A stretch of DNA of 64,000 nt from Catenuloplanes niger (lineage in GTDB: Bacteria; Actinomycetota; Actinomycetes; Mycobacteriales; Micromonosporaceae), in assembly GCF_031458255.1 (NCBI RefSeq), contig NZ_JAVDYC010000001.1:3853001-3917000 (forward strand), written 5' to 3'. A program made the position numbers and the translations under genes. The stretch's first letter is position 1. Each line of letters opens with the position of its first letter. Below, one piece after another: positions 1 to 64,000 of this stretch. Below the pieces are notes generated by a model. That model searched no databases, was not told where the DNA came from, and was given only the letters and a program-made list of their open reading frames with translations.

Positions 1-529
1 AGTGGCTCGCGCCGGGCGCGGCCAGCGCGGCCGCCACCTCGTCCTCGCTCGGCCGGGTCATGCCGGGCACGGACGCGGTGGCCCGGGCGCGGTTCGCGCT
101 GTCCGCCTTCATCAGGCGGGCGCGCGCGCCCATGGTGCGGCCCGGCAGCCGCACGTCGCCGCTGGCGAGCTGAGCCACGAACCAGGCCGGGAGGTAACCC
201 TCGATCGACAGGCCGGGGTTGACCGCGAGCCACCAGTCCTCATTGGGCCAGCCGGACGCGAGGTCCCGGTAGGCCACGTGACGCGTCGACCCGGCGTGTT
301 GGGCGAGGCAGGCCGCGAGGGCCGCGGCCGAGGTGAAGGCGAGCACGTGCGTGCGGCCACCGGTGGTCCACGTGCCCCAGCTCGGCGGTCCACCGGCCGG
401 CGCGTCACCGGAGACCGGCAGCAGCAGCTCCGTGCGCGCGAGCACCTGGAAATAGGCTTCCTGGTCCTCCTTCCGGAGGGCCTCCCGCATGGCCGCTTCG
501 GCCTCGGTGGCCGGCTCCCAGTCGGTCAC
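1..529 (-). CDS. SseB-domain protein, partial (runs off left edge)
   Basis: Reading the minus strand from 529 gives an open frame to the window edge (about 176 residues, no stop), so the C-terminus lies outside. The fragment has an acidic N-terminus (WEPATEAEAAMREAL), then LLLPVSG and repeated Trp-rich stretches (WGTW, GWPNEDWWLAVNPGLSIEGY), which resemble the SseB N-terminal domain found beside actinobacterial type VII secretion genes. The start is GTG at 529, because AAGGGAGG sits 5 bases upstream; the GTG at 535 would overlap that ribosome site. It is divergent from the mycosin gene across a 138-bp intergenic region. The family call rests on my recognition of the motif pattern plus the ESX context; the biochemical role is not known to me. 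Confidence 0.65.
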   Translation of the reverse strand, partial: MTDWEPATEAEAAMREALRKEDQEAYFQVLARTELLLPVSGDAPAGGPPSWGTWTTGGRTHVLAFTSAAALAACLAQHAGSTRHVAYRDLASGWPNEDWWLAVNPGLSIEGYLPAWFVAQLASGDVRLPGRTMGARARLMKADSANRARATASVPGMTRPSEDEVAAALAAPGASH

Positions 530-667
530 GGCCACCTCCCTTCACCCATCAGGCCAGACGCATTCGCGTACAACCTACAAGGTAGATCCAAGATCACAAC
601 GCGCGGCCGCACAGGGTCACAGAGTCAGCGTCCCCGCGGATACCATCGCCCAGGCGAAGGAGGCGGG

Positions 668-1960
668 ATGCGTGGCCGAGCTGGCATCGCCGCAGTCACC
701 ATGCTGTGGGCTTTGACCGGATTTATCCCCTCAGAACCCACCATGCCACAGAAAACCGTGACGCACCTGGCGGGCATCAGAACACAACTCTCCGCTCCCG
801 CGCCAGTACCCCTTAGGTCAGTCTCCGCGACCGCTTTGTCCTGCGAAAGCACCGCTGCGCCGTCCGGTGTCGTCCGAGAAGAGCCATGGGCACAGCAACG
901 GTACGGCCTGGACCGCCTCGTCCCGATCGCGGACGGCACCGGCACGGTGGTCGCCGTCATCGATTCCGGCGTCGACCCCACCCACCCGCAGCTGGCCGGC
1001 CGGGTGCTGCACGGCACCGACTTCCTGGACGACGGCGGCGAGGGCGCGCTCGACTGCGTCGGGCACGGCACCGCGGTCGCCAGCCTGATCGCGGCCGGTC
1101 CCGCGCCCGGCGTCGCGTTCCGGGGCGTCGCGCCGGAAGCCCAGATCCTGCCGGTACGGGTGAGCGAGCAGCAGATCGTGGACGGCGCGCAGACCGGCCG
1201 CACGGTCCCGCCCGACCGGCTCGCCGCCGCGGTCCGGTGGGCCGTGGACAACGACGCGGACGTGCTCAACATGTCCGTCGTGCTCTACCTCGACGATCCG
1301 GCGCTCCGGGCCGCGATCGGCTACGCGGTCGCGAACGACGTGATCGTGGTCGCGGCCGTCGGCAACCAGCACGACGTGCCCGGCCCGGCCACGGATCCCA
1401 CGCCGTATCCCGCGGCCTACGCCGGTGTGCTCGGCGTCGGCGCGATCACCGAGGACGGACGGGCCGCCGGCTTCTCGCAGACCGGCACCTACGTCGACCT
1501 GGTCGCGCCGGGCGGTCACGTGCTGACCGCGGTGCCCGGCGGCGGCCACGCCTACGCGGACGGCACCAGTTACGCCGCCCCGTTCGGCGCCGCGACCGCC
1601 GCGCTCGTCCGGCAGCGCCGGCCGGACCTGAGCGCCACCGACGTGATCGCGCGCCTGGTCGCGACGGCCGATCCGGCGCCGGGCGGCCCGGCCGGTGAGG
1701 CGTACGGCTACGGCGTGCTCAACCCGTACCGAGCGGTCACCGACACGGTGCCCGCGCCGCCGCCCGCCCGGACCGGACCGGCCGTGACGCCGGCCGTCCC
1801 GGCCGCCGAGGCGATCGCGGCCGGGCACCCGGGCACGCCCCGCGCGCTCACGCTCGCGGCCGCCGGCCTGGCCGCCGTCACCGTCACGCTGGTCCTCGCC
1901 ACGGTCCTTCCCCGCGCCCGCCGCCGCGGCTGGCGCCCACCCACCACGAAGAACGACTGA
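668..1960 (+). CDS. mycP: Mycosin (MycP-type subtilisin protease of type VII secretion)
   Basis: A 430-residue membrane-anchored subtilisin-like serine protease. The catalytic triad is visible: Asp99 in VIDSGVD, His133 in GHGTAVAS and Ser301 in GTSYAAP, with the oxyanion Asn in VGNQ (about 233). A hydrophobic N-terminus (about 5-20) acts as signal or anchor. A Pro/Ala-rich linker (363-390) leads to a C-terminal membrane helix (394-414) followed by a basic tail, the standard MycP layout. The ATG at 668 is preceded by AAGGAGG at good spacing; the frame is open far upstream but nothing there is needed. In known ESX systems mycosins stabilise the secretion membrane complex outside the membrane and can process substrates. 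EccB and WXG100 genes nearby fit this role. The stop codon lies inside the first unit of an 82-bp tandem repeat. Confidence 0.92.
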   Translation: MRGRAGIAAVTMLWALTGFIPSEPTMPQKTVTHLAGIRTQLSAPAPVPLRSVSATALSCESTAAPSGVVREEPWAQQRYGLDRLVPIADGTGTVVAVIDSGVDPTHPQLAGRVLHGTDFLDDGGEGALDCVGHGTAVASLIAAGPAPGVAFRGVAPEAQILPVRVSEQQIVDGAQTGRTVPPDRLAAAVRWAVDNDADVLNMSVVLYLDDPALRAAIGYAVANDVIVVAAVGNQHDVPGPATDPTPYPAAYAGVLGVGAITEDGRAAGFSQTGTYVDLVAPGGHVLTAVPGGGHAYADGTSYAAPFGAATAALVRQRRPDLSATDVIARLVATADPAPGGPAGEAYGYGVLNPYRAVTDTVPAPPPARTGPAVTPAVPAAEAIAAGHPGTPRALTLAAAGLAAVTVTLVLATVLPRARRRGWRPPTTKND

Positions 1961-2225
1961 CCCACGCCTCAGCACCCGGAGTCGGCCCGCGCACCGCGCG
2001 ACGGACCGGAGGCGACCGGCCGCCGGCCGGCCGAACGACTGACCCACGCCTCAGCACCCGGAGTCGGCCCGCGCACCGCGCGACGGACCGGAGGCGACCG
2101 GCCGCCGGCCGATCGAACGACTGACACACGCCTCAGCACCCGAAACCGCACCGCGCACCGCGCGACGGACCGGAGGCGACCGGCCGCCGGCCGGCCGAAC
2201 AACTGACCCGCACCTCAGCGCGCGG
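1951..2225. repeat. 82-bp tandem repeat, about 3.3 copies
   Basis: Copies start at 1951, 2033, 2115 and 2197 (exact 82-bp period), each opening with GAACGACTGA or GAACAACTGA; the fourth copy is partial. The first copy contains the last codons and stop of the mycosin gene, so each later copy carries a duplicate of that gene end. Each unit closes with a GC-rich self-complementary segment around GGCCGCCGGCC that could form a hairpin. Copies 1 and 2 are almost identical; copy 3 carries several substitutions. No gene is visible between 1961 and 2337. The array could be a multiplied terminator or simple slippage expansion. Confidence 0.9.
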
Positions 2226-2337
2226 AGCCGGTCCGCTCACCGGCTCGGCCACCGTGCGACCGCGTGACGCGACGCGGGCCGGACGATGGTCCGCCCGGCC
2301 GCGTGCGGTCTCCGGTTCCGGACCGGCGTGACGGGGC

Positions 2338-2619
2338 TCAGCACGGATCGAACAGGGACCGGTTCCGGGCCTCGGTGGCCAGGTAGTCGGCCGCGGCGTC
2401 GTCGACGGCGCGGCCGATCTCGTGCAGCAGCGCGATCAGGTCGTCGGCCGCGCGCCGCCAGGCGTCCCGTCGCTCCACGAAGGCGCGGCGTGCCTCGCCG
2501 CTCCACGCCTCCGCCGGCAGACGCGACGCTTCGTCGAGCGCGTCGAGCGTCGATCGCAGCGCGGCCGCGGTCGCGGCGATCTCCCCGCCCATCCCGCGCA
2601 CCGCGCCGACGTCGACCAT
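2338..2619 (-). CDS. WXG100 (ESAT-6-like) protein, second of a pair
   Basis: A 93-residue, mostly helical protein with the family hallmark WSG at 39-41 between two predicted helices (GGEIAATAAALRSTLDAL and ARRAFVERRDAWRRAADDLI). It has no signal peptide, as usual for ESX substrates. Its ATG overlaps the stop of the upstream gene as TGATG, so the two are translationally coupled, like EsxB/EsxA partners that secrete as a heterodimer. It ends in ATEARNRSLFDPC; I see no clear YxxxD/E secretion motif in the last residues, although YLATE at 79-83 fits that pattern. Partner and substrate roles are inferred from family and context. Confidence 0.8.
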   Translation of the reverse strand: MVDVGAVRGMGGEIAATAAALRSTLDALDEASRLPAEAWSGEARRAFVERRDAWRRAADDLIALLHEIGRAVDDAAADYLATEARNRSLFDPC

Positions 2620-2936
2620 CACGATCGGCCCCAGGCACCGAACAGAGCCGCCAGCTCGACGGCCGCGTCGTCGTCGGCCGCGACGTAGGCGGCCGCGGTG
2701 GCCCGTAGCAGCACCGCCGTGCCGGTCAGCGCGGCCACCAGCGTCTCCTGGTCGTGTGCCCAGGCCGCGCGCAGTTCCTCGAACGCGGTGCCGCCCGCGC
2801 CACGCCAGGCCGCGCGGCCGCTGTCCAGCCGGGCGAGCATGCCGTCCAGCAACGCCCGGAGCTCGGTCGCCGCGTCGTCGCACCTCGCCGCCGCGCCCGC
2901 CAGCGCCGCCGGGTCCACCGTGGTCGTCTCTGTCAT
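2619..2936 (-). CDS. WXG100 (ESAT-6-like) protein, first of a pair
   Basis: A 105-residue helix-turn-helix protein starting MTETTTVDPAALAGAA. It carries the WRG form of the WXG turn (about residue 48) followed by GTAFEELRAAW, typical of WXG100. A YVAAD stretch near the C-terminus matches the YxxxD/E type VII export signal. The ATG at 2936 is chosen because the frame further upstream reads through unrelated basic sequence. The gene is followed directly by a second WXG100 gene overlapping by one base. The 283 bp between it and the eccB stop hold no gene and presumably contain its promoter. Expected to act as a cytosolic dimer exported by the ESX machine whose EccB subunit is encoded just upstream. 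Confidence 0.82.
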   Translation of the reverse strand: MTETTTVDPAALAGAAARCDDAATELRALLDGMLARLDSGRAAWRGAGGTAFEELRAAWAHDQETLVAALTGTAVLLRATAAAYVAADDDAAVELAALFGAWGRS

Positions 2937-3203
2937 CTGCCGCCCCTTCCGTGCCCTCCAGGCGTCGCACGCTATCCAGCGCCGCCGGTCTTCGCCGGGC
3001 CCACGGATCAATAGCGGCAAGCCGGGAGCGCCCCGGCGTTTCCCGGCAATGACCGCACCGTGCGCACGTCCGTCACCAGCGCGAAGGACGGCACCGCGGG
3101 CGGCGGGAGTGCGCCGAACGGCACGATCCGACACGGCAATCGGTCACCTTGCCCACCGCTCGGGCCAACGAGTGACCCGGGCGAGGCGCCGCCCCACAGC
3201 AGG

Positions 3204-3244
3204 GCGGGGCGGGTCGCCCCTACGGCTGAGCGGGGCGGGTCGCC
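3204..3244. repeat. 15-bp direct repeat straddling the eccB stop codon
   Basis: The 15-mer GCGGGGCGGGTCGCC occurs at 3204-3218 and again at 3230-3244. The eccB stop (3220-3222 on the minus strand) lies between the copies. The second copy is in the coding sequence. Confidence 0.75.
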
Positions 3245-4536
3245 GCCGCCGGGTCGAGGGCCGCGCCCTCCGGGATCAGCTCGACCAGGGCGGCCGGCAG
3301 GCGCAGCGGCGTCGCGTCCGGGTAGCCGAGCGTGGGCAGCAGGTCCGGCGACGCGAGCGCGTGCCGCCGGCCCGCGGCCGTGACCAGGCTGATCGTGCCG
3401 CCACCGGCGCCCGGCGCGGCCGTCGCCTCGACCAGCGCACCGCGCCCCGGCTCCACCCGCACCGCGGCCGACGCGTACCCGGACGCGGCCGGCAACCGCA
3501 CGCCGACCCGCAGCCCGTGCAGGCCGGCGTCCGAGTCCGCGACGCCGCAGAGCGCGTCCTCCACCGGCATCAGCGCGGGTGTCGTCGCCGGTCCGTCCGG
3601 TGGGCGCAGGTCGCCCGCGCGGGGCGCCGCCGCGTACGCCGCCTGGGGCAGCTCGACCGGCCCGGACTGGCCGATCCGCGGGTCGCCGAGCAGCAGATCG
3701 GCCTGCACCTGCGTGATCGCGGCCAGCCCTCCGGTCAGCGCGACCGCGTACTCCCGGGCGCCGCCCTGCGTCGCCACCACGAAGACGCTCCCGACGACCG
3801 CGCCGGTCACCACGGACGGATCGCCGAGATTCGGGATCGGCGGTGCGGCCAGCGCGGATCCGAGCGGCACCGTGTTCAGCAACGCGGTGCTCACCAGGGC
3901 GGGCCGCACCGCACCCCAGCCGAGTGCGGACAGCACCGCCTCGGACGCGACCGGATGCCGCCGGTCGCGCCAGAGCAGGTGCGTCTCACCGGCGGCGGTG
4001 ACCAGCGCGCCGGACTCGTCCAGCCGGGTCCCGCCGTCCGCGGCCGGCCCGGCCAGCAGCACCGGCGAGCCGGCGACGGAACAGAGCGACCACGGCGCCC
4101 CGGCCAGCCGGTCGGCCGGCGGCAGCGAGTCCGGCGCGTCCACGATGCCCAGCGGTACGCCGCGCGGCACCTCCTCGATCGACCGCCGGGACACCAGGAC
4201 CGTGGCCGCCTCCGGTGCTCCCGCGATGAGCAGCGCCGACGCGTAGTTGACCACCGGGTGCAGCCGGGCGTCCCGGTAGACGTACCGCGCGCCGGTCTCC
4301 TTCTCCACCACGACCGCGCGCTCGTTCCGCCAGTTCGTGGCGCCGCCGCCGGTGAACAGGTCGTAGATCAGCACCGCTCCGGCGCCGATCGCGGCGACGA
4401 GCAGCCCGGCCAGCACCGCGCCGCCGGTCCGCGCGAACGGCGTGCGCACCGGGTCGGTCTCGCGTGTGACCAGCGCCGCGACCACCCGCTGGACCGCGAA
4501 CCGGTACGCCTGAAGCTGGTCCTGCCGCGACGGCAC
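3220..4536 (-). CDS. eccB: Type VII secretion protein EccB
   Basis: A 438-residue single-pass membrane protein. The N-terminal signature PSRQDQLQAYRFAVQRV followed by LVTRETDP is diagnostic of EccB, and a membrane helix follows (about residues 35-60: GGAVLAGLLVAAIGAGAVLI). The rest is the extracellular repeat domain with the LYRDA-like segment YVYRDARLHPVVNYASA and a Cys pair (CSVAG and LCGVAD) as in mycobacterial EccB. The GTG at 4536 is preferred because GGAGGG lies 5 bases upstream; an in-frame ATG 13 codons earlier has no such site. EccB is part of the ESX core with EccC, EccD and EccE, none of which is in this window. The protein is slightly shorter than the roughly 480-500 residues I recall for mycobacterial EccB. 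Confidence 0.92.
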   Translation of the reverse strand: MPSRQDQLQAYRFAVQRVVAALVTRETDPVRTPFARTGGAVLAGLLVAAIGAGAVLIYDLFTGGGATNWRNERAVVVEKETGARYVYRDARLHPVVNYASALLIAGAPEAATVLVSRRSIEEVPRGVPLGIVDAPDSLPPADRLAGAPWSLCSVAGSPVLLAGPAADGGTRLDESGALVTAAGETHLLWRDRRHPVASEAVLSALGWGAVRPALVSTALLNTVPLGSALAAPPIPNLGDPSVVTGAVVGSVFVVATQGGAREYAVALTGGLAAITQVQADLLLGDPRIGQSGPVELPQAAYAAAPRAGDLRPPDGPATTPALMPVEDALCGVADSDAGLHGLRVGVRLPAASGYASAAVRVEPGRGALVEATAAPGAGGGTISLVTAAGRRHALASPDLLPTLGYPDATPLRLPAALVELIPEGAALDPAAATRPAQP

Positions 4537-4776
4537 CGCACCCTCCACATCGCTCCGGCCGGCCACACCCCACATCGATCGTTATGGGTACGCAACCGGC
4601 TACCGGCAGGCAGGTTAGCGCGACGGCCGCCGTCGCGCGGACCGCCCGGCCGCACCACCGGGGCCACCCGTTCCGGCCCGGCGACGGCACACCGCGCGTC
4701 GCCGGGCAGCGACGCTCGGCGAGCAGTCGACCGCGCAGCGACGTAGCCGCTGGTGACGCTGTGCGAAGATCGGATC

Positions 4777-5154
4777 GTGGGCATCCTCATTCGGCTCGGC
4801 ATCAGCGCGCTGGCACTCTGGATCGCCACGCTGGTCGTTCCGGGCATCTCGCTGGAGACCGGGTCGCTCGGCGGCGCGGTCGGCACGCTGGTGGCGGTCG
4901 CGGTGATCTTCGGGTTGGTCAACGCGGTGCTGCGGCCGCTGATCAAGGTGGTCGGCTGCGGGTTCTACCTGCTGACGCTGGGCCTGATCGCGCTGGTCGT
5001 GAACGGTCTGCTGTTCATGCTGACCGGCTGGATCGCCGGCGAGCTGAGCCTGCCGTTCGTGGTGGACGGTTTCTGGCCGGCCGTGCTCGGCGCGCTGCTG
5101 GTCTCGATCGCGAGCTGGGCGCTGAACCTGTTCGTGCCGGACGGCAACGACTAG
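4777..5154 (+). CDS. Phage-holin-family (DUF/superfamily IV-like) small membrane protein
   Basis: About 125 residues with four hydrophobic segments: LGISALALWIATLVV, a Gly/Val-rich helix near 30-50, the GCGFYLLTLGLIALVVNGLLF segment and a C-terminal helix LGALLVSIASWALNLFV. The conserved pattern N-AVLRPLIKVV followed by the LTLGLIALVVN segment is typical of the chromosomal phage-holin-4 superfamily (YvlD-like) proteins. Despite the name, these are common housekeeping-type membrane proteins and not evidence of a prophage. The start is uncertain: GTG at 4777 gives a normal N-terminus, GTG at 4753 would add eight residues, and neither has a strong ribosome site. Function is unknown. Confidence 0.8.
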   Translation: MGILIRLGISALALWIATLVVPGISLETGSLGGAVGTLVAVAVIFGLVNAVLRPLIKVVGCGFYLLTLGLIALVVNGLLFMLTGWIAGELSLPFVVDGFWPAVLGALLVSIASWALNLFVPDGND

Positions 5155-5266
5155 GCCCGGCATCGGCGTGGGGCCGAGGCGAGGCGCGGCCCGGCCCTCC
5201 GCTTCGATACGGGGCCTTGCTCACACGCAAGGACCGCCGGCGCGGGAGGGCCTTACGGTAGGCCCC

Positions 5267-6178
5267 ATGGACGAGACACGCCGCGGACTCGCGTACGGCC
5301 TGGCCGCGTACGCCATCTGGGGTTTCTTCCCGCTCTACATCCGGCTGCTGGAGCCGGCCGGCCCGGTGGAGGTCCTGGCCCACCGGGTGATCTGGTCGGT
5401 CGCGTTCGTCGCCGCGCTGCTCACCCTCGTCCGCGGCTGGTCGTTCCTGCGCGCGCTGCGCGGGCAGCCGAAGCGGCTCGGCGGCATCGCGCTGGCCGCC
5501 GTGCTGATCGGCATCAACTGGGGCGGCTACATCTACGGCGTCCACACCGAGCGCGTGGTCGAGACCGCGCTCGGCTACTTCATCACGCCGCTGGTCGTGG
5601 TGCTGCTCGGCGTGCTGGTGCTGCGCGAGCGGCTGCGCCCCGCGCAGTGGGCCGCGCTCGGCGTGAGCGCGCTGGCGGTGCTGGTGCTGACGGTCGACTA
5701 CGGCCGGCTGCCGTACCTGGCGTTGACGCTGGCCGCGAGCTTCGGCACGTACGGCCTGGTCAAGAAGAACCTGGCACTGCCGCCGTCCGGTGGCCTGTTC
5801 GTCGAGTCGGCCGTGCTGGCGCTGCCCGCGCTCGCCTATCTGAGCTGGCTGGCCGTGACCGGTGGCGCCACGTTCGGCACCGAGGGCGCGGGCCACCTGG
5901 CGCTGATGGTGCTGTCCGGCGCCGCGACCGCGATTCCGCTGATCATGTTCGCGAGCGCGGCGAACCGGCTCACGCTGACCGCGGTCGGGATGCTCCAGTA
6001 CGTCGCGCCGATCCTGCAGCTCGTGGTCGCGGTGTTCGTCTTCCACGAGCCGATGCCACCGGCCCGGCTGGCCGGCTTCGCGCTGGTCTGGGTCGCGCTG
6101 ATCATCTTCACCGTGGACGGCATCCGGTCGAGCCGCGCCGCGCGCCGCACGGCGGCGCCGGAGACGGCCCCCGTCTAG
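5267..6178 (+). CDS. rarD: RarD / EamA-type permease
   Basis: A 303-residue protein with ten predicted membrane helices, in the drug/metabolite transporter superfamily. The N-terminal GLAYGLAAYAIWGFFPLY, the HRVIWS segment and the INWGGYIYGV motif are characteristic of RarD (chloramphenicol-sensitivity protein family). The second EamA half contains FGTYGLVKKNLALPPSGGL and a TAVGMLQYVAPILQL helix. The ATG at 5267 is the first start that gives a normal N-terminus. The gene converges on the anti-sigma gene with a single base between the two stop codons and no visible terminator, so transcripts probably overlap. The substrate is unknown. Confidence 0.9.
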   Translation: MDETRRGLAYGLAAYAIWGFFPLYIRLLEPAGPVEVLAHRVIWSVAFVAALLTLVRGWSFLRALRGQPKRLGGIALAAVLIGINWGGYIYGVHTERVVETALGYFITPLVVVLLGVLVLRERLRPAQWAALGVSALAVLVLTVDYGRLPYLALTLAASFGTYGLVKKNLALPPSGGLFVESAVLALPALAYLSWLAVTGGATFGTEGAGHLALMVLSGAATAIPLIMFASAANRLTLTAVGMLQYVAPILQLVVAVFVFHEPMPPARLAGFALVWVALIIFTVDGIRSSRAARRTAAPETAPV

Positions 6179-6179
6179 G

Positions 6180-6893
6180 CTAGGGCACCACGTACGTCAG
6201 CAGCGTCGTGTCGTCGGACCGGACCAGCTCGAACCGGTCCAGCTCATCCCCGGTGTAGTGGGTCAGGCCGGTCAACTCGACCCGGTCCCCCGGCGCCGCC
6301 CACCACGAACCGATCTGGTCCTGGGTCCCGTCCGCGCCCTTGGCGATCAGCCGGAACAGGATCGCCTTGCCCTCCTTGCCGGTCGACTCGTAGGCGCACT
6401 CCATCGCGATCGCGGTGCCGTACTCCTTGCTGGTCATCCCCACCGCGGCGGAGACCGGCACGGTGGCGGCGACCGGTTTCATCTCCTTCAGCTCCGGTGG
6501 CGGCTCGGACGAGGAACTCGGGAGCGCGACCGGTGGAGCCGAGGAACCGCTGCCGCGCAGCGCGTCCGCGCCGAAGCCCACCACGAGCGCGAGCGCGGCC
6601 GCGGCGGCGAGCGTTCCGGCGTACCGCCATCGGCTCGTGCGCCGGCTGCGGCGGCGTTCCGTGGTGGCGGCCGTGATCACGCGGGGCAGCCGGGACCGCT
6701 CCGCCGGGACGGCCAGCTCGGCGAAGTCCGCCGGGTCGAGCCGTCCGAGCAGGCCGGGCAGGACCGCGATCTCCGCGACCGCCTCCCGGCAGAACGAACA
6801 GGTGGACAGGTGCCGCTCGTAGGCGGCCCGTTCTCCGGGGGAGAGCGCGCCGAGGACGTAAGCGCCGTCGTCGTACGCGTAATCGCACCTCAC
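6180..6893 (-). CDS. Anti-sigma factor, RskA-like
   Basis: A 237-residue single-pass membrane protein. The N-terminal zinc-binding anti-sigma motif is visible as HxxxCxxC (RHLSTCSFC, about residues 28-36). A basic linker (ERRRSRRTSRWR) precedes one membrane helix (about 95-115), then a Pro/Ser stretch and an extracytoplasmic RskA-type domain ending in YVVP. It starts with GTG at 6893, overlapping the sigma-factor stop by four bases (GTGA), so the two are coupled. By family knowledge it holds the partner sigma factor at the membrane until regulated proteolysis releases it. The signal sensed is not evident. Confidence 0.88.
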   Translation of the reverse strand: MRCDYAYDDGAYVLGALSPGERAAYERHLSTCSFCREAVAEIAVLPGLLGRLDPADFAELAVPAERSRLPRVITAATTERRRSRRTSRWRYAGTLAAAAALALVVGFGADALRGSGSSAPPVALPSSSSEPPPELKEMKPVAATVPVSAAVGMTSKEYGTAIAMECAYESTGKEGKAILFRLIAKGADGTQDQIGSWWAAPGDRVELTGLTHYTGDELDRFELVRSDDTTLLTYVVP

Positions 6894-7405
6894 CGCATCA
6901 CCCCCATTTCTTCCAGCGCCATGCGCAGAGCTCGCAACGCGTAGTGGGTCCTGGACTTGATCGTGCCGGGCGGGACGCCCAGCCGTTGTGCCGCCTCCGA
7001 CACCGATCGTCCCTGGTAGAAGCACTCCACCAGGACCTCTCGGTGTGCGGGGGAAAGCCGGGACAGAGCCTCGGCGACGGTCCACGCCTCCACTGCGCGG
7101 TCAGCCTCGTCTTCCGTCGGTGGTGGTTCCGGCAGCACGTCGGTGATCACCTCACCGGGTCGTGCGGACCGCCGTCGCCACGCGTCGATCGCCAGGTTCC
7201 GTGCGGTCGTGAACAGCCACGCCCGTACCGAACCCCGCTGTGGGTCCAGCGCCTCCGGATGTCGCCACGCGCGAAGCAACGTCTCCTGACAGAGATCTTC
7301 GGCGCGCTGACGGTCTCCTCCGGCGAGCCGAAGCGCGTGTGCGAACAGCGCGTCCCCGTGCTCGTCGTGCAAGACCCGCAGCAGTGCGGTGCCCTCGTCC
7401 GTCAA
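6890..7405 (-). CDS. ECF RNA polymerase sigma factor, SigK-like
   Basis: A 171-residue group 4 (ECF) sigma factor. Region 2 contains AEDLCQETLLRAWRHP and region 2.4 SVRAWLFTTARNLAIDAWRRR; region 4 contains LSPAHREVLVECFYQGRSVSEAAQRLGVPPGTIKSR (helix-turn-helix), with a linker rich in Pro/Glu between. The start is TTG at 7405, chosen because a GGGGGG-type ribosome site lies about 6 bases upstream and no ATG or GTG is available in frame. It is coupled to the RskA-like anti-sigma gene, matching the SigK/RskA arrangement. It is divergent from phoX; whether phoX is a target is unknown. Confidence 0.9.
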   Translation of the reverse strand: MTDEGTALLRVLHDEHGDALFAHALRLAGGDRQRAEDLCQETLLRAWRHPEALDPQRGSVRAWLFTTARNLAIDAWRRRSARPGEVITDVLPEPPPTEDEADRAVEAWTVAEALSRLSPAHREVLVECFYQGRSVSEAAQRLGVPPGTIKSRTHYALRALRMALEEMGVMR

Positions 7406-7454
7406 CGGCCACCCCCCTTTCCTGGCTCTAGGTACGCGGCCCGGCCCGGAAACG

Positions 7455-7502
7455 GTTCAAAGGCCAGCTCACGCGCTGCAATTCACCTTTGGTTCATTCG
7501 CC
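7455..7502 (+). promoter_or_regulatory. PHO-box-like direct repeats upstream of phoX
   Basis: Two pairs of 11-base units resembling the actinobacterial PhoP consensus (GTTCACC-type): GTTCAAAGGCC (7455-7465) plus a weaker AGCTCACGCGC (7466-7476), then ATTCACCTTTG (7481-7491) plus GTTCATTCGCC (7492-7502). The 11-bp phasing and the phosphatase gene downstream support PhoP control. It lies in the divergent sigK-like/phoX intergenic region, about 150 bp before the phoX start, so it could act on either gene. Confidence 0.6.
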
Positions 7503-7648
7503 AGCCACCGTCGGTGCTCGGAAGGGATCACGGGTTCTGGCAGCGTGCGGCACGCACGGCCGGTAACAGGGTGGCCGCGCTCGTCCACGCCCCCTGCCTT
7601 CGGACGTGGAGAACCGATATGTCTGACCCGACGAGGAGGCTTCACCAC

Positions 7649-9763
7649 ATGTCCGAACGCCCACGCCTGCTGCCGCTGCTCGGCCAGTCCGGCCACGCCG
7701 GCCGTAGCTCGATGACGTGCCTCTACCGCTGCGGCAACGCGTGCGACCACCCGGTTCCGAACGAGTCCGGGAACGAGTACTTCGGCGACCTGGTCTCCGG
7801 TGAGGTCTCCCGTCGCGGCGTGATGCGCGCCGGCGCGATCGGCGCCATGGTGCTCGGTTTCGGTGGTGCCGCGGCGGCCGCCGCCACGCCCGCGACGGCT
7901 GCCCCGGCCGCCGAGGGCTTCGTGCCCGCGGCCACCCGCAAGCCCGGCAACGGCGGCACGAAGGGCAAGCTGGACTTCAAGCCGATCCCGCCGAACACGC
8001 TGGACAGCTTCGTGGTCCCGAACGGCTACGACCACTCCGTGGTGATCAAGTGGGGCGACGAGGTCGTCCCCGGTGCGCCGCGCTTCGACCTGGCCAAGCA
8101 GACCGGCAAGGCGCAGTCGAAGCAGTTCGGTTACAACAACGACTTCGTCGGCGTGATCCCGCTGGGCCGCGGCGGCGACAAGGCGCTGCTCGTGGTCAAC
8201 CACGAGTACACCAACGAGAACCTGATGTTCCCGGGCTTCACCACGCTGGACGCGCTGAGCACGGAGCAGATCAAGGTCGCGATGGCCGCCCACGGCCTGT
8301 CGGTGGTCGAGATCGAGCGGGTCGACGAGACCGGCGAGTGGGTCGTGGTCGACCGCGGCCGTCGCGCGTACAACCGTCGGATCACCGCGTCCGAGACCGC
8401 GTTCCAGTTCACCGGCCCGGCCACCGGCTCGGCCTGGCTGAGGACCGCGGCGGACCCGCGCGGCACCACGCCGATCGGCACGCTCAACAACTGCGCCGGC
8501 GGCGTCACGCCGTGGGGCACCGTGCTCTCCGGCGAGGAGAACTTCAACCAGTACTTCGTGGGCGGCGACGCGGTCCCGGCCGAGCTGAAGCCGCGCTACG
8601 CCCGCTACGGCATCTCCACCACGGCCCGCTACCCCAGCGACAGCCGCAAGTGGGACCGCGTGCAGGAGCGCTTCGACCTGGCCAAGCACCCCAACGAGGC
8701 GAACCGCTTCGGCTGGATCGTCGAGGTGGACCCGTTCGACCCGGAGTCGAAGCCGCGCAAGCACACCGCGCTGGGCCGGTTCAAGCACGAGGGCGCGAAC
8801 GTCATCGTGGCGAAGAACGGCAAGGTCGTGGCGTACATGGGCGACGACGAGCGGTTCGACTACCTGTACAAGTTCGTCTCCGACAAGAAGTACATCGCGG
8901 GCGACTCGTCGTACGCGCGGAAGAACAACCTGTCGCTGCTCGAGTCCGGCACGCTCTACGTGGCAAAGCTCAGCTACACCAGTGCCGCCGAGATCGACGG
9001 CACCGGCAAGCTGCCGAGCGACGGCGCGTTCAACGGCACCGGCAAGTGGATCAAGCTGGTCAGCGGCAACAAGTCGTTCGTCGACGGCATGACCGCGGCG
9101 GACGTGCTGGTCTTCACGCGCCTGGCCGGTGACAAGGTCGGCGCCACCAAGATGGACCGGCCCGAGGACGTCCAGCCGAGCCTGGTCACCGGCAAGATCT
9201 ACGCGGCGATGACCAACAACACCAACCGCGGTGTCGGTACGAACGCGGCCGCCGACGAGGCGAACCCCCGCAACGCCAACAAGCACGGTCACATCTTCGA
9301 GATCACCGAGGACCGTGGCGACCACACCAGCGAGTCGTTCTCCTGGGCGCTGCCGATCGTCTGCGGCGACCCGGCGGACTCCGCGACGTACTTCTCCGGC
9401 TACGACAAGACAAAGGTCTCGCCGATCTCCTGCCCGGACAACGTCGCATTCGACTCGACCGGCAACCTCTGGATCTCCACCGACGGCAACGCGCTGGGCG
9501 GCAACGACGGCCTCTTCGCCACGCCGATCGAGGGTCCGGAGAAGGGCCACCTCAAGCAGTTCCTCACCGTGCCGCGCGGCGCGGAGACCTGCGGCCCGTT
9601 CATCACCGAGGACGACCGGTCGGTCTTCGTGGCGGTGCAGCACCCGGGTGAGCTCACCGGCGCCTCGGTGGAGAACCCGGCCTCGAACTGGCCGGACGGC
9701 GACATCGCCAAGCCGGGCGTCGTGGTGACCTGGCGCCGCGACGGCGGCTTCATCGGCGCCTGA
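7649..9763 (+). CDS. phoX: PhoX-family alkaline phosphatase, Tat-exported
   Basis: A 704-residue protein of the PhoX (DUF839) family. The N-terminus has a Cys-rich stretch (CLYRCGNACDHP, residues 24-35), then a twin-arginine signal SRRGVMR (54-60) with an Ala/Gly-rich hydrophobic core ending near ATAAPA. The mature part carries family landmarks: FGYNNDFVGVIPL, LLVVNHEYTNENLMFPG, NNCAGGVTPWGTVLSGEEN and NPRNANKHGHIFEI. Known PhoX enzymes are calcium/iron-dependent phosphomonoesterases that release phosphate outside the cell. ATG 7649 is preferred over ATG 7619 because GAGGAGG precedes it by 9 bases. PHO-box-like repeats upstream suggest induction by phosphate starvation, and a strong hairpin terminator follows. 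Confidence 0.93.
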   Translation: MSERPRLLPLLGQSGHAGRSSMTCLYRCGNACDHPVPNESGNEYFGDLVSGEVSRRGVMRAGAIGAMVLGFGGAAAAAATPATAAPAAEGFVPAATRKPGNGGTKGKLDFKPIPPNTLDSFVVPNGYDHSVVIKWGDEVVPGAPRFDLAKQTGKAQSKQFGYNNDFVGVIPLGRGGDKALLVVNHEYTNENLMFPGFTTLDALSTEQIKVAMAAHGLSVVEIERVDETGEWVVVDRGRRAYNRRITASETAFQFTGPATGSAWLRTAADPRGTTPIGTLNNCAGGVTPWGTVLSGEENFNQYFVGGDAVPAELKPRYARYGISTTARYPSDSRKWDRVQERFDLAKHPNEANRFGWIVEVDPFDPESKPRKHTALGRFKHEGANVIVAKNGKVVAYMGDDERFDYLYKFVSDKKYIAGDSSYARKNNLSLLESGTLYVAKLSYTSAAEIDGTGKLPSDGAFNGTGKWIKLVSGNKSFVDGMTAADVLVFTRLAGDKVGATKMDRPEDVQPSLVTGKIYAAMTNNTNRGVGTNAAADEANPRNANKHGHIFEITEDRGDHTSESFSWALPIVCGDPADSATYFSGYDKTKVSPISCPDNVAFDSTGNLWISTDGNALGGNDGLFATPIEGPEKGHLKQFLTVPRGAETCGPFITEDDRSVFVAVQHPGELTGASVENPASNWPDGDIAKPGVVVTWRRDGGFIGA

Positions 9764-9778
9764 CGCCGAGGATCCGAG

Positions 9779-9810
9779 GCCGGCGGGGGTACCGTACCCC
9801 CGCCGGCTTT
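9779..9810. terminator. Hairpin between convergent phoX and IclR gene
   Basis: A near-perfect 29-base palindrome (9779-9807; arms begin GCCGGCGGGGGTAC, centre C) followed by TTT. It sits 16 bp after the phoX stop and just before the IclR stop on the other strand, so it can serve both genes. Confidence 0.88.
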
Positions 9811-9815
9811 CTCGG

Positions 9816-10631
9816 TCAGCTCGTCCCGTTGGGCTCGCCCGCGGCCAGTGCGTCGGCGACCACCCGCGCGGTCGCCTGCAGCCGGGTGCGCAGCACACGG
9901 GCGGACGTCATCAGCTCCGCGGCCGGCAGCGCGCAGGCGATCACCACGCGCCGCTCCAGATCCCGGTCCGGGGTCACGATCAGGCCGGCGCAGGCGACGC
10001 CCTGCCGGAACTGGCCCATCTCGATCTGCATGCCGCGTCGTTCGCCGGCGGCCAGGTCGTTCTCCAGCTGCTCGGCCGAGATCAGCGTCTGCGCGGTGAA
10101 CTGCCGCATGCCGAAGTCCCGCAGGTATCGCCCGCGCTGGTCGGGGGTGAGCGTGGCCAGCAGCGCCTTGCCGAGCGCGGTCGCGTGCGCCCCCTCGTCG
10201 AAGCCGGGGACGAGATCCTCCACATAGGGCGAACGGGGGCCCTCCGCCACCGCCGTGATCGCCACCTTGTTGCCGACGAAGCGGCCTAAGTAGTGGCTGT
10301 AACCGCTGTCCGCCGCGGCGCGCCGTAACGCGTCGCCGACCGAGGGCGGCCCGCGGAACGCGGCGACCAGCTCCCGGTACCGGTCGGCGATCTCGAGCCC
10401 GACGATGTAGGTGCCGTCCTCCCGCCTGATCACGTAGCCCTCGTAGGCGAGGGTCCGGACCAGGTGATACGTCGTCGCCACCGTCAGCTCGCACCGCCGT
10501 GCGATCTGCTTCACCGTCAGTCCACGCGGTGCCCGCCCGACCGATTCCAAGACACGTAGCGCACGCGAGACGCTACGAATCAGGTCGGACGGCTCCGCTA
10601 AGGGGTCGCGCACACCCACCTCCGTAGCCAT
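9816..10631 (-). CDS. IclR-family transcriptional regulator
   Basis: A 271-residue regulator. An N-terminal winged helix-turn-helix (SDLIRSVSRALRVLESVG, then LTVKQIARRCELTVATTYHL) is followed by the IclR effector-binding domain (GLEIADRYRELV, ATALGKALLATL, CAGLIVTPDRD). The ATG at 10631 is the natural start; the frame is open upstream without a good site. It is divergent from an MFS transporter gene across 133 bp containing short inverted and direct repeats, the usual layout for local control. The ligand is unknown, and no neighbouring catabolic genes give a hint. Confidence 0.9.
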   Translation of the reverse strand: MATEVGVRDPLAEPSDLIRSVSRALRVLESVGRAPRGLTVKQIARRCELTVATTYHLVRTLAYEGYVIRREDGTYIVGLEIADRYRELVAAFRGPPSVGDALRRAAADSGYSHYLGRFVGNKVAITAVAEGPRSPYVEDLVPGFDEGAHATALGKALLATLTPDQRGRYLRDFGMRQFTAQTLISAEQLENDLAAGERRGMQIEMGQFRQGVACAGLIVTPDRDLERRVVIACALPAAELMTSARVLRTRLQATARVVADALAAGEPNGTS

Positions 10632-10705
10632 GGACTTACACCATATGAAAAAGGCTTCGATGAGGGAATGCCCGAATGGATTGAGAAACCCAGATATCTC
10701 GTGAC

Positions 10706-10719
10706 CTTGGGTGGCCAAG
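10706..10719. promoter_or_regulatory. Candidate operator between IclR and MFS genes
   Basis: An inverted repeat CTTGG-GTGG-CCAAG (10706-10719) lies in the divergent intergenic region, and the motif TTGGGTGG recurs at 10728-10735. This is consistent with an IclR binding site but the arms are short. Confidence 0.35.
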
Positions 10720-10764
10720 CTAACACTTTGGGTGGTACGCCCGTTTCCAGTAGCATTTGCCGAG

Positions 10765-11925
10765 ATGACCAAGATCCGCTTCACCCCTGGTCCGGTGGGC
10801 GGCGTGCTCGCCACCACGATCGCGGTCGTCCTACCCGGATTCCTGGTCGGCGGGCTCGCGGTCCAGATCGGTGAGTCGTTCCCGCTCTCGCCGGCCCAGC
10901 TCGGCATCGCCATCTCCGTCTACTTCGGCGTGAGCGCGCTCGCCTCCGTACCGGCCGGGCGCCTGGTCGAACGGCACGGCTCCGGCCCCACCGCGCGCGC
11001 CGCCATCCTGCTCTCCGCCGCGTCGCTGCTCGCGGTGGCGCTGCTGGCGAACTCCGCGCTCACGCTCACGCTGCTGCTCGCGGCCGGCGCCGGCGCGAAC
11101 GCGCTCGGCCAGATCGCCGGCAACGCGGCCCTGGCCCGGCACGCGCCCCCGGGACGGCAGGGGCTGTCCTTCGGCACCAAGCAGGCCGCGATCCCGCTCT
11201 CCACGCTACTGGCCGGCGCGGCCGTGCCGACCGTGGCGCTGACGCTCGGCTGGCGGTGGGCGTTCGTGCTGGCGGCCCTGCTGGCGCTGAGCGCGCTGCC
11301 GCTCGCGCCGTCCGCGCCCGCGTCCCGGCGTGCTCCCGGCGCCGCGTCCGGCCGGGGAGCCGCCGCCGGGCTCGTCGTCGTGGCGGTCGCGGCCACGCTC
11401 GCGGCCGGCTCCGCGAACGCGCTCGGCACGTTCCTGGTCGACGCGACCGTGGCGCGCGGCGTCGACCCCGGCCCGGCCGGGCTCGCGCTCACGCTGGGCG
11501 GCGCGGTCTGCGTGGCCGCGCGCGTGCTCGGCGGTTACCTCGCGGACCGGCTGCCGGACCGGCAGCTCACCGTGATCTCCGCCCAGCTGATCGTCGGTGC
11601 GGGCGGGCTGGCGCTGCTCACGCTCGGCGGCAACCTCGTGCTGATCACCGGCGTGGTGCTCGGCTTCGGGCTCGGCTGGGCCTGGCCCGGCCTGATGAAC
11701 TTCGCGGTGGTGCGCCTGCACCCGCAGGCACCGGCCGCCGCCACCTCGGTCACCCAGACCGGCGTCTACGCGGGCGGCTGCCTGGGCCCGCTGACGCTCG
11801 GATTCGTCGCCACCCACTTCGGATACACCACCATGTGGCTCGCGGCCGCCAGCGCCATGCTGGGGGCCGCGCTGTGCATGGCGCTCGGCGCGGCCCTGCT
11901 CCGCCGCGCCCACCCCGCCACCTGA
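10765..11925 (+). CDS. MFS transporter (YbfB/CynX-like)
   Basis: A 386-residue major facilitator with twelve predicted membrane helices. The helix 2-3 loop reads VPAGRLVERHGSGP (the MFS A-motif region), and the cytoplasmic loop of the second half is GGYLADRLPDR. The N-terminal half has FLVGGLAVQIGESFPLSPAQLG, a segment seen in anion/organic-acid or efflux-type MFS members. ATG 10765 is chosen; a GTG at 10711 would add residues lying over the candidate operator. Divergent from an IclR regulator that likely controls it. Substrate unknown. A long hairpin follows the stop. Confidence 0.85.
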   Translation: MTKIRFTPGPVGGVLATTIAVVLPGFLVGGLAVQIGESFPLSPAQLGIAISVYFGVSALASVPAGRLVERHGSGPTARAAILLSAASLLAVALLANSALTLTLLLAAGAGANALGQIAGNAALARHAPPGRQGLSFGTKQAAIPLSTLLAGAAVPTVALTLGWRWAFVLAALLALSALPLAPSAPASRRAPGAASGRGAAAGLVVVAVAATLAAGSANALGTFLVDATVARGVDPGPAGLALTLGGAVCVAARVLGGYLADRLPDRQLTVISAQLIVGAGGLALLTLGGNLVLITGVVLGFGLGWAWPGLMNFAVVRLHPQAPAAATSVTQTGVYAGGCLGPLTLGFVATHFGYTTMWLAAASAMLGAALCMALGAALLRRAHPAT

Positions 11926-11942
11926 CTCGCCCCGGACACCGG

Positions 11943-11988
11943 TCGAGGCGTCCCCCGTGTCGCCGGAACGACACGGGGAACGCCTCGA
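11943..11988. terminator. Long hairpin between convergent MFS and lysS genes
   Basis: Arms of about 20 bp (TCGAGGCGTCCCCCGTGTCG at 11943-11962 and its near-complement at 11969-11988) with loop CCGGAA and one mismatch. There is no T-run. It serves both convergent genes. Confidence 0.8.
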
Positions 11989-12003
11989 CGACGGAACGGG
12001 ACG

Positions 12004-13752
12004 TCAGGCGGACAGCAGCCGGCGGACGCGGTCGGCGCCGGCCGCGAGCAGCAGCGTGGGCAGGCGCGGGCCGGTGTCCCGGCCGACCAGCAGGTGGTAG
12101 AGCAGCGCGAAGAACGACCGCTGCGCCACCTTCAGCTCCGGCGTCGGCTTGGTGTCCGGCGGCAGCCCGGCCAGCACCTTCGGCACGCCGTAGACCAGCG
12201 TGGTCAGGCCGTCCAACGACCAGTGCTCGTCCAGCCCGGCCACCAGCAGCCGCAGCGACTCGCGCTGGGTGTCGTCCAGGCTCTTGATCAGGTCGAGGTC
12301 CGGCTCGTCCCGCAGGCGGGTGCGCTGCTCGGCCGGCACGTACGTGGCCACCCAGGTGGCGGCGCGGTCCAGCCGCGGGCGCACCTCGGCCAGGCCGGTG
12401 ATCGGCGCCGCCGGGTCCAGGTCGTGCAGGATTCGCAGCATCTGGCCCTCGTCGCCGGTGGTGATGTCCGCGACGCTGGCCAGCGTCCGGTACGACACCG
12501 GCCGCGGCGTCACCGGCAGCACTCCGGCCGCGGTGCTCGCGGCCCGGGCGTGCACGGCCGCGTCCACCTCGTTCGCCTCGCCGGCCGCGATCCGCTTCTC
12601 CAGCGCGTCCCACTCGTCGTAGAGCCGCTGGATCTCCTGGTCGAACGCGACCTTGAACGACTGGTTCGGCCGGCGGCGCGCGTACAGCCAGCGCAGCAGC
12701 GGCGCCTCCATGATCTCCAGCGCGTCGGCCGGCGTCGGCACGCCCCCCTTGGAGCTGGACATCTTCGCCTGTCCGGAGATGCCGACGAACGCGTACATCG
12801 GCCCGATCGGCTGCTCGCCGCCGAAGATCTCGGTGACGATCTGGCCGCCGACCACGAACGAGCTGCCCGGCGACTGGTGGTCCACGCCGGAGGGCTCGAA
12901 GACGACGCCCTCGCGCGCCCAGCGCATCGGCCAGTCGACCTTCCAGACCAGCTTGCCGTCCGTGAACTCGCTCAACAGCACGGTCGCGGTGTGCCCGCAG
13001 ACGCAGGTGTAGGTCAGCTCGGTGCTGTCGTCGTCGTACGCCACGACGGTGGTGAAGTCCTTGCCGCACTCCGCGCAGAACGGCTTGAACGGGTAGTAGC
13101 CGGTCGCGGTCGCGCCGTCGTCCTCGCCGGCCGCTCCCGAGCCCTCGGCGGCGTCGGCGGCCGCGGCCTGGTCGGCCTCGTCCAGCTTCGGGCCCTGCTG
13201 CTTGGGGCCCTTCTTCGGCGCGGCACCGTCCCGGTTCTTCGTGCGGTAGCGGTCCAGGATCGCATCGATCCGGCCCCGCTCCCGCATGGCGAGCAGAACC
13301 TGGTCACGGTACGCACCGGAGGTGTACATCTCGGTCTGGCTGATGCCCCGGTACTCCACGCCCAGCTCCGCCAGCGACTCGATCATCGCGGCCTTGAAGT
13401 GGGCGGCCCAGTTCGGATATTCCGAGCCGGCCGGCGCCGGAACCCGGGTCAGCGGCTTGCCGATGTGCTCGGCCCAGCTCTCGTCGACGCCCGCGATGCC
13501 GACCGGCACCTTCCGGTAACGGTCGAAGTCGTCCCAGGAGATGATGTGCACGACGTCGTGGCCGCGCCGGCGGATCTCGTCCGCCACCAGATGCGGCGTC
13601 ATCACCTCGCGCAGGTTTCCGAGGTGGATCGGCCCGGACGGGCTGAGCCCGCTCGCACAGACGATCGGCTTGCCCGGCGCACGACGCTCCGCCTCGGCGA
13701 TCACCTCGTCCGCGAACCGATTGACCCAGTCAACATCGCTGCCAGCAGCCAC
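12004..13752 (-). CDS. lysS: Lysyl-tRNA synthetase, class I
   Basis: A 582-residue class I (archaeal-type, LysK) lysyl-tRNA synthetase, which charges tRNA-Lys with lysine. The HIGH-like motif is PSGPIHLGN (38-46) and the KMSKS-like motif is KMSSSKG (330-336). A zinc-ribbon-like segment has CAEC (226-229) and CVC (250-252). A low-complexity, charged and Ala-rich insert lies at about 172-216, just before the CAEC motif. The GTG at 13752 starts the protein; the ribosome site is weak, with GGGAGGG about 12 bases further up. The gene stands alone between two hairpins. Class I LysRS is unrelated to the class II enzyme of most bacteria but occurs in some actinobacteria. Confidence 0.93.
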   Translation of the reverse strand: MAAGSDVDWVNRFADEVIAEAERRAPGKPIVCASGLSPSGPIHLGNLREVMTPHLVADEIRRRGHDVVHIISWDDFDRYRKVPVGIAGVDESWAEHIGKPLTRVPAPAGSEYPNWAAHFKAAMIESLAELGVEYRGISQTEMYTSGAYRDQVLLAMRERGRIDAILDRYRTKNRDGAAPKKGPKQQGPKLDEADQAAAADAAEGSGAAGEDDGATATGYYPFKPFCAECGKDFTTVVAYDDDSTELTYTCVCGHTATVLLSEFTDGKLVWKVDWPMRWAREGVVFEPSGVDHQSPGSSFVVGGQIVTEIFGGEQPIGPMYAFVGISGQAKMSSSKGGVPTPADALEIMEAPLLRWLYARRRPNQSFKVAFDQEIQRLYDEWDALEKRIAAGEANEVDAAVHARAASTAAGVLPVTPRPVSYRTLASVADITTGDEGQMLRILHDLDPAAPITGLAEVRPRLDRAATWVATYVPAEQRTRLRDEPDLDLIKSLDDTQRESLRLLVAGLDEHWSLDGLTTLVYGVPKVLAGLPPDTKPTPELKVAQRSFFALLYHLLVGRDTGPRLPTLLLAAGADRVRRLLSA

Positions 13753-13862
13753 GACCTGTTACACCCTCCCGGAGAACCGACACGGCCATTGTCCCCGATC
13801 ACATCGCCCGACCCGCAGCTGGGCGACGCCGGGCGGGGTTTCGGTGACCGACGACGGCACCG

Positions 13863-13888
13863 CCGGCCCGCGGGAGCGTGCGGGCCGG
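13863..13888 (-). terminator. Hairpin downstream of the polyprenyl synthase gene
   Basis: Stem CCGGCCCGC (13863-13871) and GCGGGCCGG (13880-13888) with an 8-base loop, in the gap between the polyprenyl synthase stop and the lysS start on the minus strand. There is no T-run, so efficiency is uncertain. It probably ends the nuo-polyprenyl synthase transcript. Confidence 0.6.
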
Positions 13889-13925
13889 ACCACGCCGGAA
13901 GCGGGAATATCCGCTTTGAAGGTTT

Positions 13926-14945
13926 TTAAGAGGTTCTGTCGGAGATGAAGTCGCAGAGGCCCTCGAGCGTGCGGCGGGTCGGGCCCTCCGGCAGGACCGC
14001 TATCCGGTTGCGGGCCTCGTCCGCGTAGGCGCGGACCGTCTCCCGCGCGCGCTTCATCGCCGGCGACTCGCGCAGCAGGCCGAGCGCCTCCGCGTGCAGC
14101 GCGTCGTCGACCAGCGGGCCCATCGAGAGCAGCTCGCGCAGCCGGACCGAGGCCGCGTCCGCGTCGTCCGACGCCAGTGCGTAGAGCACCGGCAGCGTCG
14201 GCACGCCCTCGCGCAGGTCGGTGCCGGGTGTCTTGCCGGACTGGATCGACTCGGACGCGATGTCCAGCAGGTCGTCGGAGAGCTGGAACGCGATGCCCAT
14301 CGATATGCCGTAGCCGGCGAGCGCGTCGACCTGCTCGGCCGGCGCACCGGCGAAGAGACCGCCGAACCGGGCGGACGTGGCGATCAGCGAGGCGGTCTTG
14401 TCCTCGATGACCTTGAGGTGGTGCGCGATCGGGTCGCCGTCGCGCGGACCCACGGTCTCGGCCAGCTGACCCTGCACGAGCTGCGAGAACGTCCGCGCCT
14501 GGAGCCGGACCGCCTCGGTGCCCAGGTCGGCCGATATGTCCGCCGCGCGGGCGAACAGGTAGTCGCCGACCAGGATCGCGACCGAGTTCGTCCAGCGGCT
14601 GTTCGCGCTGGGCGCACCGCGCCGGACGGCGGCCTCGTCCATGACGTCGTCGTGGTAGAGCGTGGCGAGGTGGGTCATCTCCATGACCACCGCGGCCTGG
14701 GTCACGCGCGCCTCGGTCGGGTCGCCGAGGTGGGCGCCGACCGCGACGAGCAGCGGCCGGAAGCGTTTGCCGCCGGCCGAGACGAGATGCATCGACGCCT
14801 CGCGGACCAGCGGATCCGCACTGTCGACGCTGTCCCGGAGACTGGCCTCGACCTCCTCGAGGATCGCCGACACCGACGCCTCGATGGCGGGGTCGACGAA
14901 GTCGATCCCGCTCGCATGCACTGCACCTGGGGTAAGGCCTGCCAC
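13926..14945 (-). CDS. Long-chain polyprenyl diphosphate synthase (menaquinone tail)
   Basis: A 339-residue all-trans prenyltransferase. It shows GGKRFRP (58-64), the first Asp-rich motif DDVMD (99-103) and the second DDLLD (224-228), which bind the magnesium-diphosphate of allylic substrates. It elongates farnesyl- or geranylgeranyl-PP with IPP. The context (52 bp downstream of nuoN, same strand, in a menaquinone gene block) points to making the menaquinone side chain (HepT/GrcC role). Chain length cannot be read from the sequence by eye. The start is uncertain: GTG 14945 fits, GTG 14921 is an alternative, and neither has a strong ribosome site. Confidence 0.9.
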   Translation of the reverse strand: MAGLTPGAVHASGIDFVDPAIEASVSAILEEVEASLRDSVDSADPLVREASMHLVSAGGKRFRPLLVAVGAHLGDPTEARVTQAAVVMEMTHLATLYHDDVMDEAAVRRGAPSANSRWTNSVAILVGDYLFARAADISADLGTEAVRLQARTFSQLVQGQLAETVGPRDGDPIAHHLKVIEDKTASLIATSARFGGLFAGAPAEQVDALAGYGISMGIAFQLSDDLLDIASESIQSGKTPGTDLREGVPTLPVLYALASDDADAASVRLRELLSMGPLVDDALHAEALGLLRESPAMKRARETVRAYADEARNRIAVLPEGPTRRTLEGLCDFISDRTS

Positions 14946-14997
14946 GACTCTACGATGCCATATGCGTGGCAGGCCAGCCCTGTGGGGGAACACGGCG

Positions 14998-16530
14998 CTA
15001 CTGGACGAACTCGGCGGCGCCGCTGGTCAGGTCCAGGAGCAGGGACGGGGCCACGCCGAGGAGCAGCGTCATCGCCACACCGATGGTCAGCGCGACCGTG
15101 GTGAACACGCCGGGGACGGAGACGGTCGGCGTGGCCTCGCTCGGGTCGGAGAGCCACATCATGACCACGACCCGCAGGTACGGGAACGCGAGCACGATGC
15201 TGCTGATCACACCGGCGATCACGAGCCAGGTCTGCCCGCCCTCGATCGCGGCGCCGAACACGGCGAACTTGCTGATGAATCCGCTGGTCAGCGGAATCCC
15301 GGCGAACGCGAGCAGGATGAACGTGAAGAGCCCGGCGATCAACGGTGACCGGCGGCCGAGCCCGGCCCAGCGGGACAGGTGACCGGCCTCGCCGTCCGCG
15401 TCCCGGACCAGCATCACCACGGCGAACGCGCCGAGCACCGTGAACCCGTAGGCGACCAGGTAGAACATGGTGCTGGCGAGCCCGGCCTCGCCGCTGGCCA
15501 GCACGCCGACCAGCAGATACCCGGCGTTCGCGATGGACGAGTAGGCCAGCAGCCGCTTGATGTCGGTCTGCGTCACCGCCAGCACCGCACCAATGATCAT
15601 GGTGAGCACCGCGATGACGCCCAGGATCGGCGTGAAGTCCCAGCTCAGGCCGTTGAACCCGACGTAGAGCACGCGCAGCAGCGCGCCGAACGCGGCAACC
15701 TTGGTGCACGCGGCCATGAACGCGGTGATCGGCGTCGGCGCGCCCTGGTAGACATCCGGCGTCCAGACGTGGAACGGCACCGCCGCGGTCTTGAACAGCA
15801 GGCCGATGGAGAGCATCGCCAGGCCCGCGTAGAGCAGCAGCGGGTCGCGGTCGGACTCGGCGGCCGCGGCGTGGATGCTGCCGAAGTCGACCGCGCCGAC
15901 GAAGCCGTAGATGAGCGCCACGCCGAACAGGAAGAACGCGGACGCGTACGACCCGAGCAGGAAGTACTTCAGCGCGGCCTCCTGGCTGAGCAGCCGCCGC
16001 CGGCGGGCGAGCGCGCAGAGCAGGTAGAGCGGCAGCGAGAAGACCTCGAGCGCGATGAACATGGTGAGCAGGTCGTTCGCGGCCACGAAGAGCAGCATGC
16101 CGGCGATCGCGAAGAGCGCGATCGGGTAGACCTCGGTCAGGCCGGGCGCGCGGGCGGCCTGCCGGACGTCCGCGTCGGAGCCGACCGTGATCGCGGCCTG
16201 CGGCACGAACGCGCCGCCGGCCTCCAGCTTCCGCTCGCCCATGAGCAGCAGTGACACCAGCGCGAGCACCAGGATCGCGCCCTGCAGGAAGACCGCGGGA
16301 CCGTCGATGGCGAGCGCGCCGGCGGCCGTGGTGGCCCGGGTCGAGGCCTGGGTGACCACGACGACCAGCCCGGCGACCGTGCCGAGCAGGGCCAGGCTCA
16401 GCTGCACCGCGTGCCGCGCCCGCCGGGGTACGAACGCCTCGACGAGCACGCCGAGGCAGGCGGCGCCGAACAGGATGAGGATCGGCGCGACGGCCGCGTA
16501 GTCGATGGATGGTGCCTTGAGTTCGTCCAT
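14998..16530 (-). CDS. nuoN: NADH-quinone oxidoreductase subunit N
   Basis: A 510-residue antiporter-like membrane subunit of NDH-1 with about fourteen helices. Conserved stretches include IALEVFSLPLYLLCAL, the proton-channel helix with LKYFLLGSYASAFFLFG (Lys), FKTAAVPFHVWTPDVYQGAP and TQTDIKRLLAYSSIANAGY. It is the last gene of the nuo operon. Two bases separate its ATG (16530) from the nuoM stop. Together with NuoL and NuoM it forms the proton-pumping arm. Confidence 0.97.
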   Translation of the reverse strand: MDELKAPSIDYAAVAPILILFGAACLGVLVEAFVPRRARHAVQLSLALLGTVAGLVVVVTQASTRATTAAGALAIDGPAVFLQGAILVLALVSLLLMGERKLEAGGAFVPQAAITVGSDADVRQAARAPGLTEVYPIALFAIAGMLLFVAANDLLTMFIALEVFSLPLYLLCALARRRRLLSQEAALKYFLLGSYASAFFLFGVALIYGFVGAVDFGSIHAAAAESDRDPLLLYAGLAMLSIGLLFKTAAVPFHVWTPDVYQGAPTPITAFMAACTKVAAFGALLRVLYVGFNGLSWDFTPILGVIAVLTMIIGAVLAVTQTDIKRLLAYSSIANAGYLLVGVLASGEAGLASTMFYLVAYGFTVLGAFAVVMLVRDADGEAGHLSRWAGLGRRSPLIAGLFTFILLAFAGIPLTSGFISKFAVFGAAIEGGQTWLVIAGVISSIVLAFPYLRVVVMMWLSDPSEATPTVSVPGVFTTVALTIGVAMTLLLGVAPSLLLDLTSGAAEFVQ

Positions 16531-16532
16531 GG

Positions 16533-18059
16533 TCACTTCGCCGCCTCGGTGATCGCCGTGGGTGCGGGGTCCGTCGCGCCGACGTCCTGCATGGTGGCCT
16601 GCACGGCCGGGTTGATGACGTCGGTGATCGGCTTCGGGTAGAAGCCGAACACGATGATCATCGCGATCAGCGGCGCGACCACGACCTTCTCGCGCAGCGT
16701 GATGTCCCGGCGCATGCCCTCGACCTCGGCCAGCGCCGGGTTCGGGGTGCCCTGCACGGTGCGCTGGACCATCCAGAGCACGTACGCGGCCGCGAGCACG
16801 ATGCCGAGCGTCGCGATGATCGCGATCGGCTTGTTCACCGTGAACGTGCCGACCAGCACCAGGAACTCGGAGACGAACGGCGCGGTCCCGGGCATCGCCA
16901 GCGACGCCAGGCCGGCGAAGAACAGCACACCGGCCAGGATCGGGACGTACTTGCCGGCGCCGCCGAAGTCGGTGATCAACGCGGAGCCGCGACGGGCCAC
17001 CAGCATGCCGACGACCAGGAAGAGCAGGCCGGTGGCGAGGCCGTGGTTGACCATGTAGAGCACCGCGCCGGTACCGGCCTGGGTGGTGAACGCGAAGATG
17101 CCGACGCCGATGAAGCCGAAGTGCGCGATCGACGTGTACGACACGAGCCGCTTGAGGTCGTTCTGCCCGACCGCGAGCAGCGCCGCGTAGATGATGCCGA
17201 TCACGCCGAGCACCAGCGCGAGCGGCGCGAAGTACCGGGACGCGTCCGGGAAGAGCGGCAGGCAGTACCGCAGGATGCCGAACGTGCCGACCTTGTCGAG
17301 TATCCCGACGAGCAGCGCGCCCGCGCCGGCCGGCGCCACCCCGCCGGCGTCCGGCAGCCAGGTGTGGAACGGGAAGAACGGCGCCTTGATCGCGAACGCG
17401 AGGAAGAAGCCGAGGAACAGCCACCGCTCGGTCCCGGTCGACATGTCGATCTGGGTCAGCGCCGCCCAGTCGAACGTCTTGCCGCCGGCCACCCACAGCC
17501 CGACCACGGCCGCCAGCATGAACAGGCCGCCGACCAGCGAGTAGAGGAAGAACTTGACCGCCGCGTACTGCCGCTTGGCACCGCCGTAGGAGCCGATGAG
17601 GAAGTACATCGGCACCAGCATGACCTCGAAGAACACGTAGAAGAGGAAGACGTCGGCGGCCGCGAAGACGCCGATCATCGTCGACTCCAGGGCCAGCAGC
17701 AGCGCGAAGTAGACCGGCACCGACCGTCCACTGGCGTCCGCCTCGTGCCAGGCCGCCAGGATGACGATCGGCACCAGCACCGCGATCAGCATCAGCATGA
17801 CCAGCGCGATGCCGTCCACCGCGAACGTGAAGTTCGCGCCCCAGCCGGGGATCCACGGGTACGACTCGCGCAGCTGGAGCCGTTCGCCGCCGGCCTCGAA
17901 CGCGACCCAGAGCGCCACGGTCAGCGCCAGGATGCCGAGCGACCAGGCGAGCGTGAGCCACTTCGCCAGCTCGGGCCGGCTGCGTGGCAGGAACGCCACG
18001 ACCAGCGCGCCGACCAGCGGCGCCACGGTCAGCACCGACAGGTAGGGAAAGGAGCTCAC
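16533..18059 (-). CDS. nuoM: NADH-quinone oxidoreductase subunit M
   Basis: A 508-residue antiporter-like subunit of NDH-1. Visible landmarks are FFEVMLVPMYFLIG (the conserved Glu of the pump channel), KFFLYSLVGGLFML, FAIKAPFFPFHTWLPDA and GQNDLKRLVSYTSIAHFGF. The GTG start at 18059 overlaps the nuoL stop as GTGA, so the two are translationally coupled. It sits in the membrane arm between NuoL and NuoN. Confidence 0.97.
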   Translation of the reverse strand: MSSFPYLSVLTVAPLVGALVVAFLPRSRPELAKWLTLAWSLGILALTVALWVAFEAGGERLQLRESYPWIPGWGANFTFAVDGIALVMLMLIAVLVPIVILAAWHEADASGRSVPVYFALLLALESTMIGVFAAADVFLFYVFFEVMLVPMYFLIGSYGGAKRQYAAVKFFLYSLVGGLFMLAAVVGLWVAGGKTFDWAALTQIDMSTGTERWLFLGFFLAFAIKAPFFPFHTWLPDAGGVAPAGAGALLVGILDKVGTFGILRYCLPLFPDASRYFAPLALVLGVIGIIYAALLAVGQNDLKRLVSYTSIAHFGFIGVGIFAFTTQAGTGAVLYMVNHGLATGLLFLVVGMLVARRGSALITDFGGAGKYVPILAGVLFFAGLASLAMPGTAPFVSEFLVLVGTFTVNKPIAIIATLGIVLAAAYVLWMVQRTVQGTPNPALAEVEGMRRDITLREKVVVAPLIAMIIVFGFYPKPITDVINPAVQATMQDVGATDPAPTAITEAAK

Positions 18060-19975
18060 ACCAACCACCCCAACTGCAGCGCGACGAACGCCGCCGTGAC
18101 CACCAGCGCGCCGGTGAGGATCGACATGGCATAGGAGCGGACGAAGCCGGTCTGCATCCGCCGCAGCCGGCCGGACCCGCCGCCCACCGCGGCCGCGAGC
18201 CCGTTGACCACACCGTCGACGCCCCGGTTGTCGAGGAACACCAGCGCGCGGGTCAGGTAGAGGCCGGGACGCTCGAACACCCACTCGTTGAACGTGTCCG
18301 CGTAGAGGTTCCGGCGGGCCGCGGTGACCAGCACGCCCGCGGGCTGCTCCTGCTCCTGCGTGCCGTTGCGGAACAGCAGCCAGGCCAGACCCGCGCCGAG
18401 CACGGTGACGCCGAGCGACAGGATCGTGATGACCGTGTGCGACAGGACCGCGTGGTGCTCGCCCTCGTGCGTGCCGAGCGTCGGCGTGAGCCAGTCCGGC
18501 ACGCTCGTGGAGAGCAGGAAACCGGACGCGACCGACCCGACCGCCAGCAGGATCAGCGGGACCGTCATCAACGTGGGCGACTCGTGCGGGTGCACATCGG
18601 CCGTCCAGCGCTTCGGGCCGTGGAAGGTGAGCACGAACAGCCGCGTCATGTAGAACGCGGTCAGTCCGGCGCCGAGCAGCGCGGCGCCGCCGAACAGCCA
18701 GGCCGTCCAGTCCTCCCGCTCGAACGCGGCCGCGATGATCGGTTCCTTGGAGAAGAAGCCGGAGAACGGGAACATGCCGATGATCGCCAGCCAGCCGAGG
18801 CCGAACGTGGCCCAGGTGATCCGCATGTGCTTCGCCAGCCCGCCGAACCGCCGGATGTCGGTCTGGTCGTTCATCCCGTGCATCACCGAGCCGGCACCGA
18901 GGAACAGGCCGGCCTTGAAGAAGCCGTGCGCCAGCAGGTGCACGATGGCCAGCGCGTACGCCCCGCCGCCGAGCCCGACGCCGAGGAACATGTAGCCGAT
19001 CTGCGAGACCGTCGACCAGGCCAGCACGCGCTTGATGTCGTCCTTGGCGCAGCCGATGATGCAGCCGATCACCAGCGTCAGCGCGCCGATCGCGACGACC
19101 GTGGTCTGCAGCGTCGTGTTCGCGGAGAAGACCGGGTTGGAGCGGGCGATCAGGTAGACGCCCGCGGTGACCATGGTGGCCGCGTGGATGAGCGCGGAGA
19201 CCGGGGTCGGGCCCTCCATCGCGTCCGGGAGCCAGGCCTGGAGCGGGAACTGGCCGGACTTGCCGGTCGCACCGAGCAGCAGCAGGAGGCCGATGGCGAG
19301 CACCATGCCCGCGCTGAGCGCCGAGACGCCGTTGAAGACCTCGTCGTACTGCGTGGTGCCGAGCGCCGCGAACATCAGGAAGATGGCGATGGCGAAGCCG
19401 GCGTCGCCGACCCGGTTCATCAGGAACGCCTTCTTGCCCGCGGTCGCGGCGGCCGGCTTGGTGTACCAGAACGAGATCAGCAGGTACGACGCGAGACCGA
19501 CGCCCTCCCAGCCGACGTAGAGCATCACGTAGTTGTTGCCGAGCACCAGCAGCAGCATGGCCGCGACGAAGAGGTTGAAGTAGCCGAAGAACCGGCGACG
19601 CCCCTCGTCGTGGCGCATGTACTCCACCGCGTACAGGTGGATCAGCGAGCCGACGCCCGTGATCAGCAGCACGAACACCGCGGAGAGCGGGTCGTAGAGC
19701 AGACCGAAGTCGACCTGCAGCGCGAAGACGTCGATGAACTGCCACAGCGACAGTTCGACGGATTTGTTCTCCAGCCCGCGCAGCTGCGCGAAGAGGACGA
19801 GCCCGAGGACGAACGACGCCGCCGGGGCCAGCACGCCGAGCCAGTGGCCCCAGCGGTCGGCGCGGCGGCCGAGCAGCAGGAGCACCGCGGCGCTGGCCAG
19901 CGGGATCGCCACCAGCAGCCACATCTGCCCCAGCAGCCCCGTGGCCTGGGCGTACTCCACCGTGTGTTGTTCCAC
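18056..19975 (-). CDS. nuoL: NADH-quinone oxidoreductase subunit L
   Basis: A 639-residue distal antiporter-like subunit of NDH-1. It has the NuoL segments YVGWEGVGLASYLLISFWYTKP, KAFLMNRVGDAGF, GATGKSGQFPLQAWLPDAM and AATMVTAGVYLIAR, and the C-terminal part contains the lateral-helix region. It starts with GTG at 19975, ten bases after the nuoK stop, and overlaps nuoM by four bases. Length is typical for the family. Confidence 0.97.
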   Translation of the reverse strand: MEQHTVEYAQATGLLGQMWLLVAIPLASAAVLLLLGRRADRWGHWLGVLAPAASFVLGLVLFAQLRGLENKSVELSLWQFIDVFALQVDFGLLYDPLSAVFVLLITGVGSLIHLYAVEYMRHDEGRRRFFGYFNLFVAAMLLLVLGNNYVMLYVGWEGVGLASYLLISFWYTKPAAATAGKKAFLMNRVGDAGFAIAIFLMFAALGTTQYDEVFNGVSALSAGMVLAIGLLLLLGATGKSGQFPLQAWLPDAMEGPTPVSALIHAATMVTAGVYLIARSNPVFSANTTLQTTVVAIGALTLVIGCIIGCAKDDIKRVLAWSTVSQIGYMFLGVGLGGGAYALAIVHLLAHGFFKAGLFLGAGSVMHGMNDQTDIRRFGGLAKHMRITWATFGLGWLAIIGMFPFSGFFSKEPIIAAAFEREDWTAWLFGGAALLGAGLTAFYMTRLFVLTFHGPKRWTADVHPHESPTLMTVPLILLAVGSVASGFLLSTSVPDWLTPTLGTHEGEHHAVLSHTVITILSLGVTVLGAGLAWLLFRNGTQEQEQPAGVLVTAARRNLYADTFNEWVFERPGLYLTRALVFLDNRGVDGVVNGLAAAVGGGSGRLRRMQTGFVRSYAMSILTGALVVTAAFVALQLGWLV

Positions 19976-19985
19976 AGTCGGCCCC

Positions 19986-20285
19986 TTAGTACTTCAGGAG
20001 GTTGGCGTCGTCGACGCTCGCGGAACGCCGGGTCCGGAAGATCGACATGATGATCGCCAGGCCGACCACCACCTCGGCGGCCGCGACGACCATGACGAAG
20101 AACGCCATGATCTGGCCGTCGAGGTTTCCGTTGATCCGGCTGAAGGTGACCAGCGCGAGATTCGCGGCGTTGAGCATCAACTCGATGCACATGAACAGCA
20201 CAATCGCGTTGCGGCGGATCAGCACGCCGGACGCGCCGATCGTGAACAGGATCGCGGACAGCACGATGTAGGCGGAGGGTGACAT
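19986..20285 (-). CDS. nuoK: NADH-quinone oxidoreductase subunit K
   Basis: A 99-residue three-helix subunit. The conserved Glu residues lie in helix 2 ([15 protein letters not shown]) and helix 3 ([13 protein letters not shown]), both needed in known complexes for proton coupling. Its ATG immediately follows the nuoJ stop with no spacer, indicating coupled translation. Confidence 0.97.
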
Positions 20286-21032
20286 CTACTTCTCCGTCCC
20301 CTTGGGCGCCGACTCCTGGGAGGTCAGCTCGCGGACCGGGAGGATCTTCGAGATGCTGCGCTCGGCGAACGTGCCGTCCGGCAGCCGGGCCGGCGTGGCG
20401 ACCGAGTCCGAGGTGGCGAAGATGCCGGGGCCGGCCTTCGGCCCGGGGTAGCTGCCCGGCGCGAACCGGGCCTTCATCCGCTCCACCTGCGACGGCTTCT
20501 CGCCCTTGGCCCGCTCGACGTGCGCCAGGATCATCGCGCCGACCGCGGCGCTGATCAGGAGCCCGGAGGTGACCTCGAACGCGAAGACGTACCTGGTGAA
20601 CAGCAGGCTCGCGATGCCCTGCAGGTTGCCGCCCTCGTTCGCCGCGGCCAGGCCGACCGCGCCGGTGCCGGCCAGCGCGCGGGACAGGCCGGCGCCGACC
20701 AGGCCGGCGAAGCCCAGACCGAGCACGATCGCGGCGACCCGCTGGCCGCGCAACGTCTCGATCAGCGAGTCCGACGCGTCCCGGCCGACCAGCATCAGCA
20801 CGAACAGGAACAGCATCATGATCGCGCCGGTGTAGACGATGATCTGGGCCATGCCGATGAACGGGCCGGCCTGGGCGACGTAGAAGACGCCGAGGCACAG
20901 CATGGTGACGACCAGCCAGAGCGCGGAGTGCACCGCGTTGCGGGCCAGCACCATGCCGAGCGCGCCGATCACCGCGAGTGGCGCCAGGATCCAGAACAGC
21001 GCGGTCTCCCCGCCGGAGAGCTCGGTGATCAT
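20286..21032 (-). CDS. nuoJ: NADH-quinone oxidoreductase subunit J
   Basis: A 248-residue membrane subunit with five helices, including the conserved pi-bulge helix region AQIIVYTGAIMMLFLFVLML. The C-terminal 80 residues after the last helix are hydrophilic, with a segment rich in Pro/Gly/Ser (about 190-245); this is longer than the E. coli type and common in actinobacteria. A 70-bp gap separates it from nuoI. Confidence 0.96.
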   Translation of the reverse strand: MITELSGGETALFWILAPLAVIGALGMVLARNAVHSALWLVVTMLCLGVFYVAQAGPFIGMAQIIVYTGAIMMLFLFVLMLVGRDASDSLIETLRGQRVAAIVLGLGFAGLVGAGLSRALAGTGAVGLAAANEGGNLQGIASLLFTRYVFAFEVTSGLLISAAVGAMILAHVERAKGEKPSQVERMKARFAPGSYPGPKAGPGIFATSDSVATPARLPDGTFAERSISKILPVRELTSQESAPKGTEK

Positions 21033-21102
21033 GCCGGACTCCTCTCACCGCTGCGGTGTCCGTGTGGTCGGCGCTGAGCCGATGATTCGTTCGCAAGCTC
21101 GC

Positions 21103-21681
21103 TCATGCCGCACTCCCCGCCGCGTCCGCGGTGCCCGCGTCGGACCAGGGGGCACGCTCGGCCCCGGCGGAGGTGCCCGGGTTCTCCAGCGCGCCGACGT
21201 AGTAGTCCTTCTCGGTGTCGCCGAGGAACATCGCGTGCGGCGGCTTGCTCATCCCCTCCAGCAGCGGCGCGAGCAGCTGCTCCTTGGTGAAGATGAGGTC
21301 CTGCCGGTTGTCGCGGGCCAGCTCGTACTCGTTCGACATGGTCAGTGAACGGGTCGGGCAGGCCTCGATGCAGAGCCCGCAGAAGATGCAGCGCGCGTAG
21401 TTGATCTGGTAGTTCTTCGCGTACCGCTCACCGGGCGAGTAGCGCTCGTCCTCGGTGTTGTCCCCACCCTCGACGAAGATCGCATCGGCCGGGCAGGCCC
21501 AGGCGCACAGCTCGCAGCCGATGCACTTCTCCAGGCCGTCCGGGTGCCGGTTGAGGATGTGCCGGCCGTGGTAGCGCGGCGCGGAGACCGGCGGCTTGAA
21601 CGGGTAGTCGGTGGTGATGACCTTCCGGAACATGTGCGAGAAGGTCACGCCGAAGCCCTTGAAGGGGTCCATCACGCCCAC
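21103..21681 (-). CDS. nuoI: NADH-quinone oxidoreductase subunit I (two [4Fe-4S])
   Basis: A 192-residue ferredoxin-like subunit. Cluster motifs are [12 protein letters not shown] (Cys53, 56, 59, 63) and [12 protein letters not shown] (Cys98, 101, 104, 108), binding N6a and N6b. The start is a choice among GTG 21681, GTG 21675 and ATG 21672; GTG 21681 is taken because GAGG lies about 6 bases upstream. It begins one base after the nuoH stop. The C-terminal 40 residues after the family core are Ala/Gly/Ser-rich. Confidence 0.96.
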
Positions 21682-21682
21682 G

Positions 21683-23032
21683 TCACACCTCACTCTTCTC
21701 AGCGGAGTTGTCTTCGGAGGACGAGACGTCCGCCGGCTGGCGCTGCGCGACCTGGCGGACCGCGCGCGGGCTCGGCGGCACCTGCAGGTCGAGCGGCGGC
21801 AGCGGGAAGCTGCCCTGGGGCCGGGCCGCGACCTGGTCGGCCAGGCTCGGCGCGGCGGCCTTCTTTCCGGACGGCCAGAGCACCGCGACCAGCACCACCA
21901 CGAGGACGGCACCGCCGATCAGCGTCCAGCGGGTCTGCGAGCCCAGGTCCGAGGTCTGCAGCACGCGCACGGTGGCGAGCAGCAGGATCCACACCAGGTT
22001 GACCGGGATCAGGACCTTCCACCCGAACCGCATGAACTGGTCGTAGCGCATCCGGGGCAGCGTGGCCCGCAGCCAGATGAAGACGAACAGGCAGAGCAGC
22101 ACCTTCGCCAGGAACCAGATCAGCGGCCACCAGCCGGTGTTCGCGCCGGACCAGAGCGTGATCGGCCAGGTCGCCCGCCAGCCGCCCAGGAAGAGCGTGG
22201 TGCAGAGCGCCGAGACGGTGATCATGTTGATGTACTCGGCCAGGAAGAACAGCGCGAACTTGAACGACGAGTACTCCGTGTGGAAGCCGCCGACCAGCTC
22301 GGACTCCGCCTCGGGCAGGTCGAACGGCGCCCGGTTCGTCTCACCGACCGCGGAGATCGCGTAGATGACGAAGCTCGGGGCCAGCAGGATCGCGTACCAG
22401 CCGGGCGCGGTGAACTCCAGCCCGAACAGCGCGACCTCGCGGCCGTTCGCCTGCGCCGCCACGATCTGCGACGTCGACATCGAGCCGGCCATCATGAAGA
22501 CCGCCACGATCGACAGACCCATCGCAACCTCGTACGAGATCATCTGGGCGCTCGACCGCAGGCCGCCGAGCAGCGGGTACGTCGACCCGGACGCCCAGCC
22601 GGCCAGCACCACGCCGTAGATGCCGATCGACGCGCAGGCCAGCACGACCAGCACGGAGACCGGTACGTCGGTGACCTGCAACGCGGTCTGCTGCCCGAAG
22701 ATCGAGACCACCGGGCCGAACGGGATGACCGAGAACGCGGTGAACGCGCAGGTCGCGGAGATGACCGGGGCGATGAAGTAGATCACCTTGTCCGCGGTAC
22801 GCGGGATGATCTCCTCCTTGAACGGCAGCTTCAGGCCGTCCGTGAGGCTCTGCAGCCAGCCCTTCGGCCCGACCTGGTTCGGTCCGGGCCGGACCGCCAT
22901 CCGGGCCACGACCTTGCGCTCGTAGTTGATGGTGAACAGCGTCAGCAGCAGGAGCAGGACGAAGACGCCGAGCACCTTGATCAGCGCGATCCACCAGACG
23001 TCGTTCTCGAAGGTCTGGAGCGTGGGATCCAT
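21683..23032 (-). CDS. nuoH: NADH-quinone oxidoreductase subunit H
   Basis: A 449-residue membrane subunit forming part of the quinone site. Conserved segments: [44 protein letters not shown] and [18 protein letters not shown]. The last 60 residues after the final helix are Pro/Gln/Ser-rich and hydrophilic, an extension over the short E. coli protein. Its ATG overlaps the nuoG stop by one base (TAATG). Confidence 0.97.
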
Positions 23033-25515
23033 TACGAGTCACCTCCCGCGGTGCGTTGGGCCAGGAGCGGGCCGGCCCCGTTCGGTGATGCCGCCGCGGA
23101 CAGCCGGACGATCGACCCGGCCGTGCCGAGCGAGCGCCGCACGGTCGAGCCGGGCGAGTTCGTCGGCAGCCAGACGACGCCGTCGGCCATCTCGGTGATC
23201 AGCACGGGCAGCGTGACGGAGCCGCGCTCCGCGCCGACCGTGACCGGCGCGCCGTCGCGCACGCCGAGCGCGGCGGCCGTGCCGCGGGACAGCCGGACCA
23301 CCGGCGGCCGGGCCGTACCGTTGAGGTGCTCGTCGCCGTCGGTCAGCGAGCCCAGGTCGATCAGCTGGTGCCAGGTGGCGAGCACGGCCTCGTGCTCACC
23401 CGGCTGGGCCGGAGCGACCGGGGCCACCGCCGGGGCCATCGGGCGCCGCGCCCGGGTGACCGGCAGACTGCCCAGCTCACGGCGGACCTCGTTGACGTCA
23501 CCGGTGTTCAGCGCGGTGCCGAGCTGGGCGGCGAGCGCGTCGAGCACCCGCGCGTCGGTCATCGCGGTGGTGCGCAGCACGGCCTCGAACGTGCGCAGCC
23601 GCCCCTCCCAGTCCACGAACGACCCGGCCTTCTCCACCACGGGCGCGATCGGGAAGATCACGTCCGCGCGCCGGGTGACCGCGGTCGCCCGCAGCTCCAG
23701 GCTGATCAGGAACGGCACCGCGTCCAGCGCGGCCTCGGCCTGTCGCGGGTCGGCCAGGTCGGCCGGGTCGACACCGGCCACGACCAGCGCGCCGATCCGG
23801 CCGGTGGCGGCCGCCGCGATGATGTCGTCGGTGCTCCGGCCGGGGATCGACGGGATCACGCCGGGCTCGACGTCCCAGGCCGCGGAGAGTTCCGCGCGCG
23901 CGGCCGCCTCGGTGACCAGCCGGCCGCCGGGCAGCAGGTGCGGCAGGCACCCGGCGTCGATCGCGCCCCGGTCCCCGGCCCGTCGCGGAACCCAGGCCAG
24001 CTTCGCACCGGTACGGTCGGCGAGCGCGGCCGCCGCGGAGAGCGCACCCGGCACGCCGGCCAGCCGCTCGCCGACGAACAGGATCGCGCCCGGCTGGGAC
24101 AGCGCGGACGCGACCGACGCGTCCTCGCCGAGCAGCCGCGCCTCGTCGCCCGGCACGGTGCCGACCAGCACCGCGCCCAGCTTCTCGAAGCCGCGGGACA
24201 GGAACGGCGCGAGCGCCAGCACCGGCAGCCGGCGCTTGGTGAACGCCTTGCGGACCCGCAGGAAGAGGATCGGGCACTCCTCCTCCGGCTCCAGCCCGGC
24301 GAAGACCACGGCGGGCGCGGTGTCCACGTCGCTGTACTGCACGTCGGTCCGGCCGACCACGGACGAGGCCAGGAAGTCGGTCTCCTCGGGGGAGACCGGC
24401 CGGGCCCGGAAGTCGATGTCGTTCGTCCGCAGCGCGACCCGGGCGAACTTCGCGTACGCGTACGCGTCCTCGACCGTGAGCCGGCCACCGGTCAGCACGC
24501 CGATGCCCCGCTCGGCGTCCCGGGCCGCGCGCAGCCCGTCGGCCGCGACCGCGAACGCCTCGCTCCACGATGCCTCGCGCAGCTCGCCGTTCTCCCGGAT
24601 CAGCGGGTTGGTGAGCCGGTCGGACGCGGTCGCGTACCGGAAGCCCCACCGGCCCTTGTCGCAGTTCCACTCCTCGTTGACCGCCGGGTCGTCGCCGGCC
24701 AGCCGCCGCATCACCTTGCCGCGCCGCCAGTCCGTGCGCATCGCGCAGCCGGCCGAGCAGTGCTCGCACACGCTCGGCGTGCTGACCAGGTCGAACGGCC
24801 GGGCCCGGAAGCGGTACTGCGCACCGGTGAGCGCGCCGACCGGGCAGATCTGCACGGTGTTGCCGGAGAAGTACGAGTTGAACAGCACGTCGCCCTCGGA
24901 CGTGACGTCACCGGTCCCGGTGCCGCCGAAGAAGTCGTCCCGGTACGTGTTGATCTGCTCCCCGGACGACCGGTCCATCAGATCGATGAACTTGTCGCCG
25001 GCGATCTCCTCGGAGAACCGCGTGCACCGCTGGCAGAGCACGCAGCGCTCGCGGTCCAGCAGCACCTGGCTGGAGATGTTGATCGGCTTCTGGTACTCGC
25101 GCTTCTGCTCGACGAAGCGCGAGTCGGACCGGCCGGTCGACATCGCCTGGTTCTGCAGCGGGCACTCGCCGCCCTTGTCGCACATCGGGCAGTCGAGCGG
25201 GTGGTTGATCAGCAGCAGCTCCATCACGCCACCCTGCGCCTTCGCGGCGACCGGCGAGGTGAGCTGCGTCTTCACGACCATGCCGTCCGCGACGGTCTGG
25301 GTGCACGACGCGACCGGCTTGCGCTGCCCCTCCACCTCGACCAGGCACTGGCGGCAGGCGCCGGCCGGGGCGAGCAGCGGGTGGTCGCAGAAGCGCGGGA
25401 TGGCGATCCCGAGCTGCTCCGCGACCCGGATCAGCAGCGCGCCCTTCGGCGCGGTCACCTCGATGCCGTCGATCGTCAGCGTGACGGTGTCGGCCTTCTT
25501 CGCTACATCCGTCAT
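23032..25515 (-). CDS. nuoG: NADH-quinone oxidoreductase subunit G
   Basis: An 827-residue iron-sulfur subunit of the peripheral arm. The N-terminal [2Fe-2S] ligands are Cys43, Cys54, Cys57 and Cys71. The His/Cys cluster motif is [14 protein letters not shown] (His105, Cys109, 112, 118), followed by [10 protein letters not shown] and CPVGAL, then the CEHCSAGC motif of the N7-type cluster. The rest is a molybdopterin-oxidoreductase-like domain without the active-site function in this complex. A 100-bp gap separates it from nuoF upstream. Starts with ATG at 25515. Confidence 0.97.
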
Positions 25516-25615
25516 GACCGTGCCTCCCGGATGGGCGACTGCGGGGCTCCGCTTCGCGGTCCCGTCCCGATACTCAGCTGCGGTGCCGACGGCGCCGCTG
25601 CACTCCTCGCACCCA

Positions 25616-26932
<1,317 letters not shown>

Positions 26933-26957
26933 CGTTCCTCCCGAGAGTCCGAAAAGC

Positions 26958-27947
26958 TCATTGGGCGTCCTTGAGGTTCTGCCGCTGCGGGCCCGGGTCG
27001 TCGCCGGCCGGTTTCGCGTCACCGGCCGCGTCGCCGGTCTGCCCCGGAACCTCGCGGCCGGGGGCGTCGGGAGCCGGCGTCTTCGCGTCCGGGTTGCGGG
27101 ACTCGGCGGCGCGGACCTCGGGATCCTTGACGTCCCCGCCGGAGCTGTCGCTCGGCCTGCGGTGCGTGACCGCGTCCTTGGCGGTCGAGACGGCCGACCT
27201 GACCGCGTCCGCCACCTTCGCCGGAGCGGACTTCGCCGGGGCCGGGGAACCGTCCGCCGCCTTGCGCGGGATCGGGGTGTCCAGGTCGAATCCGGCGACC
27301 GAGATGCCGTGCTGCTGCGCCAGCGTGACACCGCGCAGCGTCGGCGCGCCGGCGACACCCTCGCCCACCGCGCCCTCGCGCGGGTCGGAGAAGCCGGCCA
27401 GTTGCACCGCCATCTCCTTGAGCGTGCAGAGCCGCGGCGCCCGGCTGGGCTTGGGCGGGTTGCCGGCCCGCAGCGCCTCGACCACCTCGACCGCCGAGTC
27501 CGGCGTGACGTTGTCGAAGAAGTCGTAGTTGACGGTCATCACCGGCCCGTAGTCGCAGGCCGCGAGGCACTCCGCGTGCTCCAGCGTGATCGTGCCGTCC
27601 GCCGTGGTCTCGTCGTGCCCGACGCCGAGCGTCTCGGTGAGCGTGTCGTAGACCTCCTGGCCGCCGAGCACGTTGCACATGGTGTTCGTGCAGACGCTGA
27701 CCAGCCAGTCGCCGGTGGGCCGGCGCTTGTACATCGTGTAGAACGTGGCGACCGCGCCGACCTGCGCCTTGTTGATGCCGAGCACCTCGGCGCAGAACGC
27801 CACACCGGCCGGGCTGACGTACCCCTCCTCGCTCTGCACCAGGTGCAGCAGCGGGAGCAGCGCCGACCGCTCGCGCCCCTCGGGGAAGCGGGCCAGGATC
27901 GCCCGCGCCCGCTCGTAGACCGTTTCCGTGAAGACCGTCGTCGTCAT
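26958..27947 (-). CDS. nuoE: NADH-quinone oxidoreductase subunit E with long C-terminal extension
   Basis: A 329-residue [2Fe-2S] thioredoxin-like subunit. Ligands are Cys86, Cys91 (CTNTMC), Cys127 and Cys131 (CLAAC). The core ends near residue 200. The remaining 130 residues are rich in Pro, Ala, Asp, Lys and Gly and look disordered (for example PAPAKSAPAKVADAV and KTPAPDAPGREVPGQ). Typical NuoE proteins are about 160-250 residues, so the tail is an addition. The ATG directly abuts the nuoD stop. Confidence 0.96.
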   Translation of the reverse strand: MTTTVFTETVYERARAILARFPEGRERSALLPLLHLVQSEEGYVSPAGVAFCAEVLGINKAQVGAVATFYTMYKRRPTGDWLVSVCTNTMCNVLGGQEVYDTLTETLGVGHDETTADGTITLEHAECLAACDYGPVMTVNYDFFDNVTPDSAVEVVEALRAGNPPKPSRAPRLCTLKEMAVQLAGFSDPREGAVGEGVAGAPTLRGVTLAQQHGISVAGFDLDTPIPRKAADGSPAPAKSAPAKVADAVRSAVSTAKDAVTHRRPSDSSGGDVKDPEVRAAESRNPDAKTPAPDAPGREVPGQTGDAAGDAKPAGDDPGPQRQNLKDAQ

Positions 27948-29288
27948 CTAGCGATCACATCCACCCATGACCGGATCCAGCGATGCGCCGCCGGCGATGA
28001 CGTCCGCCAGCAGTGCGCCCTCGGCCATCGCGGGAATGGCCTGCAGGTTGACGAAGCTCGGCTCGCGGTAGTGCACCCGGTACGGGCGCGTGCCACCGTC
28101 GGAGACCGCGTGCACACCGAGCTCGCCGCGCGGCGCCTCGATCTGCACGTAGACCTGGCCGGCCGGGACCCGGAAGCCCTCGGTGACCAGCTTGAAGTGG
28201 TGGATCAGCGACTCCATCGACTGACCCATGATCTTGGCGACGTGCTCCAGCGAGTTGCCCATGCCGTCCACGCCGATCGCCAGCTGCGCGGGCCAGCCGA
28301 TCTTCTTGTCCTGGATCATCACCGGACCGGGCCGGAGCCGGTCCAGCGCCTGCTCGACGATCTTCATGGACTCGCGGATCTCGGCGAGCCGCACCTGGTA
28401 GCGGCCCCACACGTCGGCCGTGGTCGCGGTCGGGACGTCGAACTCGTACGTCTCGTACCCGCAGTACGGCATGGTCTTCCGCAGGTCCCAGGCCAGGCCG
28501 GCGGAGCGCAGCACCGGGCCGGTGATGCCGAGCGCCACGCACCCGGTCACGTCCAGCACCGCGACGCCCTTGGTCCGCTCGTGCCAGATGGGCTGGCCGC
28601 TGAGCATGTCCTCGTACTCTTTGAGCTTCTTCGGCAGGTACTTCAGGAAGTCGCGCGTCTTCTTCACCGCGGACTCCGGGAAGTCCTGCGCGACGCCGCC
28701 CGGCCGGATGTACGCGTGGTTCATCCGCAGGCCGGAGGCCTCCTCGAAGATGTCCAGGATGTACTCCCGCTCGCGGAAGCCGTAGAGCATCATCGAGATC
28801 GCGCCCAGCTCCATGCCGGTGGTGGCCAGCCAGACCAGGTGCGAACTGATCCGGTTCAGCTCCATCATCAGCACCCGGATCGTGGTGGCGCGCTCGGTGA
28901 TCTGCTCCTCGACGCCGAGCAGCTTCTCCACGGCCAGCGCGTACCCGGTCTCGTTGTGCAGCGGCGCCAGGTAGTCCATCCGCGTCACGAACGTCGAGCC
29001 CTGCACCCAGTTGCGGTACTCGAGGTTCTTCTCGATGCCGGTGTGCAGGTAACCGACGACCGGACGCGCCTCGGTGACCGTCTCGCCCTCCAGCTCCAGC
29101 ACCAGGCGGAGCACGCCGTGCGTGGACGGGTGCTGCGGCCCCATGTTGACCACGATCCGCTCGTCGGTGAGCGGGTCGATGCCGGCGACGACCTGGTCCC
29201 AGTCCCCACCGGTGACGGTGAAGACCTTGCCCTCGGTGGTCTCGCGCTCGGTGGCGTACCCCGAGGTGGCATGACTGGACTGCGTCAT
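27948..29288 (-). CDS. nuoD: NADH-quinone oxidoreductase subunit D
   Basis: A 446-residue subunit of the quinone-binding connection, related to hydrogenase large subunits. It has [33 protein letters not shown] and [17 protein letters not shown], and ends with the conserved VMGGCDR. The ATG at 29288 overlaps the nuoC stop (ATGA), and the stop abuts nuoE. NuoD with NuoB and NuoH shapes the menaquinone-reduction site. Confidence 0.97.
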
Positions 29289-30007
29289 TGGTAGGTCCTC
29301 CGCGAGTCCGGCGGCGGAATCTCGGCGCCCTTGTACTCCACCGGGACCCCACCGAGCGGGTAGTCCTTGCGTTGCGGGTGGCCCTCCCAGTCGTCCGGCA
29401 TCATGATCCGGGTCAGGTTGGGATGGCCGACGAAGATCACGCCGAACATGTCGTACGTCTCCCGCTCCTGCCAGTCGGCGGTCGGATAGACGCCGGTCAC
29501 GCTCGGCACCTGCGGCGCGGCCGGGCTGACCGCCACCTCCAGCCGCACGCGGCGACGGAAGGTCATCGACGTCAGCTGGTACGCCACGTGCAGCCGCCGC
29601 TCGTCCTGGCCGAGGTAGTCCACCCCGTTCACCGACGAGCAGAGCTCGAAGCGCAGCGCCGGGTCGTCGCGCATCACCCGGCACACCTCGGCGATCCGCT
29701 CCGGCACGATGTGCAGCGTCAGCTCGCCGCGGTGCACGACGACCTTCTCGATCGCCTCGCCGAACTGGGGGTACGCCTCCTCCAGCGCGTCGTGGACCTC
29801 GTCGAGGTAGCCACCGAACGGGCGCGGCGGCGCGTCCGTGACCGGGCGCTGCCGGACCAGCCCGCCGAAGCCGGACGTGTCACCGGTGCCGGCCACGCCG
29901 AACAGGCCCTTGCCGGCCCGGGTGGACGGTGGGTAGTCCGCCGGTGCGGTGGTGGTCGCGCCGGCCGGCGTGGCCGCGGTCGAACTCGGGTTCTGCGGCG
30001 CCGTCAT
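29285..30007 (-). CDS. nuoC: NADH-quinone oxidoreductase subunit C
   Basis: A 240-residue peripheral subunit. The signature is [27 protein letters not shown] near the end (split here only by position, about 190-216). The first 60 residues are Thr/Ala/Pro-rich and probably disordered, an extension before the usual fold. ATG 30007 overlaps the nuoB stop (ATGA) and the stop overlaps nuoD in the same way. Confidence 0.96.
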
Positions 30008-30675
30008 CGCGCGCCCTCCCGCAGGTGGTTCTGCGCCTTCATCCAGTTCTCGATGCGCAGCTGCTCCTCGCGGCCCTCGCGCACGGCCTGCTCCCACTCG
30101 GCGCGCCGCTTCGGGTCGGCCCGGTAGGAGGACGGCATCGCACCCGGCGCGACCAGCGGCAGCTTGCCGTCGGCCCGACGCTGCTCCAGCATCTTGCGCC
30201 CGTTCGGCCCGAGCGGCGCGACCATGACCTTCTCGCGCATCTTCAGGATCGCGTCGATCAGCATCTCCGGCCGCGGGGGGCAGCCGGGCAGGTAGATGTC
30301 GACCGGCACGATGTGGTCGACGCCCTGCACGATCGCGTAGTTGTTGAACATGCCGCCGGACGAGGCGCACACGCCCATCGAGATGACCGAGCGCGGCTCC
30401 GGCATCTGGTCGTAGATCTGCCGGACGACCGGAGCCATCTTCTGGCTGACCCGGCCCGCGACGATCATCAGATCGGCCTGCCGGGGCGAGGCGCGGAACA
30501 CCTCCATCCCCCACCGGCCCAGGTCGTAGTGGGGTCCGCCGGCCGCCATCATCTCGATGGCGCAGCATGCCAGGCCAAAGGTGGCGCCCCAGAACGACGA
30601 CTTGCGCGCCCAGTTGGACAGCTTCTCCACGCTGGTCAGCAGAATCCCGCTCGGCAGCTTCTCCTCGATACCCAT
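30004..30675 (-). CDS. nuoB: NADH-quinone oxidoreductase subunit B (N2 cluster)
   Basis: A 223-residue subunit that carries the terminal [4Fe-4S] cluster N2. Ligands are Cys37-Cys38 ([10 protein letters not shown]), Cys103 (GVCASSGG) and Cys132 (LPGCPPRPE). AAGGAGG lies 8 bases before the ATG at 30675. The C-terminal 60 residues are charged and helical. N2 passes electrons to menaquinone. Confidence 0.97.
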
Positions 30676-30738
30676 TGCCCGGCCCTCCTTCCCAATCCGT
30701 TCATGTGCGGGTTGTGCAGGGGTTGTGCGGGGTGAGGC

Positions 30739-31104
30739 TCAGTCCCAGTTGAGACCGCCGCGACGCCAGACGTAGGCGTACGCGATGAAGACGGTGCCGA
30801 TGAAGAGAACCATCTCGACCAGGCCGAACAGGCCGAGCGCGTCGAACTGGACGGCCCACGGGTAGAGGAAGATGATCTCGATGTCGAAGATGATGAAGAG
30901 CATCGCGGTCAGGTAGAACTTGACCGGGAAACGCCCACCCCCGACCGGCTGCGGAGTCGGCTCGATGCCGCACTCGTAGGCGTCGAGCTTGGCCCGGTTG
31001 TACCGGTGCGGGCCCACGATCGGCGCGATCGACACGGAGAACAGCGCGAACAGCGCGCCGAGGACGAACAGCAGAACGATGGGCACGTACGGCGAGAACG
31101 ACAT
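30739..31104 (-). CDS. nuoA: NADH-quinone oxidoreductase subunit A
   Basis: A 121-residue three-helix subunit, first gene of the fourteen-gene nuo operon. Landmarks are YECGIEP (the conserved Cys loop near the quinone site), FPVKFYLTAMLFIIFDIEIIFLYPW and the C-terminal helix ending YVWRRGGLNWD. AGGAG precedes the ATG by 5 bases. The 111 bp between it and the reductase gene upstream must hold the nuo promoter; on the minus strand it contains the direct repeat TGTCAC-TGTCAC but I could not find a convincing Rex-type palindrome. Confidence 0.97.
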   Translation of the reverse strand: MSFSPYVPIVLLFVLGALFALFSVSIAPIVGPHRYNRAKLDAYECGIEPTPQPVGGGRFPVKFYLTAMLFIIFDIEIIFLYPWAVQFDALGLFGLVEMVLFIGTVFIAYAYVWRRGGLNWD

Positions 31105-31215
31105 GTCGTCTCCTGGGTCCGGACGGGGGTGGGGGATGGTTCGTGGTGTTACCTATGTGATCTCTGTGACAGTGACACTATTAGCGCTCTGAAATCGGCT
31201 TGCTACCGGGGGTGG

Positions 31216-32496
31216 TCAAACGGCCGGGGCGACCCTCGTCATCGCATTGATGACCCTGTCCATGGCGTCGCCGCCACGCGGGTCGGTCAGGTTGGCCAGC
31301 AGCTTCAGCACGAACCGCATGAGCAGCGGCTGGGGCATGCCGTACCGGGTGGCCATCTTCATGATCTCGGGCCGGCCGATCAGCTTCACGAAGACGCCGC
31401 CGAGCCGGTAGTAGCCGCCGTAGCGCAGCTTCAGCTCCGCCGGGTACGCCTGCAGCGCGCGCTCCCGCTCGGCGCCCTCCGCGCGCGCCAGCGCCTGCGT
31501 GATGATCTCCGCGGCCAGCTCGCCGGACTCCATCGCGTACGCGATGCCCTCGCCGTTGAACGGGTTCACCATGCCGCCCGAGTCGCCGACCAGCAGCATG
31601 CCCCGCGAGTAGTGCGGCGTGCGGTTGAAGCCCATCGGCAGCGCGGCGCCGAGGATCGGGCCGTCCGCGTTCTCCTCGTCCGCGGTGCCCCACTCGGCCG
31701 GCGTGGTGGCCAGCCAGTCCAGCAGCATGTGCCGGTAGTTGGTCTTGCCGTAGCCGGTGGACGAGTTGAGCACGCCGAGACCCACGTTGACCCGGCCGTC
31801 GCCCATCCCGAAGATCCATCCGTACCCGGGGAGCAGCTTGTCCGGATTTTCCCGGGAGCGAAGCTCCAGCCAGGACTCCAGGTAGTCGTCGTCGTGCTTG
31901 ACCGGCGAGTTGTAGTAGCGCCGGACCGCGACGCCCATCGGCCGGTCGTCACGCTTGCGGATGTTCAGCGCGAGCGGGAACCGGCCGGAAACCCCGTCCG
32001 CCGCGACCACCAGCGGCGCGCGGAACTCGACCGGCTCCTTTCCGGGACCGGACTCGGCCGTCACGCCGATGATCCGGCCGTCCTCGGCGAACACCGGACC
32101 GGTCACGTTCGTGCTGGTCCGGACGATCGCGCCGGCCTCGGCCGCGCGCTTCGCGAGCATCTGGTCGAAGTCGAGCCGGGTGCGGGTCAGACCGTAGTTG
32201 GGGAAGCTGGCCAGCTCCGGCCAGTCGAGCTCCAGGCGGACGCCGCCACCGATCACCCGCAGGCCCTTGTTGCGCAGCCAGCCGGCCTCTTCGGAGGTGT
32301 CGACGCCCATCTTGATCAGCTGCTTGGTCGCGCGCGGGGTGAGCCCGTCGCCGCAGACCTTCTCCCGGGGGAACTCGGTCTTCTCGAGCAGCAGGACCCG
32401 AACACCGTGCTGGGCAAGGTGATATGCGGTCGCGGAGCCACCCGGGCCCGCGCCCACGACGATCACGTCGGCCTGTTCGGCCACAACCTGGGTCAC
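31216..32496 (-). CDS. menJ: Geranylgeranyl reductase family (MenJ-like menaquinone reductase)
   Basis: A 426-residue FAD enzyme. The dinucleotide-binding motif VIVVGAGPGG (11-20) and the family stretch KVCGDGLTPRA (46-56) are clear, and LLVGDSGGMVNPFNGEGI is the second FAD motif. In mycobacteria MenJ reduces one double bond of the menaquinone tail; the position between menG and nuo supports that role, but other family members act on archaeal or chlorophyll lipids. GTG 32496 is the preferred start because AGGAGG sits 7 bases upstream; the two ATGs before it (32514, 32502) overlap or precede that site. Confidence 0.85.
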   Translation of the reverse strand: MTQVVAEQADVIVVGAGPGGSATAYHLAQHGVRVLLLEKTEFPREKVCGDGLTPRATKQLIKMGVDTSEEAGWLRNKGLRVIGGGVRLELDWPELASFPNYGLTRTRLDFDQMLAKRAAEAGAIVRTSTNVTGPVFAEDGRIIGVTAESGPGKEPVEFRAPLVVAADGVSGRFPLALNIRKRDDRPMGVAVRRYYNSPVKHDDDYLESWLELRSRENPDKLLPGYGWIFGMGDGRVNVGLGVLNSSTGYGKTNYRHMLLDWLATTPAEWGTADEENADGPILGAALPMGFNRTPHYSRGMLLVGDSGGMVNPFNGEGIAYAMESGELAAEIITQALARAEGAERERALQAYPAELKLRYGGYYRLGGVFVKLIGRPEIMKMATRYGMPQPLLMRFVLKLLANLTDPRGGDAMDRVINAMTRVAPAV

Positions 32497-32510
32497 GGCC
32501 ATACCTCCTC

Positions 32511-32630
32511 GCATGTGCTAGTGAAAGACTTCACAAGCATGTGCGAGGGCAGTGTATGCCTACGGCTGATCTTTGTGTGGCTTAGGCCACCCTTATTATT
32601 TCCAACCCGTTAAAGAGATCTAGATAGATC
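32511..32630 (-). promoter_or_regulatory. Leader and operator-like repeats upstream of menJ
   Basis: This is an AT-richer patch in a GC-rich region. It holds a perfect 14-bp palindrome GATCTAGATAGATC (32617-32630), an inverted repeat GTGAA-AGAC-TTCAC (32521-32534) and the 8-mer GCATGTGC at 32511-32518 and 32537-32544 flanking that inverted repeat. Placed before the menJ start on the minus strand, they look like promoter and operator sequence; no specific regulator can be named. Confidence 0.4.
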
Positions 32631-32828
32631 ACCCTTCTGGGTGACAAAAACGTCCAACTCGGTCGCCGACCGTCCGACTTGGGCGGATAAGTCCGCCTCG
32701 TTGGGCCACGCCACATTCACCGTTTTCAAGATCACAATCAACCGGCGGTACGTCCGGCGCCCGCCCCGGCCGCGCCCGCACTCCCCCGGCCCGCACCGTC
32801 CGGTTCGGCCCCCACCGCTCCCGCACCA

Positions 32829-32930
32829 CCCGCCCGGCCCGGCCGACCCGCCCGGCCCGGCCGACCCGCCCCGCTCGGCCGACACCGCTTCCGTCCGGCC
32901 CGAGCCACAGCCGTCCGGCCCGAGCCACAG
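32829..32930. repeat. GC-rich tandem repeats in the menJ-menG gap
   Basis: Three degenerate 18-bp units end in GGCCGAC starting at 32841, 32859 and 32877. They are followed by an exact 20-bp tandem duplication (32891-32910 and 32911-32930, unit CCGTCCGGCCCGAGCCACAG). The whole gap 32497-33003 (507 bp) contains no gene I can support. Confidence 0.75.
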
Positions 32931-33003
32931 CGGGCCGCTCTTCGTTCGAGCGAGCCGTGGCCGGTGACGGAGCGAGTCTCCGTGAGCACCCGCCGCCGGG
33001 ACG

Positions 33004-33696
33004 TCAGGGCTTGGTGGCGCGGTGCAGCGCGACGATGCCGCCGGTCAGGTTGCGCCAGGCCACCGCGGTCCAGCCGGCCTTCCCGATGCGGTCCGCCAGC
33101 GCGGCCTGGTCCGGCCAGGCGCGGATCGACTCGGCGAGGTAGACGTACGCCTCCGGGTTGCTGGAGACCGCGCGCGCCACCGTCGGCAGGGAGCGCATCA
33201 GGTACTGCAGGTAGACGCTCCGGAACGGGCCGTTGACCGGGTGGCTGAACTCGCAGACCACCAGCCGCCCGCCGGGGCGCACCACGCGGGCCAGCTCGGC
33301 CAGCGCACCGTCCACGTCGACCACGTTGCGCAGCGCGAAGGAGATGGTGGCCGCGTCGAACGTCTCGTCCGCGAACGGCAGCGCCAGCGCGTCACCGGCC
33401 AGCAGCGGCACGTCCGGGCGGGCTCGGCGGCCCGCGCGCAGCATGCCGATCGAGAGGTCGAGGCCGACCGCGAACGCGCCGGACCGGCCCAGCTCCAGCG
33501 TGGAGACGCCGGTGCCGGCGCCCACGTCGAGCACCCGCTGGCCCAGCTTGAGTTGCAGCGCGTCCCGCGTGGCCCGGCGCCAGCCACGGTCCTGCCCGAA
33601 GGAGAGCACCGTGTTGGTCAGGTCGTAGTTACGCGCCACGCCGTCGAACATCGAGGCGACCTCGTGGGGCTGCTTGTCCAAGTCTGCGCGGCTCAC
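33004..33696 (-). CDS. menG: Demethylmenaquinone methyltransferase
   Basis: A 230-residue class I SAM-dependent methyltransferase of the UbiE/MenG family, which methylates demethylmenaquinone in the last ring step. The N-terminal family segment [20 protein letters not shown] leads into motif I DVGAGTG (57-63), then GDALALPF and the [10 protein letters not shown] segment typical of UbiE/MenG. The start is uncertain: GTG 33696 gives a standard length, while ATG 33762 in the same frame would add 22 residues encoded by a terminator-like hairpin. It lies in a block with menJ-like, nuo and polyprenyl synthase genes. Confidence 0.93.
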
Positions 33697-33720
33697 CCGG
33701 ACCACTCTGCCAGAGGACAC

Positions 33721-33758
33721 AAAAAAGCCGCGGACCAGGCTCGCACCGGGTCCGCGGT
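33721..33758 (-). terminator. Intrinsic terminator just upstream of menG
   Basis: On the minus strand, CCGCGGACC and GGTCCGCGG (33749-33757 and 33728-33736) form a 9-bp stem with a 12-base loop, followed by G-C and six T (33726-33721). This is a classical rho-independent terminator, only 24 bases before the menG GTG. Confidence 0.85.
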
Positions 33759-33944
33759 TCATTCTCTATGTCAACGCCTCATTGGCGGGTCAGAGCATTA
33801 TCTTGGGGCCCTCCGGTAACGATGCGGACTCGGCGGGACCCCGAAATCATGACGCTCATGCGACATTTCCCGGCGGCGATCACGCAGCTAGCGGGGTAAT
33901 TCGCCCACTTGCGACACTACGTCGCCGACCGATGACCGGAAAGC
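33759..33944 (-). other. Intergenic stretch between two terminator-like hairpins
   Basis: About 185 bp between the hairpin that ends the surface-protein gene and the terminator before menG. No open frame of note. TTGACA occurs on the minus strand at 33774-33769 without a good -10 partner. It could hold a small RNA or the menG promoter; neither is proven. Confidence 0.3.
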
Positions 33945-33983
33945 GACAACGCCGCGAGCCCGAGGGCCCGCGGCGTTGTCTTT
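33941..33983. terminator. Hairpin after the LPXTG surface-protein gene
   Basis: Stem GACAACGCCGCG (33945-33956) and its exact complement (33969-33980), 12-base loop, with AAAG and CTTT-type flanks on both sides. It lies 45 bp downstream of the surface-protein stop. Confidence 0.8.
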
Positions 33984-34024
33984 CTGTTGCTTTAGCGGTG
34001 ACTCAAAGCCACCTTATCGTGACC

Positions 34025-35155
34025 TCAGAGCGCGGAGTTACCGTCGCCCGGGGTAACCGTCACGACCTTACGACGACGCGCCATCATGAAGACCACGGCG
34101 CCACCGACGAGCACCGCGGCACCGACGCCACCGATGATCGCGGTCTGCGGGCCGGTGACCGGCAGGCCCGGCTCGCCGCCACCATTGCCGCCCGGCACGC
34201 TGACCAGCGCCACGAACGCGTCCTCGTGCTGGATCGTCGTCGGCAGCTGCGGCGACGGGGAGGCCGGCGGGGTGGTCACCGGCGGCGTCGCCGGCGGCGT
34301 GGTGGCCGGCGGCGTGGTCACCGGCGGGGTGGCCGGCGGCGTGGTGGCCGGCGGGGTGGCCGGCGGCGTCGTCACCGGCGGGGTGGCCGGCGGCGTGGTG
34401 GCCGGCGGCGTGGTGGCCGGCGGCGGGGTCGGCGTCTTCGGGGGCTTCGGCGGCTTCGGCGGGTGACCGCAGTTGCGGCCCTTCGACCAGTCGTCGTTCT
34501 GCTTCCAGCGGTCCTTGCCCTTGTGGCCCTTGCCGCCGGTCGTCTTCAGGTTCGCGGCGGTCTTGTACGACACCGTGGTGATCGTCCCGGCCTCGGCCGC
34601 GGAGAACGCCGCCGGCTGGAACGTGCCGGTGACCGCGTTCGTCTCGGCGTCCTTCTCGACACCGGTCTCGAGGTCCGCGTAGTACGAGATCTCACCGGTG
34701 GACTTGCCGCCGTTGAGCGTCGGGCCCTTGGCGTCGGCCGCGACGGTGACCTCGAAGGGCACCTCCCACGCCGAGTAGATGTCGTTCTCCGGGTCCTCCG
34801 CGCCGATCGGGACGAGCGCCCAGCCGTCGTCGAAGGTGCAGGTGACCGTCTGCCCCTCGTAGGCGCAGAACTCGGCCGCGACCTGGTTCTTGAAGGACAC
34901 GCTCTCCGGCAGCGTCACCGAGAGCTTGAAGCCCGTGATGACCTCGTCACCGACGTTGGTGATGGTGGTGATCACCTCGGAGGACGCACCGGGGGCGAGC
35001 GGAGCGCCGTCCGGCCCGGTGATGTCCTCGGTGACGATGCTGAAATCGGTACCGCTCGGGGCGGCGAGGGCCGGGGCCGCGAAGAACCCGGTAGCGCCCG
35101 CAGCCAGCGCAGTGGCGGCACAGAGACGGGCGAAGTTCCGCGTGCGGAACGCCAT
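34025..35155 (-). CDS. Sortase-anchored (LPXTG) surface protein with Pro/Thr repeat stalk
   Basis: A 376-residue secreted protein. It has a signal peptide (1-31: basic start, hydrophobic core, FFAAPALAA), a DUF11-like beta domain (about 40-215) with the pattern TNVGDEVITGFKLSVTLPESV, then KGHKGKDRWKQND and a Pro/Thr low-complexity stalk built of PPATTPPATPPVTT units (about 228-290). The sorting signal is LPVTG (331-335), a hydrophobic helix and RRRK, plus an extra 13 residues after the basic cluster. Two Cys in the beta domain (CAYEGQTVTC) could form a disulfide. GAGGAG precedes the ATG. No sortase gene is in the window. Function unknown; probably wall-attached. Confidence 0.85.
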   Translation of the reverse strand: MAFRTRNFARLCAATALAAGATGFFAAPALAAPSGTDFSIVTEDITGPDGAPLAPGASSEVITTITNVGDEVITGFKLSVTLPESVSFKNQVAAEFCAYEGQTVTCTFDDGWALVPIGAEDPENDIYSAWEVPFEVTVAADAKGPTLNGGKSTGEISYYADLETGVEKDAETNAVTGTFQPAAFSAAEAGTITTVSYKTAANLKTTGGKGHKGKDRWKQNDDWSKGRNCGHPPKPPKPPKTPTPPPATTPPATTPPATPPVTTPPATPPATTPPATPPVTTPPATTPPATPPVTTPPASPSPQLPTTIQHEDAFVALVSVPGGNGGGEPGLPVTGPQTAIIGGVGAAVLVGGAVVFMMARRRKVVTVTPGDGNSAL

Positions 35156-35485
35156 TGTTTGACTCCTCGGGTACGAGGACGGTCGGGACGGAGGGACGTT
35201 AACGAAGACATATCAATTCGTCTACTGCACAAATCGGACACTGCGCCGTGCGCCATACCACGCAGTTCCACAAATGTCCGGATTTGGGTGATCTTAAATC
35301 GGGCTTAAGTGGACCTTTGGATCACCTGTATTTCCCTAAGATTCTCCGAACGGCAGCAGAAAAATCGGCCGAACGGGGGACGGAGAGAGCCGGCCGGCCC
35401 AGGAAAACAAGCGCTCTCAGCAGTCGAGCCGTCACCCAACGCATTTATGAGCAGAAAAGTCCGCGCCGCAACTACATTCGGCGAG
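35156..35485. promoter_or_regulatory. AT-richer leader of the surface-protein gene with nested inverted repeats
   Basis: No gene is seen in these 330 bp. Nested inverted repeats are present: GGTGATC (35287-35293) with GATCACC (35320-35326), enclosing CTTAA (35293-35297) and TTAAG (35305-35309). This suggests an operator or a structured leader for the minus-strand surface-protein gene. A -10/-35 pair could not be fixed with confidence. Confidence 0.4.
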
Positions 35486-35526
35486 CAAAAGAAAACAGCG
35501 CGGTCCCCGGAAAGGGAACCGCGCTG
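35486..35526 (-). terminator. Intrinsic terminator after mqnC
   Basis: On the minus strand CAGCGCGGT and ACCGCGCTG (35526-35518 and 35504-35496) form a stem that ends 14 bp past the mqnC stop, followed by TTTTCTTTT. Strong rho-independent terminator. Confidence 0.88.
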
Positions 35527-35540
35527 CGGAATGAATACGC

Positions 35541-36725
35541 TCAGTGTGCCTCGACGAGTGGCAACGACCGGCCGGCGCCGCCGCCGGGCAGCGCGATCGA
35601 CGAGAAGTGCGAGACCACCCGGTCGTCCGTCGGGTCCTCCGCCGGCGTCCGGTGCACGGCCAGGTGGCGGTAGAGCGTGTCGCGCTGCGCCGGGACGCGG
35701 CCGGCCGACCGGATCATCCAGATCAGGTCGTGCAGGTTCGACCGGTGCCGGGCGCCGGCCGAGGAGATCACGTTCTCCTCCAGCATGATCGAGCCCAGGT
35801 CGTCCACGCCCATGTGCAGCGACAGCTGGCCGACCTCCTTGCCCGTGGTCAGCCAGGACGCCTGCAGGTGGTCCACGTTGTGGAAGAACAGCCGGGACAT
35901 CGCGACGAACCGCAGGTACTCCAGCGTGGTGGCCTGGGTGCGGCCCTTGAGGTGGTTGTTCTCCGGCTGGTAGGTCCACGGGATGAACGCCCGGAAACCG
36001 CCGGTGCGGTCCTGCACGTCCCGGATCATGGCGATGTGCTCCACCCGCTCCGCGTGCGTCTCGCCGGTGCCCATCATCATGGTCGCGGTCGACTCGATGC
36101 CGTGCCGGTGCGCGGTCTCCATGACCTCCAGCCAGCGCGCGCCGGACTCCTTGAGCGGCGCGATCGCCTTGCGCGGCCGCTCCGGCAGCATCTCCGCGCC
36201 GGCGCCGGCGATCGAGTCCAGCCCGGCCGCCTTGATCCGCAGGATCGCGTCCTCGATCGAGATGCCGTCGACCTTCGCCATGTGCAGGATCTCGGACGGG
36301 CCGATCGAGTGGATCACCAGCTGCGGGTACGCCGCCTTGACCGAGGAGAACAGCTCCTCGTAGTAGGCAGTGCCGTAGTCCGGGTGGTGACCGCCCTGCA
36401 ACATCACCTGGGTGGCGCCCAGGTCGACGGCCTCGCCGCACCGGCGGAGGATCTCCTCCATCGGGTGCGACCAGCCCTCCTTGTGCTTCGGCGCGCGGAA
36501 GAACGCGCAGAACTTGCACGCGGTCACGCAGACGTTGGTGTAGTTGATGTTGCGATCGATCAGGTAGGTGACGATCCCGTCCGGGTAGCGTCGCCGGCGC
36601 ACCGCGTCCGCGGCCTCGCCCAGCGCGTGCAGCGGAGCGTCGGTGTAGATGAGCAGCGCCTCCTCGGGCGTGATCCGCCCACCGTCCGCGCCACGCTGCA
36701 GGATGTCGTCGATCTCCCTGTTCAC
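35541..36725 (-). CDS. mqnC: Cyclic dehypoxanthinyl futalosine synthase
   Basis: A 394-residue radical SAM enzyme of the futalosine menaquinone pathway. The cluster motif is CVTACKFC (Cys66, Cys70, Cys73), preceded by IDRNINYTNV. Family landmarks include MLQGGHHPDYGTAYYE, GAGAEMLPERPRKAIAP, MMGTGETHAERVEHI and FIPWTYQPENNHLKG. It closes the carbocycle of dehypoxanthine futalosine. The GTG at 36725 has GGGG 5 bases upstream; a GTG two codons earlier is possible. Divergent from a SNF2 helicase gene (99-bp gap), and followed by a strong terminator. Confidence 0.96.
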   Translation of the reverse strand: MNREIDDILQRGADGGRITPEEALLIYTDAPLHALGEAADAVRRRRYPDGIVTYLIDRNINYTNVCVTACKFCAFFRAPKHKEGWSHPMEEILRRCGEAVDLGATQVMLQGGHHPDYGTAYYEELFSSVKAAYPQLVIHSIGPSEILHMAKVDGISIEDAILRIKAAGLDSIAGAGAEMLPERPRKAIAPLKESGARWLEVMETAHRHGIESTATMMMGTGETHAERVEHIAMIRDVQDRTGGFRAFIPWTYQPENNHLKGRTQATTLEYLRFVAMSRLFFHNVDHLQASWLTTGKEVGQLSLHMGVDDLGSIMLEENVISSAGARHRSNLHDLIWMIRSAGRVPAQRDTLYRHLAVHRTPAEDPTDDRVVSHFSSIALPGGGAGRSLPLVEAH

Positions 36726-36824
36726 CGTCACCCCACGAGCGTACGTCCATCGGGTCACGGCCTGCCGCGTCCCAGGTCACCATGCCGGTATCGTCGGACG
36801 GTCCACGCGGAGGAGATAAAGCGC

Positions 36825-39776
36825 ATGCTGGTGGTGCACGGTGGCTGGCACGACGGCCGCCTCGCGCTCTGGGCCGAGGACACCGAGCGTCTGACCGGCG
36901 AGAACCCGGAACAGAGCGCAACCAAGAGCAAGACCAGGATCAGGCCGCACCGGTACGCCGCGGGAGCGCCCGGTCTGGCGGAGGCGCTGCCCGTGCCGGC
37001 CGAGGAGGCCGTGCTCACCGTCGCGCTCCCCGGTTCCACCCGCGCGCCGCTGCCGTCGCCGGAGTCCGGCCTGACCGGCACGGCCCGCGCCGCCCGGCTG
37101 ACCCGCTGGAGCGTCCCGGCGCTGCTGGTCGCGCCGATGGACGCGTCGCCGTTCCTGCGCGCGACCCCGGACGGGACCTGGGCCCCGGCCGAGTCGCTGC
37201 GCTACCTGGGCGCGGTCGCGGAGCTGGCCGAGGACCTGGTGCGGCGCGGCCGCATGCTGCCGCAGCTGGTGCGCGGCGAGGCCCGCTGGCGTGCCGTGCT
37301 GACCGGCTCCGACGCGGCGGCGTTCCGGACGTTCGCGCAGGCCATGCCGCCGGTGTGCCGCGCGCTCGGCGACACCGACAACCGCGCGGACGACGTACTG
37401 CGGCAGGCCCTCGATCTGCTGGTGGACGCCGCCGCGCGGCGCGCGTTCCCGGAGCGGCTGCTGCTCGGCCACCGGCCCGGCGGACGCGCGCCGTTGGCCG
37501 ACCGCTGGATGGTGGCGCTCACCGGCGACGACCCCACGCTGCCCGGCGCGCGGCCGGACGAGGCCGACGCGCTGCGCCGGGCGCTGACCGAGTGGTACGA
37601 CGCGGCGCAGGCGGCGAACGGCCCGGCCCGGGTGAGTTTCCGGCTGGACGAGCCGGTGCAGGGCATGGACGAGTGGTGGCTGGAGTTCGCGCTGCAGTCC
37701 ACGGACGATCCGGCGCACTACGTGGCCGCGGCGGACGTCTTCGAGGGCGGTGCGGAGTGGCCGCGCGCGGACGAGACGCTGCTGGCCGGCCTGGGCCGCG
37801 CGGTCCGGCTGTTCCCCGCGCTCTACGAGTCGTTGCGCAAGCCGCGGCCGGACGGGATGGAGCTGGACACGGCCGGCGCGTTCGACTTCCTCAGCACGGC
37901 GGCGCCGCTGCTGCAGGCGGCCGGGTACGGCGTGCAGCTGCCGTCGTGGGCCGGCAAGCGCGGGCTCGGCCTCAAGCTCACCACCCGGACGAAGAAGTCC
38001 GGCCCGAAAGCCGTGGTGGCACAGGGTTTCGGCATGTCCGAGCTGGTCGACTACCGGCTGGACCTGATGGTCGGCGACGAGACGATCGACCCGGCGGAGC
38101 TGGAACAGCTGGCGCTGAGCAAGGTGCCGCTGATCCGGGTGCGCGGCCGCTGGGTGGAACTGGACGACCGGCAGCTCAAGGCCGCGCTGAGGGCGGTCGG
38201 CCGGCGGCGCGAGGGCGAGCTGACCGCGGCGGACGTGCTGGCGCGGGTCGTCGACGGCGGCGAGCCGGAGCTGCCGCTGGTGGACGTGGACGCGGACGGC
38301 CCACTGGGCGACCTGCTGTCCGGCGAGGCGTCCGAGCGGTTGACCCCGATCCCGACGCCGGAGGGCTTCGTGGGCAGGCTCCGCCCGTACCAGGAACGGG
38401 GTCTGTCCTGGTTGTCGTTCCTGTCCCGGCTGGGCCTGGGCGGGATCCTGGCCGACGACATGGGCCTCGGCAAGACCGCGCAGACGCTGTCGCTGCTGGT
38501 CGCGGAGCGGTCCGACCGGCCGACGCTGCTGATCTGCCCGATGTCGCTGGTGTCGAACTGGCGCAAGGAGGCGGAACGCTTCGCGCCCGGCCTGTCCGTC
38601 CACGTCCACCACGGCGCCGGCCGCGATCCGGCCGCGCTGGACAAGCACGACCTGGTGATCACGACCTACGGGACCGCGCTGCGCGATCTCGACGTGCTGC
38701 GGGAGGTGGAGTGGGACCGGGTGGTCTGTGACGAGGCGCAGGCGCTGAAGAACAGCGGCACCCGGCAGGCGCAGGCCGCGCGCGCGATCCCGGCCCGGAC
38801 CCGGCTGGCGCTCTCCGGCACGCCGGTGGAGAACCACCTGGCCGAGCTGTGGTCGCTGCTCGAGTTCTGCAACCCCGGCCTGCTCGGCACGGTCAAGCAC
38901 TTCCGGTCCCGCTACCAGGAACCGATCGAGGCGCGGCAGGACGAGTACGCGTCCGCCGCGCTCAAGCGCGCGACCGGCCCGTTCATACTCCGCCGCCTCA
39001 AGACCGACAAGTCGATCATCTCCGACCTGCCGGAGAAGCTGGAGGTCAAGGTGTGGTGCACGCTCACCCCGGAGCAGGCCACGCTGTACGCCGCCGTGGT
39101 CGAGGAGATGATGGCGACGATCTCGTCCACCACCGGCATCGAACGCCGCGGCAACGTGCTGGCCGCGATGACCCGGCTCAAGCAGGTCTGCAACCACCCG
39201 GCGCACCTGCTCAAGGACGGCTCCGCACTGCCCGGCCGGTCCGGCAAGCTGGACCGGCTCGAAGCGCTGTGCGCGGAGATCGTCGCGGACGGCGAGAAGG
39301 GCCTGGTCTTCACGCAGTACGCGGAGTTCGGCACGCTGCTCCAGCCGTACCTGCAGGCGAAGCTGGACCGGCCGGTGCTCTGGCTGCACGGCGGGCTGAC
39401 CAAGGCGCGGCGGGACGAGCTGGTCGAGCGGTTCCAGACCGGCGACGAGCCGACGATCTTCCTGCTCTCGCTGAAGGCGGCCGGCACCGGGCTCAACCTG
39501 ACCGCGGCGAACCACGTGATCCACGTCGACCGGTGGTGGAACCCGGCGGTCGAGGACCAGGCGACGGACCGGGCGTACCGGATCGGCCAGCGCAAGAACG
39601 TGCAGGTCCGCAAGTTCATCTGCACCGGCACGCTGGAGGAGCGGATCGACGAGATGATCGAGCGGAAGAAGGCGCTGGCGGACGCCGTGGTCGGCACCGG
39701 CGAGGACTGGATCACCGACCTGTCCACGGACGCGCTGCGCGACCTGTTCGCGCTCGACCCGTCGGCGGTGGCCTGA
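36825..39776 (+). CDS. SNF2-family DEAD/DEAH helicase
   Basis: A 983-residue SNF2/RapA-type ATPase. The first 450 residues are an actinobacterial N-terminal region (SNF2_N-associated) ending before RLRPYQERGLSWL. Helicase motifs: Walker A DDMGLGKT (544-551), Walker B DEAQ (636-639), SGTPVENHLAELWSLLEF, the second RecA lobe with FTQYAEFGTLL and LWLHGGLTKARRDEL, and motif VI RAYRIGQ near 916-922. GGAGGAG precedes the ATG. Its stop overlaps the ATG of a SWIM-domain gene, the common pairing for this subfamily. It likely remodels nucleic-acid/protein complexes, possibly in repair or transcription; the exact role is unknown. Confidence 0.93.
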   Translation: MLVVHGGWHDGRLALWAEDTERLTGENPEQSATKSKTRIRPHRYAAGAPGLAEALPVPAEEAVLTVALPGSTRAPLPSPESGLTGTARAARLTRWSVPALLVAPMDASPFLRATPDGTWAPAESLRYLGAVAELAEDLVRRGRMLPQLVRGEARWRAVLTGSDAAAFRTFAQAMPPVCRALGDTDNRADDVLRQALDLLVDAAARRAFPERLLLGHRPGGRAPLADRWMVALTGDDPTLPGARPDEADALRRALTEWYDAAQAANGPARVSFRLDEPVQGMDEWWLEFALQSTDDPAHYVAAADVFEGGAEWPRADETLLAGLGRAVRLFPALYESLRKPRPDGMELDTAGAFDFLSTAAPLLQAAGYGVQLPSWAGKRGLGLKLTTRTKKSGPKAVVAQGFGMSELVDYRLDLMVGDETIDPAELEQLALSKVPLIRVRGRWVELDDRQLKAALRAVGRRREGELTAADVLARVVDGGEPELPLVDVDADGPLGDLLSGEASERLTPIPTPEGFVGRLRPYQERGLSWLSFLSRLGLGGILADDMGLGKTAQTLSLLVAERSDRPTLLICPMSLVSNWRKEAERFAPGLSVHVHHGAGRDPAALDKHDLVITTYGTALRDLDVLREVEWDRVVCDEAQALKNSGTRQAQAARAIPARTRLALSGTPVENHLAELWSLLEFCNPGLLGTVKHFRSRYQEPIEARQDEYASAALKRATGPFILRRLKTDKSIISDLPEKLEVKVWCTLTPEQATLYAAVVEEMMATISSTTGIERRGNVLAAMTRLKQVCNHPAHLLKDGSALPGRSGKLDRLEALCAEIVADGEKGLVFTQYAEFGTLLQPYLQAKLDRPVLWLHGGLTKARRDELVERFQTGDEPTIFLLSLKAAGTGLNLTAANHVIHVDRWWNPAVEDQATDRAYRIGQRKNVQVRKFICTGTLEERIDEMIERKKALADAVVGTGEDWITDLSTDALRDLFALDPSAVA

Positions 39777-40609
39777 TGCCGGTCGGCCGGGACGGGTTCT
39801 TCGAGGCCGGCAAGCCGATCGCGGTGGACGGCGGCATCCGGGCGAGATCACAGCGCGGGAAGATCGGCGAGCAGTGGTGGTCGCGGCACTTCATCGAGAT
39901 CCTGGAGGACATCTGCGACCCGGGCCGGCTGGCGCGCGGTCGCGCCTACGCCCGCAAGGGCCAGGTGATCAGCCTGTCCGTGGCGCCGGGCACGGTCACC
40001 GCCCTGGTGCAGGGCTCCCGGCCGACGCCGTACGAGGTCACCGTCGGCATCGAGCGGTACGACGCGCCGCGCTGGGCCGCGATCGAGAAGGAGATCGCGT
40101 CGCAGGCGCTCTACCGCGCGAAGCTGCTGGCCGGCGAGATGCCCACGGAGATCGTCGGGGTCTTCGACGCGCTCGGGGCGCCACTGTTCCCGGCCGAGCT
40201 GGACATGGAGTGCAGCTGCCCGGACTGGGGTTTCCCGTGCAAGCACCTGTCCGCCGCGCTCTACCTGCTGGCCGAGGCGTTCGACGACGACCCCTTCCTG
40301 GTTCTGGCGTGGCGGGGCCGTACCCGGGAGGAGCTGCTGGGTTCGCTGGGCACCGTCCCGGTCTTCGACGCACTGGCCGTCGAGCACGTGCCGCTGGCCG
40401 ACGCGCTGGACGGCTTCTACGCGCCCGGCGCGTCCCCGGCCAAGCTCCGCGAACACGGCGTGAACCGCGTCACGGCCCCCTCTGACCTGCTGCTTCGCGC
40501 GTTCGACCCGCCCGATGTGCGGGTCCGTCATATTCCGTTGGTGGATCTGCTGCGCGCGGCCTACCGTTCGCTTGACGGCCACGACGGCCCGGCGGGAACG
40601 GGGACTTAA
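39776..40609 (+). CDS. SWIM zinc-finger protein paired with SNF2 helicase
   Basis: A 277-residue protein with a SWIM motif CSCPDWGFPCKH (Cys146, Cys148, Cys155, His157), predicted to bind zinc and nucleic acid or protein. The N-terminus has WWSRHFIEILEDICDPGRLARGRAYARKGQV, which (about 34-64) is the conserved region of this family. Its ATG overlaps the helicase stop by one base (TGATG), so the two are made in proportion and probably act together. The C-terminal part resembles no domain I recognise. Confidence 0.9.
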   Translation: MPVGRDGFFEAGKPIAVDGGIRARSQRGKIGEQWWSRHFIEILEDICDPGRLARGRAYARKGQVISLSVAPGTVTALVQGSRPTPYEVTVGIERYDAPRWAAIEKEIASQALYRAKLLAGEMPTEIVGVFDALGAPLFPAELDMECSCPDWGFPCKHLSAALYLLAEAFDDDPFLVLAWRGRTREELLGSLGTVPVFDALAVEHVPLADALDGFYAPGASPAKLREHGVNRVTAPSDLLLRAFDPPDVRVRHIPLVDLLRAAYRSLDGHDGPAGTGT

Positions 40610-40633
40610 GCTGCGCGAATGGGGCGGGACGAG

Positions 40634-41578
40634 ATGAGTTATCGGCGGCTGGGCGACTCAGGGCTGACCGTCTCCGCGATCGGCCTCGGGTGCAGCAGTT
40701 TCGGGCGGCGGCTGGACGCGGACGGCAGCCGTGCGGTGGTCGACGCCGCGCTCGACGCCGGCATCAACCTCTTCGACACCGCGGACGTCTACGGCGAGCC
40801 CCGCGGCACGTCCGAGCAGCTGCTCGGCGCCGCGCTCAAGGGCCGCCGGGACGACGTCGTGATCGCCACCAAGTTCGGCATGGACATGGCCGGCGCCAAC
40901 GGGCAGGACTTCGGCGCCCGCGCCTCCCGCAGATACGTCACGCGCGCGGTCGAGGCGTCGCTGCGCCGGCTGGACACCGACTACATCGACCTCTACCAGC
41001 TGCACCGCCCGGACCCGGCGACGCCGATAGAGGAGACGCTGGCCGCGCTCGACGACCTGGTCCGGGCCGGCAAGGTCCGCTACCTCGGCTGCTCGAACTT
41101 CTCGGCGTGGGAGATCGCGGACGCGGCCTGGACCGCGCGCACCACCCACCGGACGCCGTTCATCAGCGCGCAGAACCGCTACAGCCTGCTGCACCGCGAC
41201 CCGGAGGCCGAGCTGCTGCCCGCCTGCCAGCACTTCGGGCTGGGCCTGCTGCCGTTCTTCCCGCTGGACAGCGGCCTGCTCAGCGGCAAGTACCGGCGGG
41301 ACACGCCGCCGCCGTCCGGTGGCCGGCTCTCCGACGAGCGGTACGCGACGCTGCTCAAGTCCGCGCCGTGGGACGTCATCGAGACGATCGAGAGTTTCGC
41401 CCAGGTGCGCGGCCGGACGCTGCTGGACGTGGCGATCGCCGGGCTGACCTCGCGGCGCGGCGTCTCCAGCGTGATAACCGGCGCGACCAGCCCGGAGCAG
41501 ATCCGCGCGAACGCGGCCGCCGGCGCCTGGCGCCTCACCGTCGACGACCTGGTGAAACTGGACGCGATCCACCCCTGA
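40634..41578 (+). CDS. Aldo/keto reductase
   Basis: A 314-residue AKR-superfamily oxidoreductase (YajO/Tas-like branch). The catalytic tetrad is visible as Asp48, Tyr53, Lys80 and His124 (FDTADVYG, ATKFG, YQLHRPD). The NADPH-binding C-terminal part contains VITGATSPEQIRANAAA. ATG 40634 gives the canonical MSYRRLGDSGL start; ATG 40619 is an alternative. It is monocistronic, 24 bp after the SWIM gene, and convergent with paaE. Substrate unknown. Confidence 0.88.
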   Translation: MSYRRLGDSGLTVSAIGLGCSSFGRRLDADGSRAVVDAALDAGINLFDTADVYGEPRGTSEQLLGAALKGRRDDVVIATKFGMDMAGANGQDFGARASRRYVTRAVEASLRRLDTDYIDLYQLHRPDPATPIEETLAALDDLVRAGKVRYLGCSNFSAWEIADAAWTARTTHRTPFISAQNRYSLLHRDPEAELLPACQHFGLGLLPFFPLDSGLLSGKYRRDTPPPSGGRLSDERYATLLKSAPWDVIETIESFAQVRGRTLLDVAIAGLTSRRGVSSVITGATSPEQIRANAAAGAWRLTVDDLVKLDAIHP

Positions 41579-41596
41579 CCGGGCGGGGCCGGTCAG
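41575..41596. terminator. Hairpin built across two convergent stop codons
   Basis: Stem CTGACCGG (41575-41582) and CCGGTCAG (41589-41596) with loop GCGGGG. The stem contains both the aldo/keto reductase stop (41576-41578) and the paaE stop (41593-41595, minus strand). Confidence 0.65.
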
Positions 41597-42672
41597 GCGT
41601 CGTAGTCGACCGTGACGTCCGGGGTGAGCGGGACGGACTGGCAGGTGAGGACGTACCCGGCGGCGACGTCGTCGGGCTCCAGCGCGTAGTTGCGGGCCAT
41701 CGCCACCTCGCCGGTGACCACCCGGGCCCGGCAGGTCGCGCACACGCCGCCCTTGCAGGCGTAGGGCAGCTCGGCGCGGACGGCCAGCGCCGCGTCCAGC
41801 ACCCGGCCGTCGCGCGGCATGGTGGTGCGGGACTCCCGGCCGTCCAGCCGCACGGTCAGCGCGACGTCGTCCGCGTTGCCGACCGGCGGCGTGGGGACCG
41901 GGACCGGGCCGGCGTAGAACAGCTCCGTGTGCACGGCCGGCGCGCCGCGCGAGCGCAGCAACTCCTCGGCCGTCTCGACCAGCGCGGCCGGGCCGCACAG
42001 GAACCACTCGTCGACGCCGGCCGGGACCGCGGTGTCCAGCAGCAGCGCCAGGCGATCCCGGTCGAGGCGGCCGGAGAGCGCGGGCGACAGGCCGGGCTCG
42101 CGGGACAGCACGTGCAGGATCTGCAGGCGGGACGGGTACCGGTCCTTCAGCGCGCCCAGCTCGTCGGCGAACATCACGCTCGCGGCCGCCCGGTTGCCGT
42201 AGAGCAGCGTGAACGTGCTGTGCGGCTCGGTGGCGAGCGCGGTGGCGACCAGGCTCAGCACCGGCGTGATGCCGGAACCGGCCACGATCGCGCCGTACCG
42301 CCGGGTGCGCAGCGGGTCGAGGTCGGTGGTGAACGTGCCGAGCGGGGGCAGCACCTCCAGCGTGGTCCCGGCGCGCAGGCCCCGGACGCCCTGACTGCTG
42401 AACGCGCCGCCCGGCACCTCCTTGACGCCGATCCGGATCAGCCCGGTCCGGTCGAGCTCCCGTGGGGTGGAGCAGATCGAGTAGGAGCGGCGGACGGCCG
42501 GGGCGTAGCGCACGGTCAGGTGCTGGCCCGGCCGGAACGCGAACTCCGCGCGCAGCTCCGGCGGGACCGCGAACGTGATCGTCACCGCCTCCGCGGTCAG
42601 CCGCTCGACGCGGTCCACCGGCAGCGGGTGCCAGACCGGGCGGCGGCGCGCCACCCGTACCACCGAGGTCAT
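41593..42672 (-). CDS. paaE: Phenylacetyl-CoA epoxidase, reductase subunit
   Basis: A 359-residue electron-transfer subunit. The FAD-binding ferredoxin-reductase domain has RSYSICSTP and GVRGLRAGTTLEVLPPLGTF, then the NADPH part GSGITPVLSL and FLCGPAALVETAEELL. The C-terminal plant-type [2Fe-2S] ferredoxin has CKGGVCATC plus a distal Cys in LTCQS. It feeds electrons to the PaaA di-iron site. ATG 42672 is preferred over ATG 42678 because AAGGAG sits 8 bases upstream. Last gene of paaABCDE. Confidence 0.95.
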   Translation of the reverse strand: MTSVVRVARRRPVWHPLPVDRVERLTAEAVTITFAVPPELRAEFAFRPGQHLTVRYAPAVRRSYSICSTPRELDRTGLIRIGVKEVPGGAFSSQGVRGLRAGTTLEVLPPLGTFTTDLDPLRTRRYGAIVAGSGITPVLSLVATALATEPHSTFTLLYGNRAAASVMFADELGALKDRYPSRLQILHVLSREPGLSPALSGRLDRDRLALLLDTAVPAGVDEWFLCGPAALVETAEELLRSRGAPAVHTELFYAGPVPVPTPPVGNADDVALTVRLDGRESRTTMPRDGRVLDAALAVRAELPYACKGGVCATCRARVVTGEVAMARNYALEPDDVAAGYVLTCQSVPLTPDVTVDYDA

Positions 42673-42674
42673 GG

Positions 42675-43127
42675 TCATCGCTCCTTGACCCGGGGAAACG
42701 GCTCGGCGCAGGCCCGGCAGCGCCACAGCGAGGTGCACGCGGTGGAGCCGAACCGGCTCAGTTCCTCCGTCTCCGGCGAGCCGCACCGCGGGCAGCGCAC
42801 CGAGATGGTCAGCAGCACCGGGCGCGGCGGCGCGACACCGGCCTCGGCCAGCTTGCGGCGCCCGGCCTCGCTGATCCACTCCGTGCTCCACGGCGGGTTC
42901 AGCCGGGTCTCGACCACCGCGTCCGGGAAGCCCGCACCGGCCAGCGCGGCCCGGACGTCGTCCCGGATCACCGACACCGCGGGGCAGCCGGTGTAGGTGG
43001 GGGTGATCGTCACGGTGACTCGGCCGTCCCGCTCCTCGACCGCGCGCAGGATGCCCAGCTCCGCGATGGTCACGAACGGCAGCTCCGGGTCGACGACCCC
43101 GGCGGCCACGGTCTCGGCCGGGGTCAC
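42675..43127 (-). CDS. paaD: Phenylacetyl-CoA epoxidase assembly protein PaaD
   Basis: A 150-residue DUF59/SUF-type protein. The N-terminal part has VVDPELPFVTIAELGIL and TPTYTGCPA; the C-terminal zinc-like part has CPRCGSPETEELSRFGSTACTSLWRC. It is thought to help maturation of the epoxidase metal or iron-sulfur centres. The GTG start at 43127 overlaps the paaC stop (GTGA). Confidence 0.94.
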   Translation of the reverse strand: MTPAETVAAGVVDPELPFVTIAELGILRAVEERDGRVTVTITPTYTGCPAVSVIRDDVRAALAGAGFPDAVVETRLNPPWSTEWISEAGRRKLAEAGVAPPRPVLLTISVRCPRCGSPETEELSRFGSTACTSLWRCRACAEPFPRVKER

Positions 43128-43864
43128 CAGCGTGCTCCCGGGTGTGCGCGGTGCAGCGCCTGCATCTCGTCGAGCAGGCCGGTGAGGTGCGCGGTGTGCC
43201 GCCCGGCCCGGCCGTCCAGCGCCGCCGGGGCCTCGACACCGGCCGGGATCCGCAGCGTGGCCGTGGTCAGCGTGGCCTCGACGATCCCGGCCCACTCCGC
43301 GGCCGTCGGGTCGCCCGCGACGCCCGGCAGTCGCCGCGCGACCGGATCGGGGACGAAGAGCTCCCGGGCGTACGGCCAGAGCCCGTCGACCGCGTCCTGC
43401 ATGCGCCGGTGCGACTCCTCGGTGCCGTCGCCCAGCCGGATCGTCCACTGTGCCGCGTGGTCGAGGTGGTACGCGGTCTCCAGCCCGGCCGTGGCCGCGA
43501 TCCCGGCGAGCCGCTCGTCCCGCGACTCCGCCAGGCGGGCGTAGAGCGGGCGCTGCCAGGCCGCGAGGAACAGCAGCTTGGCGACGGTTACCGCGAAGTC
43601 CCCGTTGGGCAGCTCGACCAGCACGTGGTTGCGGAACTCCGCCGGGCCGCGCAGGTACGCCAGCGTGTCCTCGTCACCGTCGCCGGTCAGCTCCGCCGCG
43701 TAGGACAGCAGCAGCCGGGCCGCGCCGAGCTGGTCGAGCGCGATGTTGGCCAGCGCCACGTCCTCCTCCATCTCGGGGCTCCCGGCGTAGAGCTCCCCGA
43801 GCCGCTGGGCCGCGATCAGCGCGTCGTCGCCCAGCCCCAGCGCGTAGCGGGCCACGTCGTTCAC
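43124..43864 (-). CDS. paaC: Phenylacetyl-CoA epoxidase subunit PaaC
   Basis: A 246-residue helical structural subunit, a ferritin-like partner of PaaA without the full di-iron ligand set. Landmarks are ALGLGDDALIAAQRLGELY, EEDVALANIALDQLGAARLLL and AYLRGPAEFRNHVLVELPNGDFA. GTG 43864 overlaps the paaB stop and its own stop overlaps paaD, both as GTGA. Confidence 0.95.
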   Translation of the reverse strand: MNDVARYALGLGDDALIAAQRLGELYAGSPEMEEDVALANIALDQLGAARLLLSYAAELTGDGDEDTLAYLRGPAEFRNHVLVELPNGDFAVTVAKLLFLAAWQRPLYARLAESRDERLAGIAATAGLETAYHLDHAAQWTIRLGDGTEESHRRMQDAVDGLWPYARELFVPDPVARRLPGVAGDPTAAEWAGIVEATLTTATLRIPAGVEAPAALDGRAGRHTAHLTGLLDEMQALHRAHPGARW

Positions 43865-44130
43865 AGGTGCGGCGCTCCGTCCGGGACCGAGTAGTACGTG
43901 GGATGGCGGTAGGGCTTGTCCGGCGCCGGGTCCACCTCGTCCCCGGACGCGACGATCGCGGTGCTCGGGACGACCCAGACGGAGACGCCCTCCTGCCGCC
44001 GGGTGTAGAGGTCGCGGGCGTTGCGCAGCGCCATCGCGGCGTCCGGCGCGTGCAGGCTGCCGGCGTGCGTGTGCGACAGCCCGCGCCGCGGGCGCACGAA
44101 CACCTCCCACAGCGGCCAGCCCTCGCTCAC
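43861..44130 (-). CDS. paaB: Phenylacetyl-CoA epoxidase subunit PaaB
   Basis: An 89-residue small subunit. The core [20 protein letters not shown] and [21 protein letters not shown] are diagnostic. It bridges PaaAC units in the known complex. The GTG at 44130 overlaps the paaA stop (GTGA). Confidence 0.95.
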
Positions 44131-45065
44131 CGCGCCTGCTTCCGGGCGTAGGCCGCGGCCGCCTCGCGGACCCAGGCACCGTCGTCGTGCGCCGCGCGGC
44201 GGTGCGCCATCCGCTCCGCGTTGCACGGACCGTCGCCGTTGATCACCCGGGTCAGCTCGTCGAAGTCCGGCGGCGTGAAGTCGTGGGCACCGCGGTCCGG
44301 GTTCCAGCGCAGGCCGTCGTCGGGGATGCGCAGGCCGAGCACCGCCGCCTGCGGCACGCACATGTCCACGAAGCGCTGGCGCAGCTCGTCGTTGGAGAAC
44401 CGCTTGATCTTCCACTGGATCGAGCGGGCGGAGTGCGTCGATTCCGCGTCCGGCGGGCCGAACATCGCCAGCGACGGGTACCACCACCGGTCGAGCGCGT
44501 CCTGCGCCATCGCGTGCTGGGCCGCGGTGCCGTGCGCCAGCGTGTGCAGCAGCTCGTAGCCCTGGCGCTGGTGGAACGACTCCTCCTTGCAGATGCGGAC
44601 CATGGCCCGTGCGTACGGCCCGTAGGAGCAACGGCAGAGCGGCACCTGGTTGACGATCGCGGCACCGTCCACCAGCCAGCCGATCGCGCCGATGTCGGCC
44701 CAGCTCAACGTGGGGTAGTTGAAGATCGAGCTGTACTTCTGCCGCTTGGTCAGCAGCGCGTCGACCAGCTCGTCGCGGGTGATGCCGAGCGTCTCGGCGG
44801 CGGCGTAGAGGTAGAGCCCGTGGCCGGCCTCGTCCTGCACCTTCGCCAGCAGGATGGCCTTGCGCTTCAGGCTCGGCGCCCGGGTGATCCAGGAGCCCTC
44901 CGGCTGCATGCCGATGATCTCGGAGTGGGCGTGCTGGGCGATCTGGCGGATCAGCCCCTTCCGGTACGCCTCCGGCATCCAGTCGGCCGGCTCGACCTTT
45001 TCCTCGGCCGCGACCAGGGCGTCGAAGCGTTCCACACGGGTCAGCTCATCGATGCCGTCCATCAT
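44127..45065 (-). CDS. paaA: Phenylacetyl-CoA epoxidase catalytic subunit PaaA
   Basis: A 312-residue di-iron oxygenase subunit that epoxidises the ring of phenylacetyl-CoA. Ligand-bearing helices are visible: [22 protein letters not shown] and the [14 protein letters not shown] helix with EESFH. The ATG at 45065 is followed directly by a second ATG (45062), and the ribosome site is weak. First gene of a compact five-gene operon. Genes for the later steps (paaG, paaZ, paaK) are not in this window. Confidence 0.95.
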
Positions 45066-45158
45066 CCGAGTGTTACACCGGTCACGGCACCACGCAATAG
45101 ACTGTCACACGTGGCGCTTTGGGCGGTTTGACCCTTTTGTGGGATAAGATCCCTCGCT

Positions 45159-46079
45159 GTGGGGAAGCGACGGGCCGCATCGCGGCAGCGGGCCAACCGG
45201 ATGATCGTGCCCGCGGCCGTGCTGGCGGTGCTCGCGGCCGGCGCCGGTATCGCGCGCGTGGTGGCGTCCTCCGACGACGCCCGGGCGGCGGCCCCGATCT
45301 GGCACGCGCCCGCGTCGAGCCCGCCACGCATCCTGGAGAAGGGCGGCGTCCCGCCGCTGTCGCCGCGCGTGCTGGAGACCGGGCCGGTGTTCCCGGTACG
45401 CCCGGCCGCGGTGCGCGTCCCCGGCGACGCGTGGTGGTCCTGGGCGCTGCTCGACCACCGCACCGGCACGCTCTCCGGCTCGCCCAACCTCGGCGAGACC
45501 AGCACCACCGCGTCGCTGATCAAGGCCTGGATCGGCGCGGACTTCCTGCGGCTCGCGGACGAGGCCGGGCGCCGGCCCGGCGACCGGCGCATGCGGCAAC
45601 TGCGGATCATGCTGCGGGACAGTGACAACCAGGCCGCGGAGGCGCTGTGGGCCGCGGTCGGGCGCGCCGAGTCCATCCGCCGGCTGCGGCACGTCTGCCA
45701 GCTGATGGACGGCGGGCCGCACCGGCAGATGTGGAGCAACACCCGGCTCTCCGCCCGCGACGTGGTGCTGCTCGGCCGCTGCATCGCGGACGGCCGCGCG
45801 GCCGGGGCCACCTGGACGCCGTGGCTGATGCGCGAGATGCGGGCGGTACGCGGCGTCGGCGACTTCGGCATCCGCAAGGCGTTCCCGCCGGCGGCGCGGT
45901 CCGGCATCGCGATCAAGAACGGCTGGGTGGTGCGCGACGCGCTCGGCGAGTGGCACGTGAACTGCCTCGCGGTCGGCGACGGCTGGAGCATCGGCGTGCT
46001 GACCCGCTACCCGGCCGCCCGCGGGTACGCCTACGGCGCCTCGATCTGCCGCAGGATCGGCCGTCAGCTGCGCGCCTGA
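45159..46079 (+). CDS. Beta-lactamase-fold serine hydrolase, membrane-anchored
   Basis: A 306-residue protein with a basic N-terminus and one hydrophobic helix (15-35), so it is exported or anchored outside. The penicillin-recognising fold motifs are present: SxxK as SLIK (119-122), SDN (155-157) and KNG (253-255) in place of KTG. The order and spacing match class A beta-lactamases and related PF13354 hydrolases. No Glu166-type loop could be identified by eye. Starts with GTG at 45159, 93 bp from the divergent paaA. It may be a transpeptidase-like or beta-lactamase-related enzyme; the substrate is unknown. Confidence 0.75.
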   Translation: MGKRRAASRQRANRMIVPAAVLAVLAAGAGIARVVASSDDARAAAPIWHAPASSPPRILEKGGVPPLSPRVLETGPVFPVRPAAVRVPGDAWWSWALLDHRTGTLSGSPNLGETSTTASLIKAWIGADFLRLADEAGRRPGDRRMRQLRIMLRDSDNQAAEALWAAVGRAESIRRLRHVCQLMDGGPHRQMWSNTRLSARDVVLLGRCIADGRAAGATWTPWLMREMRAVRGVGDFGIRKAFPPAARSGIAIKNGWVVRDALGEWHVNCLAVGDGWSIGVLTRYPAARGYAYGASICRRIGRQLRA

Positions 46080-46094
46080 GGGATTGCGTTCTGA

Positions 46095-46991
<897 letters not shown>

Positions 46992-47052
46992 CGCCGCACC
47001 ACGACGGTGGTCGAGCCGGCCCGCAGGAACGACGCGCGGACCGCCTCGACCA

Positions 47053-47180
47053 CCCGAAACCGCACGACGCGGGCGGTCCCGATCACCCGGGAACCGCCCC
47101 ACACGGGCCGCCTCGGTCAGCCGGGACCGCCCGACACGGGCACCGCCTCGGTCATCCGGGACCGCCCGACGCGGCCGCGA
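47053..47180. repeat. Degenerate tandem repeat of about 34 bp
   Basis: Successive units begin CCGAAACCGC (about 47054), CCGGGAACCGC (47087), CCGGGACCGC (47121) and CCGGGACCGC (47156), with periods 33-35. Each contains ACACGGG/ACGCGGG and a CCTCGGTCA- or GGTC-type end. It fills the space between the convergent mqnA and GNAT genes. Confidence 0.7.
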
Positions 47181-47199
47181 CGGTCGGGGCCGAGCGCGC

Positions 47200-47655
47200 C
47201 TAGCGCTTGAGGCGGGCGACGACCTCGGTGTCCTCGGTCTCACCCGTCTCGGCGAAGCCCACGCTGGCGTACGCGCGACGGGCCGCCTCGTTGTCCGGCT
47301 CGTAGGAGAGCGCGAAGCCGGTCACCTGCGGCTCCTCGGCCAGCACCTTCTCCATCAGCGCCGTGATCGCGGCGCGGCCCAGGCCGGTGCCCTGCCGCTC
47401 CGCGTCGATGATCACGCCGCCGATCCAGGCGGCGTCGTCCTCCGGGTCGATCGTCCACATCAGAAAGCCGACGATCTCGCCGTCCGCGCTCACCGCGAGC
47501 GGGCGCCAGCCGGCGTCGCCGTACTGGCAGAGCGCGAGGTAGTAGGTGGGTGGTGCGACCCATTCCCGCTGGTGCGGGGCCACGGTCAGGCCGGCGACGG
47601 CTCGCCAGTTGCCGGAGTCGACCGGCACGAGGGAGATCTGCGACATGCGGGGCAT
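47200..47655 (-). CDS. GNAT-family N-acetyltransferase
   Basis: A 151-residue acetyltransferase. The acetyl-CoA pyrophosphate loop is ERQGTGLGRAAITALM (86-101), preceded by WIGGVIIDA (strand beta4). YEPDNEAARRAYASVGFAETGE is the typical C-terminal N-EAARRAYASVGF motif. It starts at ATG 47655 or 47646; neither has a close ribosome site. The layout resembles spermidine/diamine acetyltransferase-like GNATs (LVPVDSGNWRAVAGL), but the substrate is unknown. Confidence 0.88.
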   Translation of the reverse strand: MPRMSQISLVPVDSGNWRAVAGLTVAPHQREWVAPPTYYLALCQYGDAGWRPLAVSADGEIVGFLMWTIDPEDDAAWIGGVIIDAERQGTGLGRAAITALMEKVLAEEPQVTGFALSYEPDNEAARRAYASVGFAETGETEDTEVVARLKR

Positions 47656-47774
47656 GGTGCCAGGCCCGCCTCCCGTTGATCTCCATGGGGTTGCCTCGGG
47701 CGACCGCCGCGGGACCGGAGCCCGCGGGAGCTCTGGGAAGGTGACCGCGCCGGAAGCGGGCAGATCATTGCCTG

Positions 47775-48869
47775 TCAGGTGGTGACCTGCGCCTTTTCCT
47801 CCGGCATGACCGGGGAGCGATGCGGTTCCGGCGTGCGGTGTGCCGCGGGTGGGGTCGCGAGGCCGCCGAGCAGCGCGCCGAGGGCCGCCGTGATGACCAC
47901 GATCCCGGTGATCATTTCGAGCGGCCAGCGCAGGCCCGCGTCGAGGTGCAGGCCGAGCAGCATGCCGGACCAGACCAGCGCGACGTGGACCGCGCCCGCG
48001 ATCGGCAGCCGCAGCGCCGCGCGGGGACCGCGAACCGCGTCCAGCCAGACCACGATCACGTCGGCGAGCAGCGCGGCGAGCACCGCGACGAGTGAGCCGA
48101 ACGCCATCGGGGCCGGGAACTCGAACATCAGCATCCCGAACAGGACCGTGGCCGCGACGATCGCGGCGCCGGCGCCGAGTGTGGGCCGGCGGCGGTGCGC
48201 CAGCAGGAACGGGATCGCGATGATCGGCGTGGTGAAGACGTAGGCGTCCACGCCGAGGAGCGCCACGGAGCCGCCGGCCGCGTCCAGGCCACCGTTCGAC
48301 GCGGCGTTGCCCGGCACGAACTCCCGGGTCGGCGCGTCGGTGAGGAACGCGTTGGAGTGGCTGAGCAGGATCGTGGTGAGCGCGGTGGCGAGCGCGAGCG
48401 CGGCGACGCCGGTGACCGTGCGCAGGCCGTGCTCCGCGGTGGCCCACCAGGCGCGCACCGGGCTGCCGGCCAGCAGGATCGCGCCGATCACGAGTAGCAG
48501 GTGGCTCGGGCTGAACTGGGCGTTGAGGCCGACCTCGATGCCGATCGTCTCGTGCCAGATCATGTCGCCGAGACCGCCCGCCCCGAAGACGAGCACGCCG
48601 ACCGCGCCGGCGCGATAGCCCGCGGGCCAGCCGTCGCGCCACCAGCGCGGCGCGTCGGCCCGGACCCGGTAGGCCAGCCAGAACGTCCAGGCGGCGAGCC
48701 CGGCGAAGCCGGCGTAGATCAGGCCGTGCCACGGCGTGAAGAACGTCTCCAGCGTGGACGGCAGGTTGGAGTGCGCCCACCCGTCGGTGATGCCGCCGGC
48801 CACCAGGACCGTCGTCAGCGCCACGGTGACCAGATCCTCCCGGGCTGTGGTCCCTCGTCTGCCGGTCAT
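47775..48869 (-). CDS. Multi-pass membrane protein with conserved-looking intramembrane histidines
   Basis: A 364-residue protein with about nine predicted helices; family not recognised. Histidines sit at helix ends or within helices: WAHSN (His33), FTPWHGLIY (His48), DMIWHETIG (His106), FSPSHLLLV (His123) and LLSHSNAF (His171). Such a set is reminiscent of metal- or heme-binding membrane proteins, but this is inference. The C-terminal tail (about 335-364) is Pro/His-rich and cytosolic. ATG 48869 is used; GTG 48881 would add four residues. Nearest neighbours are a GNAT and an MFS gene, which do not reveal the function. Confidence 0.65.
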   Translation of the reverse strand: MTGRRGTTAREDLVTVALTTVLVAGGITDGWAHSNLPSTLETFFTPWHGLIYAGFAGLAAWTFWLAYRVRADAPRWWRDGWPAGYRAGAVGVLVFGAGGLGDMIWHETIGIEVGLNAQFSPSHLLLVIGAILLAGSPVRAWWATAEHGLRTVTGVAALALATALTTILLSHSNAFLTDAPTREFVPGNAASNGGLDAAGGSVALLGVDAYVFTTPIIAIPFLLAHRRRPTLGAGAAIVAATVLFGMLMFEFPAPMAFGSLVAVLAALLADVIVVWLDAVRGPRAALRLPIAGAVHVALVWSGMLLGLHLDAGLRWPLEMITGIVVITAALGALLGGLATPPAAHRTPEPHRSPVMPEEKAQVTT

Positions 48870-48979
48870 CCCGTCACCCACCCCGATCGTCCGTTACGGC
48901 ACCTGATCGTCTCCCGGCGGCCACGTCATCGACGACCACCGTTTCAGGAACCGAGAAGCACGACATTTGGGTACGGGTG

Positions 48980-50233
48980 TCAGGCCGTGACCAGGGCGGG
49001 CGCGGCCGGCCGGCGCTCCCGGTGGATCGTGCGCACGATCGGCACCGCGACCAGCGCGCAGATCAGGACGCCGGCCGTGCCGAGCGCGAACACCAGCGTG
49101 CGCGGGGCGAGCGCCTCGAGCAGGAAGCCGGCCAGCGCGTACCCGGCCAGGCCCGCGCCCTGCACCCAGCCGCCCAGGATCGCGAACGCCCGCCCGTGCG
49201 ACTCGGCCGGCACCCGGCGTGCGACCAGCACGTTCTGCTGCACGTTCAGGCCGCCGTTGAAGAAGCCGCCGACCAGGTAGAGCGGCGCCACCCAGAGGAC
49301 GGCCGGGAAGACCGCCATCGCGGCGACGGCGAGGCAGGTGGCGGCGAGCGTGCACAGCGTGCCGTAGACCAGCGCGCCGTCGTCCCGCATCCGGCGGACC
49401 AGCCGGACCGTCACCCACGTGCCGGCCAGCAGGCCCGCGGCCCAGAGCGCCTCGATCAGCCCGTACGCCGTGGTGGAGGCGCCCAGCGTCTCCCGCAGGT
49501 AGAAGATGGCCACCACGTTGATCGCGCCGACGCCGAGCACGACGCCCGCGATCGCGACCGTGATCGCGCCGAGCAGCGGGTCGCGCCAGTAGCGGAACTG
49601 CCGCTGCCCGGCCCCGTCCGGGCCCGCGGCGGTGTCGCCGGTGCGCCCCCGGCGCGTGCGGATCAGCAGCCCGGTCGCGGCCAGCGCGAGGAACGCCACG
49701 GTGACCAGCAGCAGCGGCACCCGCGCGCCGAACCGGCCGACCAGCACGCCGGCCAGCACCGGCGCGGCGAGCGCGCCGATCGAGGTCGCGGTCTGGCTGA
49801 GCGCCATGGCCCGCGGCAGGTCGTCGCGGCTCACCATGGCCGGCAGCAGTGCCGCCAGCGTCGGGTGGGTCAGCGCCAGACCGCAGGCGATCAGCGCCAC
49901 CAGCGCGATGATCAGCAGAGGCGTGGTGACGAACGACAGCAGCGCGCAGACCGCCGCCTGCGCCAGCCCCACGCCGACCAGCAGCCGTCGGCTGTCCATC
50001 CGGTCGACGACCCGGCCGGTGAGCGGCGCCAGTGCGACCAGCGGGAGCACGCCCGCCAGCATCAGCCCGGACACCGCGAACCCGCCGGCCCCGGCCGACT
50101 GCAACGTCAGCACCAGCGTCGTGGCCGCCGTCAGGTCCCCGGCCACCGAGAGCCCCCGCGCGCCCGCCGCCAGGTAGACGTCCCGCCGGCCCGCCCCAGG
50201 TGTGAAAGACATGCTTCGAAAGTAACGCTTCAT
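48980..50233 (-). CDS. MFS efflux transporter
   Basis: A 417-residue major facilitator with about twelve helices. It has APLTGRVVDRMDSRRLLVGVG (A-motif loop), TATSIGALAAPVLAGVLVGRFG and a C-half loop RLVRRMRDDGALVYG, resembling the enterobactin-exporter/antibiotic-efflux branch. ATG 50233 is used; ATG 50212 is an internal alternative. It lies 110 bp downstream of an ArsR-type regulator gene on the same strand, which probably controls it. Substrate unknown. Confidence 0.85.
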   Translation of the reverse strand: MKRYFRSMSFTPGAGRRDVYLAAGARGLSVAGDLTAATTLVLTLQSAGAGGFAVSGLMLAGVLPLVALAPLTGRVVDRMDSRRLLVGVGLAQAAVCALLSFVTTPLLIIALVALIACGLALTHPTLAALLPAMVSRDDLPRAMALSQTATSIGALAAPVLAGVLVGRFGARVPLLLVTVAFLALAATGLLIRTRRGRTGDTAAGPDGAGQRQFRYWRDPLLGAITVAIAGVVLGVGAINVVAIFYLRETLGASTTAYGLIEALWAAGLLAGTWVTVRLVRRMRDDGALVYGTLCTLAATCLAVAAMAVFPAVLWVAPLYLVGGFFNGGLNVQQNVLVARRVPAESHGRAFAILGGWVQGAGLAGYALAGFLLEALAPRTLVFALGTAGVLICALVAVPIVRTIHRERRPAAPALVTA

Positions 50234-50343
50234 ATCTTGCCCGCGCAATGCCGTTCGACCGCGAGGTTGACGCAGTGGCCCGGCCGGACGTGGACGCGGG
50301 CACGCCGGGACGGCCGCGCGCGGCGGCCGGCCCGGACGCCCGG

Positions 50344-50937
50344 TCAGTCCGTGACGTCCTGCGGGGTGGCGGCGTAGTGGATGACCACGGTGCGGGCGTC
50401 GGCCGGCGGATCGGTGCGGCCGCGGCGGCGGTAGGGGTCGATCAGGTCCATGATGGCCTGGTTGAGCTTGAGCGCCTCGTCCGCCGTCATCGTGCAGACG
50501 ATGCTGCTGAGCTGGCCGACGTTGTACCACTCGGGCGGCGCCAGGTGCGCGGTCCGGACATAGGCCCGGATCCGCTCGAAGTCGCGCTGCAGGTAGGCGT
50601 CGACCAGCGCGATCTCGGCGGCCCGGGTGTCGTCGGACGCGTCCTGTCCGGCGTCGATGCTGAACGACGGGGCCGCCGCCCGCCACAGCCGCTCCCGCCC
50701 GTCGCCCCGGCTCGGCGCGGCCTCGACCATGCCGGCCTTGGCCAGCGCGCGCAGGTGGTAACTGGTCGCGCTGGGCGACAGCCCGGCCACCTCCGCGCAC
50801 GAGGTCGCGGTCACCGACTCCCCGGTCGAGCCGAGGTGCTCCATGATGGCCAGCCGCGCGGGATGCGCCAGTGCCCGCATGACCCGCGGGTCCGAGATCG
50901 TCACCCGCTGCGACCCGCGCCGCTCCGCGTCGGTCAT
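50344..50937 (-). CDS. ArsR-type winged helix regulator
   Basis: A 197-residue regulator. The N-terminal winged helix reads SDPRVMRALAHPARLAIMEHL, then CAEVAGLSPSATSYHLRALAKAGMVE (ArsR/HTH_20 signature). The remainder (110-197) is helical with YLQRDFERIRAYVRTAHLAPPEWYN, a partner domain common in actinobacterial ArsR proteins and without metal-site cysteines. GGAGGGG lies 5 bases before the ATG. It precedes an MFS transporter gene, so it is likely its local repressor. The signal is unknown. Confidence 0.88.
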   Translation of the reverse strand: MTDAERRGSQRVTISDPRVMRALAHPARLAIMEHLGSTGESVTATSCAEVAGLSPSATSYHLRALAKAGMVEAAPSRGDGRERLWRAAAPSFSIDAGQDASDDTRAAEIALVDAYLQRDFERIRAYVRTAHLAPPEWYNVGQLSSIVCTMTADEALKLNQAIMDLIDPYRRRGRTDPPADARTVVIHYAATPQDVTD

Positions 50938-51169
50938 CAGCACCCCTCCCTCAGCCACCCCGATCATCCCAGCCGCCCGCCCGTGTCCGGCCCGGCGGGT
51001 CGCGTCGAGCCGTAAATCGGTGGAGAAGGGAAGGGACGGGGCGTAAGGTGGATGACCGCTTGACGGCCGCGGTGCACGGCACCGGAGCGGACGTCCCACG
51101 CGCCGGGCCCGGAGGTGACGGGCTGCGGATACGCGAGCGAGCAGCGGCGAAGATGCGTGAGGATGCAGC

Positions 51170-53143
51170 GTGCCCGCAGATCTTGAGATTGAGTTGACGG
51201 CCGAACGGGAGCACCTGGCCGCGTCCCGGTCCGCGTTGCGGCGGATGCGGGAGCACGCGGAGGCGTTGTTCGCCACCGGTGACAAGGTGGCCGGGGATTC
51301 GTACACGGCGGAGCAGCTCGGCCGGCACATGGCACGGCGGGTGCTGGAGCTGGCCGACGACCCGTCGACGCCGTTGTTCTTCGGCCGGCTGGACTTCGGC
51401 GACGGCGAGCACGCCGGGCACGGCTACCACGTGGGGCGCCGGCACGTCACGGACGAGGCCGGCGAGCCGATGGTGCTGGACTGGCGGGCGCCGATCTCGC
51501 GCTCGTTCTACCGGGCCAGCGTGAAGGACCCGCGGGGCGTGGCGGTGCGGCGGCGGTTCGGCTTCGTCGAGGGCGTGATCACGTCGTTCGAGGACGAGCA
51601 CCTGGATCGCGGCGAGGAGCTGGGCACCGCGTCGAAGATCCTGACGCAGGAGATCGAGCGGCCGCGCGTGGGGCCGATGCGGGACATCGTGGCGACGATC
51701 CAGCCGGAGCAGGACGAGCTGGTCCGCGCGGATCTGGCCGACTCGCTCTGCGTGCAGGGCGCGCCCGGCACCGGAAAGACCGCGGTGGGCCTGCACCGGG
51801 CCGCGTACCTGCTGTATCTGCACCGGGAGCGGTTGCGCCGCTCGGGCGTGCTGATCGTCGGGCCGAACCGGGCGTTCCTCGGCTACATCGCGGCGGTGCT
51901 GCCCGCGCTGGGCGAGGTGGAGGTCGCGCAGAGCACGGTCGAGGACCTGATCGGGCGCGTCCCCGTCCGGGCCGAGGACGGGACGGCGGCCGCGGTCGTC
52001 AAGCACGACGCGCGGATGGCGGAGGTGCTGCGCCGCGCGGTCTGGTCGCACATCGGCAAGCCGAGCGTGCCGATGACCGTGCCGGACGGGTCGTACCGGT
52101 GGCGGATCGCCGAGGAGCCGCTGCGCCGGGTGGTGGACGAGGCGCGGCGCGAGGGCCTGCCGTACGCGGTGGGGCGCGAGCGGGTCCGGGCCCGGGTGGT
52201 GTCGCTGCTGCTGCGCCAGTCGGAGGCGCGCCGGGGCGACTCGCCGCCGGAGTCCTGGCAGCGCCGGATGGCGAAGGCGAAGCCGGTGACCGAGTTCCTG
52301 GACGAGGTCTGGCCCGCGCTGACCCCGGAGGGCCTGCTGCACCGGCTGCTGACCGACCCGGACTCGCTGCGGGAGCACGCCGGCGGCCTGCTCACCGACG
52401 AGGAACAGGCCGCGATCGTCAAGACCGGCGGCCGGACCCCGAAGAGCACCCGGTGGACGAGCGCCGACACGGTGCTGATGGACGAGATCGCCGGGCTGCT
52501 GGACCGGATGCCGAGCTTCGGGCACGTGGTGCTGGACGAGGCGCAGGACCTCTCGCCGATGCAGTGCCGAGCGATCGCGCGCCGCAGCGAGCACGGCTCG
52601 ATCACGCTGCTCGGCGACCTGGCGCAGGGCACCGCGCCGTGGGCGTCCGCGGACTGGGCGGTGTCGCTGGCGCATCTGGGCAAGCCGGGCGCGCCGGTGG
52701 TGCCGCTGACCGTCGGCTTCCGGGTGCCGGCCGTGGTGGTCGAGCTGGCCAACCGGCTGCTGCCCGCGCTGCGGGTGAACGTCCCGCCGGCCGAGTCGCT
52801 GCGGCGGGACGGCTCCCTGGTCGTACGCGCGACGACCGATCTTGCCGGTGATCTTGATCGTGAGGTGCGGGCCGCGCTGGAGCACGAGGGGTCGGTCGCG
52901 GTGATCGCGGCGGACGCGTCGGTGGCGGCACTGACGGCGATCGTCCCACAGAGTGATCGGCTCGAGATCGTCCCCGCCTCGATCGTCAAAGGACTCGAGT
53001 ACGACCACGTGATCGTCGTCGAGCCTGCTGAGATCGTCGACGCCGAGCCAAGGGGATTGAACAGGCTCTATGTCGTGCTGACTCGTGCGGTCTCTCGCCT
53101 CACTGTCATTCACGCCGTTCCGCTGCCGGAGCCGCTGACCTGA
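51170..53143 (+). CDS. HelD-like UvrD/Rep-family ATPase
   Basis: A 657-residue superfamily 1 ATPase of the HelD type. An N-terminal coiled-coil-like arm (about 3-40) precedes the split 1A domain; Walker A is GAPGTGKT (197-204), Walker B is LDEAQDLSPMQ (DEAQD 456-460), followed by ITLLGDLAQGTAPW and the C-terminal KGLEYDHVIVVEP and LYVVLTRA motifs. Known HelD proteins bind RNA polymerase and recycle it, and some actinobacterial forms protect it from rifamycins. GAGG precedes the GTG start by 7 bases. The neighbours give no further clue. Confidence 0.88.
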   Translation: MPADLEIELTAEREHLAASRSALRRMREHAEALFATGDKVAGDSYTAEQLGRHMARRVLELADDPSTPLFFGRLDFGDGEHAGHGYHVGRRHVTDEAGEPMVLDWRAPISRSFYRASVKDPRGVAVRRRFGFVEGVITSFEDEHLDRGEELGTASKILTQEIERPRVGPMRDIVATIQPEQDELVRADLADSLCVQGAPGTGKTAVGLHRAAYLLYLHRERLRRSGVLIVGPNRAFLGYIAAVLPALGEVEVAQSTVEDLIGRVPVRAEDGTAAAVVKHDARMAEVLRRAVWSHIGKPSVPMTVPDGSYRWRIAEEPLRRVVDEARREGLPYAVGRERVRARVVSLLLRQSEARRGDSPPESWQRRMAKAKPVTEFLDEVWPALTPEGLLHRLLTDPDSLREHAGGLLTDEEQAAIVKTGGRTPKSTRWTSADTVLMDEIAGLLDRMPSFGHVVLDEAQDLSPMQCRAIARRSEHGSITLLGDLAQGTAPWASADWAVSLAHLGKPGAPVVPLTVGFRVPAVVVELANRLLPALRVNVPPAESLRRDGSLVVRATTDLAGDLDREVRAALEHEGSVAVIAADASVAALTAIVPQSDRLEIVPASIVKGLEYDHVIVVEPAEIVDAEPRGLNRLYVVLTRAVSRLTVIHAVPLPEPLT

Positions 53144-53182
53144 GCGATGGTTTAGGGAGCGAGCCCCAGCGAGAGGACGAAC

Positions 53183-54985
53183 ATGACACTCCCCCGCAAC
53201 GGCTACCTCCCGATCGAGGAGCACGGCGTCGTCGGCGACCTGCGCACCATCGCACTGGTCGGCACGGACGGCACCATCGACTGGTACTGCCCGGCCCGGT
53301 TCGACGCGCCGTCACTCTTCGCCTCCCTGCTCGACGCCCGGAAGGGCGGCTACTTCTCGATCCGCAGCCGGGCCTCGTCCCGCCCGAAGCAGCTCTACCT
53401 GCCGGAGACGAACATCCTGGTCACCCGCTTCGTCGGCGCGGAGGCGGTCGGCGAGGTGATCGACTTCATGGTTCCGGAGACCTCGGAGACCGCGGCCGCG
53501 CGCGACCTGCTGGTACGCCGGGCGCGCGCGGTCCGCGGCCGGGCCACGTTCGAGCTGGCCTGCCATCCGGCCTTCGACTACGGCCGGGTGTCGCACACGG
53601 TCGAGCTGGTCAGCGGCGTCGGCGCGGTGTTCACCTCCGCGGCCGGCCGGTTCGTGCTGCGCACCAGCGTGCCGCTGAAGATCGAGGAGAACGGCGTCGG
53701 CGCCACGTTCACGCTGGACGAGGGCGAGACCGTGGAGATCCAGCTGGAGTGGAAGGGCGAGGTGCGCCCGCTGCTCGACGGCGAGAACGAGGACCTGTTC
53801 GTGCGCACCTCGGACTTCTGGCAGCGGTGGCTGAGCCAGTGCAAGTACCGCGGGCGCTGGCGGGAGACCGTGCAACGCTCCGCGCTCGCGCTCAAGCTGC
53901 TGGTCTACCACCCGACCGGCGCGCTGGTGGCGGCGCCGACCACGTCGCTGCCGGAGGAGCTGGGCGGCATCCGGAACTGGGACTACCGGTACGCGTGGCT
54001 GCGCGACGCCGCGTTCACCATCTACGCGCTGATGCGGCTGGGCTTCCTGGAGGAGGCGGCCGCGTTCATGGACTGGGTGCAGAAACGCTGCGAGGAGGCG
54101 GACCGCGACCGGGACCGCGACCTCATGATCATGTACGCGGTGGACGGCAGCCCGGAGATCCCCGAGTTCACGCTCGACCATCTGGAGGGATACCGGGGTT
54201 CCGCGCCGGTCCGGATCGGCAACAACGCGGTCAACCAGCGGCAGATCGACGTGTACGGCGAGCTGATGGACTCGGTCTACCTCTACAACCGCGAGGTGCC
54301 GATCTCGTACGACCTGTGGACCCACCTCTCCAAGCGGCTCGACTGGCTGTCCAGCCACTGGCAGGAGCCGGACGAGGGCATCTGGGAGATCCGCGGTCCA
54401 CGGCAGCGGTTCACCTACTCCGCGCTGATGACCTGGGTGGCGTACGACCGGGCCTGCCGGCTCGCCCGGGACCGGGGACTGCCGGCGCCGATCGAGCGGT
54501 GGCGCAAGCTCGGCAACCAGGCCTACCGGTTCGTGCAGAACTCGTGCTGGGACCGGGAGGTCGGTGCCTACGTGATGCACCCGGGCAGCAAGCTGCTGGA
54601 CGCGTCGCTGCTGGTCATGCCGTTGGTTAAGTTCTCCGGCCCGACCGACCCGCGGTTCCTGTCCACGCTGGACCGGATCTCCGCCGAGCTGGCCTCGGAC
54701 AGCCTGGTCCACCGGTACGCGCACACCGGCCACGACGGGCTCGCCGGCCAGGAGGGCACGTTCAACCTCTGCTCCTTCTGGTACGTCGAGGCGCTCACCC
54801 GGGCCGGCCGGGTCCGCGAGGCCCGGATGATCTTCGAAAAGATGCTGACGTACGCGAACCACGTCGGCCTGTTCGCCGAGGAGATCGGCCCGTCCGGCGA
54901 ACAGCTCGGCAACTTCCCGCAGGCGTTCACGCACCTCGCGCTGATCTCCGCGGCGGTCAACCTGGACGCCGCGCTCGACCGGTAG
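53183..54985 (+). CDS. Glycoside hydrolase family 15 (trehalase/glucoamylase-like)
   Basis: A 600-residue cytosolic GH15 enzyme; no signal peptide. The N-terminal beta-sandwich starts with YLPIEEHGVVGDLRTIALVGTDGTIDW (about 8-34). The alpha/alpha-barrel has RNWDYRYAWLRDAAF (264-278) and the C-terminal catalytic region FAEEIGPSGEQLGNFPQAFTH (about 564-584). Mycobacterial members of this type are trehalases, while others hydrolyse maltodextrins; the sequence alone does not decide. GAGGACGAAC precedes the ATG. A hairpin terminator follows. Confidence 0.9.
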   Translation: MTLPRNGYLPIEEHGVVGDLRTIALVGTDGTIDWYCPARFDAPSLFASLLDARKGGYFSIRSRASSRPKQLYLPETNILVTRFVGAEAVGEVIDFMVPETSETAAARDLLVRRARAVRGRATFELACHPAFDYGRVSHTVELVSGVGAVFTSAAGRFVLRTSVPLKIEENGVGATFTLDEGETVEIQLEWKGEVRPLLDGENEDLFVRTSDFWQRWLSQCKYRGRWRETVQRSALALKLLVYHPTGALVAAPTTSLPEELGGIRNWDYRYAWLRDAAFTIYALMRLGFLEEAAAFMDWVQKRCEEADRDRDRDLMIMYAVDGSPEIPEFTLDHLEGYRGSAPVRIGNNAVNQRQIDVYGELMDSVYLYNREVPISYDLWTHLSKRLDWLSSHWQEPDEGIWEIRGPRQRFTYSALMTWVAYDRACRLARDRGLPAPIERWRKLGNQAYRFVQNSCWDREVGAYVMHPGSKLLDASLLVMPLVKFSGPTDPRFLSTLDRISAELASDSLVHRYAHTGHDGLAGQEGTFNLCSFWYVEALTRAGRVREARMIFEKMLTYANHVGLFAEEIGPSGEQLGNFPQAFTHLALISAAVNLDAALDR

Positions 54986-54989
54986 CCGC

Positions 54990-55009
54990 GGTCCCCCACG
55001 CGGGGGACC
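54990..55009 (+). terminator. Hairpin after the GH15 gene
   Basis: Stem GGTCCCCC (54990-54997) and GGGGGACC (55002-55009) with loop ACGC, starting 5 bp after the stop. No clear T-run follows. Confidence 0.7.
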
Positions 55010-55102
55010 CTCGATTGCTCCCCGCACGGGGATGGGGTGACTCGGCCCGATCCGTAGCGTCGCTCAGGTCAGGGACATGAGCGACACACAAGGATCGGGT
55101 CG

Positions 55103-55939
55103 ATGATCACTCCGCGGCAGGAACAGCTCCGGCGATTCCGTTTTCCGATCCTTCTCGGCGCGATGGCCGCGGTGCTGGCGGCGGCCCGCGGAATCAACGT
55201 CCTGGCCGCGTTCGATCCACTCGTCGCGCTGCTCACCGGGCTGCTGACCAGCGTCGCCGCGATCGCGCTCTACGTCTGGCTGAACCGGCGGGTGGAGGGC
55301 CGAGAGGCGACCGAGGTGTCCCGGAACGGCATGTGGGCGGGTCTCCGAAAAGGCATCCTGCTCGGTTTCGCGCTGTTCCTGGCGACCATTCTGCTGATCG
55401 GTGTGCTCGGTGGCTGGGTGAGCCTCCGATGGCATTCCGTCGGCGCTTTCCTGGTCACCATGGGAATGATGGCGAGCGTCGCGGTCAACGAGGAGTTGCT
55501 GTTCCGCGGCGTCGTCTTCCGGATCCTGGAGGAGCGCGCCGGCAGCGTCGTGGCGGTCGTCGTGTCGTCCGCGTTCTTCGGCCTGACGCACCTGGTCAAC
55601 GCGGGCGCCACGCTCTGGGGCGCGATCGCGATCGGCCTGGCCGGCGGCACCCTGACCGCGGCCTGCTACCTGCTGACCCGCTCGCTGTGGCCGCCGATCG
55701 GCCTGCACTTCGCCTGGAACTTCGCCGAGCTGGGCGTGTTCGGCAACGCGACCTCCGGCACCCCGGGCGGCGACACCGGCCTGCTGCACCTGGCACTGGA
55801 CACCTCGCGGACCGCGCTGACCGGCGGCGCGTTCGGCCCGGAGGCCAGCCCGGTCGCGATGCTGGTCTGCGCGGTGCCGGCGGTCCTGCTGCTCCGCCGG
55901 GCCCGGCGAGCCGGGCGGTTCCGGTCCCGCGCGCGGTAG
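55103..55939 (+). CDS. CPBP-family intramembrane metalloprotease
   Basis: A 278-residue membrane protein of the CPBP (Rce1/Abi) family. The three motifs are present: NEELLFRG (Glu130, Glu131, Arg135), FFGLTHLVN (His163) and LHFAWNFAEL (His202, Asn206). Eight or so membrane helices are expected. The family cleaves prenylated or bacteriocin-related substrates in other organisms; here the target is unknown. Start ATG 55103. Convergent with an FAD monooxygenase gene. Confidence 0.9.
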   Translation: MITPRQEQLRRFRFPILLGAMAAVLAAARGINVLAAFDPLVALLTGLLTSVAAIALYVWLNRRVEGREATEVSRNGMWAGLRKGILLGFALFLATILLIGVLGGWVSLRWHSVGAFLVTMGMMASVAVNEELLFRGVVFRILEERAGSVVAVVVSSAFFGLTHLVNAGATLWGAIAIGLAGGTLTAACYLLTRSLWPPIGLHFAWNFAELGVFGNATSGTPGGDTGLLHLALDTSRTALTGGAFGPEASPVAMLVCAVPAVLLLRRARRAGRFRSRAR

Positions 55940-55955
55940 CCAGGCCGTTCGGCGA

Positions 55956-55984
55956 TCGAGGCGCCGGCCGGGCCGGCGCCTCGA
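55956..55984. terminator. Palindromic hairpin between convergent genes
   Basis: A 29-base perfect inverted repeat (arms TCGAGGCGCCGGCC at 55956-55969 and 55971-55984, single G at the centre). Serves the CPBP and FAD monooxygenase genes. Confidence 0.75.
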
Positions 55985-55992
55985 GCACCAAC

Positions 55993-57174
55993 TCAGGCGG
56001 TCATGATGCGGGTGACGTTCGCCGGGGAGAGGTACTCGTCGATCGGCGTGCTGCCCTGGAGCGCACCGAAGAAGCGGGTGGACTCGGCCGGGTCGGACGC
56101 GATCTTCGCGAACAGCGCGGCCTGCTCCGGCGCCGGCGGTTCCATCGAGGCCAGGCCCACGGTCATCCGAAGGTACGGCAGGAAGCGCTCGTCGCGGACG
56201 GTCTGGTACCCGGCGAGCGCGTCCGCCATCGGCCGCTCACCGGACAGGCCCGCGTGCACGGCCGCGGCCAGCCACTCCGCGGACAGGAACGCGTCCATGA
56301 TGCCCGCCGCCATGCACGGGTCCTTGTGGTAACCGGCGTCACCGACCAGCGCCCAGCCGTCGCCGTACGCCTCGCGGAGGAAGTTGGGCACGTCCGCGGT
56401 GCCCCGGATCCGCTCGGTGCGCTCGCCGGCGGCCACCCGCTCCGCCAGGCCCGGCACACGCGCGATCGCGGCCGTGTAGTTGCCCTCGACGTCCGCGCGG
56501 AAGTCGTGGAAGTCCGCGATCGGGCAGGCCACGAACACCACGGCGGTCCCGTCGTTGGTCGGGAACACCACCACCGTACGGTCGCCGAGGTTGTAGATCT
56601 CCGCGCCGTCCCGCGAGACGCCGGTGTAGTACGCGTAGTAGCCCGCGGTCAGCGACGGCGTGTCCGCGTAGGCCTTCGCCCCGACCGCCTTGGCGACCGT
56701 GGAGTGCAGGCCGTCCGCGCCGATCACGATGCGCGCCCGCTCGACCGCGCCGTCCCGGGTCCGCACGCCGGTGACCGTGCCGTCCTCGATCAGGATCTCG
56801 TCCACGCCGGTGCCGGTACGCACCTCCACGCCCGCGTCCCGGGCCGCGCCGACCAGGATCTCGTCCAGCGCGGTGCGGCGTACGCAGTAGGGCGACTCGG
56901 CACCCTCGAACGGCGGCGGCTGGCCGACGATCGCGAACGGGCCGAAGTCCATGGTGAACGTCGTGTGCGGGGGCGCGCCGGTCGCGACCACCGCGTCGTG
57001 CAGGCCCCACCGCTTGAGCGCGGCCATCGCGGGGACGTGCATCAGGTGCGTCGACAGGGTGTCGCTGGGAAACGTGGCCCGGTCCAGGAGCAGAACGCTG
57101 TGCCCCTGACGGGCCAGCAACATGGCGGTCGGCGAGCCCGCGGTGCGCGCGCCGACAACGATCGCGTCATACAT
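55993..57174 (-). CDS. FAD-dependent monooxygenase / oxidoreductase
   Basis: A 393-residue PHBH-type flavoprotein. The N-terminal dinucleotide fold reads YDAIVVGARTAGSPTAMLLA; its loop is GARTAG, a known variant of GxGxxG in this branch. The DG motif is VIGADGLHS, and the second FAD motif is WALVGDAGYHKDPCMAAGI. The family hydroxylates or dehydrogenates aromatic or polyketide-type substrates. Neighbours do not form a biosynthetic cluster, so the substrate is unknown. ATG at 57174. Confidence 0.88.
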   Translation of the reverse strand: MYDAIVVGARTAGSPTAMLLARQGHSVLLLDRATFPSDTLSTHLMHVPAMAALKRWGLHDAVVATGAPPHTTFTMDFGPFAIVGQPPPFEGAESPYCVRRTALDEILVGAARDAGVEVRTGTGVDEILIEDGTVTGVRTRDGAVERARIVIGADGLHSTVAKAVGAKAYADTPSLTAGYYAYYTGVSRDGAEIYNLGDRTVVVFPTNDGTAVVFVACPIADFHDFRADVEGNYTAAIARVPGLAERVAAGERTERIRGTADVPNFLREAYGDGWALVGDAGYHKDPCMAAGIMDAFLSAEWLAAAVHAGLSGERPMADALAGYQTVRDERFLPYLRMTVGLASMEPPAPEQAALFAKIASDPAESTRFFGALQGSTPIDEYLSPANVTRIMTA

Positions 57175-57260
57175 GATCCCACCGTGGTCGACCGGGACCG
57201 GTGCGTCAACGAGGTGACCGGCTGGCCGTTCGGCCGATGTTTCATGGCACCTTTGTACAC

Positions 57261-58517
57261 ATGGAGATCACGACTGTTGACCTCGACGCGCCCCCGCAAC
57301 TGTGGGCGCGGTGGGTCGCGCAGGCGGCCGCGCTCGCGACGATCGGATACCGGGACGTGTACTGGATCGACGGTGCCGGCGCGCACCACGACGATCACGG
57401 CGGCAACTACGCCCGGCTGACCCTGATCGACGGCGACCGGGCGGTGCTCTTCGGGTACGACCACGAGTACAGCCGAACCGTGGACCACAGCCCGCCGATC
57501 GACCTGCTGGCCGGCGCGCCCGAGTGGCTGCCCTGGGCGGACCTGACCTCGGCCGCGAATCTCGACCGGCTCGGGTACGTCTACTGGTACGACAAGGCCT
57601 GGCACCGCGTCGCGTACCCGCACGACCTGGGCGACGACGGTCTGCTGGCCACGGTCCGCGAGGTGATCGACGACGAGCAGGCGCTGCTGGCGCTCGGTGA
57701 GATCGTCTTCGAGTGGGGCCGGCACGGTCCCGCCGACTCGGTGCGCGAGCGCGCGTCCGTGAACGCGGCCGCGGACCGGCTGCTGGCCGCCGCGTACGCC
57801 CGCGCGGTGGACGAGACCGTGCTGTGGAACCTGCTCGGCCGGATCAGCGCGGTGCAACCCGACCCGCGTGCCGGCGTGGCCGCGGCCGCGCAGGGCGGCG
57901 GCACTCCGGGCAGCGCCGCGCCGTTCGTGCCGGCCGCGCCCGCGCGCCCGGTCCGCCGCCGGGTCCGCGCGCTCAGCGACGAACAGCACCAGCAGCTGGT
58001 CTGGACCGCGATGCGGCAGGCCCACGAGCTGGACCGGCCGGACGAGACGACCTACCCGGCGTCGCCGGAACTGACCGCGCTGATCCACTGGGCGCGCGGC
58101 CGGGCGCCGCGCGGCGACGGCCGCTGCTCGGCGCTGTTCCAGCTGGAGATCGACGGCTCCAGCGAGCAACCCGGCGAGTTCCCGCCCGCGACCCGCGAGG
58201 GGGAGAACTCCTGGTCGGCGTACCGGGAGGCGAGCGACCTGGTCCGCGCACTGTGGACGGCGGAGAACGCCGGTGGCCGCGGCCGGTGGCTGTTCGTGCG
58301 GCTGGAGACGAGCGCGGACGACTTCCGCGTCGAACGGCGCTGGGACTCGTGGCCGGAGTGGTGGGAGTACGACGGCATCACCGGCCCCTGGCTGGACCAG
58401 CTGAACGCGGAGATGACGCGCCGGTCACCGCAGTGGCGCCCGGACTGGGCCGTGCTGCTCGACACGGAGGTGGCCTGGAGCGGCCCGCCGGACCGCTACG
58501 CCCATCTGCTCGACTAG
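57261..58517 (+). CDS. Uncharacterised Trp/Asp-rich protein, possibly immunity-like
   Basis: A 418-residue soluble protein I do not recognise; no signal peptide or membrane segment. The N-terminal domain (1-190) has YWIDGAGAHHDDHGGNYARL, VLFGYDHEYSRTVDHSPPI and LLAGAPEWLPWADLTSAANL. A Pro/Ala-rich linker (about 195-230) leads to a C-terminal domain with WWEYDGITGPWL and RRWDSWPEW, a pattern like the W-PEW segments in YezG/DUF600-type immunity proteins. That similarity is weak and is inference only. ATG 57261 is taken; an ATG at 57237 is in frame. It stands alone, divergent from the FAD monooxygenase. Confidence 0.6.
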   Translation: MEITTVDLDAPPQLWARWVAQAAALATIGYRDVYWIDGAGAHHDDHGGNYARLTLIDGDRAVLFGYDHEYSRTVDHSPPIDLLAGAPEWLPWADLTSAANLDRLGYVYWYDKAWHRVAYPHDLGDDGLLATVREVIDDEQALLALGEIVFEWGRHGPADSVRERASVNAAADRLLAAAYARAVDETVLWNLLGRISAVQPDPRAGVAAAAQGGGTPGSAAPFVPAAPARPVRRRVRALSDEQHQQLVWTAMRQAHELDRPDETTYPASPELTALIHWARGRAPRGDGRCSALFQLEIDGSSEQPGEFPPATREGENSWSAYREASDLVRALWTAENAGGRGRWLFVRLETSADDFRVERRWDSWPEWWEYDGITGPWLDQLNAEMTRRSPQWRPDWAVLLDTEVAWSGPPDRYAHLLD

Positions 58518-58522
58518 GGCCT

Positions 58523-59287
58523 TCAGCGCACCGGGACGACCAGGGGTCCGTGTTCGCCGGGCAGGACACGGACCCGGGCCCGGTAGTGCGTGGCCAGCAG
58601 CGACTCGGTCAGCACCTCGGCCGGGGTGCCCACGGCCGCCACCCGGCCGGCCGCGAGCAGCACCATGCGGTCCGCGTACTCGCCCGCGATCGACAGGTCG
58701 TGCATGGTGGCGACCACGGTCAGCCCGCGGTCCCGGCGGAGCCGGTCGACCAGGTCGAGCACGTCCTGCTGGTGGCCGATGTCGAGCGCGCTGGTCGGCT
58801 CGTCGAGCAGCAGCAGCGGGGCGCGCTGGGCGAGCGCGCGGGCCAGGAACGCGCGCTGCCGCTCGCCGCCGGACAGCGTGGTCATCGGCCGGTCCGCGAA
58901 CGTGACCAGGTCCAGCGCCGCGATCTCCTCGTCCGCGACGGCCAGGTCCGCGGCGGACTCGCGGCCGAGCGGCGGCACGTAGGGGGTGCGGCCGAGCAGC
59001 ACGTACTCGCGGACCGTCATGCCGGGCGGCACCGCCGGGCTCTGCGCGACCGTGGCCATCCGCCGGGCCCGCTCGCGCCGCCGCAGCGCGGTGACCTCCA
59101 CGCCGGGGTCCAGTCCGACGCTGCCGGTGTACGGCACCGCGCCGGTCAGCGCGCGCAGCAGCGTCGACTTGCCCGCGCCGTTCGGCCCGATGACCGTCAC
59201 CCACTCGCCGGGCGCCACGGAGAGGTCCACGCCGTCCAGGACCGTCGCGCCGCCGAGCAGCACCCGCAGACCGCGGACCCGGATCAC
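58523..59287 (-). CDS. btuD: Cobalamin-type ABC transporter, ATPase
   Basis: A 254-residue FepC/BtuD-family ATPase. Walker A is GPNGAGKS (34-41), the signature LSGGERQ begins at 138, Walker B is LLLLDEP (158-164), and the H-loop His is in ATMHDLS. GTG 59287 overlaps the permease stop (GTGA). The cobalamin riboswitch ahead of the operon makes vitamin B12 or cobinamide uptake the likely role; without it, siderophore or heme would be equally possible. The stop lies 5 bp from the convergent gene's stop. Confidence 0.88.
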   Translation of the reverse strand: MIRVRGLRVLLGGATVLDGVDLSVAPGEWVTVIGPNGAGKSTLLRALTGAVPYTGSVGLDPGVEVTALRRRERARRMATVAQSPAVPPGMTVREYVLLGRTPYVPPLGRESAADLAVADEEIAALDLVTFADRPMTTLSGGERQRAFLARALAQRAPLLLLDEPTSALDIGHQQDVLDLVDRLRRDRGLTVVATMHDLSIAGEYADRMVLLAAGRVAAVGTPAEVLTESLLATHYRARVRVLPGEHGPLVVPVR

Positions 59288-60300
59288 AGCGCCACCCGCC
59301 GGTGGGTACGCAGCACCAGCACGAAGAACGGCGCGCCGAACAACGCGGTGATCACGCCGATCGGCACCTCGGCCGGCGCCACCGCGGTGCGCGCGACCAG
59401 GTCGGCCAGCATCAGGAACGCGGCGCCGAACAGCATCGACAGCGGCAGGACCGCCCGGTACGACGCACCGGCCAGCAGCCGGACCGTGTGCGGCACGATC
59501 ACGCCGACGAAGCCGATCAGCCCGGAGACCGAGACCGCGGCCGCGGTGCCCAGCGACGCGGCCGCGACCAGGATCAGCCGGGAGCGCTGCGGATGCAGGC
59601 CCAGCCCGGCCGCCTCCTCGTCGCCGACCGTGAGCACGTCCAGCTCGCGCCGGTGCAGCAGCACCACGACCGCGGTGACCACCACGTACGGCAGCAGCAT
59701 GCGCACGTCCGACCAGCCGCCGGTGGCGAGCCGGCCGAGCAGCCAGGAGTAGATCTCGCGCAGGTCGTCCGCGTGCCGCTGCATCAGCCAGGTCTGCCCG
59801 GCCTCCAGGAACGCGGCCACCGCGACGCCCGCGAGGATCAGCGCGGCCGGTGACCGGTCCCGGCCGCCGGCCGCGCCGAGCAGGTAGGTCAGTCCGATCG
59901 CGGCCAGCGCACCGGTGAACGCGGCGGCCGGGAGCAGCGTGCGCGGACCGTCCAGCGCGATCACCGCGGTGGCGGCCAGTCCCGCGCCGGCCGCCACGCC
60001 GAGCAGGTACGGGTCGGCCAGTGGGTTCCGGAACACGCCCTGGTAGGCGGCGCCGGCCAGGGCCAGCATCGCGCCGACGAGCAGGCCCAGCACCACGCGC
60101 GGCAACCGCAACTGCAGCAGCACCGCGACCTCGCGCTCGTCCAGGCCGCTCGTCATCCGTACCCCCGGAAGGAGGTTGACGATCTCCGTCGCGACGGCGA
60201 CGGGCGGCAGCGGGACCGGCCCGAACGCGAGCCCGGCGACACCCGCCACGGCCACCGCGAGCAGGCCGGTCAGCCACCACAGCGGCCGCAGCCGGGTCAC
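59284..60300 (-). CDS. btuC: Cobalamin-type ABC transporter, permease
   Basis: A 338-residue FecCD-family permease with about ten helices. Landmarks: LRLPRVVLGLLVGAMLALAGAAYQGVFRNPLADPYLLG (about 67-104, the conserved N-terminal FecCD motif), GRLATGGW and GLIGFVGVIVPHTVRLL. GTG 60300 overlaps the binding-protein stop (GTGA), and its own stop overlaps the ATPase start in the same way. Forms the membrane channel of the importer. Confidence 0.9.
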   Translation of the reverse strand: MTRLRPLWWLTGLLAVAVAGVAGLAFGPVPLPPVAVATEIVNLLPGVRMTSGLDEREVAVLLQLRLPRVVLGLLVGAMLALAGAAYQGVFRNPLADPYLLGVAAGAGLAATAVIALDGPRTLLPAAAFTGALAAIGLTYLLGAAGGRDRSPAALILAGVAVAAFLEAGQTWLMQRHADDLREIYSWLLGRLATGGWSDVRMLLPYVVVTAVVVLLHRRELDVLTVGDEEAAGLGLHPQRSRLILVAAASLGTAAAVSVSGLIGFVGVIVPHTVRLLAGASYRAVLPLSMLFGAAFLMLADLVARTAVAPAEVPIGVITALFGAPFFVLVLRTHRRVAL

Positions 60301-61217
60301 GCGGGGACCTTGGCCACCGCGTCCGTGACCGCGCGGACCAGGTCGACGACGCGCGGGCCCCAGCGGGACGCGACGTCGTCGTCGAGCGCCACGACCTGCT
60401 TCGCCCGCACCGCGGTCATGGTGTCCCAGCCGGGCCGGGCCGCGACGGTCGCCGCGCTCTGCGCGCAGCAGGTGACGTCGGCCAGGAAGATCAAGTCGGG
60501 GTTCGCCTTCACCAGGAACTCCTGGTTGAGCTGCGGATATCCGCCGGCGGCGCCGTTCGCGTCGGCCGGATCGGCCACGTTGGTCAGCCCGGCACGGCCG
60601 AGCAGCGCGCCGACGAACGTGGTGGACGTCGCCGAGTACAGCTCCGGACCGAGCTCGTAGTAGTAGGTCAGCGGCTTGGCCCGTTCCGGCAGGGCGGCGA
60701 CCAGCTTGTCGATCTCGGTGCCGACCTGGCCGACCAGGGCGTCGGCCGGGTGCCCGGTCAGCGTGCCCAGCTCGCGCCACTGGCGGAACGCGTCGTCCAG
60801 CGAGGTCGCGGCCGGGGCCAGGTAGACCGGGATCCGCAGCGTGGTGAGCGACGCGACGATGCCGTTGATGTCGTTCGAGAGCACCACCAGGTCCGGCGTC
60901 CGCGCGGTGATCGCCTCCGCGTTCGGCTGGAAGCCGGACAGATCAGTCACCGGCACGCCGGCCGGGTAGTCGGACTGGTCGTCGACCGCGACCACCTGCG
61001 GTCCGGCGCCGATCGCGAACAGCACCTCGGTGGCGGTCGGGGAGAGCGAGACGATCCGGTCCGGCCGCTCGTCGAGCGTGACGCCGCCGACCGTGACCGG
61101 GAACGCGGCGCTCGCCGGGGAGGACGCCGCGGGCGGTGCCGGTTCGTCCGGGCTCGCACACCCCCCGATCGTCAGCAGGGCGAGAATCACTGCGAGGGTA
61201 CGACGTCCGCGCGCCAC
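60297..61217 (-). CDS. btuF: Cobalamin-type ABC transporter, substrate-binding lipoprotein
   Basis: A 306-residue lipoprotein. The signal ends in the lipobox LTIGGC (Cys20), after VARGRRTLAV. The fold is the two-lobe FecB/BtuF type: RIVSLSPTATEVLFAIGAG, DLVVLSNDINGIVASL, a bridging helix and ANPDLIFLADVTC. GTG 61217 is preferred because GGAGG lies 5 bases upstream. The start region lies just below a cobalamin riboswitch and a hairpin that overlaps the ribosome site. Confidence 0.9.
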   Translation of the reverse strand: MARGRRTLAVILALLTIGGCASPDEPAPPAASSPASAAFPVTVGGVTLDERPDRIVSLSPTATEVLFAIGAGPQVVAVDDQSDYPAGVPVTDLSGFQPNAEAITARTPDLVVLSNDINGIVASLTTLRIPVYLAPAATSLDDAFRQWRELGTLTGHPADALVGQVGTEIDKLVAALPERAKPLTYYYELGPELYSATSTTFVGALLGRAGLTNVADPADANGAAGGYPQLNQEFLVKANPDLIFLADVTCCAQSAATVAARPGWDTMTAVRAKQVVALDDDVASRWGPRVVDLVRAVTDAVAKVPA

Positions 61218-61225
61218 GGCCACCT

Positions 61226-61245
61226 CCGGTTCGACGGCGAACCGG
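61226..61245 (-). promoter_or_regulatory. Candidate SD-sequestering hairpin (riboswitch expression platform)
   Basis: On the minus strand CCGGTTCG-CCGT-CGAACCGG forms an 8-bp stem (61245-61226) whose 3' arm runs into the GGAGG ribosome site (61227-61223) of the btuF gene. It could hide the site when cobalamin is bound. Confidence 0.55.
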
Positions 61246-61279
61246 CACGCGTCGTCGCGACGCGCCCCGGTCCGCGAGG

Positions 61280-61385
61280 GCGTTGATCGCAACCGTGCTC
61301 CGCAGGCGACCTGGCTTTCACAGTTGCGGGACAGCGCCGGATTCGCACCGGACTTCGCTGCGGGAACGGTTCCTACCCCAGACGC
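61280..61385 (-). ncRNA. Cobalamin riboswitch upstream of btuFCD
   Basis: The minus strand carries the textbook aptamer: AGTCCGGTGCGAATCCGG, then GCTGTCCCGCAACTGTGA (the usual CCACTGT is AACTGT here) and the B12 box AGCCAGGTCGCCTGCG (61316-61301). AACCGT (61371-61366) can pair with ACGGTT (61296-61291) to close the structure. It lies 70-160 bp before the binding-protein start. Boundaries are approximate. In known systems cobalamin binding lowers expression of uptake genes. Confidence 0.93.
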
Positions 61386-61392
61386 TAGTGCA

Positions 61393-61416
61393 GGCCCCGG
61401 CCTTTCGACCGGGGCC
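61393..61416 (-). terminator. Hairpin after the M14 carboxypeptidase gene
   Basis: Stem GGCCCCGG (61393-61400) and CCGGGGCC (61409-61416), 8-base loop, 22 bp after the carboxypeptidase stop and just upstream of the riboswitch aptamer. It separates the two transcripts. Confidence 0.75.
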
Positions 61417-61437
61417 CGCGTCAACTGTGACCGGGAA

Positions 61438-62739
61438 CTAGCAGTAGGTGGCCTGCTTGCCGATGATCCGGTACGGGCAGTCGCTGTACTCCGCGAGCAG
61501 CAGCACCGCGGTCCGGTTCACCGCGGTCTGCGCCGGGATCACCTCGTCGGGCGGGTAGAAGCCGCCGCCGCTGCCGCTGGACCCCGGGTACATCTCGAAC
61601 GTGTACGCGAAGATCTTGTGGGTGGCCCACATCCAGTCGAGACTGTCGCCGTCCGTGATGTAGAGATCACTGGACTGTTCCGGTGTGTACCCGTTCAGGT
61701 TCGCCATCTGCGTGCCGAGCGTCGCGAACGTGTTGTACTGGTCCGCGTTCATCCCGGCGGCCGTGTTCGCCGTGGTGTAGCCGTACGGCCAGAGCACCAG
61801 CTTCGAGTACGTGTGCCAGTCGATGTTCGTCTTGATCTGCTGCACGCCGCCGACCACCCGGCTGTTGACGAAGTCGCGCAGCGCCCGGGTCTCCGGCGCG
61901 GAGAACGCGGACGGCCCGCGGTAGGTCGCCGACGACGTGGAGCCGGACGAGCCGCCGCAGCAGCCCCAGTTGTAGCCCCAGTTGCGGTTCAGGTCGGTGC
62001 CCACGTTGGACGAGCCGGAGTTCGGCTGCCGGTTCTTGCGCCACGACCGGTACGCCCCGGTGGCGATGTCGTACTCGCTGCCGTCCGGGTTGACGGTCGG
62101 CACGATCCAGATCTCGCGCGAGTTCACGATGTTCGTGATCCGGCTGTCCGTGCCGTAGTTGTCGGTGAACAGGTTGAGCAGGTAGATCGCCATCTCGACG
62201 GTCAGGTGCTCACGCGCGTGCTGCTGGTGGTTGAACAGGATCTCCGGTTCGCTCTCGTCCGTCGCCACGTTGTCGGAGATCTTGATGACCGGCAGGTCAC
62301 GGCCCTCGTACGACCGGCCGATGCTGGTCTTGCGGGCGATCGTCGGGTGGTCGGACACCACCTGGTTGATCACCGCGGTCATCTCCGCGTAGTTGTGGTA
62401 GTTCGAGTCGGCCGGCGGGAAGTCCAGCGTGCCGAAGTCGCTCGCGGACGGCGCGGCCACGGCCTGCACCTGGTAGCCGAGCGCGCGGATCGACGACAGT
62501 TCGGCCGCGGTGGCGGAGACGGTGACGACGCCGTGCTCCTGGACAGCGTCGATGGCCGCGCCGGTGCGGGCGATCGCGTTGCGCGCGTCGGCCGTGCGCA
62601 CGCCGGAGACGGTGTACTGGGTGGTCCGGCCGCTGTCTTGCGGCTCCGCCGGACGCGCGGTCGCGGGCCCGGTCGCGGTGACCACCAGCGCCAGGGCGGC
62701 GACTGCTGCCACGGCGAGGCGGATGCGGGAGGTGGACAC
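61438..62739 (-). CDS. Secreted M14 zinc carboxypeptidase
   Basis: A 433-residue exported metallocarboxypeptidase. A signal peptide (1-28, ending ATARPA) is followed by a propeptide-like region (35-100) and the catalytic domain. Zinc ligands are His174 and Glu177 (QHAREHL) and His309 (DWHTYS); the catalytic Glu is Glu382 (YTFEMYPG). [17 protein letters not shown] and the [14 protein letters not shown] segment are typical of the carboxypeptidase T-like branch. AGGAGG precedes the GTG at 62739 by 7 bases. It trims C-terminal residues from extracellular peptides; specificity cannot be fixed here. Confidence 0.92.
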
Positions 62740-62849
62740 GGTTGAGCCTCCTGGGGGTGGGGAGGTACGTCCGCACACTCCACCACCGCGAGCGTGATCA
62801 GCTCAATACGCTTCGATATCCCAAAGCGATCATCCCGCCGATGACATGG

Positions 62850-63113
62850 TCAGCCCTTCGCGGCCGGCTCTTCCTCTTCGCCCGCCAGCGCGGCACGGAG
62901 GCGGGCGCGCTCGGCCTTGCGCCGGTCCGCGCGGGCGGCCAACTCGGTCGCCATCTCGTCACGCCACTGGCCGAGCAGGAAGTACGACGCGACCGCGGAG
63001 AGCAGCAACGCCACGATCAGCTTGATGAAGATGTCCGTGTCGACGAACCACATCGCCGCCAGGAACGCCAGGAAGAGACCGATCCGGCCGGCCGTGTACT
63101 TGATCGCGGCCAC
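62850..63113 (-). CDS. Small membrane protein, DUF4229-like
   Basis: An 87-residue protein with two hydrophobic helices (GRIGLFLAFLAAMWFV and FIKLIVALLLSAVASYFLL) and a charged C-terminal tail (RADRRKAERARLRAAL). The size and pattern match DUF4229. I recall such genes next to mqnE in Streptomyces menaquinone clusters, which fits the MqnE-like gene 49 bp upstream. GTG at 63113. Function unknown. Confidence 0.7.
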   Translation of the reverse strand: MAAIKYTAGRIGLFLAFLAAMWFVDTDIFIKLIVALLLSAVASYFLLGQWRDEMATELAARADRRKAERARLRAALAGEEEEPAAKG

Positions 63114-63162
63114 AGCGCCTCACCTCTTCAGCCGGGAACCACAACCATCAGAGGGTACGCCG

Positions 63163-63828
63163 TCAGGCCCAGACCTTCTGCGGTACGGCCCGGCGGTCCG
63201 CCAGCGGGGCCGGCGCGTCGTACTCGCGGACCACGCCGTAGGACGCGTCCCGCTCGACCGGCCGCAGCCCGGCGTCCCAGATCAGCTCCAGCAGCTCCTG
63301 GCCCGGGTCCAGCTCGACCGCGCGCTTGTCCGCGTTGCGCCACCGCTGCTCCGGAGTCCCCTCCTCGTCCCGCTCGCCGGACGGGATGCCGGCCAGATCG
63401 TCCGCGCCGTAGTTGAGCAACAACTGGACCAGCGCCGGGCCGTGCGAGGCGTAGTCGGCGGTGAGGTGGACGGCCGGGTCGAGCAGCAGCCGGGCGACCG
63501 CGAACGTGCGGAGCGCCTCGGCGGGCGCACCGTCCTCTTTGACGAGCGTGACGGACGGCGGCCGAAGATCTTCACGGAGATTTAGCACCGCGTCCACCAG
63601 GTGCGCGGCCGGGTCCTCGGCGCGGCCGTAGGCGATCTCACCCGCGTCGATGGACCGATCGGCGGCGAACGTCACCCGGTCGGCGTACGACTCGGTCCGG
63701 CGGTGGTGGGCCAACCTGCCCAGCCAGGCCAGCTCGTCCGTGCCGAAGAGGACAATTCCGTCATCTCGGGTGAGCCGTTCCCCGGCGTAGACCTTCTGCT
63801 CCAGCGTGCGCTTCAGCCCGGAATCCAT
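63163..63828 (-). CDS. MqnE-like protein lacking the radical-SAM core
   Basis: A 221-residue protein with an MqnE-type N-terminus (MDSGLKRTLEQKVYAGERLT, then ELAWLGRLAHH) and C-terminus (AEALRTFAVARLLLD, then LIWDAGLRPVER and REYDAP), as in aminofutalosine synthase. Between them, ADRVTFAADRSIDAG aligns with the strand before the cluster loop, and IAYGRAEDPAAHLVDAVLNL aligns with a late barrel segment. About 170 residues including CxxxCxxC are missing, and the protein contains no cysteine. The frame is intact and codon use is normal, so it is likely expressed. It cannot do the radical-SAM reaction; it may be a repurposed paralog or a relic. ATG 63828. Confidence 0.75.
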   Translation of the reverse strand: MDSGLKRTLEQKVYAGERLTRDDGIVLFGTDELAWLGRLAHHRRTESYADRVTFAADRSIDAGEIAYGRAEDPAAHLVDAVLNLREDLRPPSVTLVKEDGAPAEALRTFAVARLLLDPAVHLTADYASHGPALVQLLLNYGADDLAGIPSGERDEEGTPEQRWRNADKRAVELDPGQELLELIWDAGLRPVERDASYGVVREYDAPAPLADRRAVPQKVWA

Positions 63829-64000
63829 GCTCAGAGCGTACGTGGCCGGAATCTGAACGACCGGCCGGCTGCAACGGATCTCACGTCGGGTCGCCGGGCT
63901 CAACTTTCCGATTTATCCGTCCAAATCGCTCGAATCTCAGGGAGTTCACAGCGTCGGATCGTCATTGACCGATCGACACCCTGTGGGAGTGTGAGGTACA
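63829..64000. other. Intergenic region at the right edge
   Basis: No gene starts within these 172 bp. It holds the promoter of the MqnE-like gene on the minus strand and possibly one for a gene beyond the edge on the plus strand (TTGACC at 63965-63970, no clear -10 partner). Confidence 0.35.

Follow-up and report, generated by a model that had tools for sequence, protein, structure and literature searches.

A MqnE orthologue without its radical-SAM core in Catenuloplanes niger, and the loss of full-length MqnE in several lineages of the Micromonosporaceae

In this work we consider a gene of Catenuloplanes niger whose two ends are those of mqnE, and whose middle, where the cluster-binding loop of the radical-SAM enzyme should be encoded, is absent. 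The futalosine pathway of menaquinone synthesis is regarded as an antibacterial target, and MqnE carries out its least ordinary reaction; the locus thus raises the question of what makes aminofutalosine in this bacterium, and of why a remnant of the enzyme is kept. The window, by which we mean the whole stretch of 64,000 nucleotides analysed (positions 3853001-3917000), comes from a host genome of 9.74 Mb that is assembled in one contig and is 99.97% complete.

A core-less mqnE gene and its neighbourhood

The gene lies at 63163..63828 on the minus strand and encodes a protein of 221 residues plus stop (P0001), identified as a core-less MqnE orthologue from its open reading frame and from NCBIfam, PDB and genome profile matches. 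A sequence-only reading of this DNA had described a clean frame of this length, position and strand with no cysteine, MqnE-like at both ends and lacking the central CxxxCxxC part, and all of this was borne out. A profile search, by which the relationship to MqnE was put to the test, returned MqnE (TIGR03700) as the top NCBIfam match, in two pieces and at 80.1 bits, the cut-off being 434.55; the best stretch places residues 101-198 on profile positions 260-349, and in the whole-genome search the pieces matched are positions 2-59 and 260-349 of 351. The score for MqnC (TIGR03699), 51.4 bits, is lower. The Radical_SAM domain PF04055 is not among the Pfam matches of P0001 at a maximum E of 10, in a scan whose HMMER filters drop most matches above about 0.1, and the CofH/MqnC C-terminal region PF19288 reaches 17.1 bits (E 0.0051), under its gathering cut-off of 27 bits.

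Full-length MqnE in relatives has 389 residues, and alignment with it places the main gap of P0001 from about residue 60 to about residue 214, removing the CxxxCxxC loop (66-73). The retained N-terminal part (63652..63828, minus strand; residues 1-59) consists, by alignments and model, of three helices and the first strand. It is joined through an approximate breakpoint (63640..63651, minus strand; residues ~60-63), at which the alignments lack MqnE residues ~60-214, to a C-terminal part (63166..63639, minus strand; residues 64-221) that corresponds to the rest of MqnE, beginning at about residue 215 and interrupted by another gap and by a variable insert, and that closes in an RRxxPQ tail (63166..63201, minus strand). 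As a candidate member of the MqnE family, P0001 therefore has the N- and C-terminal homology and the gene neighbourhood, and falls short of the family cut-off and of the CxxxCxxC ligands. Having no cysteine, it would bind no [4Fe-4S] cluster and, judged from its residues, cannot by itself be an aminofutalosine synthase or carry out radical-SAM chemistry alone. Six bases before the ATG stands TACGCT (63835..63840, minus strand), read by eye as a possible -10 element of a leaderless transcript. Inspected in the same way, five Catenuloplanes and two g31 stubs (L001, L007, L008, L009, L010, L156 and L167) have TACGCT or TAGGCT at this distance and no clear ribosome-binding stretch, resembling leaderless transcripts, and G-rich stretches occur in several other stubs and in intact mqnE.

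The predicted structure was compared with MqnE, as the earlier reading had proposed. The AlphaFold model of P0001, built from a 24-row alignment that included full-length forms, has a pLDDT of 84.8 and a pTM of 0.82, and that of a 167-residue stub, built from an alignment of 16 stubs only, a pLDDT of 88.2 and a pTM of 0.79, values to be read with the caution that AlphaFold may simply reproduce a fold known from the parent protein. The best PDB match of both models is MqnE (E 1.0e-10 for P0001 and 1.6e-6 for the 167-residue stub). For the shorter model the TM-score is low (0.43-0.46), and the match, as far as a model can show, indicates homology and no new fold. In direct alignment, PDB MqnE 6xi9 covers residues 8-60 and 103-204 of P0001, and Pedobacter MqnE is its sole solved relative with a convincing E-value (2.7e-12).

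The next gene downstream by gene order encodes a small DUF4229 protein (62850..63113, minus strand; PF14012, 54.2 bits), the neighbour that had been anticipated. Across 14 mqnE-bearing stretches, comprising 3 intact and 11 eroded or divergent mqnE genes, an upstream divergently oriented gene is common to 13, one ABC-transporter ATPase gene to 12 and the DUF4229 gene to 11, with the strongest departures in G038, G008 and G034. Because it sits in the gene neighbourhood of its relatives' intact mqnE, P0001 is an mqnE orthologue and not a paralogue.

The futalosine pathway in the host and the source of aminofutalosine

Searched with both protein and profile, the one-contig host genome contains no complete mqnE above the TIGR03700 cut-off; its only responders are MqnC, FbiC and the stub, and the other four genomes of the genus likewise have no full MqnE above the cut-off. 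The earlier expectation that a real mqnE should exist elsewhere is thereby refuted for the host genome, within the sensitivity of TIGR03700. The idea that P0001 is a spare copy accompanying a complete gene, which the intactness of the rest of the pathway would favour, runs against both searches and is to our minds barely credible.

Two further members of the pathway lie in the window, as had been noted: MqnC, the cyclic dehypoxanthinyl futalosine synthase (35541..36731, minus strand; TIGR03699, 474 bits, cut-off 428.1), and a PF02621-family protein (46143..46991, plus strand; Pfam) that is assigned to MqnA over MqnD by position, one of two PF02621 proteins of the genome assigned to MqnA and MqnD in this way. 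Also in the window are a demethylmenaquinone methyltransferase (33004..33681, minus strand; NF001241, 374.2 bits, cut-off 327) and a MenJ-like protein of the geranylgeranyl-reductase family (31216..32502, minus strand; 229 bits, under the MenJ cut-off of 700). Genome-wide, MqnB, MqnP, a menaquinone UbiD-type decarboxylase, a UbiX-type protein, the methyltransferase and MqnC exceed their cut-offs, with mqnB, mqnD and late menaquinone genes mapping outside the window. Beside mqnA, at 41593-45065, lie a PaaA/PaaC-family protein (Pfam) and neighbours resembling the rest of a phenylacetyl-CoA oxygenase set; a PaaA/PaaC-type set also adjoins mqnA in five genomes from other genera whose mqnE is eroded or divergent (G005, G024, G035, G038 and G079), the intact genomes having been read over shorter stretches.

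In a first sample of 151 genomes (the host and 150 relatives, 91 of them within the family), at least two PF02621 matches were found in 87 of the 91 family genomes (the exceptions being G006, G009, G041 and G065) and in every one of the 20 genomes whose MqnE is eroded or divergent. The data do not support a switch to the MenD pathway, MenD passing its cut-off in 0/91 family genomes (43/151 overall), nor a bypass of MqnB, which passes in 19 of the 20 eroded or divergent genomes. In the exception, G034 of g31, mqnB is found in two pieces in different frames (G034:C1:3917271-3917883, L248), and the adjoining mqnD is normal. In its account of the family, PMC6113628 describes the Micromonosporaceae, in which it places Catenuloplanes, with menaquinones of the MK-9 and MK-10 series, and a passage of PMC3569393 gives MK-9(H4) as the menaquinone of Actinoplanes missouriensis. 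From these family menaquinones and the futalosine enzymes kept, menaquinone is very probably made in the Catenuloplanes host, MqnE being the step not found.

A shared radical-SAM replacement was sought among the 72 PF04055 matches in four stub genomes (G000, G005, G008 and G038), 69 of which were compared, the three omitted being the CofG halves of FbiC. Ten families are common to all four, which from their motifs we take to be MiaB, RimO, MqnC, MoaA, HemW, a TIGR03960-like family, BioB, LipA, RlmN and a Rv2578c-like family. These common families look like housekeeping types, and no replacement was recognised among them. One family with weak PF04055 scores, presumably KamA-like, is present in G005, G008 and G038 and was not seen in G000, where a weak scorer may be missed. 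No family was common to all among the further PF04055 matches read (6 of 15 in G052, 5 of 13 in G068 and 3 of 22 in G077), nor did the stretches read beside mqnB/mqnD or mqnE hold a gene specific to eroded genomes. A literature search, mostly outside subscription journals, found no report of MqnE loss or replacement in actinobacteria; a replacement for MqnD has been predicted, and none for MqnE is named in the corresponding passages of that paper (PMC4746308).

Among CofH-family radical-SAM proteins, only MqnC was found in each of the four stub genomes compared; FbiC was found in three, G008 being the exception. With the pathway otherwise complete, MqnC could conceivably supply the radical-SAM core for both reactions, with the MqnE remnant acting as an adaptor that directs it to the MqnA product. 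MqnC is strongly constrained in eroded lineages. Only a single column of it, occupied by V, I or L, consistently separates eroded from intact lineages, and the stubs have mostly lost the loops that intact MqnE share; we consider such an adaptor quite unlikely. Seven intact rows compared with 10-11 eroded rows gave no convergent column in MqnD and one in MqnB, poorly covered MqnB rows having been dropped together with the partial MqnA of four loci. Many positions of MqnA differ, a comparison that is little informative, its intact side being five Catellatospora alone.

Several independent losses of MqnE in the family

Eroded mqnE is found in all five Catenuloplanes genomes, the host included, and in other genera, and is thus not a matter of chance. 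Of the 151 genomes in the first sample 84 have a full MqnE, and the 91 family genomes account for 69 of these. In a wider sample of 335 Micromonosporaceae genomes at least 95% complete, full MqnE is present in 297 and absent from 38. Best E-values, consistent with this tally, assign the latter to Catenuloplanes (g1, 5/5), g12 (4/4), g31 (4/4), 14 genomes of g29 and 5/7 of g32, together with 2/5 of g5 and one each of g2, g35, g21 and g4. The g4 case, G565, is in about 590 contigs and possibly reflects an assembly gap; for it, for 13 other g29 genomes and for G685, G686, G688, G689 and G690, the assignment means absence of an above-cut-off match only. The less complete G061 (82%) and G009 (69%) also gave no match above the cut-off and were not scored as eroded. 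In six genomes (G047, G082, G508, G511, G584 and G645) at least two full MqnE matches each exceed the cut-off; G047 and G082 also have at least four MqnA/MqnD-type matches each, and a second mqn set seems to be present there. In a class-level sample, matches with E no higher than 1e-10 were found in 78 of 296 genomes, and among the matches listed the best per genome lay in an open frame of at least 294 codons in every case except G000.

The 17 stubs read range from 165 to 270 residues and have differing gaps and the same conserved ends. Their lengths are 221-254 residues in Catenuloplanes, 237 in G005, 215 in G038, 216 in G008, 230 in G077, 207-211 in g12 and 165-168 in g31 (which includes G059, 93% complete); the longest, in G068, has 270 residues and still carries CxxxCxxC, with most of the barrel gone. 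Three further forms were kept apart from the stubs in the conservation analysis. G024 (L181) encodes a 355-residue MqnE lacking the 27 residues that bear the CxxxCxxC loop and 7 others, in effect, by its sequence, a putative natural catalytic knock-out. G035 and G079 encode proteins of 408 and 418 residues that keep CxxxCxxC and have 86 and 83 invariant positions changed.

An MqnC tree gives a view that does not depend on mqnE; one of its intact rows, G102, lies outside the family. The split between 20 eroded or divergent and 20 intact rows takes 7 changes on it (bootstrap range 6-8), 3 of which are forced by well-supported branches alone, and a single eroded clade is rejected (p-AU 0.0003). 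In g5, g29 and g32 intact and eroded states are both present. A tree of the MqnE ends needs 3 changes only (2-3 in bootstraps) and joins several stubs, perhaps through long-branch attraction, the stubs being its long branches. Both trees group G077 with Catenuloplanes, and G005 with G035 and G079, and because of this agreement each group may share a first erosion step. MqnE has been lost several times independently; seven losses is our estimate.

Selection on the remnant and its possible role

Estimates of dN/dS for orthologues with the internal gap had been proposed earlier, with relaxed selection as the mark of a pseudogene. Among 10 pairs of Catenuloplanes stubs dN/dS is 0.24-0.40 (NG86) or 0.11-0.21 (YN00), compared with 0.02-0.14 for mqnC of the same species and 0-0.18 for 27 pairs of intact mqnE (both NG86); other eroded or divergent genes give 0.26-0.75 in g12, 0.43-0.52 in g31, 0.33 for the g5 pair and 0.41 for G035-G079 (NG86). 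In all 21 eroded or divergent pairs, amino-acid changes are fewer than in any of 600 neutral simulations, which place the observed base changes at random and ignore context-dependent mutation. Within residues 101-150, four Catenuloplanes pairs show 1-6 changed residues against 5-13 silent codons. Selection on the stubs is purifying and relaxed relative to intact mqnE: the relaxation anticipated is there, but neutrality is not.

What is kept is consistent among lineages. There are 286 positions at which 27 or more of 28 intact MqnE sequences agree. Each of 41 of these is retained by 15 or more of the 17 stubs, 15 lying near the N terminus (WLGxLAHxxR included) and 26 in the C-terminal part, and the two arginines, proline and glutamine of the RRxxPQ tail are kept in all 17. 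The cluster ligands have disappeared, as have most of the positions that do not vary among intact MqnE. KCFWVM and DGSVVEYKITHDAD, common to intact MqnE, are largely lost from the stubs and from the full-length divergent proteins of G035 and G079; stretches of this kind may form the substrate site.

These patterns bear on the proposal that mqnE is a slowly decaying pseudogene, made redundant by another enzyme and shrunk by deletions to a functionless remainder that is still open. Raised dN/dS, deletions that vary among lineages, and a decay-like series from the loop deletion of G024 to the altered full-length proteins of G035 and G079 all fit such a course. Set against it are the simulations, an open frame from conserved start to conserved last residues in 17/17 stubs, the persistence of the same 41 positions and, by eye, a ribosome-binding-like stretch kept in several lineages, and we regard it as unlikely. 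The stubs do not look like plain pseudogenes, given their open frames, fewer changes than simulated, dN/dS below 1 and confident predicted folds. Of the two possibilities first raised, a decaying copy holds as to weaker constraint and lineage-specific deletions but not as to the frame, start and both ends, which are kept; a conserved, non-enzymatic paralogue holds as to conservation (5/5 genus genomes, under purifying selection) and loss of the ligands but not as to paralogy, the gene being an orthologue by neighbourhood with no second copy found.

We therefore favour, at a probability of roughly 0.6, a selected, non-catalytic remnant of MqnE, with aminofutalosine made by a different enzyme that is not homologous to MqnE. 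On this reading mqnE would have been reduced in place to a gene for a cysteine-free protein, and the stub protein would be made. Selection would keep a small folded domain, in which the N-terminal helices and first strand run on into what was once the C-terminal part of the barrel, together with the RRxxPQ tail. This fold and tail would serve a second, non-catalytic role also present in intact MqnE, most likely that of holding a protein partner; a tail and helices that stay conserved when the barrel core goes would fit docking. MqnC would be the first candidate partner, as the only CofH-family protein in all four stub genomes compared. Since the common radical-SAM families look like housekeeping types, the new source of aminofutalosine may be one of them that has gained a further function, or MqnC, or else a protein outside the reach of PF04055.

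The remnant might instead have acquired a function with no connection to menaquinone, to which the loss of the intact MqnE loops while other positions and the tail stay, and the distance of about 26 kb between mqnC and the stub in the window, would lend themselves; the same ends are, however, kept in several separate lineages, which a role already present in intact MqnE explains more easily, and we hold a new role to be very unlikely. Counting against the selected remnant are its weaker selection than that of intact mqnE, up to the 0.75 of g12, as slow decay would give, the 3 changes of the MqnE-ends tree, the CxxxCxxC kept in G068, and a replacement enzyme that was not found. More tentatively, and at somewhat less than even odds, a second aminofutalosine synthase outside the CofH family may have freed MqnE from catalysis several times in Micromonosporaceae, leaving behind a non-catalytic remnant that partners the menaquinone enzymes still present, and possibly the new synthase as well.

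Retention of the other steps without MqnE implies that aminofutalosine is made either by a new enzyme or by a known one that has acquired the ability. Across the natural series of intact, loop-deleted, half-sized and 165-residue forms, the residues of catalysis can be told apart from those retained on other grounds, which points to a second function of MqnE.

Compared with known systems, P0001 resembles MqnE (TIGR03700; PDB 6xi9, 6xig) in both sequence ends, in neighbourhood and in its best structural match, and differs from it in having 221 rather than 389 residues, neither CxxxCxxC nor any cysteine, and a score far under the family cut-off. With MqnC (TIGR03699) and CofH it shares the wider family and a weaker match of the C-terminal part; it scores lower for MqnC than for MqnE, and the same genome has a separate, intact MqnC. 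Pseudoenzymes are proteins in which catalytic residues have been lost and the remaining protein is selected, and our literature search found no such case described for MqnE. The stubs are like pseudoenzymes derived from metabolic enzymes in their lost catalytic residues and in the selection on the rest, and differ from them in that the cluster-binding part of the barrel has gone, repeatedly, while the reaction it carried out still seems to be required.
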